DNA from: Branchipolynoe longqiensis
Lineage: Eukaryota; Annelida; Polychaeta; Phyllodocida; Polynoidae
Direction of reading: 5' to 3'
Assembly (NCBI GenBank): GCA_030323885.1
Contig: CM059187.1
Coordinates: forward strand, 83,598,027-83,662,026
Length of the DNA: 64,000 bases
Below are positions 1 to 64,000 of the stretch, in pieces. A model generated the notes under the pieces. It saw nothing but the letters and a program-made list of their open reading frames with translations. It did no database searches and had not been told where the DNA came from. The translations under genes were made by a program, and so were the position numbers. How positions within the stretch are numbered: position 1 is the stretch's first letter; each line of letters begins with the position of its first letter.

Positions 1-110
1 TCTGGTGTCCCTTAGTGGTTGGGTTAGATGCTTAATGTCTTGGCTATATCCATATGCTAATGCTTTTAGGTGGATTATCCTTCTGTTTTCTAGTAGCTTG
101 AAGACATTGT
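1..110 (-). mobile_element. LINE fragment (RT C-terminal part)
   Basis: This piece closely matches 20555-20670, which encodes the end of a non-LTR reverse transcriptase on the minus strand. It is the edge of another copy of the same LINE family. Similarity fades near base 105, and the rest lies outside the window. Confidence 0.7.
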
Positions 111-1200
111 GAAGGCATATAACCGCATTTCATGTGTCATGAATGGTAGTTGGAACACAATTTTAGTGTTCAATTGTCTAAATCTTTAAAGTACATGCAG
201 TTATAAGTTATAGATATAATTCTGCCGATTCTAGTGATACCAAATTTATCTCTATATCTTAAATAGAGGCTGAGATATGGCATTTTGAAATGTCCATGAA
301 AATATTACTTTTATTCTTAGGTAGTAAATCTAACTGAAAGTGAAATGCAAATATACATTTCAAAAATCAGTTTGGAGTACCTAGGTATCTATATACTTAT
401 CCCCACTAACGGAAGAATTATTGGATAGTGATAAGACCGTTATCATGTGCAATAAGATCTGGAGTGCCCCCCCCCACCCCAACCCATGGGGGTGGGGGGT
501 CCCAGCATGCACCACTCACCTCCTGCGTGGAGCTTGACACCCGACTCGCTCGGAAGTTGTTTTTTAAATAAAGGAGTTGGGGTCTTTTTATACCTCCAAC
601 TCATATCGCGCTACTTGTTCATATGTCTTTGCATCTTGTTATATATTATCTTCTATGTTACATATATACTTACCTCCACCGAGGGAAGAATTATTATAGA
701 TTCATTATCTACGTTTCTGATGCAATCACTCCATCCGCAACTACGTGGATATGTGGCTCCTTGCCTGATAGGTCAGTGCAAACTACGTATGACCAGTTTG
801 TCTGAGAACAACTCACAGACAATATTGATATGTGACATTGCATTCAAGCAGCCTATTGGTACCACCATGACTTGTGTTCATTCACGCCAATATTTATTCA
901 TCAAACTGGTGGAACTGCGTCTTAGTAACACACACTCCATCTAGAATGCTTGCTTGCACACCCAGCCTCCGATAAGGCTCATGAGACAGATGCATTGCTA
1001 ACCTGCTAACCCTGCCACCACTTACAGCTCCCATAATCCCTACAAACGAAATTCCAGAATACCTTACAATGTCGCGCAACAGTGGGAGGACTCAAACCGA
1101 CATGTCTGCCATTCTGGGGTGAATTTAATACACTTATGAAACTGCACTGTACGTTTGGGGTTTTTTCAAGGGATGTGAGGCAAACAAAATGGAACATAAT
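111..1200. other. No gene recognised; AT-rich spacer
   Basis: Contains a short C-run/G-run inverted pair at about 468-500. Open frames here (for example 486-944) have no recognisable domain and no coding-like composition. The 900-1080 part resembles a decayed tRNA-derived SINE on the minus strand, too worn to delimit. Confidence 0.5.
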
Positions 1201-1204
1201 GCCT

Positions 1205-1280
1205 ACGTCAGATTCGAACCCACGATTCTACCATTCTGGAGTGAGGCGTTCTAAGTATTAGGCTACAGTGGCTGGCTTCC
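1205..1280 (-). repeat. Degenerate tRNA-derived SINE (family 2)
   Basis: Read on the minus strand it has an A-box-like stretch and a B box GGGTTCGAATCTG, in the same order as the better copies at 60034-60245 and 60765-60960. The 3' body is not recognisable. Confidence 0.4.
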
Positions 1281-1520
1281 TGATATGATGCCACTTATCT
1301 GCCTACACTCTTGCATATACATCTTGTGGCTCCCCCTGTGGAGGCCAGCATTATTACAAGTACAATTGTATATCAATATGAGCTCGGACGGTCAAATGTT
1401 AATATGCATATATCTGTGACACTCAGGATAATACGTGATCATGTAACTGATCTCGCTGATACCTGATTGACGCTGATTCACACCAGAGGTTGGATAGGTG
1501 TTGCTTCTCCCTATGTAAAT

Positions 1521-1855
1521 ACCGGGCGTTGTGGCAGAATCTGTAGAGCGTGCGCCTCGTGTGCAAAGGTCGGGAGTTTGGTTCCCGGTCGAGTCAAACC
1601 AATGACTTATCAAATGTACACCTGTCGCTACCTAGCCTGTCGTTTAGCATTAATACGATAGCGCAAGGATCGGTTTGCTTAGTGTCAGGATAATGTGACT
1701 GAGTGGGATATCGGGTCAGGGTACCAGTGGCATGATTCCCCATTGGGGCCGCGTTATAAAGTATCCATGAGTGTGCACCGTCACAAGTCGGTAGCTGTCC
1801 TGATATGACCTTAGATGTTGCCAAGACGCAAAACTCCAACAACCAACCAATCATC
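1521..1855 (+). repeat. SINE family 1, head type a
   Basis: tRNA-like head (A box around TAGAGCGTGCGCC, B box GTTTGGTTCCCGG), then the shared body and the tail ending in a gene-poor AACTCCAACAACCAACC motif. The same body recurs more than fifteen times in the window in both orientations. It is a Pol III-derived retroposon that would rely on a LINE for mobility. Confidence 0.85.
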
Positions 1856-2232
1856 TGTATATCATGATTGCATTAGTATGCGCCCCACAGTCCCCCTACA
1901 TACTACTTATGACTTATGCTTTTCCCTGGGCACCAATCAAACAGCCGAGCGCTGGCCAATTGCCGCTATGGCCCGTGCGCATGCTCGGGACGCAGGCCCA
2001 GTGCGCAAGCCCGGTGCGTAGACCCAGTGCGCAGGCTCAGACTTGGTCCAGACCCACTGGGGACTGGTAGATACATTTAGAGACAGGTGAGCCAGGCGGT
2101 CGCCATCAATGGATCACGGCCCACTTGCAGTTACCGCGCTTAATATAGCTCAATAAACCAATGACCTAATGGGGGGGCGGGGGGGAGGGGGAGCCAGTGT
2201 GGAGAGGTAGTTAGTTATCCCTTGAGAAATAA

Positions 2233-2990
2233 AGTACCTAGCAAGTTATAAGATATGTGAATAGAATCAATAAAGCTGGAATACTATTCAACATGAAGAT
2301 GAATGCCAGGAATACCAAAACAATGGTTATAAGTAAAATGAGAGATAAACCAAATATCAATATAACCATAGATGGCACAAACATAGAACAAGTATCCGAA
2401 TTCATATATCTCGGACAAAAGATTACAAATGATGGGAGATGTGAGGAAGAAATTAAGAGAAGGATAACAATAGCCCAAACAACATTCTCCAAAATGTTTA
2501 GAGTGTTAACATCAAGTAAGATACTAATACATACAAGGAAACGTATTCTTCAGTGTTATGTGTGGTCAACTCTAATGTATGGGGCTGAGACATGGACAAT
2601 CTCTAAGAAAATGTACAAATGTTTACCAGCATTTGAGATGTGGACTTGTCGAAGGATGATGAAAATATCATGGACAAAGAAGATCACCAACAAAGAAGTT
2701 CTCAGAAAAATTTTAAATAAGAAAAGCTTGTTTGCCACTATACAGACAAAGAAACTTATTTATTTTGGCCACATCATTTGTCAGAGTTCAATATACCGTA
2801 CATTGTTGGAAGGGAAGGTGAATGGCAGCAGATGGAGAGGAAGACCAAGAACATCATGGTTTACAAATATTTCACAGTGGACAGGCTTGAATTATTCACA
2901 GTCTATCAGAACAGCACACCATCAGGACAAGTGGAGAACCATTGCATCCAACCCTCAACTAGAGGACGGAACTATTGATTGATTGAGCTA
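2233..2990 (+). pseudogene. RTE-like non-LTR reverse transcriptase, 3' end
   Basis: An open frame of 241 codons (2257-2982) encodes the C-terminal part of a LINE reverse transcriptase. Visible family marks are a YLGQKIT motif, LMYGAETWT (LYGAETW box), FEMWTCRRMMKISW, YFGHII and RGRPRTSW, in the order typical of RTE and related clades. The catalytic YADD box and the endonuclease lie upstream and are missing, so this is a 5'-truncated insertion, the usual product of target-primed reverse transcription. It ends with a stop codon within a short ATTG repeat (2975-2986), like the simple-repeat 3' tails of RTE elements. The frame is uninterrupted, which suggests a fairly young copy. An R4/Dong-type assignment is an alternative. 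Confidence 0.8.
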
Positions 2991-3004
2991 GTTATGCCCT
3001 GTTG

Positions 3005-3355
3005 AGCAGATGGAATGGCCGAATGAGTTGAGCGTCCGTCTCCCGTTTTGATAGATCATGGGAATCGATCCCACGGGTTACGAACCCTGGTCAAGTCAGA
3101 CCAATGACTTAAAAATGTATTCTTGTCGCTTCCTAGACAGCTGCTCGGCCTTATTAGGATAGGGCAAAGACCGGTTGGTTCAATGTCAAGATAAGGTTGA
3201 CTGAGTAGGATATCAGGTGATGGTGCTGATGACTTGGTCTCCCAGTGGGCCAGCACTATAAAGTCGCCATGAGTTCACACTGTCACAAGTCGGTACCCGT
3301 CATGATATGACCTTAGATGTTGCCAGGACGTTAAACTCCAACAACTATCCAACCA
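3005..3355 (+). repeat. SINE family 1, head type b
   Basis: Starts with a tRNA-like head beginning GATGGAATGGCCGAATGAG and a B box near ACGGGTTACGAACC. It then carries the same body and tail as the head-a copies, from GAGTCAGACCAATGACTTA to the CCAACAACTATCCAACC end. Confidence 0.85.
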
Positions 3356-4007
3356 AGTAATGCCCTGAGAAATAACGTATCCCCAAGTAAAATATTTAAA
3401 AACTGCTACACGTGGGTGATTGCGGTTGAGCTTTTATGGCTCATGTCAATCCAAATGGCCACCCATTCATGACAGATGTGCACTCTTGGCGGTTTAAGCT
3501 TGTTCAGAGTGGTAATCTAACGAGGTATTCTTCTGCAGTATCATGACTCGATATCCCTCTGAGCAACATTATCCTGACAACAGAGCCAGCCAGTGTCAGG
3601 CGATGTAGCAGCAAAATGTCAATGTTTGTAAGTCTGCTCTGACTTGCCCAGAGGGTCGATTGCACGACCTGGTACACCGGAAGTGGACACTGACCACCAC
3701 ATCCGGTGAAGCCAGCGTTTCGCAGTTCTTGTATTTATTCACCTAACAAATCTTTCCATTAATTACTTTAATCCACTCCTGAACAACCACGCTTTAATCC
3801 CTAAGTTCTTAATCTCTTGTGGATTTTGGTGTCTGGGTTTTTTTCTTTGCCTTTTGATCTGAATTAGCTGAGATTACAAAACGAGCAAATTGTGGGTTTC
3901 TGGGCTTTGAAATTGGATATTCTGTTTGTTCCTAGTCTGTGATGCGCCGCTGTTTTGGAGAGTCTCATTCCCGGAGCCTCCTGTGGCTGAGCTAGTCGTG
4001 TCAGGTG

Positions 4008-4322
4008 ACTGACATGGCCGACTACCTGGTCCCTGACCGCACGCGGCTTCCCGTGTTGAAGGTCTGGAGTTCGATTTCCGGTCAAATGACTTACAAAATT
4101 GGTCTCTGTTGCTACCTAGCCTGGCGCTATACATTTGTAGTATAGGGCAAGGATTGGTTCGGTCAGTATCAGGTTAATGTGACTGAGTGGGAATTTGATT
4201 CATGGTGCGGCGGTCTGGTCTCCCAGTGGGGCAGCACTATAAAAGCGGCCATGAGTGTGCACGGTACCAATCTTGATATGACCTTAGATGTTGCCAGCAC
4301 GTAAAACTGCAACAAATAGAAA
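4008..4322 (+). repeat. SINE family 1 copy, diverged head
   Basis: Body and tail match the family; the head has a B box GGAGTTCGATTTCC. It is complete to the tail AAAACTGCAACAAAT. Confidence 0.75.
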
Positions 4323-4604
4323 CAAAGCTCTGCTCTGTGTAGTTATTTTGCCCAATTAGTGTATACACAAACCCCTACTGCTGATATTAATATTGCAATA
4401 GTATTGGGAGATGATTTAACACCATTCAGGTTTTCAATTGAAGAGCGGGGAAAAAATGTATAATCGATCTTCAGATCAAAGCGATTTCAACTACATTGCC
4501 ATTAGCCAGGATGTGGTGGTGGCATCGTTCATTGGTATCTGTCTCTGTCTGTATTTAATACCGGACCTGGTGGCAGAGCACAGGCTTCCTATGTGGATTT
4601 GTTT

Positions 4605-5205
4605 GTTGTTTTACATCCGAGCAACATCTGAGGTAATATCAGGATGGGTGCCGACTTGTGACAGTGCACTCTCATGGCGATTTTATAGTGCTGTCCTACT
4701 TGGAAACCAGGCCATCGGCACCATGACCTGGTATCCCACTCAGTCACATTATCCCGACACTGAGCACACCAGTCCTTGCCTTGTCCTAATAATGCCGAGC
4801 GCCTGGCTAGGAAGCAATAAGTATCAGTTTTTAAGTCATTGGTTTCACTCAAAAGGTTGGGAGTTTGAATCATAGCCGAGTCAAACATGTGACTTATAAA
4901 ATTGAGGCATGTCAGTGCCTATCCTAGAGCTCAACATTAATAGAATAGAAATAGCACTGATTAGCACAGTATCAGGATAACATGACTGAGTGGGATATCG
5001 AGTCATGGTGCTGGTGGCCTGGTTTCCCAACGGAACAACACTATAAAGTCACCATGGGGTTGCATTATCACCAGTCGATGCCCATCATCATAATACCTTA
5101 GATGGTGCTAGGACATTAAATATCAACAAACAACCAAGTCAGTACCAGTCCTCATATGACCTCAGGTATTGCTAGGATGCAAAACAACAAACAAACAGCC
5201 TAGTC
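4605..5205. repeat. Head-to-head inverted pair of SINE family 1
   Basis: A minus-strand copy (about 4605-4880) abuts a plus-strand copy (about 4862-5150). They meet at their heads and share the segment around 4862-4885. A third partial tail follows at 5140-5205. The pair could form a cruciform or a hairpin transcript. The 145-codon frame at 4438-4875 is a by-product of the repeat. Confidence 0.7.
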
Positions 5206-5591
5206 AAAACAAGATTTATTCTGTTCTGCTTTATATATTATGGAACACCACGTCCCAGCTCAGCTGCCTCTTGCCATCACCCGTGCTGTAATATATGCTA
5301 ATGAGACATGTGACCATCCGTGAGGAGTGACGTCACTGGAGTACAATAAACACTCGGTGGCACGTCAGTACAGTCTAGATGGCTGCCAGCTCAGGTTGAG
5401 TTAATGAAGCATGATCGGCCACTCTATAGATCTGTGCCGGTAGCAAAAGCAGATGGAGGCCTGCACACATTGCTGATTAGGGATCTGGCTATCTGTACAG
5501 TCGAACAAAGTCAGAGCCGACTGTGGCTGGACTCAGCTGAATGTCAATCAGGGCAGCAGCCATTTTTAATCTTCTTTATTCTTCATCTTGG
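5206..5591. other. No gene recognised
   Basis: Spacer between SINEs and the nested MITE. The 63-codon frame at 5404-5595 has no recognisable domain and runs into the MITE end. Confidence 0.4.
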
Positions 5592-5595
5592 TTAA

Positions 5596-6498
5596 AGGCC
5601 CGTTTATACTTTTGACGGCGTGTGACGGCGCAACACGGCGCAAGCCAATGTACCCATTTAGACTTTACGTCGGCGCTTGACGGTGTTATACCCCTGTCAC
5701 ACTACGACGTAACGAGCCAACGTGAGGCTAACGTGGTCATTTTTCGTCATTACGTTGGGTTACGTTATGATGACGTCAGAATGACGTTAAAATGACGTCG
5801 AGCTACGTCACATTACATCGTGTTACGTCGAGCTACGTCAAGGTTTTGGACATGTTCAAAACTTTTGACGTAGGTCGAACATAAGGGTTTACGTTCGCCG
5901 TACGTTCTGTTCACGTTCAGTGAACGTCAATGACGTTAAACGGACATTATTCCAACGCTGCTCACTATGTTCAACTATGTTCCACTACGTTGACCCACAT
6001 TAAAACGAGTGCAAATGCCCAGGAGAACGTCAGGAGAATGTCAGGAGAACGTCAGGAGAACATCAGGAGAACGTCAGGAGAACGTCAGGAGAACGTGCAT
6101 TCAATGTACGTTCAACGTCTCATGACGTATGTAACGTAACGTAACGTTCTTCTTGTGATGGAATAACGTTCATAACGTTCCGTTAGCGTAATGACGTTGT
6201 CCTCTCTCGTTGAATCACGGTATCACTACGCTTTACCGATGTTACGCTCTCATCCACTACGCTGCATCCACGTTCAACGTATGCCCAAATTTGCATACTA
6301 CGCCGAGAAGTTCAACGTTCTTCACGTTCTCCCTACGCTGACGTCATTACGTCGTAGTGTGACAGGGCCATTAGATGGCGCAACATGGCGCAAGCGTTGA
6401 CCAGAGTATGTTGAACTTTAGAACGTTCTGCGCCATCATATGACGCTAACCGGCATAAAGTTGATGGTGTCACACACCGTCAAAACTATAAACGGGCC
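5596..6498. mobile_element. MITE with AGGCCCGTTTATA termini, interrupted
   Basis: Left end AGGCCCGTTTATACTTTTGA and right end (reverse complement) AGGCCCGTTTATAGTTTTGA form an inverted repeat that extends further. TTAA lies on both sides (5592-5595 and 6499-6502). The body iterates a GACGGCGCAAC-like word. The element at 5689-6370 sits inside it. No coding capacity is seen, so it must move by a transposase supplied elsewhere. Confidence 0.8.
5689..6370. mobile_element. ACGT-word MITE, copy A1 (nested)
   Basis: Terminal inverted repeats TACCCCTGTCACACTACGAC and TGGCCCTGTCACACTACGAC. TTA is duplicated on both sides (5686-5688, 6371-6373), and removing the element restores the host MITE. The interior is packed with ACGTCA/AACGTT/TACGTC variants and holds about seven tandem units of CAGGAGAACGT at 6013-6092. 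A second copy is at 17917-18569. The TTA target suggests a PIF/Harbinger-type transposase, which is an inference from target length only. Confidence 0.85.
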
Positions 6499-6732
6499 TT
6501 AACGCACTAATGTTGTCAATAAATGGAAGATGGGGCGGTATGTAAGAGCGGGACCATGTCTATTGGTATTTAGTCTGCTGTACACTTGGGAGTAGTTGCT
6601 TAGACTGAATGCCACAGAGTGTGTGGCACGAAGGGGGCCAGCTGAGGGGGGGGGGGGGCACTCCACCAATGCGCCGATGGAGGAAGTAGCAAAGTACAGC
6701 AAAACGTAGTTAGAATATCCTTACACTGGTAT

Positions 6733-6816
6733 TGTTGGGACCCGAATAAAGCGATCGATATAGCGGCGTGGTCAATCTGTGGAGGGGTCGATATAGAGAG
6801 GTTCTGCTGTATATAA
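6733..6816. mobile_element. Right end of a mariner-like MITE
   Basis: Matches the right half of 15342-15537 (shared GGGACCCGAATAAAGCGATC and GAGAGGTTYTRCTGTA). The left end is missing. Confidence 0.6.
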
Positions 6817-7620
6817 TATGTTCCCCTAGCATTTATACTTGTATAATGTGTTATGCATCACACAAAGATACAGCTCACGTAGCAGATACACATTAATATA
6901 TATGCAACACGAATACAACATCTCACGTCGAAGAAAGAATATATAATTAGTGGCATTAATATATTATACTTATCACAGATACACCAAAAATACTACAGAC
7001 AGAGTTAATAACTGACCTAGATTATATGCCTCAAGTGGATTATAATATATTCCATGGTGGACTACATCTGGCCATACATCATATACTTATACTGACTCTT
7101 GGGTGGTTTGTAAGCTTGATGGTTACAGTCTGCAGCACTGAAGCAATATAGAATGGCACCGATAAATTGGTCCGTTCTTCGGAATGAAGATTTAACTTCA
7201 GGTGGGGCGGTTGTAGAAGTCAGGGGTACTTTACAACAATAATGATGATTTGTTGGAGCGGTACCGGATCACCAGTCCGATTGTAGGTGTGCACTCATGT
7301 CCAGTAGCTGATCGGTCAGGAGGAAGGGACGGGAAAAGGTGGGATCTGGAGGCAAGAACAAAGTGAATCAGTGAAAAAGGAACAGGGCCCCACCCAAGCA
7401 AACAACTCCCAATATACTTATAATATGTATTGAACATGCGTAGTATGTATATTAGCAACTGTTTTCAAGACGCAGGTATTTCGCTGTTGTAGCTATTATG
7501 TTTATATTCTATAGGAATTGCAACCAATAATAGTTAGGTTTTTCTTCAAAGAAAACTCCAACTTAATAAATCGGCAAAGAAGCTACACTGCAGTTGTGAT
7601 GCGCGAAAAGGAAGAGAGGA
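6817..7620. other. No gene recognised
   Basis: AT-rich spacer. The 75-codon minus frame at 7231-7458 shows no domain. Confidence 0.4.
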
Positions 7621-7643
7621 GGCGGGGGTGGAAATAAGGCGTC

Positions 7644-9620
7644 TTTATTTACGCCTCAGACAGAGCATACAGGTCATACAGAGTAACAAGAGGACAAATA
7701 GAAGTAAATAAGGAATAATCTGATAAATGTAAGGAAGCTCATGAGGAGCGGAGTAATGAAGAAGTTCAGTTAATCAAGTGTCAGTGGAGTGAGGGGGTGC
7801 CGAGGAGCCCTCCACCAAAAGGCGGAGAGGGCTCGCGGCGCGCCCGAGGGTGCGAGGCGGAGCAGGTGGGGTGGGCCGGCCGAGAGGTGGGCCGCGTCGG
7901 GGGTCAGGCTCCCTCTGGGGGCGGCGAGTGTCCGGGGCCTGCGTCGACAGGGAGCGGGCGGCCAAAAAGGAGGAGGCCCGCTCCTTGGCGGGATCCGGTG
8001 AGGAGGTCCGACGAGGGTCGAGCAGGGGGGCAGCGAAGTCCTCAGGGCTGGGTGGGGTGGTGGTCGGGGTCTGGGCGGGGGTGTTGTTGAAGGCGGTGTC
8101 GTGAGGGTCGGCGGCAGAGGGTTCCTCGTGAGGCTGGGCTGGGATGTGGTCCGAGGCGTGAGGCCCGAGGTGATGATCCCCGGCTGGGACTATGCGGCGC
8201 TGCGATCGGTGGTCGCTGGGAGGCTGTCGGTGGAGGTCGCGGGGCTGTCGGCAGTGGTGAGGGTGAGGCGCCGGGAAGGGCCCCCGGGCCGGCCGGGGGG
8301 AGGCCGGCGGATCAAAAATCCGCCGAGGTGGGGGGGGTCTGGCGCTCACGGGCTTGCTTGGTTATGCATTCGGCCTCGCAGTGCATAGTGAGTATGCGCC
8401 TCACGTTCGCGCAGTAGGCGCATGCGTGACGGCGCCTGTCCCCCGCCTCGCCGTGGGCCTCCCCGACGGGGGCCCGATCGCACGAGGCGGGGTCCCGGTT
8501 CCAGGCCGGGCAGGGAGCCCCGTGAGTGTGCCTGTCGTAGGTGACTCGGGCGTCGGCTTGGACTCGGGGGAGGTGTGGGCCTCGGTGTGGAGGGTCGAGT
8601 GGGCGGGCGGGGGTGCTGGCGGCTTGGTGGTCGGGCATGGCGATACACTCGACTCTCAGGAGGTTGATAGCTACTGGGTCATGCCACCCGTGGGGGAGTC
8701 GACCGTCCGCGATCCAGGTGAATACGGTCTCGGAGTACCGACGGACGGTCTCCCAGGGGTAGGTGAGGTTGTCCCGGGAGACTGTAAGGTGGTGGTGGTG
8801 GAGTCCCTGGGCGGAGTGGGCGGGGAAATCGGGATGGTCGATGAGGGTGAGAAGGGCGAGGGCGTACTCGTCCTTCGTTGCCTCGCCCCTCTTGACCGGT
8901 GTTCTCTCCGGCCCCCTCTGCACCAGGTCGGAGGGAAATATATAGTCGGCCGGGATACCTTGGCGGCTCACGGAGCGTCGCGCCTCGGCGGAGGCCAAGA
9001 TGTCCCGGACGGCGTCGGCCGCGGAGGCGGGGCTGTACCGGGTGGGTTCCTCCTGGTAGGCCCGGGACGTGGTGGGCGCGGCTTGTGTAGCAAGGTGCCG
9101 GTACCTCTCGTATTCCGGGTGCGCCGCCCCGGGCAGGGTCGCCTGAGGCGGCGGCGGGGGGCGGGCTGTGGCGGTGGTGCGCGCCCGAGGCGCTGGGGCG
9201 GCCGCGGAGGGGCGGGCGGCCTGGGCGGGCGCCGGGGCGGTCTCCAGGGCCTCCATCCGGGCGTGAATGTCGGCTGCATTCTGGCGCACCTCGGCGGACA
9301 TCTGGCGCTGCTCGAGGCGGATGCACTGGAGTGCCTCGAGTATTGCCGAGATCTCGGCGCCCGAGGTGCGGTCCAGGGCGCCGCGGGGGACGCCGTAGCG
9401 GAGGCCAGGGACTCGTCCCGCCGGGGCGTTGAAGATGGCCCCGGGGTGCGGGGGGCGGCCCGGGAGCCCTTCCGTCCTCGTCCCTTCCCTCGAGGCATGG
9501 TGTAGAGTGAGGTGGAGCAGCAATCCGAGGTGGAAATCCAAAAGGTGAAAAGGCAGAGAGCTGGGAGACGGCAGGAGGGCGAGTGCCTGAGGGAGGCCGG
9601 CGGGCGACCTTATAAGGGAG
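7644..9620 (-). mobile_element. GC-rich retroelement-like transcription unit
   Basis: A sharp compositional island (about 7790-9830, visibly GC- and CpG-rich against AT-rich flanks) contains minus-strand open frames. Read on the minus strand it has a TATA-like TTATAAGG at 9608-9615 upstream of the frames and an AATAAA signal at 7644-7649 downstream. I found no long terminal repeats, reverse transcriptase or integrase around it, so it looks like a partial or non-autonomous retroelement, or a domesticated gag-like gene. Confidence 0.45.
7774..8349 (-). CDS. Pro/Arg-rich open frame overlapping the gag-like ORF
   Basis: A 191-codon frame with no ATG at its upstream edge (GTG at 8349). It overlaps the 3' end of the gag-like frame by 38 bases and ends 125 bases before the AATAAA. 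It is rich in Pro, Arg, Ala and His and shows no recognisable domain. It could be a frameshift extension of the upstream ORF, or simply open because the island is GC-rich and stop codons are rare. Confidence 0.25.
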   Translation of the reverse strand: MSARPPPPRRIFDPPASPRPARGPFPAPHPHHCRQPRDLHRQPPSDHRSQRRIVPAGDHHLGPHASDHIPAQPHEEPSAADPHDTAFNNTPAQTPTTTPPSPEDFAAPLLDPRRTSSPDPAKERASSFLAARSLSTQAPDTRRPQREPDPRRGPPLGRPTPPAPPRTLGRAASPLRLLVEGSSAPPHSTDT

Positions 9621-9829
9621 GAGGGACGGGCGACAGCAGGTGAGTGTGAAAGCTGCCGGCCCGGGGGAGGGCGAGAGGTGGCGAGCAGCGGCGTCGGGTG
9701 AGGCGTGAGTGCTGCGCGACGCGGAGGGCGGGGGAGGTGGCGGCGCGCCGCGCCGTCTGCCGAGGTGAGAAAGCAGCGCGACAGCACGGGGCGGGGGAGG
9801 GTCTCTTCCTCTCCTCGCATCAAACGCAA
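8312..9829 (-). CDS. Gag/ORF1-like protein with coiled coil and Cys/His C-terminus
   Basis: A 505-codon open frame. The first 110 or so residues are Pro/Arg-rich and probably upstream read-through, because the TATA-like box lies inside them. An ATG at 9498, in another frame, is the nearest start downstream of the TATA box, so a frameshift near 9490 is possible. From about residue 158 to 196 there is a heptad-like coiled coil (SAILEALQCIRLEQRQ), then a Pro/Ala linker. An aromatic/charged core at 320-390 includes YPWETVRRYSETVF. The C-terminal Cys/His cluster has C440, C450, H468, C470, C473, H483, C484 and C488. Coiled coil plus core plus C-terminal Cys/His cluster is the layout of structural ORFs of LTR or tyrosine-recombinase (DIRS-like) retroelements. 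The exact class is uncertain. Confidence 0.5.
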   Translation of the reverse strand: MRLMRGEEETLPRPVLSRCFLTSADGAARRHLPRPPRRAALTPHPTPLLATSRPPPGRQLSHSPAVARPSSLIRSPAGLPQALALLPSPSSLPFHLLDFHLGLLLHLTLHHASREGTRTEGLPGRPPHPGAIFNAPAGRVPGLRYGVPRGALDRTSGAEISAILEALQCIRLEQRQMSAEVRQNAADIHARMEALETAPAPAQAARPSAAAPAPRARTTATARPPPPPQATLPGAAHPEYERYRHLATQAAPTTSRAYQEEPTRYSPASAADAVRDILASAEARRSVSRQGIPADYIFPSDLVQRGPERTPVKRGEATKDEYALALLTLIDHPDFPAHSAQGLHHHHLTVSRDNLTYPWETVRRYSETVFTWIADGRLPHGWHDPVAINLLRVECIAMPDHQAASTPARPLDPPHRGPHLPRVQADARVTYDRHTHGAPCPAWNRDPASCDRAPVGEAHGEAGDRRRHACAYCANVRRILTMHCEAECITKQARERQTPPTSADF

Positions 9830-9834
9830 TGCTT

Positions 9835-10178
9835 CGCATTACGACCAATGCATTTCATTTGGGTGCAATAATCATCTTGCCTTTAAAGTGGCACGATAGA
9901 TGTTAGAAGTGAATTAAATCTTGAGAAATGAGAATAGGAAAAGAAAAGCTATGATGTCCTCACATGATTAATAATCCTCAGAATATTAATAAGTTTTTAT
10001 TTTAATCACATAATTCCAGGATCAAAGGACAGGTTTCTGACTCAGAAAGTCGGCTAAGCCTGTGATTTATTTCAAAAGGCTGTTTGTTTGGTTTAGGACT
10101 TTCTTTTTTATTATTAATATATGTGTTTATAATACCATGATACTATGTCTGCCTATATTGTCAGTAGAAACAAACCGG
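9835..10178. other. No gene recognised
   Basis: AT-rich spacer following an abrupt drop in GC content. Confidence 0.4.
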
Positions 10179-10179
10179 G

Positions 10180-10505
10180 TGCGGTGCCCTAATCGATAGA
10201 GCGTGGGCCTCGCGCGTGGAAGGTTGGGAGTTCGGTTCCCGATCGAACCAAACCAATGACTTATCAAATTGATTCTGGTCGCTTCCTAGCCTGGCGCTCG
10301 GCATTAATAGGATGGGGCAAGGACTGGTTGGCTCAGCATCAGGATAATGTGACTGAGTGGGATATTGGGTCATGGTGCACACAACCTGCTTAACCAATGA
10401 GGCAGCACTATTAAGTCACCATGAGTGCACACTATAACAAGTTGGTACCCGTCATGATATGACCTCAGATGTTGCCAAGACGTAAAACTCCAACAACCAA
10501 CCACT
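10180..10505 (+). repeat. SINE family 1, head type a (full length)
   Basis: Head GGTGCGGTGCCCTAATCGAT with B box GGAGTTCGGTTCCCG, full body and tail. One of the best preserved copies. Confidence 0.85.
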
Positions 10506-11258
10506 AGAAACAATCAGTAGGTATTTTGAGTGTTATAACAGTATGTTCCACTATAGAGGTTAGCAGGTAAGTGCTATGTTTTGATCTAGGCCACCGAAAT
10601 ACAGTTCAGCTATGGCCATCTTACACATTACTTCTGACTTGATCATCTCATCAGTGGTTCCTCGGCCAGGGACATCAATTCGCCAATCCTTGACACCGCT
10701 TGGTAGTAGTAGTAGTACTAATACATACACATCACTGCACTATGGTTCTTTAACGTGAAATATATACTTTTCATAAGCAAACACATCCACATTGTTTAAA
10801 TAGCAGTTCTGGCGGCTGTATAACCAACCAATGCTAACCACCTATTGTCACCTTAGTAAGTATTATTAGTTTTATTTTTATTTGTTTAAAGGACACATAG
10901 GTGACTCCGTCATTAGCGAGCCACAACGTCGGGCCTGAACAGCTGAATGGGCACCATCAGGATATAACCCGGAAGTGACGTATAAGGATGTATGACCTTT
11001 CTGCATGTGTATCCTATCCACATCAAGCACAGTCGACAATGTGGTAGAGCTTTGCTTTGGGGATTCCCTGTATAAGAGCTTTCCCGTTCGAGGTCTCGCT
11101 TGCCTTATCCTCGCGGCTTTTGGAGGCTTGATGGAATAACCAGCCCAATGTGTATCGCCTATGTGTTGTATAAGCCATGTGTTGTATAAGCCTATGCGTT
11201 GTATAAGCCATTGTGTGAGTATGTCTCCACAGGCACCCCACCAGTCTTCTACTGGTTC
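10506..11258. other. No gene; short tandem near 11158-11212
   Basis: Three copies of a unit close to TATGTGTTGTATAAGCC lie at 11158-11212. No coding signal is seen otherwise. Confidence 0.4.
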
Positions 11259-11259
11259 G

Positions 11260-11590
11260 TTAAGCAGACTGGATGGCCTATCCCGTTTTCGTAGATCGTG
11301 GGATTAGAACCCACGGGTTCGAACCGTGGTCGAGTCAAGCCAACGACTCAAAAATGTATGCTTGTCGCTTCCTAGCCAGGAGCTTGGCATTATTAGGAGA
11401 TTGCAAGGACTGGTTGGCTCAGTGTCAGGATAATGTGACTGAATGGGACATGGCTCTGCTGGCCTGGTCTCCCAGTGGGGCAGCACTATAAAGTCACAAT
11501 GCATGCGCACTGACACAAGTCGGTACGCATCCTGATATGACCCTATATGTTGCCAGGACGGGAAAACTCCAACACACAACCACCAAGAGG
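11260..11590 (+). repeat. SINE family 1, head type b
   Basis: Head with a B box ACGGGTTCGAACC, the shared body, and the tail AACTCCAACACACAACCACC. Confidence 0.85.
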
Positions 11591-12388
11591 TTCGCTCCAG
11601 CATAACTGGTATCTATTGATCAGACCCTTCTGCCTCGCCTAGTTGCACCACCTTCCGGCATCTTCATCATTGTCTCTCCCCTCACGCCTGTCCCACTGTC
11701 GCAAACAAAAACCTTATCAGAGGCAGTTACCTTTTGGCAGCTTTATCCGAGTGAGTGATTGGTTATTCGCCTCTATGAAATTGTGTTGCTGGGTGACCAT
11801 TATATTGAGGCAAACCACCTCAAGTGACCCTACCTGACAGCCCCCCCCCCCCCCCACGCCAGTGTGAGGGCATGACCTACACTGGTGAGCAGGCAGCCAG
11901 CTACAACAGTGAGAAAAAACAGATAGCCAGTGCTGCCCTCTGGTGTTTAGAACTAGTGGTCGGGTCTGCTGCTCTGCGATCCGTCACTCCTTATATGAAT
12001 CGACCGCGCCACCTAGTGAGTGAGTCAGTGAGTGAGTGACAACAGATTGTTTAAGCGTCGCGACCTCTAATTGGCAAACGAGACGTGAGGTCGTCGACGA
12101 GATTGACTGACGGGTGCTGCCCCTGTAGTCCGCGCCCTTGAAGGAATTGTCGTCTGCTTGACGGCCGGAAATGATGCTGGGTTTGACGGACCCACTAAGG
12201 GCGCCACCAGCCGGCCGCCAGAAACAGTCCCAGAGTGCCTGGCGACAACCGTCTGGCACTGTGCCAACCTGCGGGCGCCATGTTTGGTTAGGAGTGCTGA
12301 TAGCTCAAGTGGACATGACATGCAAATAGTGCCTTGCTATTTAGCCAGATTGGGACTTCATACTAATACGCCCGCTGTGTGGTCGTGT
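11591..12388. other. No gene recognised
   Basis: Contains a C-run at 11840-11857 and a GTGA microsatellite at 12015-12038. Opposed open frames at 11984-12538 have no recognisable domain and overlap the next MITE. Confidence 0.4.
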
Positions 12389-12391
12389 TTA

Positions 12392-13311
12392 AGGCCCTGT
12401 CACATTACGGCGTATGGCGTTAGCATATGCCGGCGTATGCGGTTTTCGACCCATACACTGTCATACGCCGTCATACGCCGTCATACGCCGTCATACGCTA
12501 CGCACGAGGTCCCAGCAGCATCTGAAGCGTATGCCTAACCTATGCCTAACCTATGCCTAACCTATGCTTAACCTATGCCTAACCTACCCCTAGCCTATGG
12601 CGGTGTATTCAAAGCGTATCCCGACCTATGCACGACGTACTGTGATGATGTTTGATGGTTGTGATTGACAAGTTCAGCATACGCCCAACCTATGCGTAAC
12701 CTATGTCGGCGTACGCATAGCGTACGTCGAGCGTATGAGCAGCGTATGAGCCATATGCTGCCATACGCCAAAAGTTTGTGAGCATGCTAAAAATAAATCT
12801 GGACGGACGCGCGTATGACGGCGTATGACGGCGTATGACGGCATATGCCGGCATATGCATAGCATATGCATAGCGTATGCATAGCATATGCGAAGCGTAT
12901 GATGGCGTATGACGGCATATGGGTTGAAAATCCATACACTAACGCCATACCCCGTAGTGTGACACCACTTTTACAGAACGTTGGGGGTATTCAAGAGACA
13001 CCCGGCGGGTGTCAATCCAGCGTACGCCCAACCTATGCCGACGTACCCCTAACCTATGTGTAACCTATGCCGGCATATGCATAGCGTACGCCTAGCGTAT
13101 GAGCAGTGTATGATCCATATGCTGCCATACGTTGACAATTTTGAGCAAGGAAACAGGCTTGTTGGAGGATCGGCGTATGATGGCGTATGACGGTGTATGT
13201 CGGCGTATGCGTAGCGTATGCGTAGTGTATGGCAGCGTATACCGACATATATGACGTAACACGATTACACCGCCGTACGCTCCCGCAAAAAAAACTAATG
13301 TGACAGCCCCT
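12392..13311. mobile_element. CGTATG-word MITE (copy B)
   Basis: Ends AGGCCCTGTCACATTACGGC and, reverse complemented, AGGGGCTGTCACATTAG. TTA flanks both sides (12389-12391, 13312-13314). The interior is almost wholly made of variants of GGCGTATG/CATACGCC. A second internal copy of the right terminus (GTAGTGTGACACC) sits at 12953-12966, so this may be two elements joined. Frames such as 12690-12935 are by-products of the word repeats. Confidence 0.8.
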
Positions 13312-13439
13312 TTAAAGATAGACGTGATTCAAGGATGTTACTTCCCGTCTTTGATCAATTTCTGATTGAAATCTTTGCTGTCGTCCTGGATAGGAAATCT
13401 ATGTTTTCCTGCAAGAGAAATAGTCAGCGTGTGTGAAAT

Positions 13440-13725
13440 TAGTCATATCAGGACTTGTGACAGTGTGCACTCATGGTGACTTTATAGTGCTGTCCCACTG
13501 GGAGGCCAGGCCATGAACACCATGACATAATATCCCACTCAGTCACATTATCCTGACACTGAGCCAACCAGCCCTTGCCCTATCCTAATAATACCAAATG
13601 CCTGGCTAGGAAGCGACAAGTATCAATTTCTAAGTCATTGGTTTGAATCCGTGGGTTCGAATCCCACGATCTACCCATACGGGAGACGGACGCTCAACTC
13701 AGTCAGCCATCCCGGATGGTCACCG
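13440..13725 (-). repeat. SINE family 1, head type b (minus)
   Basis: Body plus tRNA-like head with B-box complement GGGTTCGAATCCCAC at 13663-13677. The distal tail is truncated. Confidence 0.8.
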
Positions 13726-15340
13726 CACAAGGAAAGGTATATATACATATATGTGATGTATAACATGTGTGAGTATAAAGGCGCATACAGGAATTACTTA
13801 TGTATATAAGCATCGATTATTCTATATTCTGCTTCCTCGACCTCGCACGTGAGACCGGTGGAGCCGCCACCAGTTCTCCTCGTCCCAAATGGACGCAGCA
13901 ATGTGTCAGTCGCACCAGAAGATGTATTTAAATATGTACTGTATAAGCATTATACGAGTATAATTATCGGTAAACTGATTATCCTTGAACTGTGCCTCTG
14001 CTTGGCACCTTGCTTGACACCTCACAACTATTGACACTTAACAACTCATGGGAATGGACAGGCTCTCTCTGCCTTGCCTGGTGCTGCCACCTGGCCTATT
14101 CAGCTGTCATGATTCAGCCTATTGTATGTAACACTCGTTCAAAATATATAGATATATTTAAATAGTTTTAAATATATTTATATATTTAAATATATTTAAA
14201 ACTGTACTGAGCTGCACTCAGAGGATTGCTACATGTACAGGTACATGTGGCTAAGTGGGTTGCATTAGGAAGCAGGTTTAGTGGTTTCAAATGTTCTCCC
14301 TGGAATGGCAGCAATTTGGGTTTGAGGTTCACTTAAGACTGACGTTCCTATAAGCTGAAACTGCATTCGTGAAATATATGTACATAGTTCAGATAACATT
14401 TATGTAGAGAGAGGAGGAAATTGCTTAAAATAAATTTTATGAATTTAGTATTTATCTATGATAGTTCTAAAATTGAGCATGCCTGGCAATGCTCAATGAA
14501 TCCTCACAAATAATTTAAATCGGTGGAGAAGTGGCGCAAACTGGCGCAACTGTTGGGTACCACACTGCTGGCGATGGCGCCACTGGCGCTGGTAGGCCGG
14601 CAGAAGGCGCAGCTACGTAACTATCGCCCAACTCATACACTTGAAACGAGCTCTCCGCTACGTATATATATATATATATCTAATACATTATAGACTTTGT
14701 ATTATTTAAATATAAAGAGATTGATTGGCAGTGTCCTGTTCAGAGGAAATGCTACATTAAACATATTATGCTACATATGCCCTATATAAGTTATGAGAAT
14801 TTGATCGTCAGCGCAGGTCTGGAGGCGGTAGTGACCAGATGCGGCTGATATCATGGTAGCTAGCGGCCACTCAGGTGGCGCCAGTGTGGCCGAACTAGTA
14901 ACCAACCCCTGTGGTAGTAGATAGTAGATAATAAAATACATATAGCGAAGGGAAGTGAGGTGTGGTAGCGTCCTTGTTTATATTCCCATAATATAGTATA
15001 GAGCACATAAATTGCGGTGCTCGATTAGACATCTTTATTATTAATTTATTTATTGCTATTTACTTATTTACCGATGTATTATTTGCTGCGGGTCGGCGAG
15101 TCGGCCCCTCTACTTACGAGTTGTGGCGTCACTTCTGGCATAGTTGAACCCTGTCGTCTCAATAATTCGCCAACTTGTTTTAAGCTGTATTATTGTATGG
15201 CGTTAATTGCTCAGCCAGCGCCTCAAAATAAATAGATTCCTCCACACCTGGTTCTCTCTGAATTTTCTTTCTTGGGTTAGCCAGAATTAATACATAATAT
15301 TAATGCATACTATTATATATTTATAAAATTATAAAATTAT
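13726..15340. other. No gene; AT-rich with an inverted repeat at 14155-14215
   Basis: At 14155-14215 a TTTAAATATATT-type sequence forms a near-perfect hairpin with arms AGTTTTAAATATATT and AATATATTTAAAACT. Short TGGCGC-rich patches at 14525-14625 and 14860-14885 resemble the word of the 5596-6498 MITE but have no definable ends. No coding signal is seen. Confidence 0.4.
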
Positions 15341-15341
15341 A

Positions 15342-15537
15342 TACAGCAAACCTCTCTAAATCGACCGACCACGGGACCGACCTTAAATGGTCAGTTTCGG
15401 GAGGTGGTCGGTTTAGGGATGTTTTTTTTGTCATTACCGTTGTATCGTATGGGTGATTATTTGGGACCCAAATAAAGCGATCGATATAGGGGAGTGGTCG
15501 ATCTTTGGAGGTGGTCAGTTAGAGAGGTTTTACTGTA
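15342..15537. mobile_element. Mariner-like MITE
   Basis: Ends TACAGCAAACCTCTCTAAAT and, reverse complemented, TACAGTAAAACCTCTCTAAC. TA bounds both ends, as in Tc1/mariner non-autonomous elements. The body iterates a GACCGACC/GGTCGGT word. 196 bp, no coding capacity. Confidence 0.75.
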
Positions 15538-15555
15538 TTTGTGTATGCATATGTC

Positions 15556-15662
15556 GTTCGGGTGATGGAAATGGGAAATATTGCGTCTAGACTTGGAATC
15601 GAAGCCACATCTCTTGCATTCTAGGCCAGTGTGCTTAACCATTACACCACCTAGGCTCCCTT
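15556..15662 (-). repeat. SINE family 2 (tRNA-derived)
   Basis: Minus-strand tRNA-like unit: A-box region AATGGTTAAGCACACTGG, B-box region GGCTTCGATTCCAAG, and the 3' motif AATATTTCCCATTTCC shared with 60034-60245. Confidence 0.75.
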
Positions 15663-15997
15663 TCGATTAGATCAATGGCCATGCTATACATAGGAAAGGT
15701 ATGTGATTCATGGGCATTACTAGCAATTGTCTCATCCGATATAATCTACTTGTCCATTTATGCCACGCGTGGCGGGTTTGTGGCATACAATAAGCGGCTT
15801 AGCTTCCTTGATTGTTCTGACGGCGAACAGTCGACAAGGAAAGGCAGGCAGCTCAGAACCTAACGCGGGTAGTCCCATATTTCAGCATGCAATGAGTATA
15901 CAGACAATTCCAGTAGACACTGCTAGTAGAACCCAAGGAAGAAAACTATTGCTTGATGCCACAGCTCATGCTAAACATGTAGTGTAATTGGTTGGTT

Positions 15998-16030
15998 GTT
16001 GGTGTTTTACGTCCTGGCAACATCTAAGGA
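15998..16030 (-). repeat. SINE family 1 tail fragment
   Basis: GGTTGGTTGTTGGTGTTTTA followed by CGTCCTGGCAACATCTAAGG is the reverse complement of the family 1 tail. The rest is absent. Confidence 0.6.
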
Positions 16031-16044
16031 AGGGTGCCGGTGTA

Positions 16045-16175
16045 GGACGTTCAGAACACTACCCCGTTCAAAACACTACGGTAGTGTTTTGAACTTAAGT
16101 TCAAAACTGTTACTGTTAAGTTCAAAGCACTACCTCTACGTACATTCAAAACACAACCCAAGTTCAAAACACTAA
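16045..16175. repeat. GTTCAAAACACTAC word array
   Basis: At least six direct and inverted variants of GTTCAAAACACTAC in about 130 bases, including a perfect inverted pair around 16062-16093. It looks like a small MITE interior without clear ends. Confidence 0.5.
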
Positions 16176-16209
16176 CATGACAGAGCAGTGGGGGCTGTAG
16201 TTCCGCAAA

Positions 16210-16460
16210 ATGTAACCTACTGCATAGGCCCTACTGGTCCACTTTACTACATTTTCCTCCACCTTACAACATACTGCCCCACCCTACTACATTCTGCTCC
16301 ACCCTTCATCATACAGGCCCACCCTGGTAGTGTTACAGTTTTTAACAACGTATCAGTAGTATACGCTGACAGCGCTGTGGCATCTGCACCACGTATCAGT
16401 AAATGCTGATAGTGCTCTGGCATTTAACAATGTGTTAGTAGTATACGCTAATCGTGCTGC
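16210..16460. repeat. Two minisatellites, about 20-bp and about 50-bp units
   Basis: At 16215-16330 a roughly 20-base unit near CCACCCTACTACATTCTGCT repeats about five times. At 16340-16460 a unit near TCAGTAGTATACGCTGACAG repeats about three times. The second unit resumes at 16728-16860 after a unique interval. Confidence 0.6.
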
Positions 16461-16727
16461 GGTATATAACAGTGTAGTAAATCAAGTGCTTATGAATCTA
16501 CTCAGGAATGTAAATCAATTGAATGAGAAGTAGCGGTTACAGTAGTATGAAGGAGTAACGTAATACAATGACATATGAAACAACAATAGGGCGAATAGAA
16601 ATAACTGTACATAAAAGAAAATAGGAAATCAGGCTCTCTCAACCAGGTGGTGGGAGAGAGCTTGGTTTGCGGGGATGTATGTGTGTATGGCGGAGGACCG
16701 CCAGTTACCAAGGTCGCGGACGTCGTT

Positions 16728-16860
16728 AACAACATATTAGCATATGCTGATAGTGCTGTGGCATTTAAGCGTATTAGTATACATTGATAGTGCTGCAGCA
16801 TTTGAACAAAGGATTAGTAGGGCCTATATCTAGTATATGCTAATTGTGTTGCAGAATTGC
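16728..16860. repeat. Second block of the about 50-bp minisatellite
   Basis: Units near GCTGATAGTGCTGTGGCATT again, separated from the first block by 270 bases of unrelated DNA. Confidence 0.55.
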
Positions 16861-16861
16861 A

Positions 16862-17115
16862 GAGCGTGGGCCTAGCATGCGCTATGTCGGGAGTTCGGTT
16901 CTTGGTCGAATCAAAGCAATTATTTTATTGATAGTTGTCACTTCCTCGCCTGGCACTCGGCATTAATAGGATATAGGGCAAGGACTGGTTAGCCCAGTAT
17001 CAGGATATTGTGACTGAGTCAGATATATCAGATCATGGTGCTGGGGGCCTGATTTCCCAGTAGGGCAGCATTATAAAGGTGCAATAAGTGTGCACTGTCA
17101 CAATGAAGTCGGTAC
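16862..17115 (+). repeat. SINE family 1, head type a (3' truncated)
   Basis: B box GGAGTTCGGTTCTTGG and the body up to CACAATGAAGTCGGTAC. The tail is missing. Confidence 0.75.
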
Positions 17116-17284
17116 AAATGAAAATGAATATGCATTTTTTTAACCTAGGTTAATTGTGCTGCCACTGATTAGTGTTATGATGTGATTATGTAGATTAATA
17201 CGGTTTAAAAATCAAATCAAGAGCCTTACTGTGGCCGTAATATTGTGTTATGTTTGCATTCTCTCTCCTTTTCTCAACTTTAAG

Positions 17285-17405
17285 GCAATATAGATAAACA
17301 TTCCATATTGGAACCACAACCTCCAGAGTGAATTCCGACTGAAACAGTTCTGGCTCGGATTTCAGTCAATTGAATATGATTTAAGTAAATCTATGATGCT
17401 ATAAT
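17285..17405 (-). repeat. Fragment of repeat family H
   Basis: The reverse complement matches the segment at 28385-28460 and 62815-62900 (shared GGTTCCAATRTG and GCAAAG motifs). Confidence 0.45.
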
Positions 17406-17424
17406 TTGTAAGTTCTGTATTTCT

Positions 17425-17625
17425 ATGATTAAATCGGAGTAGGGTGTGGGTGGGTGGGTAGGTTTACCCTAGTCTGGACAGCGGTGAATCATTTATCTAC
17501 ATAGTACGAGCCATTTTTTTTTTTATTTCCTCGGGTTGATACGATCGGGGATCCACCTCACGACTTTCCGCATGGGACGCGAGTGCTCTAACCAGTTGGG
17601 CATCCCTCCACCCTCACCCACCCCC
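17425..17625 (-). repeat. SINE family 4 (tRNA-derived)
   Basis: On the minus strand, GATGCCCAACTGGTTAGAGC (A box) and GAGGTGGATCCCCGATCG (B box) are followed by an A-run and a short body. A single copy in the window. Confidence 0.6.
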
Positions 17626-17916
17626 AAACAAGACCATGTAGTGGTTGGACAATTGGTTGTGCGTCGGTAGAGACGACGACCCTAGGTGCCAGCTGCAGCA
17701 AAGCGGATATTGGATTTGTCGGGGATAAATTGCCGTATTGTGTCGACAGCGCCTTGTTTTCTTTGGGTTTTTTTGGAGTGGTTTCTATAGGGGAAGCAAG
17801 AGGAAAATGTCAGCCTAGGCAGTGCTGTTTTTCTCTGTCCACCCTGGTGGTGACTGTGTCTTATTTAGCGAATAGAGCATGGTCAGAGGGTCCCTGACAG
17901 TTGTAAGCCACTCTAA

Positions 17917-18569
17917 TACCCCTGTCACACTACGACGTAACGAGCCAACGTGAGCCTAACGTGGTCATTTTTCGTCATTACGTTGGGTTACGTCATGATG
18001 ACGTCAGAATGACGTTAGAATGACGTCGAGCTACGTCACATTACGTCGTGTTACGTCGAGTTACGTCGAGGTTTTGGACATGTTCAAAAATGTCGACGTA
18101 GCTCGAACGTAAGGGTTTACGTTCGCCGTACGTTCTGTTCACGTTCAGTGAACGTCAATGACGTTAAATGGACATTTTTCCAACGCTGCTCACTATGTTC
18201 AACTACGTTCCACTACGTTGACCCACATTAAAACGAGTGCAAATGCCCACGGGGCGTAATGGGAACGTCAGGAGAACGTCAGGAGAACGTCAGGAGAACG
18301 TGCATTCAACGTACGTTCAACATCTCATGACGTAGGTAACGTCACGTAACGTTCTGCTGGCGATGGAATAACGTTCATAACGTTCCGTGAGCGTAATGAT
18401 GTTGTCCTCTCTCGTTGAATGACGGTATTACTACGCTTTACCGACGTTACGCTCTCGTCCACTACGCTGCATCCAACTTGTGCTCAAATTTGCATACTAC
18501 GCCCAGAAGTTCAACGTTCTTCACGTTCTCCCTACGCTGACGTCATTACGTCGTAGTGTGACAGGGCCA
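17917..18569. mobile_element. ACGT-word MITE, copy A2
   Basis: Nearly the same sequence and ends as 5689-6370, with three or four tandem units of CAGGAGAACGT instead of about seven. Flanked by TAA on the left and TTA on the right. No coding capacity. Confidence 0.85.
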
Positions 18570-18612
18570 TTAGGGGGAACAACATGAGGGAGTGGCCGTC
18601 GTGATTCATTAA

Positions 18613-18957
18613 AGTTGCAGGGTCCGATAGCTTTGAGTTTCTATCATTTGCTGAGATAAATATAATAGGATGATGGTTATATTCTACCTTGCTTTATTTT
18701 GAAGCAACTTTCATTTTAAATTGCTACCTTTGGAGATATTTGAAGTGCAAACATTCAATATTGATTTCAGGAAGCATGCTAAAAATCTAAAACCATATGC
18801 TTCAGCAGTAACAGGTTCTATTAAATCGACTCAGCATTCCTTTCTATGTGGCAACAAATGCTCAATAAGCGCATCAGTATTTACGTTAGATATCTAGGAT
18901 CAAATCAAGGGAATTCTTTTGATTTTGAAATGTGATGCTTTTATTCGGACTATCCAA
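18613..18957. mobile_element. TTAA-flanked MITE, family R (copy R1)
   Basis: Left end AGTTGCAGGGTCCGATAG with TTAA before it (18609-18612), diverged right end with TTAA after it (18958-18961). The body matches 43461-43791. The family terminus is AGTTGCATAGTCCGATG. Confidence 0.7.
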
Positions 18958-19267
18958 TTAATTGTGATAATAATCATTATGGCTTAAGTTTCAATAGTTC
19001 GTTTAGATTGCAATTTATAATGAGGTCAATCAATCGGAGTTGTGGGTTGGTGGGGAAAAAAGGAGTAGTGGTCAGGCTGAAAATTTGGTGAAGACTGATT
19101 AGTGCGGGCCGCACGAGAGCCGAAGGAGGGCCTAGAGCGGGGAGCGCTGTGATTGGCTGAGGGGAGTTGAGTGCTGAGGGTAGCTGAGTGAGGAGCAGTG
19201 GGGTTGTGAGAGACAGTCAGCCCCAACCCCCCGCCCCCACCCATTCCCACCCTTGCCCCAACCCCCG

Positions 19268-19490
19268 CAGCTCTGTGACTCCCTGTGGCTCTATGTGCTC
19301 CCTGTGGCTCTATGTGGCTCAATGGGCTCCCTGTGGCTCCCTGTCACTCCAGGTGGCTCCCTGTGGCTCCCCGTATCTCCCTGTGGCTCCCTGTAGCTCC
19401 CTGTGGCTCCCTGTGGCTCCCTGTGGCTCCCTGTGGCTCCTTGTGGCTCCATATGGCTCCCTGTGGCTCCCTGTGGCTCTCTGTGCCTCA
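19268..19490. repeat. 10-bp minisatellite CTGTGGCTCC
   Basis: About twenty units of CTGTGGCTCC and variants. Long open frames on both strands here are artefacts of a repeat that lacks stop codons. Confidence 0.9.
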
Positions 19491-20318
19491 GCAATGACAC
19501 AGAATGAGCATCCTTGCTCATTCCAAACAGTTATACACCTAACATGTTTGTGTAAATTCTTATGGATGTAAAGCCAGTACTCCACTGCTGAGAGAGAAGA
19601 AACTATTCAGAGGAATAACATTTTCACCGAAAATTACAAATTGCATTAATCAAGTGATTGATCGAGTGATTGGAGGTTTCCGGTACTAGGAACATCTAAG
19701 TTCATACCATGATGATGTTACCTGGTTGATCTGTTGATGTTGATCCTGTCTTCTCAAGACCTAACCAGGTGTAACGTGGATCTTTCTAAGATTATATCCC
19801 TATCTGCTGTGGAACCTGATAGGGCCATAGTCCCGGGTGATAAGAATCCCTGGCACGACAGGGCGTTGACCTTTTTGGTGATCTACTTTATTTAGTGAAT
19901 CCTTCTAATAATACAACCCTATAAGCGAAGATGCCATCCCAGAGTGCATTTATTGTCAATCTACGTTATCTAACATGTATATCGTGCTGAATATATCATG
20001 CTGGAGGGGTGGGTTATTGTTGTTTTTTTTGTTTTCTTTTATGGGATGTTTATGCTGTCCATAACATATAAGCTCAGATGATTGAGGTTGTTTTCAATGC
20101 TGGGCAATTATCGGTGTGTGTTTCTTAAAGTTATGGTTTGTGGTTAGTGAACTATGTTAGTTTTTTTGGATTTTCTTGGCAAGAGTTTTCCTCTTTTATT
20201 TTTGTCCTACACTTAATTCTAGACTAGCCTACTCTATTTACATATTATAGGCTTGTAGGTAATAGGTGGTTGGTTTATGTTTGCATTTGATGTTATCTAT
20301 CTGTTTTCTGGCAGGGGG

Positions 20319-20912
20319 TTACCTCTCATGGGCTGTCCAGCTGGTGGGCCATGACATATCACATGCCCCCTTGTGGAGTAGCTTCGAGGGGGTTCCTGGT
20401 TTTATTTTGCACAGATATTCTTTGTATGTTTTTAGGTCAGGAATTTGTTGTTCCTTTACCATTTGGGCATTCCATCCTTTGACAGCCATTTCCAGTAGGC
20501 TTCTTTCATGAGCTTTGATTTGGCTTCTGGTCTGCCTTAGTAGTGGTGCATTGTTTGCTCTGGTGTTCCTTAGTGGTTGGGTTAGATGATTTTTGTCTCG
20601 ACTATATCCATACACAAGTGTTTTTAGGTGGATTTTCCTTCTATTTTCTAATAGTTTTACTTTAGAGCTTTTGTCTCTGTCATAGGTGGGGTGCAGTTTG
20701 TCTACTTTGAGGCAGATCTTTAGTGCTCTATTTCGCAGTATTTGCAGTTTGTTTAGTGATTCTTTTTTAGCACCCATGTAAGTTACATCCCCATAGTTGA
20801 AGTAGGGGAGCACCATACCTTTGAAGATGTTTATTGACATTTCTTGTGTCATATAGTTTCTTAGTTTTACAAATAGCCACAGTTTGTGGTTTATTTTTTG
20901 GATGATTTTCAT
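20319..20912 (-). pseudogene. LINE reverse transcriptase, C-terminal part
   Basis: 197 codons beginning NHKLWLFVKLRNYM and including LPYFNYGDVTYMG and NRALKICLKVDKLHPTYD, the thumb and connection region of CR1/Jockey-like RTs. It aligns along its length with 23614-24200. The catalytic YADD box is not in this fragment. Confidence 0.8.
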
Positions 20913-21461
20913 TATACATAGGTTGTAGTTTAGCTAGCTGTCCAGCTCTAGGCCTAGGTATTTGTAGTGATTTACGTTTTCTAATATTTGGTTTCCTAGC
21001 TAGCATTGTAGGTTTCTTTCTGGCACTGATTTATGTGAGAAGAGCATCGTCTCTGTTTTTTGTGATGTTGTTTATGTTTTGGTGTAAATGGCTTTTTAGC
21101 ATTTCTTCTGAGTAATTTTTGGGGATCTGCCCATCTTGTATTCATAGTGATTTGTGCTTTTGAGTTTTTTCCTGGTTACATATATATTAGCTCATGATCA
21201 CTTATACCCCAGCTTCTAGTACCCTATTTTATGGCATGGTTTGAGTTGGTTAGTTTTAGATCAATTGTTCAGCTGTTGTTGCATAGCCTTGTGGTTTCAG
21301 TAATGAGTTGATGTAGGCCTAAGATTTTGATAGTGGTTTGTAACATTAGTTTATTTTTGTGATTGCTGTTGTAGTTTACATTGAAGTCCCCTAGTACAAA
21401 GATTTCTGCACTTGTTAATTTTCGCACTGTTTATGCTTCTATCTAGGGCTTCAAGGAATAC

Positions 21462-21770
21462 TTATATGTCTCCTGACAGTGGTCTGTAGAGGCTTGCTAT
21501 GGCTATGTTTTTTATTATGCACCACAGTAGTTCCATGTGTTCATTTGAAAGATTTGCTGGTTTTAGAACTTCAGTGTCTAGGTTTTTGGAGGTTTTGCAG
21601 TAAATACCAACACCTCCACGTTTTTTTGTTTGGTTTGTTATATTACTTTGTTGTCTATCATTATGTACAAGCCTATATCCATCTATGTTGAGGGTGTTGT
21701 ATTGGTGCATGTCATTGTACCATGTTTCTGACAGTGTTAGTACATCATGATTTTCATTTTCTAGGTGCAT
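21462..21770 (-). pseudogene. LINE endonuclease (EEP) fragment
   Basis: Encodes the N-terminal half of an exonuclease-endonuclease-phosphatase domain: LTLSETWYND carries the catalytic Glu of the SETW box, and KRGGVGIYCK and IASLYRPLSGD follow. The family enzyme nicks target DNA to prime reverse transcription. The GDFN and SDH catalytic boxes are missing downstream, so it is inactive. Confidence 0.8.
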
Positions 21771-22229
21771 TTTTATTATGTCAATTTTTTTGGATGCACT
21801 TTGCCATTTTTTTTAGGTTAGTGGCTGCTTGATTTCGTGAGTTTTAACTTTGTTTAGATTTAATATGTATTAATTACTGTTTTGGGGTGAATGTACTAGT
21901 GCATGCAGCACATAGAGCCTTGTTAAATTTCCCGATATTTAAGACATTGGTGATGGTGTGAACTAGTCTATAGTAAATTACAAATGGTCTATAAAAAAGA
22001 TAAATGGTATATAAAACCAAATGCATATAGGATTGTGTAGTATTGGTGATCCATTACTGAGTTAATATGGACATTGTGTATTATAATAGATAGTTTGAGA
22101 GGGACACTACTTGTAATGTGACAGAGCCTTAGGAGTTCTGTGCACATACCCCCCAAATGTTATTTACAGATCACTGCACACCCAGACACAACAGGGCACT
22201 GTAGACATAAACAGCCAAGGCTTGGTTGC

Positions 22230-22535
22230 AAGCCTATTGAATGTTCATTGGTTGATTGAAGAATGCCTGTTGCTGATTGGAGGGATTGATCAGGTGTGTA
22301 CAGCCATCTTGGATTCTAAAACCTATATATATAATAAAATAAGCAAGCTCCTTCTGGTTCCTTCTGCACACTCTATATCTTGCCTTGCTTCTCTATACTC
22401 GCCTGTAGTGATTTCCTATTAGCCTGCCTACACAACTACAGCTGCCAGCCGACGACTTTACAGCCTGTTCTGGTATATAGTCATATGACACTAAACTATA
22501 ACTGTAGATTGTACCTGTTTGCATGGAGGAAGGTA
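22230..22535 (+). promoter_or_regulatory. Promoter-like stretch (tentative)
   Basis: ATTGG boxes at 22248-22252 and 22277-22281 precede CTATATATATAATAAA at 22323-22338 on the + strand, followed about 200 bases later by a donor-like AAGGTATGT near 22531. This could be a host promoter or a retroelement LTR. No downstream coding exon is recognisable. Confidence 0.2.
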
Positions 22536-22565
22536 TGTGTCCTGCAATGTGTGTTAGCTATACAT

Positions 22566-23035
22566 GTTATTTAAGTGGTGGATGTAGGCATTCAGTTCTG
22601 GTATGCATTCATCTACCAGTCTTTGGTAGTCTTGGTAGTCTTGGTTTCTGCTGCGGCCACCATACAGGTCCATGTCAATGCCCATGAGCTTGCATACCAC
22701 TGGCAATTCTGTTAGTTAGCTGAGCGTGTTGTGAGCGGGTTCCATGAGTGCCATCTTGGTCTTGAATGATGGTTTCAGGCAGGTCCTTGTGGACTACTTT
22801 TACTGTTACTGTCACAGATTCCTGCCATCATGTATATTTGTGCTGATGGGGCACAGCTTATGTATTTCCTGTACACAGTATTTGCTATCCTGGCAATGGA
22901 CGCTCCTGGTACAGATTCTACTATTTCTCTGTAAATTAGTGTGTTGTGCTTCAGTTCCTTCAGATGCATGGTCAGCACCCTCACTCTTGAGTCTCCACTG
23001 ATTATGATCGTTTTCTGCATTTTGGTATCCATTCG
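22566..23035 (-). pseudogene. SGNH/GDSL-esterase-like module, probably from a LINE ORF1
   Basis: Minus-strand frames encode TIIISGDSRVRVL (block I with the GDS nucleophile motif), later VPGASIARIA and IYMMAGICD (a degenerate GxND block). In a shifted frame, LPVVCKLMGIDMDLYG and VDECIPELNAYI follow. SGNH hydrolase modules of this sort are known in ORF1 of some CR1-type LINEs, and similar host-like domains also circulate on other transposons. The frameshift shows decay. It lies upstream of, and on the same strand as, LINE copy 1, so it may be a remnant of that element's ORF1 or of a separate one. Confidence 0.5.
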
Positions 23036-23613
23036 CTTAAACGACCAGCTTCTAATTCGCTGTCATCGTAATTCGCAGTTGATGGTTTGTTGATTTGAAT
23101 TTGGCATGGGTGGAGGTGGAGCGTGCTTGTTTGTTGCTATGCTCTTCACACCTCCTTTTGACCTGCCATGAGAGTTCTAAAGCTTTTCTCCTGATCATTG
23201 TTTTATTTAAATTTTCTTCTTCTTTTTTTAAATTTTTATTGAGGCTGTATTTATACTGTCCATAGCATATAAGCCCGGGTACCCAGGCTTGTTTTCAATG
23301 CTGGCCAGTTGTAGTGTTGGTGTTATCTTACCACACAGTGGCTGCTGATAAGGTATTTGATTGCCTGCATTTCAGTAGCAGATAGATAATTGGTTGGTAT
23401 GGTTAATAGCCTATGTTAGTTTTTTTGGATTTTCTTGGTATATATGTATTTATTTTTCTACTCTTATTACTAGACTAGCCTACTCCTATTTACATATCAT
23501 AGGCTTGTACGTAGCTGTGTGGTGTGTTATCTGGCTACTTTTGGCATGGTTACCTTCCATTGGGCGTCCCGCTGGTGGGCCGTGACATATCACATGCCCC
23601 TTTGCAGTGCAGC

Positions 23614-24937
23614 TTAGTGGGGGTTTCCTAGCCTTATTTTGCACAGATATTTTTTGTAAGTTTTTAGGTCAGGAATTTGTCGTTCCTTTACCGTTTGGGC
23701 ATTCCACACCTTGGCAGCCATTTCCAGCGTGCTTCTCTCATGAGCTTTTATTTGGCTTCTGGTCTGCTTTAGTAGTGGCGCATTATTTGCTCTAGTAGCC
23801 CTTTGTGGTTTTGTTAGAAGTTTAATGTTTTGACTATAGCTATATGCTAATGTTTTCAAATGAATTATTCTCCTATTTTCTAGTAATTTCACTTTGGTTC
23901 TTTTGTGTATGTCATAGGTGGGGTGCAGCTTGTCTACTCTTAGACAGATTTTTAGGGCTCTGTTCTGCAGTGTTTGCAGTTTTTTTAGTAGTTCTTTTCT
24001 CGCACCCATGTAGTTTACATCTCCATAGTCAAAATAGGGGAGCACCATGCCCTTGAAGATTTTTATTGACATTTCTTGTGCCATGTAGTCTCTTAGCTTT
24101 GCAAATAGCCACAGTTTGTGGTTTACTTTTTGTATAATTTTATTTATACGTAGGTTGTAGTTTAGTTGGCTGTCCAACTCAAGGCCTAGGTATTTGTAAT
24201 GGTCTACATTTTCTAGTTTTTGGTTTCCTAACTTACAGTGTAGTTTTCTTTCTGGCATTTTGGTTATTTTGTTGGACTCACACCACTCATCTAGTTTTAG
24301 TAGGAGTTTATTTAGTTTAGTTATTACCTCGTCTTCTGTGGTGCCATTTTTGTATATGACTGTGTCATCTGCATATAGTTGGAGGCATTCAGTTTGCAAC
24401 CATTTTTCAAGATCGTTTATATAGATTATAAAGAGTAGTGGCCCTAACACAGACCCTTTGGGGTACACCACATGTGACAAGTTGGTTGTCTGATAGCGTC
24501 TTGTTTATTTTTGTTTTCTGTTGCCTGTTGTTCAGGTAGCATCTTATCCAATCCATAGTGTTGGATTTTATGCCCATGGTTTTTAGTTTTTCCAGTAGTA
24601 TTTTGTGGTCTACTGTGTCAAATGCTTTGCTGAAGTCAATGAAGGCGGCTCCAACTAATTGTTTTTGGTTCATTGATGCCATTATGTCATTTGTTAGGTT
24701 AGCTATTGTTTTTGATGTGGAGTGCAGTTTGATGTGGTTTTCGTTTAGTATATCGGTTTTTTCCAAGTGTTCATTGATATGTCTATGTAACACTTTTTCA
24801 ATGAGCTTGCCTGGGGTTTGAAGAATGGATATTGGCCTGTAGTTTCCCATGTTTTGTTTGTCTCCACCTTTGTGAATGGTGGTGATGGTTGCCATTTTCC
24901 ATGCTGAGATAAAACGCCCGTGCTCAAAGGAGATGTT
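23614..24937 (-). pseudogene. LINE reverse transcriptase
   Basis: The RT starts at ISFEHGRFISAWKMATITTI with IHKGGDKQNMGNYRPISIL, then motif A AFIDFSKAFDTVDHKIL, and after a frameshift at about 24480 GSVLGPLLFIIYINDL and motif C LQLYADDTVIY (catalytic YADD). The thumb and C-terminus follow to 23614 and match LINE copy 1. Apart from the frameshift the catalytic residues are intact. Layout and motifs suit the CR1/L2/Jockey side of non-LTR elements, while the L1-like RRM in ORF1 is shared by several clades. Confidence 0.85.
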
Positions 24938-24939
24938 TG

Positions 24940-26014
24940 TTTTCCACCATTCCGGTGTTCTCCATATTTCTTTTGCCATTGTCTTTATCATAAATGGATT
25001 GTCTGCATTGTCAATCATCCTCATTATATTGTGCTTTTCATGGAATTTGGCCATTATCGAGCTGTAATATTGCTCAGCTGATGTGTATTTTTTCCCATCT
25101 TTTCCTGTGATGTCACACTTGTACAAGTTGCTGAAGGGGGAGTTGTGTCCTTGGAAGGACACTCCCCAGGCATGCTCTCTGGTTGCTGCTTTCTCCGGGG
25201 TGATATCTGTTATCTCTATTTTTCCAAATTGTTTTTGTTTTGGAGAGTTTTCTTTTTTTGGAAGAGCTCTTTCTTTTGTGATACCTTCTCCAGTTGTATT
25301 CTGATGCTCCTTGGTCTGTTGGTTTTTTTTTTTTTGTTCTGAGAGAGTGGATCTTTGGGTTACTCATCCTATTTGTTTGCCTTTGGCCTGCTTTGTCTGC
25401 AGCATTTGTTTCTGGTGCTTTTTCCTTCTTTTGTTTTTTTCCTAGACGGTAGGCTTTTGTCACTACCATCCAGCCAAAATCGCAGTCTGCTTCATTTAGC
25501 ATGTGTGTAGCCATTTCTTCTATGTTTTCATCCTCCTTTTCTGGGATGTCATGTACGATGATACTAAGCTTTTTATCCTCAAGTTTTGGTGCTTGGGTTT
25601 GGGCTGCATCCGCGGGTGGCTTCTTTTGGCCAGTGGGCATTGCCCTTGCGTTGTTGGTATTGGTGTTTACGTTTGTGTTGGTTTTTTTATCTTTAGTTTT
25701 TTGTATTCTGTTTTGTACCACGTGCATTCTATTTGCAACATGTTGTAAGCCACCTGGAATGCCTGAAGTTTGCTCCTGTATTCGTTCTCGTTACCCGTTG
25801 TAGATGTTTTGATTTTTCCGTCCTCATTTCCAGTGCCGTCCGCTGTATTTCCATCATTTCCATTCACACGTTTTGTGTTTGCCTTTTCCTTTTCCAATTC
25901 CTCCTTTACTGTTTGAATTACCAGCCTTATTATGTCTTCCTTGACTAGCTGCTGGCCTTCATTTCCGCTATTTCCACAATGTTCTCCAGGTTTTCGCCAT
26001 TTCCCGCCATTTTT
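24940..26014 (-). pseudogene. LINE ORF1: coiled coil - RRM - CTD - NADAR-like domain
   Basis: Read in its successive frames, the ORF has a Lys/Glu-rich coiled coil (KEDIIRLVIQTVKEELEKEK, about 25940-25870). An L1-type RRM with LSIIVHDIPEKEDEN and VTKAYRLGKKQ follows (about 25577-25415), then a CTD-like KIEITDITPEKAATREHAW (about 25225-25170). From 25162 come GHNSPFSNLYKCDI, GKKYTSAEQYY and NPFMIKTMAKEI. This last block fits the first half of the NADAR family (E. coli YbiA has FSNF, DGK, TSEHY and PMVAARMG in the same order). NADAR proteins act on ADP-ribose-linked substrates; some are reported to remove ADP-ribose from guanine bases. The C-terminal half is lost at the deletion. Frameshifts make it a pseudogene. 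Confidence 0.65.
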
Positions 26015-26239
26015 AATGGTTAGTTTTAGATTGTGTTGTTTATCCTCCTGTTAATTCAGGAGATTCCTCCTGGGTGTTGTTGTGTTTACATGCCTGGGTC
26101 CATATCCTATGGTATCCCGGGGTGTTTACAAGGAAGATCCACTTAGATTTGGGTGTTACGCATGGATTTGAACATTGGTTCTCACGTTAATCAGCGTCCA
26201 CATTTTTCAGCGTCCACCTCCTGTCGCCATCTTGGTCGC

Positions 26240-27410
26240 TCTCTTCAACAACGAAAAATTGTCAATCTACGTTATCTAACATCTATATCATGCTGAATAT
26301 ATTATGCTGGAGGGGTAGGTTATTGTATTTTCATTGAGTTACAAGTGTGGCAATCTTCCATTTCTAGGAAAGAACCAATTTAGTGACTGATGACGCACGG
26401 TCCTTACCCGGATTAGTGTTACTTGCAGTGTAGTGAAATATCTTTCACTCAGAATTCACACGGAGTGGTAGCTGGTGAGTGAGATTCTGAGAGAATGGTG
26501 GGGCCGACTCACTGAGGAGTTGATCCACTGTGTTCCCATGTCATGTATGTTTTATAGAATGGTCTAATATATGAAAGAATTAGTAATAAATTCTCGGAAA
26601 ACTTATATGCAAGAGAAATGCTTCAGAGATAATTACAGAGACGTTAGAGAAGAAAATGTTTATTGCTATATATTCTGCAGAAATATATAAACAGCAGCTG
26701 GTACAGGAAAGTGTGAATTGGAGGTTCCAAAGATGACACTAAACTATAATTGTCTTCATTCAATAGGAACAGAGCTCATAGCAACCATAGCATAATAGTT
26801 TATGGACTTTTGTTTGGAGAATTGAGCTGCTAACATGGTTCAATTTCACAATGGTATGTAAACCATAGTAGTGTGACGAACAGCTTTCTGGATCTGCCTG
26901 GAGAATATAGAGCTGGCACTGGAGTTGCTTCAACTGTGATGGTCCTCTTCCCGGTTATTCCGCAAAGGTCAGAACAGAAGTGACCTGCCACAGCCAAGCC
27001 GGATTACAAATATCCTCCCACAGGGTGTAGCTGCTAGCCACAAGTGGAACGGTCCACTATAGGGACCACCCCCTTGCTAGTGTACTGCCACATGCTGACA
27101 CTTCTGACCTGTAAGGGCCACTCGAGAGCGCCACCATGTGGTAATGGTGCTCATTACGAACATTGACTCTAGTAACTTAACTGACTGAGGTGCCCCTGAC
27201 ACCTCCACCTTCCTCCTCCAACTAATGACCTAACGGCGACCTGGGATCTGTGCCCCTGTGAGATGTGGATATGCTTACTGTAGAGGCTTCTAAGGGCATG
27301 GTCCCATCTCATAGCCTGTGTGCTGCAGATGTAGATGGCCTTCAGCGACGAAAAAAAGCACGCGTCTGTAGCTACACCACCTGACAGACCAGAGTATCTG
27401 GCTACAACTA
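26240..27410. other. No gene; repeat of the LINE-cluster flank at 26262-26325
   Basis: 26262-26325 repeats 19955-20020 (TGTCAATCTACGTTATCTAA and onward). The remainder shows no coding signal or recognised repeat. Confidence 0.45.
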
Positions 27411-27755
27411 GGTTGGTTGGTTGTTGGAGTTTTACGTCCTGGCAACATCAAAGATCATATCATGACGGGTACCGACTGGTGACAGTGCTCACTCATGGTG
27501 ACTTTATAGTGCTGCTCCACTGGGAGACTAGGCCGCTAATACCATTACCTGATATCCCGCTCAGTCATATTATCCTGACACTGAGACGACCACTCCTTGC
27601 CATATCCTAATAATCCCGAGTGCCTGGCTGGGAAGCCACAAGTATCAATTTTTAAGTCATTTGTTTGTGACTACCAGGGTTCCAACCTGTGGGTTGGAAT
27701 TCCACGATCTACCAAAGCAGGAGACGGACGCTCAACTCATTTTGCAGTCCCGTCT
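27411..27755 (-). repeat. SINE family 1, head type b (minus, full length)
   Basis: Runs from the tail complement GGTTGGTTGTTGGAGTTTTA to the head complement ending near GGACGCTCAACTCATTTTGC. Confidence 0.85.
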
Positions 27756-28040
27756 GGTAGGCTACAGCTAGTGATCAGCCTGTGATTATTCTCAGTCATA
27801 GCTAGACAGATCTCCTCTCTGCCCTTTGCTGAACGGTTTCATCAAGGTTGTTGCGCTCCTGACAACTTTACCTCCTTCGGTTTTAGTCTGATTCCATCAA
27901 GTTGCTACTAAGTGTCGAACTAATGAGTTTACCGACGCCTGCCCCGTGCCAACCAATTGCATTAGCTCATGTCATAGAGCACCGGTCTAAGAACTGGTGA
28001 CTGGTGTGTTTGGGGAGGGTGGGGCTCAGTTCAGCGAGAA

Positions 28041-28280
28041 CTCTAACCAGACGGGATGGCCGAATAAGTTAGAGCGTCCGTCTCCCGGGTTGGTAGATCA
28101 TGTGTTCGAATCCTGGTCGAGTCAAACCAATGACTTAAAAATTGATAATTGTCGCTTCCTAGCCAGATGCTCGGCATTACTAGGATAGGGCAAGGAGCAG
28201 TGGAGTGAGGAAGACCAGTCGTCTGCGACTGAACTTTCCCCTGCTTAAACAACTAATGTACCCACACAAAAAAAAAAAAT
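28041..28280 (+). repeat. Chimeric SINE: family 1 head/body, family 3 tail
   Basis: Head b and the first half of the family 1 body up to GGATAGGGCAAGGA, then an abrupt switch to GCAGTGGAGTGAGGAAGACC and the family 3 3' end, finishing in an A-run at 28269-28280. The same junction occurs at 30171. Confidence 0.8.
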
Positions 28281-28289
28281 CTCCCTGGT

Positions 28290-28735
28290 AGATTAAACAT
28301 TCACCCCTATCCAGAGTACGGGTGAATGATAACCCTGACCAAATCCAAGCAAAAACTGTTTCAATAGGAATTATCTGTGAATGTGGTGGTTCCAGTGTGC
28401 AGTATTCATTTATATTGGCTTACAGTTGATCAACTGAGAGAGAATGCAAAGAAACAAGATGGCGATCACTAAATGCTCTCAATTTGACTTTTAATCCTGT
28501 TAATCTACATGATTTCATAATTTCATAGATCTTTCACTCAAACATAGCGGGTTGTGATAAATAAGTATTTGAAGTATATATTTAGCTCATTACAGTGTAA
28601 AATCATGTGGTTATATCCATAGCCCCCAGCCTTGCGACACTTTTTGTCTAATGGGTTGTTCAACAGCCTTGTCACAGGAACAGGGCCGCGGGAGTAAGTA
28701 GTTCCTTAGGACTAGGAGACCGGTTCTTACTCTCA
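28290..28735 (+). repeat. Repeat family H copy
   Basis: Starts with CACCCCTATCCAGAGTACGG and continues through a body also seen, inverted, at 57845-58225 and, in parts, at 62065-62345 and 62750-62960. No TIRs or coding capacity defined. Confidence 0.55.
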
Positions 28736-28979
28736 TCCAAATGAGCGTGCTTTGGTCAAATACATCATGCGGGTCAATACTGTCCAGACAGCACAGTAAT
28801 CACATTAATTTATCATAATTTGTTTCTTGCCCTGATAAATTGGACCACGAGGCTAGGCCAATAAGATTGAATACTTGTGAAGGCGTGACAGGAAACTCAA
28901 ATTCTCGCTACGAGTACTACACCCGCGTGTGTGCAGTACGGTGCTTATTCCAGCCTATTACCAGCCACAGCAGTAAAAT

Positions 28980-29052
28980 ACAAACACTGGCCTTAGGCTC
29001 CAGTCCTGATATGGACTTAGTTGTTGCCAGGACGTAAAACAACAACAAACAG
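28980..29052 (+). repeat. SINE family 1 tail fragment
   Basis: GATATGGACTTAGTTGTTGC through AGGACGTAAAACAACAACAA is the 3' end of the family. Confidence 0.6.
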
Positions 29053-29184
29053 TATTTGCTCATGTAATTCATGGGTTTTGTGTGTAATGGATCACGCGCT
29101 AGTTATCGTTTGATGGTGTCACTAGTGGATTTCTGACGTCCTCATATAGTTGTCGATGGTATGCCAACTACTGCTAGATGTTTT

Positions 29185-29665
29185 AGCGGGTGCCATGACC
29201 GAATCGGTAGAGCGCGGGCCTCGCATGCGGGAGATCGGGAGTCTTTGGTTGCCAGTCGAGTCAAACGAATGACTTATCAAATTGATACTTGTTGCTTCCT
29301 AGCCTGGCACTCAGCATTAATAGGATAGGGCAAGGACTGGTTAGCTCAGGACTGGTTAGCTCAGTGTCCGAATAATGTGACTGAGTGGGATATTGGGTCA
29401 TGGTGTCGGTGGCCTGATTTCCCAGTGGGGCAGTGCTATAAAGTCGCCATGAGTGCACACTGTCACAAGTCGGTACCCGTCCTGATATGACCTTAGATGT
29501 TGCCAGTGTAATGTATGTAACTAGGTCGATTGACCAATGGGTAATTAACATATTACGTGACGTAGTCACGCTGGTTCTGGGCGTACTTCAATAAAGATTT
29601 GTTGAACAGACTTCAAGGCGTTAACACTTCTTTCACAGCCAGGACATGAAGCTCCAACAACCAAC
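29185..29665 (+). repeat. SINE family 1, head type a, split by a solo LTR
   Basis: Full-length family 1 copy with a 131-bp insertion at 29507-29637. Contains an extra copy of GGACTGGTTAGCTCAG (29334-29364). Confidence 0.85.
29507..29637 (+). mobile_element. Solo LTR, 131 bp
   Basis: Begins TGTAATG and ends TTTCACA, the TG...CA ends of an LTR, and is flanked by a 5-bp target duplication GCCAG (29502-29506 and 29638-29642). An AATAAA polyadenylation signal lies at 29590-29595, fixing the + orientation. The short length would suit a compact Ty3-like element. No internal retroviral genes remain, as expected after LTR-LTR recombination. Confidence 0.8.
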
Positions 29666-30059
29666 CAACCAACTAGATATATTGACGGTGGTTAGTTGCT
29701 ACTATTTAGTCTTGCCACGTGTTATTGAAGTGTTCTACCATTTTGCACATCATATATCCATTTCCTCATCTACCTCCTGCCAGGACAGGAGTGAGTCAGT
29801 GGTTTTGTAATGACCAGCGGTGACGCAGTGCCCTCAAATTCATGACTGAACCAAGCTACAATTGACACACAATATTTCTTCTGAGTGAAAAGATTAAGTA
29901 GGCTAAGGTGCATTTTTACTGTACCACTTGAACATTTTTATTATATTACTTGAAATTGCATATTGCACCATTTTTCAAAACTAACTTGTTTTACTGTAGC
30001 ACTTGAACGGTTTTATTATATTACTTGAAATTGCATATTACACCATTTATCAAAACTAA

Positions 30060-30235
30060 ATTGGGATTCGAACTGGCGGGTTCAAACCAGTGTCGAGTCA
30101 AACCAATGATTTAAAAAGTGATATTTGTCACTATCTGGCCTGCTGTTCGGCGTTAACTAGGATATGGTAAGGAGCAGTGGAATGAGGAAGACCAATTATC
30201 TGCGACTAAAGTTTGCCCTGCTTAATCTTAGATAA
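30060..30235 (+). repeat. Chimeric SINE, second copy
   Basis: Family 1 head/body from GCGGGTTCAAACCAG, switching at GGTAAGGAGCAGTGGAATGA into the family 3 tail, as at 28041-28280. Confidence 0.75.
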
Positions 30236-30242
30236 TTTATAG

Positions 30243-30478
30243 GGCAAGAGACACCCTATATGTTGATCATACAAACAGAATAACAAGAAGAGGAACTACC
30301 ACACTACTCACAGTACCAAATCCAACTACAAACAAACTAGCTAAAGCACCAATATACAGGGGAAGCGTCATGTGGAACAACCTCCCACCAAGAGTCAGAG
30401 AAACGCAGACAATCCTCTCCTTTAAAAATGCATATAGAGCTAAGCTGGTCATTCAGGCCCAAAACCTAGCACTGTGAA
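30243..30478 (+). pseudogene. LINE reverse transcriptase C-terminal end
   Basis: Open frame ending in a stop at 30474: TLYVDHTNRITRRG, then APIYRGSVMWNNLPPRVRE and LSFKNAYRAKL. The WNNLPPRVRE block is the hallmark of the extreme C-terminus of CR1/Jockey-like RT ORFs. A C-rich stretch (30496-30573) and an A/C-rich 3' region follow. Heavily 5'-truncated. Confidence 0.8.
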
Positions 30479-30479
30479 G

Positions 30480-32415
30480 GGTTCTACATGGCACACGCAC
30501 ACCCCCCCCCCTCTGCTCTGGCCACCCCCACACGCCTCCCCCCGCCGCCACCAGGGACCTCACCCCCCCCCCCATAATAAAACAAAGCAAAACAAAATGA
30601 AGAAAGACACCTGCCAATACAATCCAATACAAACCAAATACAGAACCTTATTAACCACCCACATATACAGAAACAGAACACAAATCTAACACAAAACAAA
30701 ACAAGAACACCAAACAACCGCAAACTACAAACCCAACACACAAACATAATAAACCAAAAGAGCACATTTACAATGAGAAATGATTACAATATCAAGTACA
30801 TAGTCAAGTAGTCACCTAAGACTGACAAGAATAGTGACTGATGCTGCACATAATGCAGCATGCGTCATGCACACACATTGTACAAAGTGTCCTGTGCTGC
30901 ACAGAAACAACACAGGATACTCACCCAAACAATGTGTAAAATTCCAGAGTGCATCTAAAACGGCTGGGAGACCAGTGCTCCGGCGCTGATACTATACTTG
31001 TTCTGATGAATAAACACTGTGAAAAAAAATCAACTAATGTTGTAAAAAAACATTTCTCTCCCATAAGTGGTAGAGATAGAAACCCTAATTTATATCTAGC
31101 GTTTGGTACACACCTGCTCAGCAATCAAAGCCGTCACAGTGGAATATGTCGTCATGTTCTACCTAATTTCCAGGTCTATCCATCTGGAATGCGATATTCT
31201 ACTTTGTTACTAATTCGTTCAGAAAATGCAGGTTACAGCCAATGAAAGTTGAAAACGGGCACTGAGATTGATATGTGATGTATGTCTAGTTGTAACCATA
31301 ATCTATCTGTGCATGATATAAGTGCCTGTATTGATGACCCTACAGTTTGTTGTAGCATCACAAACGAAGGTGGGGTTACAATCCCAGGAGATTCACTTTT
31401 GTGTAAATAAGGGTTGTTTGTTATATTGAACCTCCAGGCAGCCTCAGTTCTGGACTAGTTCATCGGAGGTCTGCATTTCCTGTTGAATCAATTGTAATTT
31501 TAAATTGCAATCAATGTCATATTACTGTTATAGAAGCGCTTTCATATCCTCTCCAATAACTTCCCCAGATTCTGATATGATTAATTTAATAGCTATACAG
31601 TTCTACATCTGTCCTATAATTGAAGAGATTGATCGATGGCCTAATTTGACTCTTAATTTGATGGTGAGCAACTCGAATGAGTTGTTTATTGCATATTGTT
31701 GGGGTCAGAGCAGTTGTTGAAGTTTGGTGTAGGTATGCCTACCTTTAGATTATAATCGCAAATGACAGTTGGTGATCATATTTAAAGGGGATGTAACATG
31801 ACCAAAGCAACTTGACTTATTCATGATTATTATAATCAAATATCACTAGTCATAATGTGTTGGCCTACATACCTTGAAAGAACCTATTTTCCATGTGTTG
31901 TCTAGGCCCCAACCAAGGTATAATGGTATGTATGGTCAAGTTGTGGCTATTACTATACTAGTGCCATTCATCCCTAATGACTGTCCTCAGTGACGTCAGC
32001 TAGGGCATATTACAGACTTGGAAAGTAATGTAAAACCTTTCTATCACTTAAAGTAAGCTTAAAGGTTTTTGAGGATGCCTTAGTCCTATATAAATCCACC
32101 TTTCTCTTCCCTGTGTGACGTCACAGAACTGCCAATAACCTAGGTACACAGAGTCTAATAGTGCTGAGCACCCCAATTCCATCATGTGACCAAGTCTTTA
32201 AGGTTGGACACATTTGTTTTGTAAATATTATTATATTTTTAATTATAACCTCCCCACTTTCCTTTTATGTACCTTTAACCTTGAATTGATAACTTTGAAG
32301 ATATCTGGGAGTGAAAACATAGCTAATTAAGGAATGTAATTCTGGAGTTCTTTTGCTCAATAACTGTTATTAGTGAAATGATATATCGATTGCACATGTA
32401 GAATCAAGTCTAGCT
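30480..32415. other. No gene recognised
   Basis: C-rich tract 30500-30570, A/C-rich tract 30575-30760, otherwise AT-rich single-copy-looking DNA. The 98-codon frame at 30949-31245 shows no domain. Confidence 0.4.
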
Positions 32416-32556
32416 AAGTATTTTGGCGGCGAAAATATTATATCTTCATCTGATTATGCTGCTTTAAGTGACATGAAATAAAACCAAAATGGCTGGTGAG
32501 GACTGCAGAGACTAGTATAATTTACTCACCTTACCGCAAGACATCACCTTTTCAAA
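32416..32556 (+). repeat. 140-bp direct repeat, copy 1
   Basis: Nearly identical to 35601-35736, from CTAAGTATTTTGGCGGCGAA to GACATCACCTTTTCAA. Only a few differences over about 140 bases, so this is a recent or conserved repeat. Confidence 0.75.
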
Positions 32557-32732
32557 TACGCACGACCTATAGGTCTCACTTCCTGCTCCTCCGCCTTTTG
32601 CTTCCCTTCCTCCCAGGGAGCCTTGTTGGATGTAATTTGTATCACTAGCCCATATCACTCAGCATGATTAGGACAGATCGGTGTGCTGTTCACCCGTTAT
32701 TTATGTATGGATTTCCGCAGATGTGGCTTCAT

Positions 32733-33045
32733 GTCTCTGGCGGAGTGGTTAGAGTGTCTGACTTTTTTCTAGGTCAGACTCCTAATCTGAGGGTTGGTGG
32801 TTCGATTCCCCGTGCCCCCAGCTCTGCCAATTTGGATTTCCACCGCTGTGTATAACTTACAGTGTCATCAAAGGCCGGTTGCTCTCATACCATGTCTATG
32901 TGGTGTGGGAGGTTAAAAATCCCTTGGTTCGGTAAAAGTGTAGTCTTGGGCTTTCTATCGACCAGCAGTGGAGTGGGGACGACCAGTCATCTGTGACTGG
33001 GATTTCCCCTGCTTGGGACAACTAATGTACCAAAAAAAAAAAAAG
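32733..33045 (+). repeat. SINE family 3 (full length)
   Basis: tRNA-like head (A box GGCGGAGTGGTTAGAGTGTC, B box GGTGGTTCGATTCCC) with a long variable-arm-like insert, then a body through GGTGTGGGAGGTTAAAAATC and a tail ending in an A-run at 33032-33045. Confidence 0.85.
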
Positions 33046-33085
33046 AGACAAATAAGTGTTCACACTTCCTGTCTACCATTCGCTA

Positions 33086-33785
33086 TATCGCTATATCGCT
33101 AAGATTCCATATACGCAGTATGCGGTATGCGAATGCGAATACTATATGCAACATAGATACCCATGCCAAGCCCCCCAATAGCCGATGTCTATCTTTTGTG
33201 ATGTGGGGTCGTTAAACAAAAAAACAAAAAAACAAAAATATATACCCATGCTATTTTGGGGTTTTTTTGCTCCAAATTTGTGAAAGAAAGTCAAAGTTAC
33301 TGTTCTTTTCTATGGCAAACGCAGCAGCATTCGCATTCGTACCGATCGGTCCATGGGTCGATTCATTTGCCGCATTCGCATTCGCATTCGTATTCGCAAT
33401 CGCATTCGGAAGTGTGGAAGCACTACTATGCCTTTACATGCTTTTTGATTTTGTGCCGTATTCGCATTCGCATACCGCATAAAGCTAGGATTCCTTACAC
33501 GCGGTATGCAGCATGCAAATGCGGCATGCGAACGGGTTGATTCCTTTCACCCACACCCACACCCACACCCACACATAGTGTCAGGTTTCTCACAACTGTT
33601 TTCTATGGCAAACGCAGCAGCATTCGCATTTGCATACCGCACTGATGGCTACATGGACCGATTCAGTTGCCGCATTCGCATACGCATTCGCATTCAGAGG
33701 CATGGAAGCACCCCTATTCACTTAGATGCTTTTCGATTTTTTGCCACATTCGCATTCGCATTCACATGCCGCATACCGCATGTAA
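33086..33785. repeat. CATTCG-word region, two tandem units
   Basis: Two related units (about 33100-33485 and 33486-33785), each starting GCTARGATTCC and containing CTATGGCAAACGCAGCAGCA and long runs of GCATTCGCATTCG and GCGGTATGCG. Unit 1 is split by the insertion at 33170-33240. Frames at 33256-33922 come from the repeat. Confidence 0.65.
33170..33240 (+). repeat. Short retroposed fragment with A-rich tail
   Basis: Sequence ending GTCGTTAAAC plus AAAAAAAC repeats, flanked by ATACCCATGC at 33160-33169 and 33242-33251, a 10-bp target duplication typical of LINE-driven insertion. Confidence 0.65.
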
Positions 33786-34060
33786 TGCCTGGCACAGACC
33801 TCCCGTATACGATTCACGCGTTAAAACTGACTGCGCTTCACAACCCGACCCGTCCTGTTTCGCGACGTAAAACTGGCCGATTCATTTTTCGAATGTCTTG
33901 CGATTCGAGTTTCAAGCATTAAAACTGAGTTTTAAGTCGCGAATCGTAAGCATCAGTGTCTTAGGGGGGTCACACACCTAAAGACTGAAACCGACTAAAA
34001 CTCAAACTTAGTCGTGAAACGGGCAGTTTTAGGTTTGATACGGGAGGTGTGTACCGGGCA
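33786..34060. mobile_element. MITE with TGCCYGGYACA termini
   Basis: Ends TGCCTGGCACAGACCTCCCG and, reverse complemented, TGCCCGGTACACACCTCCCG; TAA flanks both sides. The interior iterates AAAACTGA/TCGCGA-type words. 275 bp, non-coding. Confidence 0.75.
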
Positions 34061-35600
34061 TAAGGAATGCTAGCTTACCACGTTTATAATCTTAGCTTAA
34101 TACAAGAGGCATCGTCAATAAATATGCCAACTGCTAGTCTTACTCTTAGGCACTGATGAGAAGTGCAATGTAAAATATTGATACGGTTGAATAATGCATA
34201 TTGTATATATATATAATAAATATACATAATCCTGTAGTTACTCCCACAGACACTGTCTCGAGGACATGGCTGCTAAATAACCTTAGCGAAAAAGTATTGG
34301 AATGCTGGATTATGAACGTATATATCTAAAACATTTCCTGAAGCTGCTTAGTCCAATCAAAAAATCAAATTTTCTAAATCAAAAGAATAATCTAGATTGT
34401 ATTCTACATGTCTAATTTAGAGTCTGATGCACTTATTAAGCATTTGTCACCAAATAGAAGGGCACACTGAGGCAATTTAATAGAACATAAGCCTATGGTG
34501 TCAGAGTTTGGCACACACACATAGATATTATGAATATATCTCTTGGCGTGCGGTTATAATATATATGTATGTGTGTGTGCATACGGCAATATGTGGAAGC
34601 CAGTACTTCCCAGGGGTCACGTGAGTGTTATTTTCGCGCCTTAAATCAGCAGACGACACGCAGATCAAACGTGGCGCCATCTATTGTATTGACCCGGAAC
34701 TACCACATTCAAACCACACCGACCAACACTGGCAGTTCCTGGTGGTGTTCCTGGTAGCAGGGCTGAGTGTGCGAGCCATCGTCTTTATCTGGGTATCGAT
34801 AATGGTTTGACCATATCTGCTAGCGGTATTATCTTGGACCGTAATCGATGAACACGACCCGGGCGACTCGGGTCACCCGAGACGTCAGAATTTCAAATGG
34901 AACACCGCGAGTGGAGTCAACAAATACACGTGCCGTGTGCAAAATGACCCGACCCCAGTAACCCACCTCTTGGTTGGTGTTTGCTAGGAGCGATGACATC
35001 ACATTTGCGCTGGTGCCATCCTGCAGGATAACAGCCACTGGTACCAGTCATACATGTTTTTTTGTTGTAATAACATAGATTAATGAAATGGAAATATCAC
35101 TAAACTATGCCATCATAAAACAATTTAAATCCTATTTTGGTGTAGTTATATTGGTTATTAAACAGAACAAAATAAAGGTTTTGGATTAAGCCACCATTTT
35201 TTCCACCCCGAGCGTGGAGAAGCGTATTCGATTATTCGACCCAGTCTGTAGGGTGTGCGCATGCGCCAAAAAGTGGCTCGGGTGACCCGAGTTGATTAAT
35301 CGATTATGCCCTGTGAGATTAAATATTTGTTTACCTGTTTTGAACATGTACTTTTTACATGAATATTTGCTATATTTGAGTAAAACATTCAAATTCTGGA
35401 AGTAGTAAAAGGTGTATAGTGTAATGAACCATCGAAACCAAAACGCATACCTATATTTGATCCCACATATTAAACTTAGATACTGGTGTGCACATAACAG
35501 TGCACGTATTAAACATTGCTTGTATCATAGAAGAGAATACTGTCAGCACCTACGTATATGGTGTCCGGATTTTGACGTGCACACTAACATTATTTGCTAA
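34061..35600. other. No gene recognised
   Basis: AT-rich; the 34225-34345 part resembles repeat family H weakly. An inverted GGGTGACCCGAG-like pair occurs near 34868-34882 and 35280-35292. Open frames show no domain. Confidence 0.4.
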
Positions 35601-35852
35601 GTATTTTGGCGGCGAAAATATTATATCTTCATCTGATTATGCTGCTTTAAGTGACATGAAATAAAACCAAAATGGCTGGTGAGGGCTGCAGAGACTAGTA
35701 CAATTTACTCACCTTACCCCAAGACATCACCTTTTCAATAACTCCAAATTTAACCATTTATTATTTTGTTTCAATACTTCGAGTTTTATATATGCATTTT
35801 CAAATAAGGGCAGAAACTCAAAACCATCGGACTATGTAACTTTAACTTACAC
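35601..35852 (+). repeat. 140-bp direct repeat copy 2, followed by a family R end
   Basis: 35601-35736 matches 32416-32556. 35815-35852 ends with the reverse-complement family R terminus ACCATCGGACTATGTAACT followed by TTAA. Confidence 0.65.
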
Positions 35853-36640
35853 TTAGAAATGTTATTTATAGCAATGGGATACTGGTAGGTCTATCTATCC
35901 ATGGTCCTGGGCAGACCAATCCTGAGCTACTGTGACGTCATGCAGGAAATGGATGGTTAGAGTTACCTAGCTCAAAAGGCATAGACATAAGGCTTCAAAT
36001 TCACGGTTAGTGACAATGACCTTAATGATATTTTCTTTGGGTGACTTGTTTAAAACCTTTTTTCTATTATTAATAATTTTTCAATTTAAGCATGTTTCAG
36101 TTTTATGCAATATTGTAAGCATATCCCATGGTGTAAGCATGCCCTGGCTTATAGCACTCTAAAGGGATACCTAAGGCTGAATGACACTAATAGGGTGCAC
36201 CTTGATTATTGAAACCGTCAGCCTTGATTAAGTTCAATATATGCCAGAAGAACAGGTTATTTCAAGATATACAACTCCTGAAAAATTATATCCGATCAAG
36301 ATAATTATGGATCAGTAAAGTTGTGTTGGTCATGTTTCTGCTCCTTTAAGTATTTGTTATAGTGTGTGCTTTTTATTTGTCTCATTATTATTGTTATCAT
36401 TATTAATCACTGTAATGCAACAAGACTGAGTACGGGACACAAGCTGAGAAGTACAGTGTGCCACCATCTTAAACTTGGCCATACTTATTAATTTCAGTCG
36501 ACAAAACTGGTTTTGATCTCCTGGTCGGTAATACATATTATGTAACTTATTCCTATATTTGTACACCGTCATATTTGTACCCCAAGGAATGAAATAAGAC
36601 AGCTGACCGCATGTAGCACGTGATCATATTACTTGAAACG
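35853..36640. other. No gene recognised
   Basis: AT-rich intergenic DNA upstream of the SV2-like exon. No promoter could be defined. Confidence 0.4.
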
Positions 36641-36649
36641 GATCACTGC

Positions 36650-36922
36650 GAACACTGGCTGGGTTAAACGAACGACTTAAATACGTATTCCTGTCGCTTC
36701 CTAACCAGGCGCTCAGTATAATTAGGATAAGGCAAGAAATGGTTGGCTCAGCATCAGGATAATTTGACTGAGTGGGATATAATGTCATGGTGCTGGTGGC
36801 CTGGTCTCCCAGTGGGGAAACAGTATACAATCACCATGAGTGTGCATTGTCACAAGTCGGTACCCGTCCTGATATGACCTTAGATGTTGCCAGGATGTAA
36901 AAATCCAACAACCAACCAACAT
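36650..36922 (+). repeat. SINE family 1 copy (head worn)
   Basis: Body and tail of family 1, ending TCCAACAACCAACCAAC just before the SV2-like exon. Confidence 0.75.
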
Positions 36923-37022
36923 CTAACACACAATTCATTTTTGTATTATTTTGATTATATTCAGATCTGCGAGCGACGAGAAGATGCTGGGCGGATGTTA
37001 CCCTCCTCGTGTGTCGGCCTAG

Positions 37023-37492
37023 ACGTCCCAGCCCACACACACACACTCCCACATCGCCAACAATGTCGGGGGACTACTCTGAGAGCGTGGCTCTCTTCTC
37101 CAAGCCACAGAGCGTCTACAACGGTCAGCCGGGAGAGGGCGCCACCGGACACAACACTCAAAACGGAAGTCTGCCAGACGGCGACTATGCGTACACGGAA
37201 CAAAATGGCGCCGCGAAGGGATCGAATGGCGATGGGCCTCCCAAGAAGCCGACCCAACAGGAAACGGCCTGGGTGCCACCGGAAGAGGAAAGCCCGAGCT
37301 TTGACGAGATCATGGGTTCCATCCACGAGAAGGCGATGAGCGTTGTGGGGTTCGGACGCATGCAGTGGATGCTGTACGTGGTGCTTGGACTATGCATCAC
37401 GGGGGATGACATCGAGCTTGTACTGACGGCCTACGTGTTACCGGGAGCCGAACGGGAACTGTGTATGGATGGCCGGATGAAGGACTGGCTAG
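37023..37492 (+). CDS. SV2-like transporter, first coding exon
   Basis: ATG at 37063 (A at -3, a good context) opens 143 codons plus one base, ending at the donor CTAG|GTAAGT (37492/37493), phase 1. The N-terminal about 80 residues are a polar cytoplasmic tail. Residues 96-102 are GFGRMQW, and the first membrane helix spans roughly 101-127 with acidic residues D115, D116 and E118. It is followed by LPGAERELC. SV2 proteins have the same order (GHGRFQW, DGVE, LPSAEKDMC), so this is a member of the SV2/SVOP branch of the major facilitator superfamily, a vesicle membrane glycoprotein in animals. Two acceptors are possible: after TAG at 37022 (pyrimidine-rich upstream, preferred) or after CAG at 36964. 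The latter would add two out-of-frame upstream ATGs (36984, 36995). Later exons were not found. Confidence 0.85.
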
Positions 37493-38042
37493 GTAAGTTC
37501 AGTTTCGCTAATTAGACACCGACACCGCATATGAGTTTAAAGTTGGATTTATTTTTCTTCGATAATGAGTCAAGTAGTAAGCACATGTCAATTTTAGTAA
37601 GCACAATTAAGTTTCGTAGAATAAGCACAGTGAGGTAATCAATGAGTTATGCACAAAGAGGTCAACAAGCTTTTAACCCTATGCCCTATATAGTCTTTTA
37701 GCAGGGGTGGGCGGGATGGCAGTTCAGAGCCCGCCAGTGTCCTCCTGTGGCCGTGTCGAAGTGAGCTCTCTGCCGCTGAGACGGGCCTCATATAGCCAGT
37801 TAGTCCGCTAGTTCGAGCTAACGACCGCAGAGGGCAGGTCGGACAGGCAGAGCCAGCATTCTCGAAGTATTTACGTATCAAAGAAGAAACCAGGCGGCGC
37901 TGGCGTATAAGTCAGAAAGAACCACCGGCGAAAGTAGCTAGGTGGCAGCACCTGTATTATGCTTAAGGCTGTAGAGCTATGGCGGCGATCGAATGCCAAA
38001 TTACCCGTGTTGCTGAGCATCACGAACAATTGGGTAAGATGT
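37493..38042. other. Start of SV2-like intron; no further gene
   Basis: Begins with the GTAAGT donor. The 80-codon minus frame at 37639-37881 has no recognisable domain. Confidence 0.5.
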
Positions 38043-38122
38043 TTAAAGTTGCATAATCTGATGTTTTTGAGCTTCTGTCATTTATTGAGATCAATATATT
38101 AGGTTGATTGCTATATTCTACC

Positions 38123-38507
38123 AAATACCCTATAATACTAAGAGGGCTCACTCAGCCTGTACTGTGTACTCAAAATGATCAAACCCACCACTTGGTGCAC
38201 TGGCTGTTCTCTTGGTTAAACATATGCTATATTATATGTATAAATGTATATATGAATGTGAAAGATGTGTGATGATGGTGATGATGATGATGACGATGCT
38301 GATGATGATGTGTATTTGTTCATAGCAATTTCATATTGATGTGTATTCATACTTACCTATCTCATGTATAATATAATTGTATATGTTTACATGTGAAATA
38401 CCAACCAGCAGCTGGGTTGATCAAACCCACCCCAAGGTGGCACTGCGAAATTTACATTACCATGGGAGAGATAGGGAGTGAGCGGTCTTTGTATTATAGG
38501 GTCTTTG
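38123..38507. mobile_element. MITE with ACCCTATAATAC termini (nested)
   Basis: Left AAATACCCTATAATACTAAG, right (reverse complement) CAAAGACCCTATAATACAAA. ATTCTACC / AATCTACC on either side fits an 8-bp target duplication, hAT-like by length. Contains a GATGAT microsatellite at 38274-38310 and inverted CAAACCCACC motifs. Confidence 0.75.
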
Positions 38508-38720
38508 AATCTACCTTACTTTAGGTTGAAGTAACTTTTGTTTTAAATGACTAACATTTTAGATATTTGAAGTGCAAATGTGTAAAATTAATTGTGGGAT
38601 GCATGCAGAAATTCTGACAGCGTAGGCTTCTGCAGATTCCGGCTGTATTAAATTGCTTCAGTATTCCGTTTTATGTGGCGACAAAAACATGTTTAATAAG
38701 TCCACCCATGTCTAAGTTTA

Positions 38721-38997
38721 AGGCCCTGTCACACTATGCCGTATTGCATCAGTGTATGCCGATGTATGTGATTTTGCACCAACACGATGGTGTACACTGG
38801 TGTACACTGAGACAAGTTATGGGTACGTTATGGGTATGTTTAGCATAAGTAGTATTCGTTAAAGCGCACTGGTGTACGCTGAGATAAGTTATGGGTAAGT
38901 TTGGCATAAGTCTATTTTTTAGCATGTTCAAAATTCCACCATATGACAGCGTATGTCGGCACATGCTGGCGCAATACGACATAGCGTGACAGGGCCT
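38721..38997. mobile_element. GTGTAC-word MITE (copy E, nested)
   Basis: Ends AGGCCCTGTCACACTATG and, reverse complemented, AGGCCCTGTCACGCTATG; TTA on both sides (38718-38720, 38998-39000). Interior iterates GGTGTACACTG and ATAAGTTATGGGTA. 277 bp. Confidence 0.85.
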
Positions 38998-39460
38998 TTA
39001 GATATATAGAAACAAATCTAGGTAATTGTGTTGGTTTTGAAAATGTGATCCTGTCATCGGACTTTATACTAGCTGCATATTTTTCTGGAAGTACCAACTT
39101 TTTCTACACCAAACCATTTAGCTGGATTCGATCCTACATATCCGGGTGAGAGTATGGTGCACTAATTAAGCATTTATTTAAGTTACTTGCCCGCGATGTG
39201 GCTAGACATGGGCGGTAGTGAAAGCCTATCACAGCATTTCACTGTGCACAATGCGATTACTTTTTGCATGTTTTCACTTCAAACATCTCCCAAATTAACA
39301 CTTTTTTTAAATGGGCTACAAACTAAATTGGGTAGATGGGATCGATCAGGCTAAGGCCAATATCTTTTTATTTAATGGGTCGTCGTCTTTTTTAAATAAA
39401 AATCCGGGTCGGGCGATTGGTCTTTGTTTGTATTTGTTATTTTTGACGTAGATGTAATAT

Positions 39461-39610
39461 GTAACCAGACGCGATGGTCGGATGAGTTGAGTGTCCACCT
39501 CCTAATCTGGTAGGTGATGGGATTCGAACTGCTGGGTTCGAACCCTGGCCGTTTCAGCCCAATGACTTAAAAATTGATATGAAAATTGATTCGCTGCTAG
39601 CCCGACGCAT
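39461..39610 (+). repeat. SINE family 1, head type b, 3' truncated
   Basis: Head GATGGTCGGATGAGTTGAGT with B boxes GATTCGAACTGC and GGGTTCGAACCC, body to about 39605. Confidence 0.7.
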
Positions 39611-39782
39611 TTTTAACAGTTTAAAACCAATCATACAAATTAAGGGGCGAGCCATTTTTCAGGCACGGGCGGGAACTATCACCAATTTTGTGTTATTTGG
39701 CCTAATATATGTAAATAACATATAGCGATATAGCGATATAGCGAATGGTAGACAGGAAGTGTGAACACTTATTTGTCTCTCA

Positions 39783-40095
39783 TTTTTTGTTTTTGTTTGG
39801 TACATTAGTTGTCCTAAGCAGGGGAAATCTCAGTCACAGACGACTGGTCTTCCCCACTCCACTGCTGGTCGATAGAAAGCCCGAGCCTACCCTTTTACCG
39901 ACCCAAGGGATTTTTAACCTCCCACACCACATAGACATGGTATGAGAGCAACCGGCCTTTGATGACGCTGTAAGTTATACACAGCGGTGGAAATCCAAAT
40001 TGGCAGAGCTGGGAGCATGGGGAATCGAACCGCCGACCCTCAGATTAGGAGTCTGACCTAGAAAAAAGTCAGAGACTCTAACCACTCCGCCACAG
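39783..40095 (-). repeat. SINE family 3 (minus)
   Basis: Reverse complement of the copy at 32733-33045. The 60 bases beyond its 3' tail (39720-39782) also match the DNA beyond the tail of that copy. Confidence 0.85.
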
Positions 40096-40113
40096 AGAAC
40101 GCCACAAAACCTC

Positions 40114-40185
40114 AGGTTCCGCCGAGATTTGAACTCGAATCGCAGGATTCAGAGTCGTGAGTGCTAACCGTTACACCACGGAACC
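40114..40185 (-). tRNA. tRNA-Gln (CTG)
   Basis: A 72-base cloverleaf on the minus strand: 7-bp acceptor stem GGTTCCG/CGGAACC with discriminator T, D arm TGGTGTAACGGTTAGCAC, anticodon loop CTCTGAA giving anticodon CTG, and T loop TTCAAAT in a CGAG/CTCG stem. It matches the usual animal tRNA-Gln pattern. One C-C mismatch in the anticodon stem (CACGA/TCCTG) is unusual, so it may be a weak or pseudo-tRNA. No CCA is encoded and no intron is present. A family 3 SINE begins 19 bases away. Confidence 0.85.
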
Positions 40186-40385
40186 AGTCAATGAAAGGGT
40201 CAAAACAATCGGATTATGCAACTTTAAACAGGGCTGCAATCAACAAGTATTGACTTCAATTGCATTAAATACTCCTTAGAGTACCGAATGTGCTCCCAGG
40301 AGTGTCGACATCTCCAGTAGTATTTGAAAGATAGTAGATTCAGGACGGCTACTAACAGTAAATTCCTGATGTCTACAAGTACGAC

Positions 40386-41148
40386 CTGGGGCCATATGCA
40401 GGAGTCAGTGTTAACGCGGTTTGGTGTTAGAGCCTTTTACCGTTTAGCTATCACCGACGTCGGGAACTGTGTCAAGTCATATGCAGGAGCGGGTAACACT
40501 TTCATTATAGCTAAACCTGAATTTATTTATAGATTTGGGAAATCCCTCTGCGTCTGTACCCATATATTAGGCTTAAATCTATTAAATGCTATCGTATTTA
40601 ACTGAATTAAATATGCAATAATTGAACTTTGATGAAATTAACCCTAAATTTGAAGCAATATTAATGCTGCCTCCGTAACGACGGCGATATTAATATTTAT
40701 ATTTTCGAATCGACGAGCGTAAAGTAAACAAATCACTAATACATTGCCGCCAATGCGTAGACGTCGGCCAGTATGGATGTCGACGTCGACGCGGTGGTCG
40801 CGACGGCGGCGATTTGTTTACTTTACATTCGTCGATTCGACACTATTAATATCGCCGCCAATGCGGCGGTAGCCTTAATAACGGTTCGAATTTAGGGTTA
40901 AATTGATCAAATTTCACTTATTGTGTATGTAATTCTGTTAAATATGATCGCATTCAATAGATTTGGTGACAACCTTATGCTAACACCGCCCTTAAGCGTC
41001 ATATGAAATGGGGTTAGTGTCGCGGACCTTAAACGCGTGGTGTTAGGCCTAACACTGCTCCATGCATACCAACTTTTCGGCGCTAAACCAGAAATCCCTT
41101 CTAAACGCGTTTTGGCTTGCTAACACCTCGTCCTGCATATGGCCCCAG
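40386..41148. mobile_element. Large foldback element
   Basis: Terminal inverted repeats CTGGGGCCATATGCAGGA / reverse complement CTGGGGCCATATGCAGGA. Much of the 763 bp is one long imperfect palindrome centred near 40775: arms share AAGTAAACAAATC, GGCGATATTAATA and TTAACCCTAAATT. CpG-rich core with GTCGACGTCGAC. The direct repeat CCAGTAGTAT at 40313-40322 and 41145-41154 may be a target duplication or coincidence. The 93-codon frame at 40324-40605 is not gene-like. Confidence 0.7.
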
Positions 41149-41624
41149 TAGTATATGGCAAAGGCAGGAGGACACCACGCCGGTGTCATTGTACTATGAC
41201 TTCTTTATATATAATATTCCAGTTGAAAACCTTTTGTTTCAGCATCAATGACTAGGTTGGTTTTCTTGGGGTTTGTTTCAGCGATGTCGTATTTCAGCCA
41301 TTTAGAGATGACAATGTATGGATGGTACGAACAATAGTATGTATTTGAGTGAGGTGTTCAGCCTTCTAGAGCTCTGGTGGTTCTTAGTTGTGCCTGTGGA
41401 ATAAGGAATAGTCTTTGAATTTACCACATTTGATTAATTTGTTGGTTATAATGGGGAGGGTGAAGGTCTATATAAGCTAAGCAATGTGCACAAGTGTCTC
41501 TACTTGTATGTAGAGTAAGCTGGTTTAACCTTACAATGCATTCTGGGATATGCGGATATCTTCTTCTTTTTTAAAAAAGATTTATACTGCCTATCATGGA
41601 TAAGTCGGAATAGACTTGTTTTCA

Positions 41625-41812
41625 CCATTAGACAGTTTGTCGATAGAAAGCCTGGGCTTACACTTTTACCGACCCAAGGGATTTTTAACCTCCCACACCA
41701 CATAGACATGGTATGAGAGCAACTGGCCTTTGATGACGCTGTAAGTTCTACACAGCGGTGGAAATCCAAATTGGCAGAGGTGGGGGCACAGGGAATCGAA
41801 CCTGAAGGAATC
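41625..41812 (-). repeat. SINE family 3, truncated (minus)
   Basis: Matches the middle and B-box part of family 3; the A box and 3' tail are missing. Confidence 0.75.
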
Positions 41813-42508
41813 ATTTACAGAAATAGGAATTTTAACTGCGGAGTTACTAAAACTAAATTGATAACGGATTCGGGGTGAAACACAGATTGCCTGATCACAA
41901 TTAATGGACTTTATCTCCTACCAATCTGAAACTCTCCATTGGTCAAAATACTAGTGCTTCACACAATAATGAACGATTCCCTGTGTTTATGACTAACGGT
42001 GACGTTATGTAGTGTGCGATGATTAAACCAGCAGAACGGAGCTAACTCTCACGGAAACCACCAGGTGGCAGCTGAGTACAATGAAAAATAGTCCTCTCTC
42101 TCTCTCTGAATGCCTCCCGACGCCCAACCGCAGTGGCGCATGGTGCTATGATGCACATGCGCAAAGTTATATTTATTATGTGATGCATAAAATACTTATG
42201 AGAATATTACAATAAATGTAATTATCTTGCTATTGTTATTTATTATTCTGCCTGTTCACTATATATTACTCATGTAGCCTTCCTTTTGATGAGTACTTTG
42301 TTGTTTGGGTTACTTGGAGGTTGGTGTGCAGACTGGTGGTCAGGAGGTTTGCTATAAAGCAGCTCACCTAGCTTCTGCACTGCCCTCCAGGTGGCACCTC
42401 ACCTACTATTGGCCTATTCGGTCGCAGATAATAATTTAGCTGTGGTAGGTCAACTAAGTAGGTCAACTACAGCAGTTGGCATGTCAATGTGAGTTTCCCA
42501 CATATTCC
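41813..42508. other. No gene recognised
   Basis: AT-rich; a CT microsatellite at 42093-42106. Confidence 0.4.
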
Positions 42509-42511
42509 TTA

Positions 42512-42845
42512 AGGCCCTGTCACACCTCACCGGATTGGGGGCAATGGACAGAAACCGAACAAAGTCCGTTTTGTGTCCATACAAGTTTTGAACATGCACA
42601 AAACTAGGAACAGATGCCGCCGGACTGACGTCTACAGTTCTTGTCCAGTTTGAGTCCGTTTAGTCCGCTTACCGTCCGTTGGCTATCCGTTCAGGTTCGT
42701 TTCATGTCCATTTCATGTCATTCGTTCAGCGGCCTTTGACCCGATATCGCAACATTTTGACACATTTTAATACATTTTGATACTTATGACGTCCAGACTA
42801 GACAATTCTGTCCGTTGCTCAATCTGGCGAGGTGTGACAGCCGCT
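42512..42845. mobile_element. GTCCGTT-word MITE (copy F)
   Basis: Ends AGGCCCTGTCACACCTCACC and, reverse complemented, AGCGGCTGTCACACCTCGCC; TTA on both sides. Interior iterates GTCCGTTT / GTCCATTTCATG. 334 bp, non-coding. Confidence 0.8.
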
Positions 42846-43460
42846 TTAAACCGCTAGGAGGTTGGCTAGGAGTTGGCATCCAGATAAATCACCAAATAGA
42901 TCTTTAGTTCATGTAGCTTAAAAGAAAGTAATCTCCACCCATTTGACTAGCTAGGTGTCTATGTTTTGATATCCTGTTCCAATGCTATGATTTAGATGGC
43001 ATGACAGAATATCGTGTATCTTTCTTTTCCTAAACATAATTTTATGGGACTGATAACGCGGATACAACATCGGGAATTTACTGTAATATATAGCGTAAAT
43101 ATAGCACGATTTTTGACGAGATAGTAGCACACCGGATTATCCCATTCGTTCATGCAATGCCAGCGCAAGTACTTAATTACTGACCTACCACCGATGAAGA
43201 TACATCTGCGCAAACAACCACTATTTGAACATCCTTGAACCTACTACTTTAAGTAGGCAACCCGTATTTTGATAAGGTCATGAGGCAGTAACCATTTGAA
43301 ATCTAGTAACAAAGAGAATAATTCCTGAAAGTGGACAAATATACTATAATAATCAAAAACTCAAATTTGATAATGATTACCCTACCGGCCCTTTGATATG
43401 GCTGATCACAACAATTGTATTATTTCAAAATTTTAAGCGGGAATGCAATAGATTTATTAA

Positions 43461-43791
43461 AGTTGCATAGTCCGATGGTTTTGAGTTTCTGTAATTTTTC
43501 TGAGATAAATATATTAGATCAATCACTAGTTTCTACTTTACATTAGTTTAAAGTTACTTTTATTTTAAATGGTAAACTTTTTAGATATTTGAAGTGCAAA
43601 CAAGGAAAATTAGTTTTGGCAAAGTTGCCAAAACTCTGACACCATAGACCTCTACAGCAACGGGATGTATTAAATTGACTCAGTATCAAATGTGTAATAA
43701 GTGCATCAGTATCTAAGTTAGATAAGTAAAAATCAAATCTAGATAATTGTTTTGGTTTTGAAAATGTCATATTTCATCGGACTATGCAGCT
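43461..43791. mobile_element. TTAA-flanked MITE, family R (R3, intact)
   Basis: TTAA at 43457-43460 and 43792-43795; ends AGTTGCATAGTCCGATGG and, reverse complemented, AGCTGCATAGTCCGATG. The cleanest single copy, 331 bp. TTAA targets are used by piggyBac and Kolobok elements. Confidence 0.85.
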
Positions 43792-44030
43792 TTAATAGCA
43801 TCAGGATAGACAGATGGGTGAGTTGTGTGATGTCACTTGTCACCTGTCACATACCGTCCATATTTTGGAATAAACATCACCCGAATTCACATCAGAGTAC
43901 TTGGCGCAATAGTCACATGTCGGGACCAGTACCGTCGCTATGAATCATGGGATAGCTGCGTGAAACATAGGGCATTGTGGGGCAGCGCGTTGTGTGAGGT
44001 ACCCTCGTCCGCGCGCCCTCGTCCCCATCC

Positions 44031-46061
44031 TTATACATACTCCTCCATTTCGTGCTCGTTGGGCTCAAAATCCTCAAAGTCCATATCCTGCACGTTGAGG
44101 CTGAGGTAGGTGCTCCCGACGCACAACGAGATCTTACGACAGACGATGCTCAGAATGACGGCAATGCACACCATCTCCTTCACAACAAAGATGAAGAAGA
44201 AGCCGCCAGTTGCCATGTCGATGGCCGCTTGAGTCCTATGCACGAGCAGGAGACGGAGAATTAGAAAGGGGAGGTCCAAGAGCGCCGTGCCCAGGTAGGA
44301 GGTGGTCTTGATGTACTTTGTGGTGATGTGGTTGCCCACGTACACTGGAGGGATGCACACAGTCAGACAGCCGAGGCAGATGGACAGCGTGGTGAGGTAG
44401 ACGAAGCTCTGCGTCGCCACGCTCCACAGCGACGGCTGCGCGCGCACAAACGTCTCCATCATGGTGCTGACATCTAGCGCCTGCAGGAAGAAGTAGAGGT
44501 TGCTGTGCAGGAATGGCTGCCACGACATCTTCCACCGGTAGCGGAACATGCGCAGCAGGACGGGCAGGAAGATGGCGCACTGCAGCATGGAGACCCACTG
44601 CACCTAGCGGAAGTGGAGGACCGGAAGTGGACATGAGCTGATGAGCTGATGAGCATGCGCGCTTAGGAGATTTAGACGGTGATTTGGGTTGAATACAAAA
44701 CCTCGGGAACTGGGGATTGTGTAATAGTGCACCAGTTTAGCTCTCGCAGTCTATCTTTGTCAGTTTATATTTCAAGTAGCGGAAGTGGAGGACCGGAAGT
44801 GGACATAAGCTGATGAACTGATGAGCTGATGAGCATGCGCGCTTAGGGAATTTAGACGGTGATTGTGTTGAAAAGAACATCATGGGGATTGTGTAATAGT
44901 GCACCAGCTTATCTGTCGCAGTCTGTCTTTGTCGGTTTATATTACAGAGATTAAACCTGTGGCATATTCACATTAACCGTAGGTACAATGTCTGAGGAGA
45001 ATAATACGGAACAAACCATTTAACACAGCTTTGAAATGTGGATTCAATCTCTTTCCAATCATGTTATCATATTTCGTGAGAATGTTCTTAATGGGTTTTC
45101 TTATTAATATAATACTTCTTTTGTCTTTAGTAAGGACGTGCATGCTAAGGAACTAGTAATGGTGTCTCATTTGGATCAGTATATGTTTATATATGTATAT
45201 AATGGCTGAGTGTAACAAGACGTAAAACATGAATAAAAAGAAGAAGAAGAAGAAGAAGAAGAAGAAGAAGGTAAGGTTGGGGGAAGAGGGGAAAACGAGA
45301 AGGAGAAAAAGAAGTAGTAGTAGAAGAAGAAAGGGGAGGAGGACGAGAGATGTGGAATAAGAAGAATGAGAAGAGCAAGAAGAAGGCACATCAGCCGGGG
45401 GGTGAAGAATAAAGAAGAAGAAGAAGAAGAAGAACAACAACAACAACAACAAGGTGAGGATGAGGGGAGAAAATGAAGAACGAGAAGAACGAGAAGAACA
45501 AAAGGGACAATGAAGAAGAGGACCTAGAGGATAGGAGGGTGAAAGGAAGGAGAAAAGAAAAGAAAAGAAGATGACGAAGAAGAAGATGAAGAAGAAGTAG
45601 AAGAAGAAGAAGAAGAAGGGGCGGAAGAGAAGAAATCAGGAGGAGGAAGCGAGGAGCACCCGCGCGCATGCGTCACTCACCAGCAGTTCCTGTATCCGGC
45701 CCACCATCTCGTGGTCCAGGAGGCGGCCTTGCGCCCACGTGGAGGAGTTGGCGTGAATCCAGGGCGCGAGCAGATCGACGCAGCTGACGCCCGATACCAT
45801 CCCGACGCCGACGCTCCACGGCACCACGGCGAGCGTCGCGTCGGGCGCCGGGCGCGCGTAGGCGGCACCGGGAAGCGGGTCGAGCTGCACCTGCAGCCCG
45901 CGGCCCGAGGTGTTGGGGGCGGAGAGGGCGCCGAGGCAGTGGTGGATGGAGGCGGCCCGGGACAGCCCGCGGATCACGAGGAATGGTGTGAAGCCCAGCG
46001 TCACCAGGCTCGGGTCGACCATCAGGTGCACGAAGCTGCCGGCCCGGTGCAGAAAGGTCAT
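44031..46061 (-). CDS. Multi-pass membrane protein, TMEM26/TMEM121-like (two exons)
   Basis: Exon 1 runs from ATG 46061 (an in-frame TGA lies four codons upstream) to 45681, ending CTGCTG|GTGAGTG. The intron is 45680-44604, with acceptor TTCCGCTAG. Exon 2 is 44603-44031 (TAA). Both join in phase 0 to give 317 residues. Exon 1 encodes moderately hydrophobic segments and SVGVGMVSGVSCVDLLAPW. Exon 2 has clear membrane segments: WVSMLQCAIFLPVLLRMF, FVYLTTLSICLGCLTVCIPP, LGTALLDLPFLILRLLLV and FFFIFVVKEMVCIAVILSIV, then an acidic C-tail (DMDFEDFEPNEHEMEEY). Pattern and length recall TMEM121 (about 319 residues) and the C-terminal half of TMEM26, but identity is low and the family is tentative. The splice signals and compositional contrast support a real gene; an upstream exon is possible. 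Confidence 0.7.
44606..44948. repeat. About 170-bp tandem duplication in the intron
   Basis: 44604-44775 and 44776-44948 are two copies of one unit beginning AGCGGAAGTGGAGGACCGGA. The first copy starts at the 3' splice site of the membrane-protein gene. Confidence 0.85.
45231..45630. repeat. GAA-rich purine tract
   Basis: About 400 bases almost wholly purine on the + strand: (AAG)n at 45235-45270 and 45410-45435, (AAC)n at 45433-45451, (GAA)n at 45575-45617, mixed purines between. It lies inside the intron of the minus-strand gene, so its transcript would be CU-rich. Confidence 0.9.
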
Positions 46062-47155
46062 TGGGTTATCTCATGTATGACTGGTTTTTCGAATATTATT
46101 TTGAATGGAGTACACCTTTATTGTCTGCTTGTTGGCCACATGATATGTTGCTATGGATTACCCAGGTGGTTAACTAAATATAAGACAGCCGCTGACGATG
46201 ATATATGCTGCTTTTTTTAAAGAAGCTTGTTATATTTAATGACACCGCTAGAGCACATTGACTTTTTATCATCGGCTGTAAGATGTCAAACATATGGTCA
46301 TTCTGACATATTTCTTTGGAGGAAACCCGCTTCCACCACATAAACTAGGCCCTACTCTTTACGATAAGCAGCAAGGGGTACAGCACATACCACAGCCTTT
46401 GATGAACCAATTGTGGACCACTGATTGAAAGAGAAAATGGATGATATATGTCGGTGTATAATTATTATATTAGTGTGTACTTGGGAGCAAGCGGGCCGAC
46501 ATTCTGCAGCCTATGGGAGGAGCAGTTCTTAGGTTTGCAACTACTCGCTTTGTTAATTGCTCGCACTCCTGGGCTGGAGCGCCGTTGGATACCAGCACAC
46601 TGACGGCAACACGGGGGGGCTAACGGCTCGGGCAGGTCACGTGTGCCCGTGCTCCCCTAATATCTTCCTCACGTGCCTAGGGTCTTACTGGGGCGTAAAA
46701 CTACACCAACCACCCAGCCTCCCCTGACCCTCTCAGAGGACTGTGGTTGGGCTCCTTAGGCTGCCTTTTTTCTTCCTCCCCCTCTCCCCATTACCCCCGC
46801 CCCCCTCTCCATTACCTCTGATCACTACCCATCGGAAGCCAACTCCCGACCACATGGGACTGCTTTCAGCGGTGCCCATTCAGTGCTGCAGATTTGCAGC
46901 CTTCAGCGCACCAATGCGACTGAAAACTTCCCAAAACAAGCAAACGTGCGCAGAATTTTATAGGCCGAGGTGCGAGGCATTAAGTGTGGACTTTAGATAT
47001 GCCCGGTTTGGGTTGTATTTGAGTCTTTTTGTGTGTTCGGTTTTTTGTGTGTGTTTTTTTTCTTTTGTAAATATGTTTATTCAGTGGGATAATTATTTTG
47101 TAATGCCAAGTCATTAATCTTCCGACCACAGGTAGCCTGCAGACATTAATGTAGT
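46062..47155. other. No gene recognised
   Basis: Upstream of the membrane-protein gene. Moderately GC-rich 46550-46900, possibly promoter-proximal. The 124-codon frame at 46743-47117 starts in a low-complexity CT tract and has no domain. Confidence 0.4.
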
Positions 47156-47159
47156 TTCA

Positions 47160-47857
47160 AGTTACATAGTCCGATGGTTTTGAGTGCTAGCCATATTTCT
47201 GAGAAAACTATATTAAGTTGATTTTTGTAATCTACCTCATTTTAGTTTGAAGTAACTTTTATTTTAATTAGCAAACATTTGAGATATTTGAAGTGCAAGC
47301 ATGCAAAATTATGTTTAGCAAGCACGTCAAAACTCTAACACCATAGGCTTATGCAGTAATAGGTTCAATTAAATTGACTTGGTGTGCCATTCTATGTGGA
47401 TACAAATGCTTAAAGTTGCATAGTCCGATGGTTTTGAGTTTCTGTCATTTTCTGAGTTAAATATATTATATTGATTGGTATAGCCTCCCTTACTTTCGTT
47501 TGAAGTAACTTTTATTTTAAATGTCTAACTTTTGAGATATTTGAAGTGCAACCATCCACAAATAATTTTGGCAAGCACGCCAAAACTCTGACACCATAGG
47601 ATTCTGCAGTAACAGCTTCTATTAAATTAGTTTTGTATGCCCTTCTATATGGCGCCAAGTGCCTTAATATGTGCACCAGTATCTAAGTTGAATATGTAGA
47701 ATCAAATCTGGATAATTGTTTTGGTTTTGAAAATTTGATGTTTCCATTGGACTATGCAGCTTTAATAGGTGCATCGGTATCTAAGTTGGATATGTAGAAT
47801 CAAATCTAGGTGAATATTTTGGTTTTGAAATTTGATGCTTCATCGGACTATGCAGCT
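47160..47857. mobile_element. Family R MITE R4 split by R5
   Basis: The outer element is 47160-47409 plus 47766-47857. Inner element R5 is 47414-47761, flanked by TTAA (47410-47413, 47762-47765). The outer sequence resumes exactly after it. Confidence 0.85.
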
Positions 47858-47977
47858 TTAAATAAAAAAGATAGACAGAGGCTACACATACAACATTTCA
47901 TAATTAATGTATTAGCGGACTACGCAGTTTTAAGAAGGACTAAATTACGTGGTTAGTAGTGTGATGAGTGGGCATGA

Positions 47978-48320
47978 TGCTGGGGTTGGTTGGTTGTTGG
48001 AGTTTTACGTCCCGGCAACATCTAAGGTCCTATCAGGACGGGTACCGACTTGTGACAGTATGCACTCATGGCGACTTTATAATGCTGCCCAATTGAGAGA
48101 CCAGGCCGCCAGCACCATGACCTGATATCCCACTCAGTCACATTATCCTGACACTGAGCCAAACAGTCCTTGTTCTATCCTAATAATGCCAAGCGCCTGG
48201 TTAAGAAGTGACAAGTATCAATTTTGTAAGTCAGTGGTTTGACTCGACCGGGAATTCAACTCCCGACCTTCTGGACTGGAAACCTATGCTCTGTCGATTC
48301 GACCACCGCGTCCGGTGATG
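47978..48320 (-). repeat. SINE family 1, head type a (minus, full length)
   Basis: From GGTTGGTTGGTTGTTGGAGT to the head complement near GTCGATTCGACCACCGCGTC. Confidence 0.85.
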
Positions 48321-48611
48321 ATGCTGGGGTATGTTGGTCCGGGAGGTGGGTGGCTGTAGGTGGGATGGTGCTGGTCAGTATGTGGAGGGTGGGTGTCTGC
48401 CGATGAGGAGTAGCGATGCAGTGGGATGAGGAGGTACTAATTGTTTGTTGTTATAAACATATACTCGTTACTCAGTTCCTGTACACAAGGAGTGCAGGCT
48501 ATACAAATAATTGAATTTATTATAACTACCATATATGTTCCAATAGACACACACTGCGCGAGGGCAGATACATGGATGCGCATATATTCAAAGTTAAAGA
48601 ATTTCATGGAT

Positions 48612-48775
48612 TGGTTTTTGTCATGCCTCTGAAATAAAGTGGGATTGTCTTATTGTATGTGCATTCAGTCTGAATATGATTATAAATGTTGATTTGTTTT
48701 TGTCGTGCCTCTTAACTAAAGTGGGATTGTCTTATTTTATGTGCATTCAGTCTGTACATGATGGTAAATTTGTGT
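48612..48775. repeat. Tandem duplication, about 80-bp unit, two copies
   Basis: Both copies share AAAGTGGGATTGTCTTATT and ATGTGCATTCAGTCTG. Confidence 0.85.
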
Positions 48776-49120
48776 GTGCTTTCAATCATGAAATGGGGGG
48801 TGTGCTTCTATTGGGTAGCGTCCATCTATTGGGACATATATGGTAGGTTATTTCCCTTCAGATAATACACCTGTCATACTAAGGCTGATATATGTTCTCT
48901 ATAATATGTTATGGGGATATAAACTAGGACACTAACCCTCAAAGTTGAGTGAATTGTGGGTGTTAGAACCAAGAATGTCTCCCGGCATCATATATTTATG
49001 GACACAGACTGAGAAAGAACAAAAGTAGTTCCTTATCTAGATGCAGCACAACTAGTGATTGGTCAGGCCCGTGTATCTGTGGTCACTTACAGCCAGATTC
49101 TAAACAAGAATGTATATATA
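48776..49120. other. No gene recognised
   Basis: AT-rich spacer. Confidence 0.4.
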
Positions 49121-49122
49121 CA

Positions 49123-49588
49123 TACAGTATCACCCCGTTAAACCAAACTTGAAGGGACCCTAGAAATTTGTTTGGATTAACCGATCATTGGTTTAACCGA
49201 GTTTTCACTTCGACTTTGACTTGGCTTTGGCAACAACTTTGGTGCATTATTAATGTAATATACAATGTGTGTGGACACCATGATTATTATTGTGTATGCA
49301 TATACAGTTTAACCCCATTAAACCAAGCTCGGTTAATCCAAACCTTTTTCGGCGACTCGTCAAAATACTACCAAAAAGTCTCAGATGACCTTAAAACCAC
49401 ATGAAAGTTTCGTTTAACTGGACCGGAAGAAATTTTGTTTGGATTAACCAATACTTTGGATTAACCGACTTTGGTTTAACCAACTTTTTTATATGATAGA
49501 TGGTAGTATTTTGCCGAGCCTCCGAAAAAAGTTTGGATTAACCGATCGTTTGGTTTAACCGAGCTTGGTTTAACGGGGTTGTACTGTA
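49123..49588. mobile_element. Mariner-like MITE with GGTTTAACCGA words
   Basis: Left ends TACAGTATCACCCCGTTAAA at 49123 and TACAGTTTAACCCCATTAAA at 49303; shared right end (reverse complement) TACAGTACAACCCCGTTAAA at 49588. So there is one complete 286-bp element plus a left part of a second. The interior iterates GGATTAACCGA/GGTTTAACCGA. Confidence 0.7.
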
Positions 49589-49740
49589 TATATATATTCT
49601 GTTATGCATTTCCCCTGAAGCCAACTACTTACAAAATTGATGCGTGTTGCTACTTTGCCTGTTTTCGGCATGACTAAGGTAATGCAATGAATGGCTAGCT
49701 CAGTAACTGAAATAATAGTAATTAAGTCGAGTATCACAAA

Positions 49741-49948
49741 TCATCCTGGAAGTAGACAGTACACTGTCATGGGGATGAAGAAAAGGGTAAACACTGCACC
49801 TAGAGCAGGATTTCGAGCCCACACTTCTTGCCATTCCAGGACTAGCAGGCTAACCATTACATTACCTTGGCTCCCTGATGGCATCACCCTACCCACACGT
49901 ACCTCTCTATGTGGACCTTTACATGAGAGGTTCGTGCAGTCTACTACA
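49741..49948 (-). repeat. SINE family 2 (minus)
   Basis: tRNA-like part with A-box region TAATGTAATGGTTAGCCTGC and B-box region GTGTGGGCTCGAAATCCTG, plus the family head near CTCTCATGTAAAGGTCCACA. Confidence 0.75.
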
Positions 49949-50180
49949 CTATAAACGATCAAAAATATACTAAGAAAATTATTCATAAAAAGTCTGTATG
50001 GCCATACCTATATATTAGATGTATAATCAGTACGTAGTTTCCGGTGCAAATGCGCAAAAAAATTAACCATGTAAGGAGAACAGTTAGTGCAGTGCCTTTC
50101 AGGCAATAGACACCTGGTTCAAGATATAGCCGCCAGGGAATGTCTGCGGGACATGCTTAGTATGCACTTCCCCTGTAGCA

Positions 50181-50514
50181 ATAGAGGGAGTGCACGTGAC
50201 GTCATTACTTAGCAATCAGCGGTCAGCGGGCTGCCATCTTGGATTACGAGCACCCTCCCTAGCCATGTTGTGAATGCATGCAGATGTAGTAAAACAGAGT
50301 TTTCTTGTGTTCTGGGAGGTTCTGGGAAGTTTACATCCAATGTGTTTACTTACATCACTTTAGCAACAACTTCTGAGGCCAAACTGCTCAAAACAGTGAT
50401 AAATAAACCAACAAATCAGTAAATAAGCACAGTGTAGGCAGTTGCAAGCCTTCTGTATGTCATCCAATATGGCCACCGAAAGTTGGCTTGTGACATCATT
50501 ATACCCCCTCTATA
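50181..50514. mobile_element. MITE with TATAGAGGG termini, copy 1
   Basis: Starts ATAGAGGGAGTGCACGTGAC and ends with the inverted CCCCCTCTAT. Its body matches 60253-60677 in inverted orientation (CCATCTTGGATTAC and TGTTTACTTACATC-type segments). Confidence 0.65.
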
Positions 50515-50585
50515 CGCGCAAACACGTCAACCCCACAAAGTACCGGTCACATATGTCGCATCAACATAAGGATGGGTTGGTTCAG

Positions 50586-51070
50586 TCTCCCAACACCCCA
50601 CCCACACGCCCACCCTATCACCACCTCCTACTCCCATCCCACCCCATCAGCACTCACACTACATACCTCCATCCCTACGCCCACCCCACCCCATCACCAC
50701 TCACATCACATACATCCACCCCCACTCCCACCTCACCCCATCACCACTCACATCACCTACCTTCAGTCCCACCCAACTCCCATCCACACCCACACTCCCA
50801 CTCCCTCCCTACCCCTATTCACACCTCCACCCCACCACACCCCCAACCTCAACCGCACCCTACCCCTACCCCTACCCCTACGCCCACCCCTACCCCAATC
50901 CCACCCTACCCCACTCCATCCCTACCCCCCATCCCACCTTACCCACTCCCGACCCCATCCCTGCCCTCACTCCTACTCCTACTCCCACCCCTACTTCTAC
51001 TCCCACCCTACCACACTACCATCCCCACTCGCACCCCTATACCCCACCCTATCTCACCCCGACCCCACTC
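50586..51070. repeat. C-rich low-complexity tract
   Basis: Nearly 500 bases of C/A/T repeats, including CACCCCATCACCACTCACAT units and a (CCCCTA)n block at 50855-50900. Long Pro/Ser/His frames here are artefacts. Confidence 0.9.
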
Positions 51071-51177
51071 CCATCCCTACGTGTGTAGTATCCTGCTCGT
51101 GCTTGTGTGTGTGTAGACACCCGCCCTGTGTGTAGGGAGAGGTATGTGTGCAGTGGGCGGGTTTGAGCGAGGGGAGG

Positions 51178-51425
51178 CAGGGGCGTAGCTAGGCGTATGC
51201 GCGTATGCCAAAACGTCCACATCGTTTTGTCAAAAAAAAATTAAATTAAGAAATAATAAAGAGAGAGGGAGAGAGAGTGAGAGAGAGAGAAGGCATGTAG
51301 TAGTCCGGAGTGTTGAAAACTCAAGTCTAAAATGTGTAAAATCTGGCAGCTTAAGCTTAAGCAGCCCCCTAAACCCCCTGACGAAATTAGGAGTACACAT
51401 TGTTAAAGGTCTAGCTACGCTCCTG
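51178..51425. mobile_element. CAGGGGCGTAGCTAG MITE, copy 1
   Basis: Ends CAGGGGCGTAGCTAG and, reverse complemented, CAGGAGCGTAGCTAG; 5-bp target duplication GGAGG (51173-51177, 51426-51430). Ends and target length fit a hAT-like (5-bp type) element. 248 bp. Confidence 0.85.
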
Positions 51426-51846
51426 GGAGGGAATGGGGGGGGGGGGGTGGAGGTGACACCGGCGCCCCTTGTCGGAGCAAGTCTGGGAGGAATGACTTTA
51501 AAAGCGCGTTGCTATGACTATGAGGTTCTCCTGTGACCCTCCTCTCGTCAGTCTACACTAAGCTGCGGTCATTACTCAGCAGCTCAGTATAACAAGGACA
51601 CTCGACTGACAGCCCTGCGGCCGGCTAGCTTGTCTAATGCAGCCCCACATTGCACAGACCTTTGGCAAGGATGCGGGTGTAGATCTGAGCCTGTTGGTGT
51701 AAGAGTGCTGGGTGTGTCCTCCCTCCTGTTGTCCCTAAGCTGTATTATGTTATTGTAGTGAGTCACTCTTACCTACCCCCCCCCCGCCCCGCCCCTACCC
51801 CCCAGGTGAAATGCCACACACACAAGTAGTTGGTGTCAGTACTTAA

Positions 51847-52937
51847 AGCTGCATAGTCCGATGAAATATCAAATTTTCAAAACCAAACCAATTGCAGTTC
51901 ATGCCAGAGTCTCTTAGGATTTTGCTTATACTTATTTATCTGGTCTAAACAGTGCCTAGACTTGGCTTTTCGCACCTCGTTTCTGGCCTTCCTGACCATA
52001 CATTCAGCTATAAATTGATCCCCAGGGTCTCTTGTTATATCTGATTTCCGAATGAAATAATCTCTGTCCTGTTGTAATTCTAGGAGTTCATTGTTCAAAT
52101 AACCAGCTGTTTTGTTTCTTATGTCAAGTCTAACCAGGGGACAGTGTTTGTTTGCACCATTGACAATCATTTCTTGTATCATGTCCCAGCATTTGTTTGG
52201 ATCTTCCTCTGATAGTAGTTCTGCTGTATTGTTTTCCCTCAAAGTGGCTGCTAGATCATTGAAGTTACAATTCCTGTAGGTGCGGCCCCAGTAGATGGTG
52301 GTTCTTTTGTCATTTCTGGGCTTTTTCTTTATTATATATATTGGTTCATGGTCGCTTATATTGTAGTTCAATACACCTGATTTTGTACAGTACTTGATAT
52401 TAGTGAAAGCAAGGTTTATTGTTTTTTGTGTGGTCCTTGTTACTCTAGTCGGTTGTTTAATTACTTGCTGGAGTTCATGTTCTGCCGCAAATTGTTTCAT
52501 ATAGCCTGCAGGTGGGTGCCTCTTAGGGCTGTAGTCAATGTTAAAATCACCAATTAGGAGCACTTCATACTTATTAATGTCTGGGATCTGATTCAATGAC
52601 ATGCTTATTTGCTCTATTGCTTCATTTATGTTTCCATTCGGAGGTCTGTAGATGTTACCTAATAATATTCTTTTTGTGTAGGGTCTAGTTATGACAGCCC
52701 ATTGGAGTTCAATGTTTGGATTAGAGCAATTTAGTTCCAAATACTTGTCTGCATCCACATGCTGGTCAGTCCTGCAATAGATCCCTAAACCTCCATGTTT
52801 GCACTCAAAATATCTCAAAAGTTTACCATTTAAAGTAAAAGTAACTTTGAACTAATGTAAAGTGCATATTAGTGATCGATCTAATATATTTATCTCAGAA
52901 AAAATACAGAAATTCTAAACCATCGGACTATGCAACC
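51847..52937 (-). mobile_element. Family R MITE carrying a LINE endonuclease segment
   Basis: TTAA at 51843-51846 and 52938-52941. The outer 50 bases on one side and 130 on the other are family R. The middle of the MITE is replaced by about 900 bases of LINE coding sequence on the minus strand. Junctions are at about 51890 and 52798. Confidence 0.75.
51877..52818 (-). CDS. LINE endonuclease (EEP) open frame
   Basis: 313 codons without a stop or frameshift. Starts within MITE sequence (TTG or a later start) and then HGGLGIYCRTD, GNIYRPPNG, VLLIGDFNIDY (catalytic Asp/Asn box), VTRTTQKTINLAF and YNISDHEPIYI (SDH catalytic box), followed by a linker towards the RT. The N-terminal catalytic Glu (SETW box) is missing, so the nuclease is incomplete. 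The stop lies in the MITE arm (LQLVWF then stop). No catalytic RT follows. Unlike other LINE pieces here, the frame is fully open. Confidence 0.8.
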   Translation of the reverse strand: MRYFECKHGGLGIYCRTDQHVDADKYLELNCSNPNIELQWAVITRPYTKRILLGNIYRPPNGNINEAIEQISMSLNQIPDINKYEVLLIGDFNIDYSPKRHPPAGYMKQFAAEHELQQVIKQPTRVTRTTQKTINLAFTNIKYCTKSGVLNYNISDHEPIYIIKKKPRNDKRTTIYWGRTYRNCNFNDLAATLRENNTAELLSEEDPNKCWDMIQEMIVNGANKHCPLVRLDIRNKTAGYLNNELLELQQDRDYFIRKSDITRDPGDQFIAECMVRKARNEVRKAKSRHCLDQINKYKQNPKRLWHELQLVWF

Positions 52938-53097
52938 TTAACTAACTGATAAAGGAAATCAATTCATCTGTATGACCGTGGTGAAAAGAAGTGCATCCAC
53001 TTAACCGCTATGAGCAGAATAAACAAACAATCACTAAAACAAAAAAAGGTTAATTTTAACTCCGAGTTCGGGTATTTTACAGGCTGGCTAGATTGCA

Positions 53098-53180
53098 CCA
53101 GGGAGACTGTTTGTTTGTTGTTTGTTTGTTGTTGTTTTACGTCCTAGCAACATCTAGGGTCATATCAGGACGGGGACTAG
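53098..53180 (-). repeat. SINE family 1 tail fragment (minus)
   Basis: GTTGTTTTACGTCCTAGCAA through ATATCAGGACGGGG. Confidence 0.6.
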
Positions 53181-53389
53181 ATTAGGAATAGGACGCTCCG
53201 CACGGAATGGCACAGGCGTTGGTATGGATCTAGGCAGGGTATCCTATCTGTCACGACACTGGTTCCGTGACCAGGATACAGTACATGCTGGTCGCTGAAT
53301 GCTGTTGAACACTCCGTGTGTATATAATGGAAGTGCTTTACCTGGATATTTGTAAACATATATAGATGACTTGCGATTCCAACGGGATG

Positions 53390-53455
53390 AATGTAGTGAG
53401 TCGCACTCACCTCCACAGGTGAAATGTTACATACACAGGTAGGTCTGGGCTGACT
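53390..53455. repeat. SINE family 2 head fragment
   Basis: TGAGTCGCACTCACCTCCAC followed by AGGTGAAATGTTACATACAC is the 5' part of family 2 copies such as 61075-61245. Confidence 0.5.
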
Positions 53456-53635
53456 GCATAAGAAAGTCTAGATAGGCTGATGGTTAGGCGAATAAGGCAT
53501 GAAAGTAATGTTCTAGGTTTCCCCTAGTATGTATGTATTTATGTATGTATGTAGGCAGGTTGCATATCACATATGGTGTCTATCAAATGTGACTATTAAT
53601 TGCCAGAGAATGCCTCCCACATATCATATATATAA

Positions 53636-53678
53636 TGTGTATATATATATATATATATAAATATATATATATATATCG
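53636..53678. repeat. (TA)n microsatellite
   Basis: About 20 TA units, followed by a G-run at 53697-53728. Confidence 0.9.
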
Positions 53679-53984
53679 CCTAGTGGTTGTAGAGCCTGGG
53701 GGGTGGGGGGGGGGCGGGGGGGGGGCTGCGGGTTGGTGTTTAAGAGATGCAGGGGCCAATTGGAAATATGTCTTGTGGGGCCCCCAGGTTCACAGCCAAG
53801 AACTGTTTGACCGAAATGACTTAACTTACAAGTCTGGAGTAGATTACCCTGGCATGCCCCCCCCCCCCCCATCTTTGGATGCGGGGACTAATTGGGAATA
53901 ATTGATCCAATTGGATTAAAGCCGGGCCTTGTGGGGGGGCCAGGGAGAAGGGTTGGTGCTATGGAATAGTAGCTGTAATCTGAA

Positions 53985-54212
53985 TGTTACCCTGACCTGA
54001 TATCCCACTCAGTTACATTATCCTGATACCGAGCCAACCAGTCCTTGTCATATCCTAATAATGCTGAGTGTCAGGCTAGGAAGCAATAGGTATCAATTTG
54101 TATGTCATTGGTTTGACTCGACCGGGGTTCTAACCCGTGGGTTTGAATGCCACGATCTACCAAAGCGGGAAACGGACGCGCAATCCATTTAGCCATCCCG
54201 TCTTGTCCCCAA
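53985..54212 (-). repeat. SINE family 1, head type b, tail missing (minus)
   Basis: Body from ACCTGATATCCCACTCAG to head complement GGAAACGGACGCGCAATCC. Confidence 0.8.
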
Positions 54213-54234
54213 CAAAGATGTATCCTTAGCGACG

Positions 54235-54475
54235 CCTCTCTATGCCAAGAAAATCCAAAAGAAACTAACATAGGCTACTAACCATACTGACCAACTGTCT
54301 ATCTGCTACTGAAATGCAGGCAATCAAATACCTTATCAGCAGCTACTGTGTGATAAGATAACACCAACACTACAACTGGCCAGCATTGAAAACAAGCCTG
54401 AATACCCGGGATTATAATTCTATGGACAGTATAAATACAGCCTCAATAAAATAAAATAAAAAATTGATTTAAATA
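54235..54475 (+). mobile_element. LINE 3' UTR, same family as 20-26 kb
   Basis: The reverse complement matches 23242-23425, ending in ACAGTATAAATACAGCCTCA and an AATAAA-rich tail. Fixes the true 3' terminus of the LINE. Confidence 0.8.
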
Positions 54476-54534
54476 AATAAAAAGGCATAGCCTGTGCCAC
54501 CAACTAGATGGCGACTTAAACGCTTGAAATACAC

Positions 54535-54598
54535 CCGTCCTGATATGACCTTAGATGTTGCCAGGTCGTAAAACTCCAACAACCAACCAACCAACTTA
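54535..54598 (+). repeat. SINE family 1 tail fragment
   Basis: GATATGACCTTAGATGTTGC to CTCCAACAACCAACCAACC. Confidence 0.7.
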
Positions 54599-54599
54599 A

Positions 54600-55335
54600 A
54601 AAACAAACACAGGGAGTGGTTGGCCTGCGGGTGAGTAGCAAGCGGTACGCTCTTGTTTAGGTGTCCACGTTTTGTCAAATCTACATATTTTGTGAGACTT
54701 GAACAAAGATGCTCGACCCATGAAATCAAAATAGCAATTGGAACTAATATGTTGTTTTGTTATTTCTGCTGTTGTCGTTACTGGTGTGTTGCCGTTGGAA
54801 ATAAATTAGAGCAAAGGGTGTGGGATTTGTTTGTTTTTTGTCATTGTCATTATGGGTGTCTAGATGGCGTCATAATTGGTGTCGCTAAGGGTTTTCTTTA
54901 GGTATATTTTATGGGAGTCTTTGCGCTTTATTTGGTTTGTGTACCTATTTCATTCTCTGGGCTTTGTGTAAGAGTAGATCTATTTATTGTAGGTTTCTTA
55001 TGGAGTATTGTCAGTAGGCCTACGGTTATTGTCATTTTATTTAGTTGCATGGTGTGGATCTGTGGGGTTGGTTTAGCTTTGTGTGCTTAATGGTTTTTGT
55101 GTAGTTTTATTTATTCTGTTTTTGTATGTGTGTAGAGATAGGGGTTGTGTAAGTGTAGGGCCTAGTAATGTTTTGATTAGATTGTATATGTATTAAAAGG
55201 GTTTAACCTGTTTCATTTATGTCTTCTGCATGTTTGCTTTTATTGGTTTTATGTATTTTTAGTGCGCTTTGTGTGGGTTTATTTATTAATTCCTGCGCGG
55301 GTTGGTGTTTATAGAGGAGTGGAGTTAAAACGTAA
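54600..55335. other. No gene recognised; T-rich
   Basis: T/G-rich + strand with no domain in any frame. Confidence 0.4.
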
Positions 55336-55337
55336 TA

Positions 55338-55400
55338 GGCCTGTCACACGACGACGTAAAGCCGCTCACATTCCGTGAATAGCGCCGCTCACGTCAGGAA
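55338..55400. repeat. Solo left end of the ACGT-word MITE family
   Basis: ATAGGCCTGTCACACGACGA then CGTAAAG, without a matching right end. Confidence 0.5.
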
Positions 55401-55429
55401 AAATATGGCCAGGTAAGAAGGGGGAGTGG

Positions 55430-56140
55430 GGGCGGGGGGGGGGGGGGGTAGATCTATTTGGGAGGTGCCCGGGTCTGGCCGAGGTCCCTCCGCCGACGGC
55501 CGCTGTCAATGCCCTGCCCGCCACCTCCCTCCCCCGAGGTCTGTTAGCGAGCGGTTATGATGGAAGTCGTCCTTTCAGTCCACTGGCTCTTTCAGCTCCA
55601 GATTACACTCTATGGGCAGTCACTACTACATCAACTGTGCGTCCAGGGCTAGTCAGCCTATATCACCTCAGCTTTGCAGCGCCTTGCCGCGCCCCACATA
55701 AGCATAATAAGCGCAGCAACGAGGACGACTCAACCAGTGCGCGCTCATTGGGTTCGCGCAACTTTCAGTAACTCAGTGAGCCTTTCAATATAACCTGCCC
55801 TTTGTTCCATAAGCATAGTGCTGATCAGTAGGTCGACTAGCCTGGTCCCCTGGCCTTGGTTGTATTAAATGTAGTAGTGGTAGGGAGCAAAGGAAGATGG
55901 CTGAAGATAATATAGATGTGAAGGAGATACACTGAGCAGTACATGTTGATACCTGTGTCACCCACACACATTATGATCAGTGCGCTGACAACCATAGAGA
56001 CATTTGCATTTCCCATTAGTTAGTAGCTTGTAAACAATCGCTCTCGTGATATAATGGATATTATTCCGATCACGGAGAATACTCGCCTTCATCCTAAACT
56101 AATCATCATCATCATCATGCTGTCGGTCGCGATGCGACAA
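55430..56140. other. Moderately GC-rich stretch, no gene identified
   Basis: 55440-55560 is CpG-rich after a G-run. It could be a promoter or an unrecognised exon; no frame has a domain. Confidence 0.3.
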
Positions 56141-56149
56141 AGACTGCTT

Positions 56150-56800
56150 TCATTACTTGACTGCCACTCTCCATTTAGATCTCTGCTGTGAGAGTTGCGT
56201 CCATGAGTCGGTCTTAATGTCTCTCAGCTTCAGGTTTCTCTTGATGGTATCCTTGAACAGGAGACGAGGGCACCCTCTCTTTCTGTAACCAGAAGACAGT
56301 TGTGAATAGAGGATCTGCTTTGGTAGCCTGTCTGATGACATCCTCATGAGGTGTCCAGTCCACCAGAGATTCTTATTGATCAGAAGATCTTCCATAGGGG
56401 GCAGCCCCGTCCGTTCGAGTTTTCATTATTTGTCACCCTTGTCCTTACAGGATTTAGCCTCATGATTGAATGGCAGAGTCGCATCATGAAGGCATGCAGC
56501 TGTTTCAGCTGTCGTTGTCACTGTCCAGACACGGCTTCCGTATAGTAGGGTGGATAGCTCGATTGGCAGATAGCTCTTGCCTTTGACCCGAATGTAATGG
56601 ACACATGGTGGTTGTTCCAGAGTCTCTGGCGTAGGTCGCCGAAAAGATGCGCTATAGCTTGGACATCCTCTCTGTATTTCAGCAACCAATGCCATCCATC
56701 ACTTGATAACTTTTCATGAAAGCTGCCTGCAAAAGTGTTGAAGTGCTGCTGGCTTTTGCAAGTTACCAGCGGCACTCTCTGGGGGAGCAAATAGAGGTTT
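56150..56800 (-). pseudogene. RTE-like reverse transcriptase remnant
   Basis: Minus-strand frames give TLLYGSRVWT (LYGSE-W box) near 56530, then MEDLLINKNLWWTGHLMRM, RLPKQILYSQL, GCPRLLFKD and WTQLSQQRSKW down to 56153. These are C-terminal RT marks of RTE-type LINEs, broken by several frameshifts. Confidence 0.75.
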
Positions 56801-57840
56801 CACACCGGCAAGAACATGTCAAGACAGGCGCAAAACTATTTGTCCCTGCAGTGGCTGGTCGGGAGATGTTGGGAGTTCCATACATCAACCGCCCTTAATG
56901 CTGCCACAGTGACATGGTTTTCTGTTTAGGGTTTGCTCCTTTAGCCTTCGGTTCTGTCAAGAACCTGTACCACAAGGCAGTGGTTTACAACTCTGCAGGA
57001 CATGAGCGTCAAACTCCCTGATATATTGCTATACTTGCAATACCTGCATACTCACTAAACTAATACTCGCATAATAAAGTGTACAACGCATAGCACAGAT
57101 TAAAGTGTTTGGAGTACACTAGTTTGACAATTATTGTGCTTCCACCTATTTCTAAACCACCATATCTCGGTAGTGTAAAGAATGGCAGAAGTATGGTTCA
57201 AATGTATGCTAAATGAAGGGTTTGTTAGTTCAACCCAGGAGATGGTTGGGTCTCCCCTCCTCTTTCCTCGCGGTGCATTCTTTTCGCACGCCAGTGTCCT
57301 GGGCTCGCGGCTCGCCAAGTCTCGCAAGAACGAGACGAGGCTATTCACCCGGTAATGTTTACAGATGCACGGTGTCATCGGAAAGTATTGTCATCTATCT
57401 CCTCGGGAAAACCAGGGCCCCTAGCCTGACGACATTATTATGTGTGACATCACCGAGAGGCTTAACACAACAGTGTGGGGCTACGAACGCGACTACCGCT
57501 AAAACTGCTCAAATCACCAGAAGTTAAGATTTGTTAAGGAAAGCGTGCAGTTACTTTGGGGGTTTTCTGTTTATGAATTACTTTGGTATGTAGGGTTATT
57601 GATATGTGTAAGGAAGGAGTAACAGTAGAATTTGATTGTTTTTTTCAGGTTGTAGTTAAGTTAATTAAGTGTTATGCTTTTAAATTCTTTTAATTTTTCT
57701 CTGAATGCTTATTTAAAATTCTTGTGCGAATTTCAGTTTCGTACACGACGACACAAAGCCAAATGTCGATATGGTGAATTTCTTTCCGATTATTAAGGTT
57801 TCAAGTACTAAAATAGTGGGCATTTTTTAATGTTTTCTAT
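56800..57840. other. No gene recognised
   Basis: Open frames on both strands at 57100-57530 overlap each other and show no domain. Confidence 0.4.
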
Positions 57841-57844
57841 TTTT

Positions 57845-58225
57845 AATCAATTGCTTCAGTTACTCATGCAGCCCTGATCCTGTGTCCATGGTGACAGGGC
57901 AGCTGAACAACCTATTAGAAAAAGTGTTAGATGGCTGGGTTATGGATATAATCCCATGAGTTTGCAATCAAATATGGTACGCTAAATATATGGTTCTAGT
58001 GCGTTTTTTATCACAACCCGTTATTTTTGACTGGCGACTATGAGAAATCATCTATATTAATAGACTTTGAAACTCGAATCGAGAGCTTTCTGGGCCCACT
58101 ATCTTGTTTGTTTGCATTCTCTACCAATTTCTCTACTGTACACCAATATCGATAAATAATTCCTATTTGAAGCAGTTTTTGCTTGGATTTAAGCATAGCT
58201 GGGATTCACCCCAACTCTGGGTAAG
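57845..58225 (-). repeat. Repeat family H copy (minus)
   Basis: GTTACTCATGCAGCCCTG, AGAAAAAGTGTTAGATGGCT and the CAACTCTGGGTAAGGATGAA end match 28290-28735 inverted. Confidence 0.6.
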
Positions 58226-58357
58226 GATGAATGTTTTATCTATATAGTTATTGAATGCCAACACTCCTCCACTATCCACACCCACCGGCACCCTCCTTCC
58301 ACACACACACACCTCGGCCAGAGTCGTTTGGCCGGTGGTGCGACTCGCCGGGCCTAA

Positions 58358-59301
58358 TGGGGCTGTCACATTACGTACGTGCAGCAACGTATGTGATTTT
58401 TTGCCTCTAAGCCAGGATATGTCGTTATGGTCTACGCAGGTGTTAGGCGCGCATTGGTATACGTCAATGTATGTCGACGTTTGTCGACATACGGCGGCGT
58501 GCATCAGGAGGTCAGCAAAGTTTTGTGCATGCACAAAACTTTCGACGTACAACAATGCAAGGGTGCTTTCGTTACGCCTATGTTAGGCATACATCGAGAT
58601 ACGTTAGACGCCCGTTGGAGGAACGTTGTTCTTACATTGTCCTATGTTGACTTTCGTTCCTCTGACGGAGAGCGTTCAGTCTGCGCGTTGGCAACGTAAT
58701 GTCAACGTACAACGACATTGTTCTAACATATGCATAGCGTATGGCCGATGTGCGGTTGGTGTTTCTCCACCATGTCCCGATGTGTTTGATGTATAGGGTG
58801 CATGTCTGGCGCTCACTTAAAGTATATAACGTTCACAGGCATTCTGCAAACGTGCAGTGAGCGTTTTGCGGGTGGGTCAGGTGCCCCCCGCACATTGGCA
58901 TGCATTACTCAGACGTTATGCCAATGTCGCGCACACTGGGTGCATGCTGGCGCAATGCCAAAATATGCTGGACTGTCGTTGGACATGCTCACATACATTG
59001 TGCAACACATTTTACGGTCGCTAGCGGAACATTGGGAGCGCGTTATGCCAGCGCTAGGTAAACAACGCATGCGTGAGAGGCACATTAGCCACACCTTGTG
59101 CCAAACTTTTTTTCTTTTTTTTTCTCATGCGTCGACATATGTTACCACTATGTCGGACCGATGCTATGCTTACATCCACTGCATTGTGCTGATGTCCAAC
59201 TTTCTCCCCCATGCTGAAAAGTTTGACACATCTCGACTTAAAAAAGTGATTTTACGCATTGGTGGCATGCTTGCATGATGCGTCGTAATGTGACAGGGCC
59301 T
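58358..59301. mobile_element. ACGTATG/CGTTATG-word MITE (copy D)
   Basis: Ends TGGGGCTGTCACATTACGTA and, reverse complemented, AAGGCCCTGTCACATTACGA; TAA flanks both sides. The largest of the group (944 bp). Frames at 58163-58699 and 58802-59278 are repeat by-products. Confidence 0.8.
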
Positions 59302-59459
59302 TAAGTTGATCAGATCAGCTCGACACATCGTTGCAACCAACTGGAAAAGTAGCCGGAGACACGAGCCCCGAGCACTTGACTGGCCTCGGGGAGTCAGTCG
59401 GGCAGTCGGGCTGTGGTGGCAGGCGCGCGGCGGGGAGGGAGAGGGGGCCTGGGAGGAGC

Positions 59460-59480
59460 GGGAGGTGTGTGTAGGGGGGG
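59460..59480. repeat. G-run
   Basis: A poly-G run in a GGGAGG-rich stretch (59420-59490). Confidence 0.7.
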
Positions 59481-59554
59481 GGGGGGGCTGGTGAAATGGG
59501 ATGGGAGAGACTACTGTGCCACGGGAATTCTAGTAGGGGACTGCCGGTTCACTA

Positions 59555-59815
59555 TCGGCACTATCGGCACTATCGACACTACCGGCTTTCATCGGGCACC
59601 AACTCCTGCTTTAGGCACAATATTTCACCGACCATCATCGGCCATTTTCGGCCACCTGCGGCGATCATCGGGCACCTTCGGGCCATCACCGACCATCATC
59701 GGCCATCATCAGCCACAATCGGCCATCATCGGCCACCTTCGGCATTCAACAACCACCTTCGGCCATCACCGACCATCATGATCCACCATTGGCCACCTTC
59801 GCCCACCATATGACC
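59555..59815. repeat. ATCGGCC minisatellite
   Basis: Units of CCATCATCGGCCACC and CACTATCGG repeat for about 250 bases, with outliers at 59898-59920. Confidence 0.85.
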
Positions 59816-60033
59816 TAAGATGTTACTAGGACCTAAAACAACAACAAACAAACACCAGGCTCTATCAGGTGGCATCAGACACGGTCTGAAATTATCGGCC
59901 ACCATCGGGCGTCGTCGGGCGTGAAGAAGCTGACATTTCATTTCATGTAACCGCATCCGACAGGTTCACCGGGGATTCCGTGACATGAGCATTGCTGCCA
60001 TTTTAATGTATATACACAAATTTAAATTATTGA

Positions 60034-60245
60034 GGTGGTCTGCACGGACCTCTCATGCAAGTAACCACATAGACAGGTAAGCGTGGGTAGTGTGGTGAGA
60101 TCAGGGAGCCTAGGTTGTGTAATGGTTAGCACACTGGCCCGGAATGCAAAGAGATGTGGGTTCGAATCCTGCTTTAGGCACAATATTTCTCATTTCCATC
60201 ACCCCTATGACACTGCTTTCTGTGACCATGATCCTGTACAAGCTA
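60034..60245 (+). repeat. SINE family 2 (full length)
   Basis: Head GTGGTCTGCACGGACCTCTC, tRNA-like part with TAATGGTTAGCACACTGG (A-box region) and GTGGGTTCGAATCCTG (B box), 3' CAATATTTCTCATTTCCATC. Confidence 0.8.
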
Positions 60246-60252
60246 CGCGATG

Positions 60253-60677
60253 TATAGAGGAGTTGTAATGATGTCACGAGACAACTTCCAGTGGCCATAT
60301 TGGATTACATATGAAAGGCTTGGAAGTGCTTACATTGTGTTTATTTACCAATTTGTTGGTTTATTTGTCACTGTTTTGAGCAGTTTGGTCTTAAAAAGTT
60401 GGTGGAAAAGGGTTTTTTGATGGAGGGGAAGTATTTTTTTAATCATGTAGCCTCACATCGTTGCAAAAGCGCAGTATTTTGACACTTTGAATGCTATTTC
60501 AAAGAATTAGAAAGGTTTTGGCAGTACCCACTAGGTGGTGCCACATACTTTGGTGGCCATAACTATAGGTCGGCCCAGTGGTGGCTGTAGTGTTCTTGGT
60601 ATAAGACAGGGGGCACCATAAGTGTAATCCAAGATGGCTAACCGCTGAGTGATGACGTGACATGCACTCCCTCTATA
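60253..60677. mobile_element. MITE with TATAGAGGG termini, copy 2
   Basis: Ends TATAGAGGAGTTGTAATGAT and, reverse complemented, CTATAGAGGGAGTGCATGTC; body inverted relative to 50181-50514. Confidence 0.65.
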
Positions 60678-60764
60678 GTTGTTGAACCTTCCCTGTTTGT
60701 GTGTATGTGCACTGCATGTATGTATGTAATTGTAAACATTAAAAGACTTACAATTCCAGGGGGA

Positions 60765-60960
60765 TGAGTGTAGTGGTCTGCACTGACCTCTCAGGCAAGG
60801 AGCTGCATAGACAGGTAGGCATGGGTAGTATGGTGATATCAGGGAACCTAGATGGTGTAAGGGTTAGCACACTGGCCCAGAATGGAAAGAGATGTGGGTT
60901 CGAGTCCCGCTCTAGGCGCAATATTTCCAATGTTCATCACCCCCATGACAGTAGTATACC
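60765..60960 (+). repeat. SINE family 2 (full length)
   Basis: Same head and tRNA-like boxes as 60034-60245 (GTAAGGGTTAGCACACTGG, GTGGGTTCGAGTCCCG). Confidence 0.8.
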
Positions 60961-61074
60961 TTTGTAAAGGAAAAACTACTTTTTATACTTTTTTCTGCAA
61001 AAGAATTGCCATTCTAGTAATTGAAAACTATTCAGACTTAGAATTAGGAATTTGGTGAGATTGAGAGATGTGCT

Positions 61075-61250
61075 CTGCTAGTCTCTTTGCAGGTGTGATT
61101 TGCCAAGGCATACTTCTGCCATTTAGGGGCTAGTGTCCTAAGCATTAGCCGATCTATGTTCCCTGGTGCAATCACCTTTCTGTCCTTCCTGTGTATGTAG
61201 TATTTCACCTGTGGAGATGAGTGCACCTCACTACACTTGCTAGTCACTCC
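61075..61250 (-). repeat. SINE family 2 (minus, worn)
   Basis: The reverse complement has the family head and a degenerate tRNA-like part. Confidence 0.5.
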
Positions 61251-62060
61251 AATGGTGGCGATATTGAATGATACCGGACATGGTGTGGTTTGAAATTGGC
61301 TTTTTTAGCCGGTTCTGCTCTTTGTCTGTTTATGTCTCAGTGGCGTTTTCTGTCTTGGTCACATCTGAAACCATATTATAATGGACATAGACATGCAACC
61401 GACACTGTGCTCTATTGGGGACTCCATAGTGAGTGCACAATTTTGATACTTAAAAAATAAAGATGTTGTACTGCATGAGATGGGAGACCGTCCCTGTAAA
61501 ATGAGATTCCGTTAAGCATGTGGGGACGCAACCACCTGGATGTTTAGACCATGTAGACTACTGTATGGACAAGTAGGCTACTTGGTCGGTTTAATGACTG
61601 TCCTGGTTTACTGCATTCAGGCTAAGCCCACTGGAGTTGTGTACAGTTCAAGGTGTTACCAACGCTCACGAAATTCCCTTGAGAGTCACGGAAATTGAAG
61701 GTTCTGATCAGTCACCTCACAAGTCCTGGATCGACCCAAAATCCCACAAATTTCTGTGTATGTGTGCAAATTCCCACGAATTGCTAAACTTTTGTACAAA
61801 TTTCTCTACTTTTGTTTAAATACAAGCAAAATCATGTTATGCATACGTTAACATATCAGCCCATAACTCCTTGGAAATGCACTAAAATAGCCCATTTTAA
61901 AGCCATTTTGAAAATATTTCTGAGGCGGCTTGCCCCTGGACCCCTCTAGCAAGCTTCCTGCTGCCGCCACTCAGGATTCACTCAGGATTCACGCCCGCTA
62001 GATGAAGCCTTATGGAGTCTCAGTGCCTTCAGGTTGGCAACACTGAGTTCAGTAAGATTG
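61251..62060. other. No gene recognised
   Basis: No coding signal or clear repeat. Confidence 0.4.
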
Positions 62061-62064
62061 CACT

Positions 62065-62960
62065 GCTTAGTTACTCCTGCAGCCCTATCATTGTAATTGG
62101 GCTATTAGACAACGCATTAGGAAAAAGTGTTGAAAGGCTGGGTTATGTAAATACCTATTTGAATTTGCAATCTAATGTTCTAAATATGTCATTTAAATAG
62201 GCCTACTTATGTATTGTAGCCTGCTACTTCCGAAGAGAATAATTGATTAAATCATGTAGATTGATACACTTTAAAAGTAGAATTTAGACTTTTCTGTGAC
62301 AGCCAATTTCTCAACTCTATGTCAATATAAATAGCTTTGCATGCTGGAACCATCGACTCCACAACGTGATTCATACGGAAGCTTAACCTTGAACTCTATG
62401 GCCGCCGACACTGGCGCCACCAATATTCTCTACCCTAACTACACTGCCACCGCTGCCACCTGGCGGTTCGGGCCTGCACTGCCGATTTGAGCACTGAGTA
62501 GCTCACTTTCGCCAGTGAGCCCGAAACTTCCGCGTGGTTACTGCAAGTCTGTCTTCTTTTCTTACTCGGCCATCCCACCCACCAATCTGGAAGAATTCAA
62601 GGTTGAGCGCTGGGACAATACCCTAGACAGTTGACTCAAGAACTGACTTAAAGCAACAAGAATACCATCTAGACATAACCGAGAACTAAATAAACACCCA
62701 CTTTATACCGATTCGTGTCCGGTGTCGATAATTGCATAGATACAAAGATACACCTCTATCCAGAGTAGGGGTGACTGATAACCATGCCAAGCAAAGGCTG
62801 CTTCAGTAGGAATTCACTGTGGAGGTTCTGGTTCCAATGTGCAATGTTCATCTATATTAGTGTGAAGTTGAGAAATTCGTAGAGAATGCAAAGGGGCACG
62901 ATAGAAAGCTCTCCATTCAACTTTTTAAGTTTACAAAGCTACAGTATTTCATCAAATATT
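62065..62960. repeat. Two repeat family H pieces in opposite orientation
   Basis: 62065-62345 (GTTACTCCTGCAGCCCTATC onward) and 62750-62960 (CACCTCTATCCAGAGTAGGG onward) are separated by about 400 bases with no recognised feature. Confidence 0.5.
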
Positions 62961-63546
62961 CACCTTGAAAGTAGCAGGTTATGATATGTAAGCATTTAGA
63001 TTTAGAATATGATTTAGTTTGATTTTCATCGTTTCTTATTTTCTTCATTGTTTCATTATCTATTATGGTTCCTAGTAACTGCTGAGAATGAGAATGGTTT
63101 AGTAGGGATCATAAGCCTTTGAAGCAGGTTTGTGTTCACAAATTTGATATTCTCTGCATTTATGTCTACATAAATGTTAGAACTAGATAAATCTAGATTT
63201 AAGTCTATATAAATGCATAGTTACTCATGTAGCTGCCAGTTCTTCCCTGTTTTTATATTTCTGAAGATGAAGCTAGGACAACATCACATTTTGCTTAGCG
63301 AAATAAAATAAATGGTTTAACCCCCCCGCCCCATAACAAAAGAAATGCTGACAAAGTGCACGTACGAAACAAGTTTTTGGGGTGGTTATTCTTTTTTTGG
63401 TGGGGTGAGTTATCTTTTCTTTTTTATATTTGGGGATGGGGGTAATTCATTACCCTGCACTCACTGTCAACACCCCAATAACCTCACATTGCCTACCTCA
63501 TTGAAACAGCGGCGCCATGCCATGTAGCCCAACAGTACTTATCCGC
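62961..63546. other. No gene recognised
   Basis: AT-rich; a C-run at 63320-63332. Confidence 0.4.
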
Positions 63547-63788
63547 CAGGGGCGTAGCTAGGGGTACGCGCATCCGCCAAAACTTCCACATCATTTTCTC
63601 CAAAAAAAATTAAATTAAAAAATAATAAAGAGAGAGAGAGCGAGAGAGAGAGGAGGCATGTAGTAGTCTGGAGTGTCGAAAACTCAAGTCTAAAATGTGT
63701 AAAATCCGCCAGCTTAAGCTTAAGCGGCCCCCTAAACCCCCTGCTGAAATTAGGAGTCCACATCGTTAAAGGTCTAGCTACGCCCCTG
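63547..63788. mobile_element. CAGGGGCGTAGCTAG MITE, copy 2
   Basis: Ends CAGGGGCGTAGCTAG / CAGGGGCGTAGCTAG, 5-bp target duplication TCCGC (63542-63546, 63789-63793); sequence closely matches 51178-51425. Confidence 0.85.
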
Positions 63789-63793
63789 TCCGC

Positions 63794-64000
63794 CATCCTT
63801 AGTGTCAGATCCTGTAACTGGGCCATAGCCAGGATCCTTGAGGAACACAAATGTCAAGCAACTTATGCCGGCGTTAATTGGTAACATGAGATACAAGGAT
63901 CGTTGACGCAATGCGCAATGTTCTTTCATGTGACGGGTCTGACATTCCATTCGTCGAGTTGTAATGGGGTGCCCGATCTAGTTGCTCATTGGCCGCAATG
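63794..64000. other. No gene recognised
   Basis: Nothing identifiable before the window ends. Confidence 0.4.

What the first reader, a model, noticed from the sequence alone, without database searches (positions are those of the whole stretch)
24940..25420. NADAR/YbiA-like domain fused to a LINE ORF1
After the coiled coil, RRM and CTD-like segments of a LINE ORF1, the frame continues into a block with FSNLYKC, DGKKYTSAEQYY and NPFMIKTMAKEI, matching the order of NADAR (YbiA) signatures. NADAR enzymes act on ADP-ribose conjugates and some reverse guanine ADP-ribosylation. Inference: a retrotransposon may carry its own ADP-ribose eraser, for example to counter host ADP-ribosylation of nucleic acid during insertion. 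Guanine-specific ADP-ribosyltransferases (pierisin-like) are known in clams and butterflies. This copy is truncated and frameshifted, so an intact relative is needed.
Basis: partly seen in the sequence, partly recalled or inferred. Interest (0 to 1): 0.85.

Follow-up and report, generated by a model that had tools for sequence, protein, structure and literature searches.

The report
LINE ORF1 protein carrying NADAR domain
A broken animal jumping gene in this window carries half of an enzyme domain (NADAR, best known for removing ADP-ribose from DNA bases) fused to its RNA-binding protein, and intact relatives show that the fusion is real, though the pocket of most of them has lost residues that known NADARs share.

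The parts
24935..25231 (-). End of the ORF1 linker and first half of the NADAR domain (matches P0002 residues 327-425)
   Evidence: tblastn 80% identity, E 1.7e-53; Pfam NADAR E 5e-4 on 24935-25147; profile of relatives E 2.9e-43
25234..25356 (-). ORF1 segment matching P0002 residues 228-268 (second half of RRM), another reading frame
   Evidence: tblastn 68% identity
25395..25649 (-). ORF1 segment matching P0002 residues 130-214 (holds the first half of RRM), another reading frame
   Evidence: tblastn 62% identity
25691..25963 (-). ORF1 N-terminal segment matching P0002 residues 27-116 (helical, coiled-coil region)
   Evidence: tblastn 65% identity; helices 34-54 and 80-119 in the low-confidence P0002 model
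24458..24937 (-). Reverse transcriptase, first part, matches P0013 residues 521-683; starts where NADAR stops
   Evidence: tblastn 58% identity; Pfam RVT_1 E 3.2e-17
23632..24462 (-). Reverse transcriptase, second part and C-terminal region, matches P0013 residues 682-972, after a frameshift
   Evidence: tblastn 53% identity; Pfam RVT_1 E 1.8e-10
23202..23613 (-). 3' untranslated part of the element (ends inferred)
   Evidence: 23202-23442 recurs at 54241-54477, 90% identity
26010..26245 (-). Probable 5' leader of the element (ends inferred)
   Evidence: lies upstream of the ORF1 match; a 69-bp repeat begins at 26258; no target-site duplication found
20049..21803 (-). Second copy of the same LINE type: endonuclease (21803-21179) joined to the end of RT (21047-20400); no NADAR match in or just above it
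   Evidence: tblastn of P0013; 80% DNA identity to the main copy over 887 bp; ORF1 proteins tried at E up to 50 over 21000-22600, only short non-NADAR matches
54241..54477 (+). Piece of the 3' end of the same LINE family
   Evidence: blastn 90% identity over 243 bp

Best explanation
Shown: the window holds a dead, internally deleted LINE copy whose intact relatives encode an ORF1 protein of the L1 type (coiled coil, RRM, CTD) with a complete NADAR domain at its C-terminus. Inferred: ORF1p trimerises on the element's RNA, as human L1 ORF1p does, so each RNP would carry several NADAR domains. The NADAR keeps the two glutamates that hold the distal ribose but has an altered phosphate pocket, so the most likely role is cleavage of a ribosyl or ADP-ribosyl N-glycosidic bond with changed substrate choice, on the element's RNA or cDNA, target-site DNA or an RNP partner, helping the element past host ADP-ribosylation or RNA processing.
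Against: K50 equivalent is Met in 9 of 9 main-clade relatives and in the window, Ala in P0012, Lys only in P0011, against Lys in 11 of 11 phage/plasmid NADARs; the D130 equivalent is absent in 9 of 9 (Asn in P0011, Glu in P0012), Asp in 11 of 11 others; R93 is not basic in 9 of 9. K95 of E. coli C7 NADAR (K50 equivalent) is needed for efficient hydrolysis. In P0003-P0005 the CTD (50/53) is more conserved than NADAR (144/160), and in P0002-P0011 the short coiled-coil stretch (6/17) more than NADAR (46/158). In L1, PARP activity helps insertion, which does not call for an eraser. No host target, activity or dN/dS was measured.
Confidence: 0.4

Rival explanations
1. The NADAR is a non-catalytic module of ORF1p: it binds nucleic acid, ADP-ribose or a protein and helps assemble the RNP, and the glutamates are kept for structure or binding.
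For: Loss of the pyrophosphate-contacting lysine and aspartate in all nine main-clade relatives, while the domain stays well conserved. [quoted passage not shown]
Against: Both glutamates and both active-site tryptophans are kept in 9 of 9 main-clade relatives; P0011 keeps both glutamates, the lysine and both tryptophans, though not the aspartate.
Confidence: 0.35
2. The window sequence is a chimera of two different LINEs: ORF1-NADAR from one and RT from another, joined by insertion or template switching; the fusion in ORF1 is real but its RT partner is misassigned.
For: Abrupt join at about 24934. P0002 (80% to the window NADAR part) has no ORF2 of its contig length among the RT hits listed, and the best RT relative P0013 (54%) has no NADAR ORF1 of its contig length (only 120 of 7040 RT hits were listed).
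Against: Same strand and order in the window; no second half of NADAR lies beyond the RT, as an insertion would leave (E up to 0.1). A second copy in the window is also internally deleted.
Confidence: 0.12
3. A host or foreign NADAR gene fragment fell next to a LINE by chance.
For: None beyond the decay of this copy.
Against: The fusion at the same point recurs in P0002, P0003, P0004, P0005, P0006 and P0007.
Confidence: 0.01

Closest known systems
NADAR-bearing ORF1 of Tx1 LINEs in Crassostrea gigas (Repbase, noted in PMC12477816)
   Same: A YbiA-family NADAR in the ORF1 protein of an animal LINE
   Different: The paper calls those elements Tx1; the RT here has the GVPQGSVLGPLLF form, which I recall as CR1/L2/Jockey type, not L1/Tx1. 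No sequence of the oyster elements was available to compare.
NADAR-bearing Gypsy Pol of Ectocarpus (PMC12477816)
   Same: Retrotransposon that has acquired a NADAR
Type II LINE ORF1 (human L1 ORF1p, PDB 2yko/2ykq)
   Different: Human L1 ORF1p has no NADAR (from general knowledge)
Phytophthora nicotianae NADAR (PDB 8bau), E. coli YbiA (2b3w)
   Different: K50 to Met, D130 lost, R93 not basic in the main clade
SNA-3 of nematodes (PMC9303266)
   Same: NADAR domains in an RNA-processing protein, one of them without the YbiA-type residues
   Different: Host trans-splicing factor with three NADARs; LINE ORF1 parts are not mentioned in the passages seen

Membership tests
NADAR (PF08719) | Score above Pfam's curated cut-off over most of the profile | tested here: met
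   Relatives: 7 of 7 scanned (P0001-P0004, P0007, P0011, P0012) pass 35.1 bits, from profile position 9 or 10 to 160-163 of 163. The window half-domain alone does not: 20.8 bits.
NADAR (PF08719) | YbiA fold | tested here: met
NADAR (PF08719) | Active-site glutamates (E43 and E125 of 8bau) | tested here: met
   11 of 11 relatives. The window keeps E43; the E125 part is deleted.
Guanine-ADPr hydrolases among NADARs | Phosphate-binding lysine (K50 of 8bau, K95 of E. coli C7 NADAR) | tested here: not met
   Met in 9 of 9 main-clade relatives and the window, Ala in P0012; Lys in P0011
Guanine-ADPr hydrolases among NADARs | Removes ADP-ribose from guanine | not testable with these tools
   No assay possible
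Type II LINE ORF1 | Coiled coil, single RRM, CTD | tested here: met
APE-type LINE with ORF2 | Endonuclease and RT in ORF2 beside the ORF1 | tested here: inconclusive
   P0040 has both domains and the contig length and source of P0007, but the contig itself was not read. The window copy lacks the endonuclease.
Tx1 LINE clade | RT groups with L1/Tx1 | tested here: inconclusive
   GxPQGxxLGP form in 108 of 120 RT relatives by pattern, none with RQGC, 12 with neither, against RQGCPLSPLLF in human L1; that this separates CR1/L2/Jockey from Tx1 is recalled, and no labelled Tx1 or CR1 reference was compared.

The most novel reading that the evidence does not exclude
An animal LINE lineage outside Tx1 took up a NADAR domain into a type II ORF1, separately from the oyster Tx1 and brown-algal Gypsy cases, and remade its pocket into an RNP-borne enzyme with a new substrate, under selection stronger than that on the RNA-binding domains. 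The more distant P0011 and P0012, which do not group with the main clade in the NADAR tree, would be further captures.
Probability: 0.25. Interest if true: 0.82.

Novelty: new variant of a known kind. Interest (0 to 1): 0.52.

Why it matters
If these retrotransposons carry a working NADAR on their RNA-binding protein, then nucleic-acid ADP-ribosylation, or another ribosyl mark, may be a barrier to retrotransposition in invertebrates, and the element tells where to look. The uniform loss of the lysine and aspartate in an otherwise well-conserved domain gives a direct test of whether NADARs have substrates other than ADP-ribosylated guanine. It also adds a domain that the survey of Jockey-superfamily ORF1 types does not name (PMC4120745, 0 occurrences of NADAR in its main text), if the RT is of that superfamily.

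Tried and rejected
Chance resemblance: rejected by 80% identity to P0002 and by the profile test against shuffled windows. Insertion of a younger LINE into an older ORF1: no second half of NADAR was found beyond the RT (E up to 0.1); the only other hit there is a 33-residue match of P0003's early NADAR part inside the RT (24058-23960, E 0.028), taken as chance. Deletion or template switching is preferred. Target-site duplication for the main copy: none of 8 or more bases between 26220-26340 and 23120-23240.

Relatives with readable DNA: scans of viral contigs with the ORF1 and ORF2 alignments and of genome contigs with the ORF1 alignment confirmed none; genome contigs with the ORF2 alignment gave six distant LINE fragments in bacterial bins at 24-33% identity, none matched by the 12 ORF1 proteins at E 0.01. 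Hence no dN/dS.

Tree of 21 NADAR domains (the window half-domain and the incomplete P0009 were left out): P0011 and P0012 do not group with the main clade, but supports are mixed and eukaryotic and RNA-virus NADARs are missing, so the origin is left open. In the viral structure library the best hit is an unnamed protein, A0A1L3KHQ1, 27% identity; not followed. Profile comparison of the N-terminal parts of P0011/P0012 with the main clade: probability 45.5, E 2e-4, weak, so these two are called LINE ORF1s with less certainty.

The domain counts use 10 pairs that I picked; they share sequences and are not independent, and the domain limits are mine, from the P0002 model.

Papers: PMC12477816 passages; PMC11543638 passages and section 12; PMC11125620, PMC9503650, PMC4120745, PMC11203168, PMC8535693, PMC9303266 passages only; all others seen only in listings. 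Searches for prior reports. Only PMC12477816 was seen to report NADAR in a retrotransposon. Limits: the library lacks most subscription journals; of 104 papers only 20 were listed; the 15 papers listed (of 3,871) hold no 'NADAR domain', so that search says little; listed papers not opened include PMC7853720, PMC11287256, PMC13092281, PMC12482602 and PMC7824862.

Full report
What is there. Pfam scores its residues 73-143 as NADAR at E 5e-4, below the family's cut-off; only profile positions 9-89 of 163 are present. By sequence alone the fragment's best match among solved structures is the Phytophthora NADAR 8bau, at a weak E of 0.01. A search of 5.8 billion proteins gave four relatives, two of them 81-82% identical over the NADAR region, and a profile of these four gave 11 hits, 10 with precomputed Pfam NADAR; together 12 proteins, P0001-P0012, of which 11 carry NADAR and P0010 is a 175-aa frame that stops before it. 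P0008 and P0009 are incomplete at the front, P0001 too.

Anatomy. P0002 (503 aa) aligns along the window copy in pieces: residues 27-116, 130-214, 228-268 and 327-425, in three frames; residues 269-326 and 426-503 have no match. After the NADAR half the window continues with RT that matches P0013 from residue 521. So this copy has lost the end of the RRM and most of the CTD, the second half of NADAR, the endonuclease and the start of ORF2's RT region, and it is frameshifted. A second copy in the window (21803-20049) has endonuclease joined to the end of RT, and a third place (54241-54477) holds a piece of the 3' end only, so the other copies here are incomplete too. No target-site duplication was found.

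The ORF2. A search with the window's RT (read through its frameshift, region 144-583 of 583) gave 7040 proteins of 7978 scored candidates, 120 listed. P0040 (952 aa, endonuclease and RT by Pfam) comes from an 'lgn' contig of 6169 bases, the length and source given for P0007. Seven of the NADAR proteins and three of the listed RT proteins are from that source, so a chance coincidence of length is unlikely, but the contig was not read. No such coincidence was seen for P0002 or P0013.

LINE type. P0013 reads GVPQGSVLGPLLF, as does the window across its frameshift; 108 of the 120 listed RT relatives fit the pattern and 12 fit neither it nor RQGC, whereas human L1 ORF2 reads RQGCPLSPLLF. I recall the first form as typical of the CR1, L2 and Jockey groups; no labelled reference was compared.

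Conservation. Counted on alignment A2, NADAR identity exceeds that of RRM and CTD in 9 of 10 pairs (for instance P0002-P0003: NADAR 88/160, RRM 32/86, CTD 23/53; P0002-P0004: 70/155, 25/86, 14/52). In P0003-P0005 the CTD is higher (50/53 against 144/160), and in P0002-P0011 the short coiled-coil stretch is (6/17 against 46/158). The pairs share sequences and this is protein identity, not dN/dS.

Active site. In 8bau E43 and E125 hold the distal ribose and K50, R79, W89, R93, W133 and D130 the pyrophosphate; K95 of E. coli C7 NADAR (K50) is essential for efficient hydrolysis (PMC11543638 section 12). In the LINE proteins E43, E125 and W89 are kept in 11 of 11, W133 in 10 of 11. K50 is Met in P0001-P0009 and in the window, Lys in P0011, Ala in P0012; in 11 phage and plasmid NADARs that I chose from 70 listed hits it is Lys in 11 of 11. 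The aspartate before the WG motif is Asp in those 11, Pro beside a gap in the nine main-clade LINE proteins, Asn in P0011 and Glu in P0012 (alignment printed). R93 is Asn, Ser or Ala in the nine; R79 is Lys in eight of nine. The comparison set was found with P0011, which may favour NADARs with its own residues.

Meaning. The catalytic carboxylates and the fold are kept while the phosphate pocket is changed in the same way in all nine close relatives. I read this as a specialised enzyme slightly more likely than a dead one. NADARs in RNA-virus polyproteins (PMC9503650) and in the trans-splicing factor SNA-3 (PMC9303266) show that the domain is used in RNA contexts. PARP1 and PARP2 take part in L1 insertion according to a review (PMC8535693), so ADP-ribose is at the scene, but there it helps L1, which does not obviously call for an eraser.

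What is known. PMC12477816 reports NADAR in one Ectocarpus Gypsy lineage and, from Repbase, in ORF1 of several C. gigas Tx1 LINEs, and suggests a role in processing RNA intermediates. Thus the fusion as such is not new. Not seen in print, as far as the seven literature searches show (with the limits told under Tried and rejected), are the probable non-Tx1 partner, the ORF1 architecture with its structural match, the conservation counts and the altered pocket.

Noticed in passing
window 36958-37515 (+): Open frame whose end (residues 116-181) matches synaptic vesicle glycoprotein 2A/2B (E 1.3e-9): probably a host gene exon, pointing to an animal genome.
   Followed up: partly
window 51880-52851 (-): Endonuclease part of another, more distant LINE (Exo_endo_phos_2 E 2e-8; 29% to P0013).
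   Followed up: no
window 26258-26326 and 19952-20020: A 69-bp sequence, 94% identical, lies beside the 5' end of the main LINE copy and beside the 3' end of the second copy; perhaps a preferred target or part of another repeat.
   Followed up: no
window 8315-9838 (-): A 508-aa open frame with no Pfam match at E 0.01.
   Followed up: no
window 2242-2979 (+): Frame that looks to me like the end of an RTE-type reverse transcriptase (recalled resemblance; no Pfam match at E 0.01).
   Followed up: no
P0011 and P0012 (proteins, no locus): Two distant NADAR proteins with a possible LINE ORF1 front part; the P0012 cluster stands for 8 sequences and its longest contig is 997 kb.
   Followed up: partly
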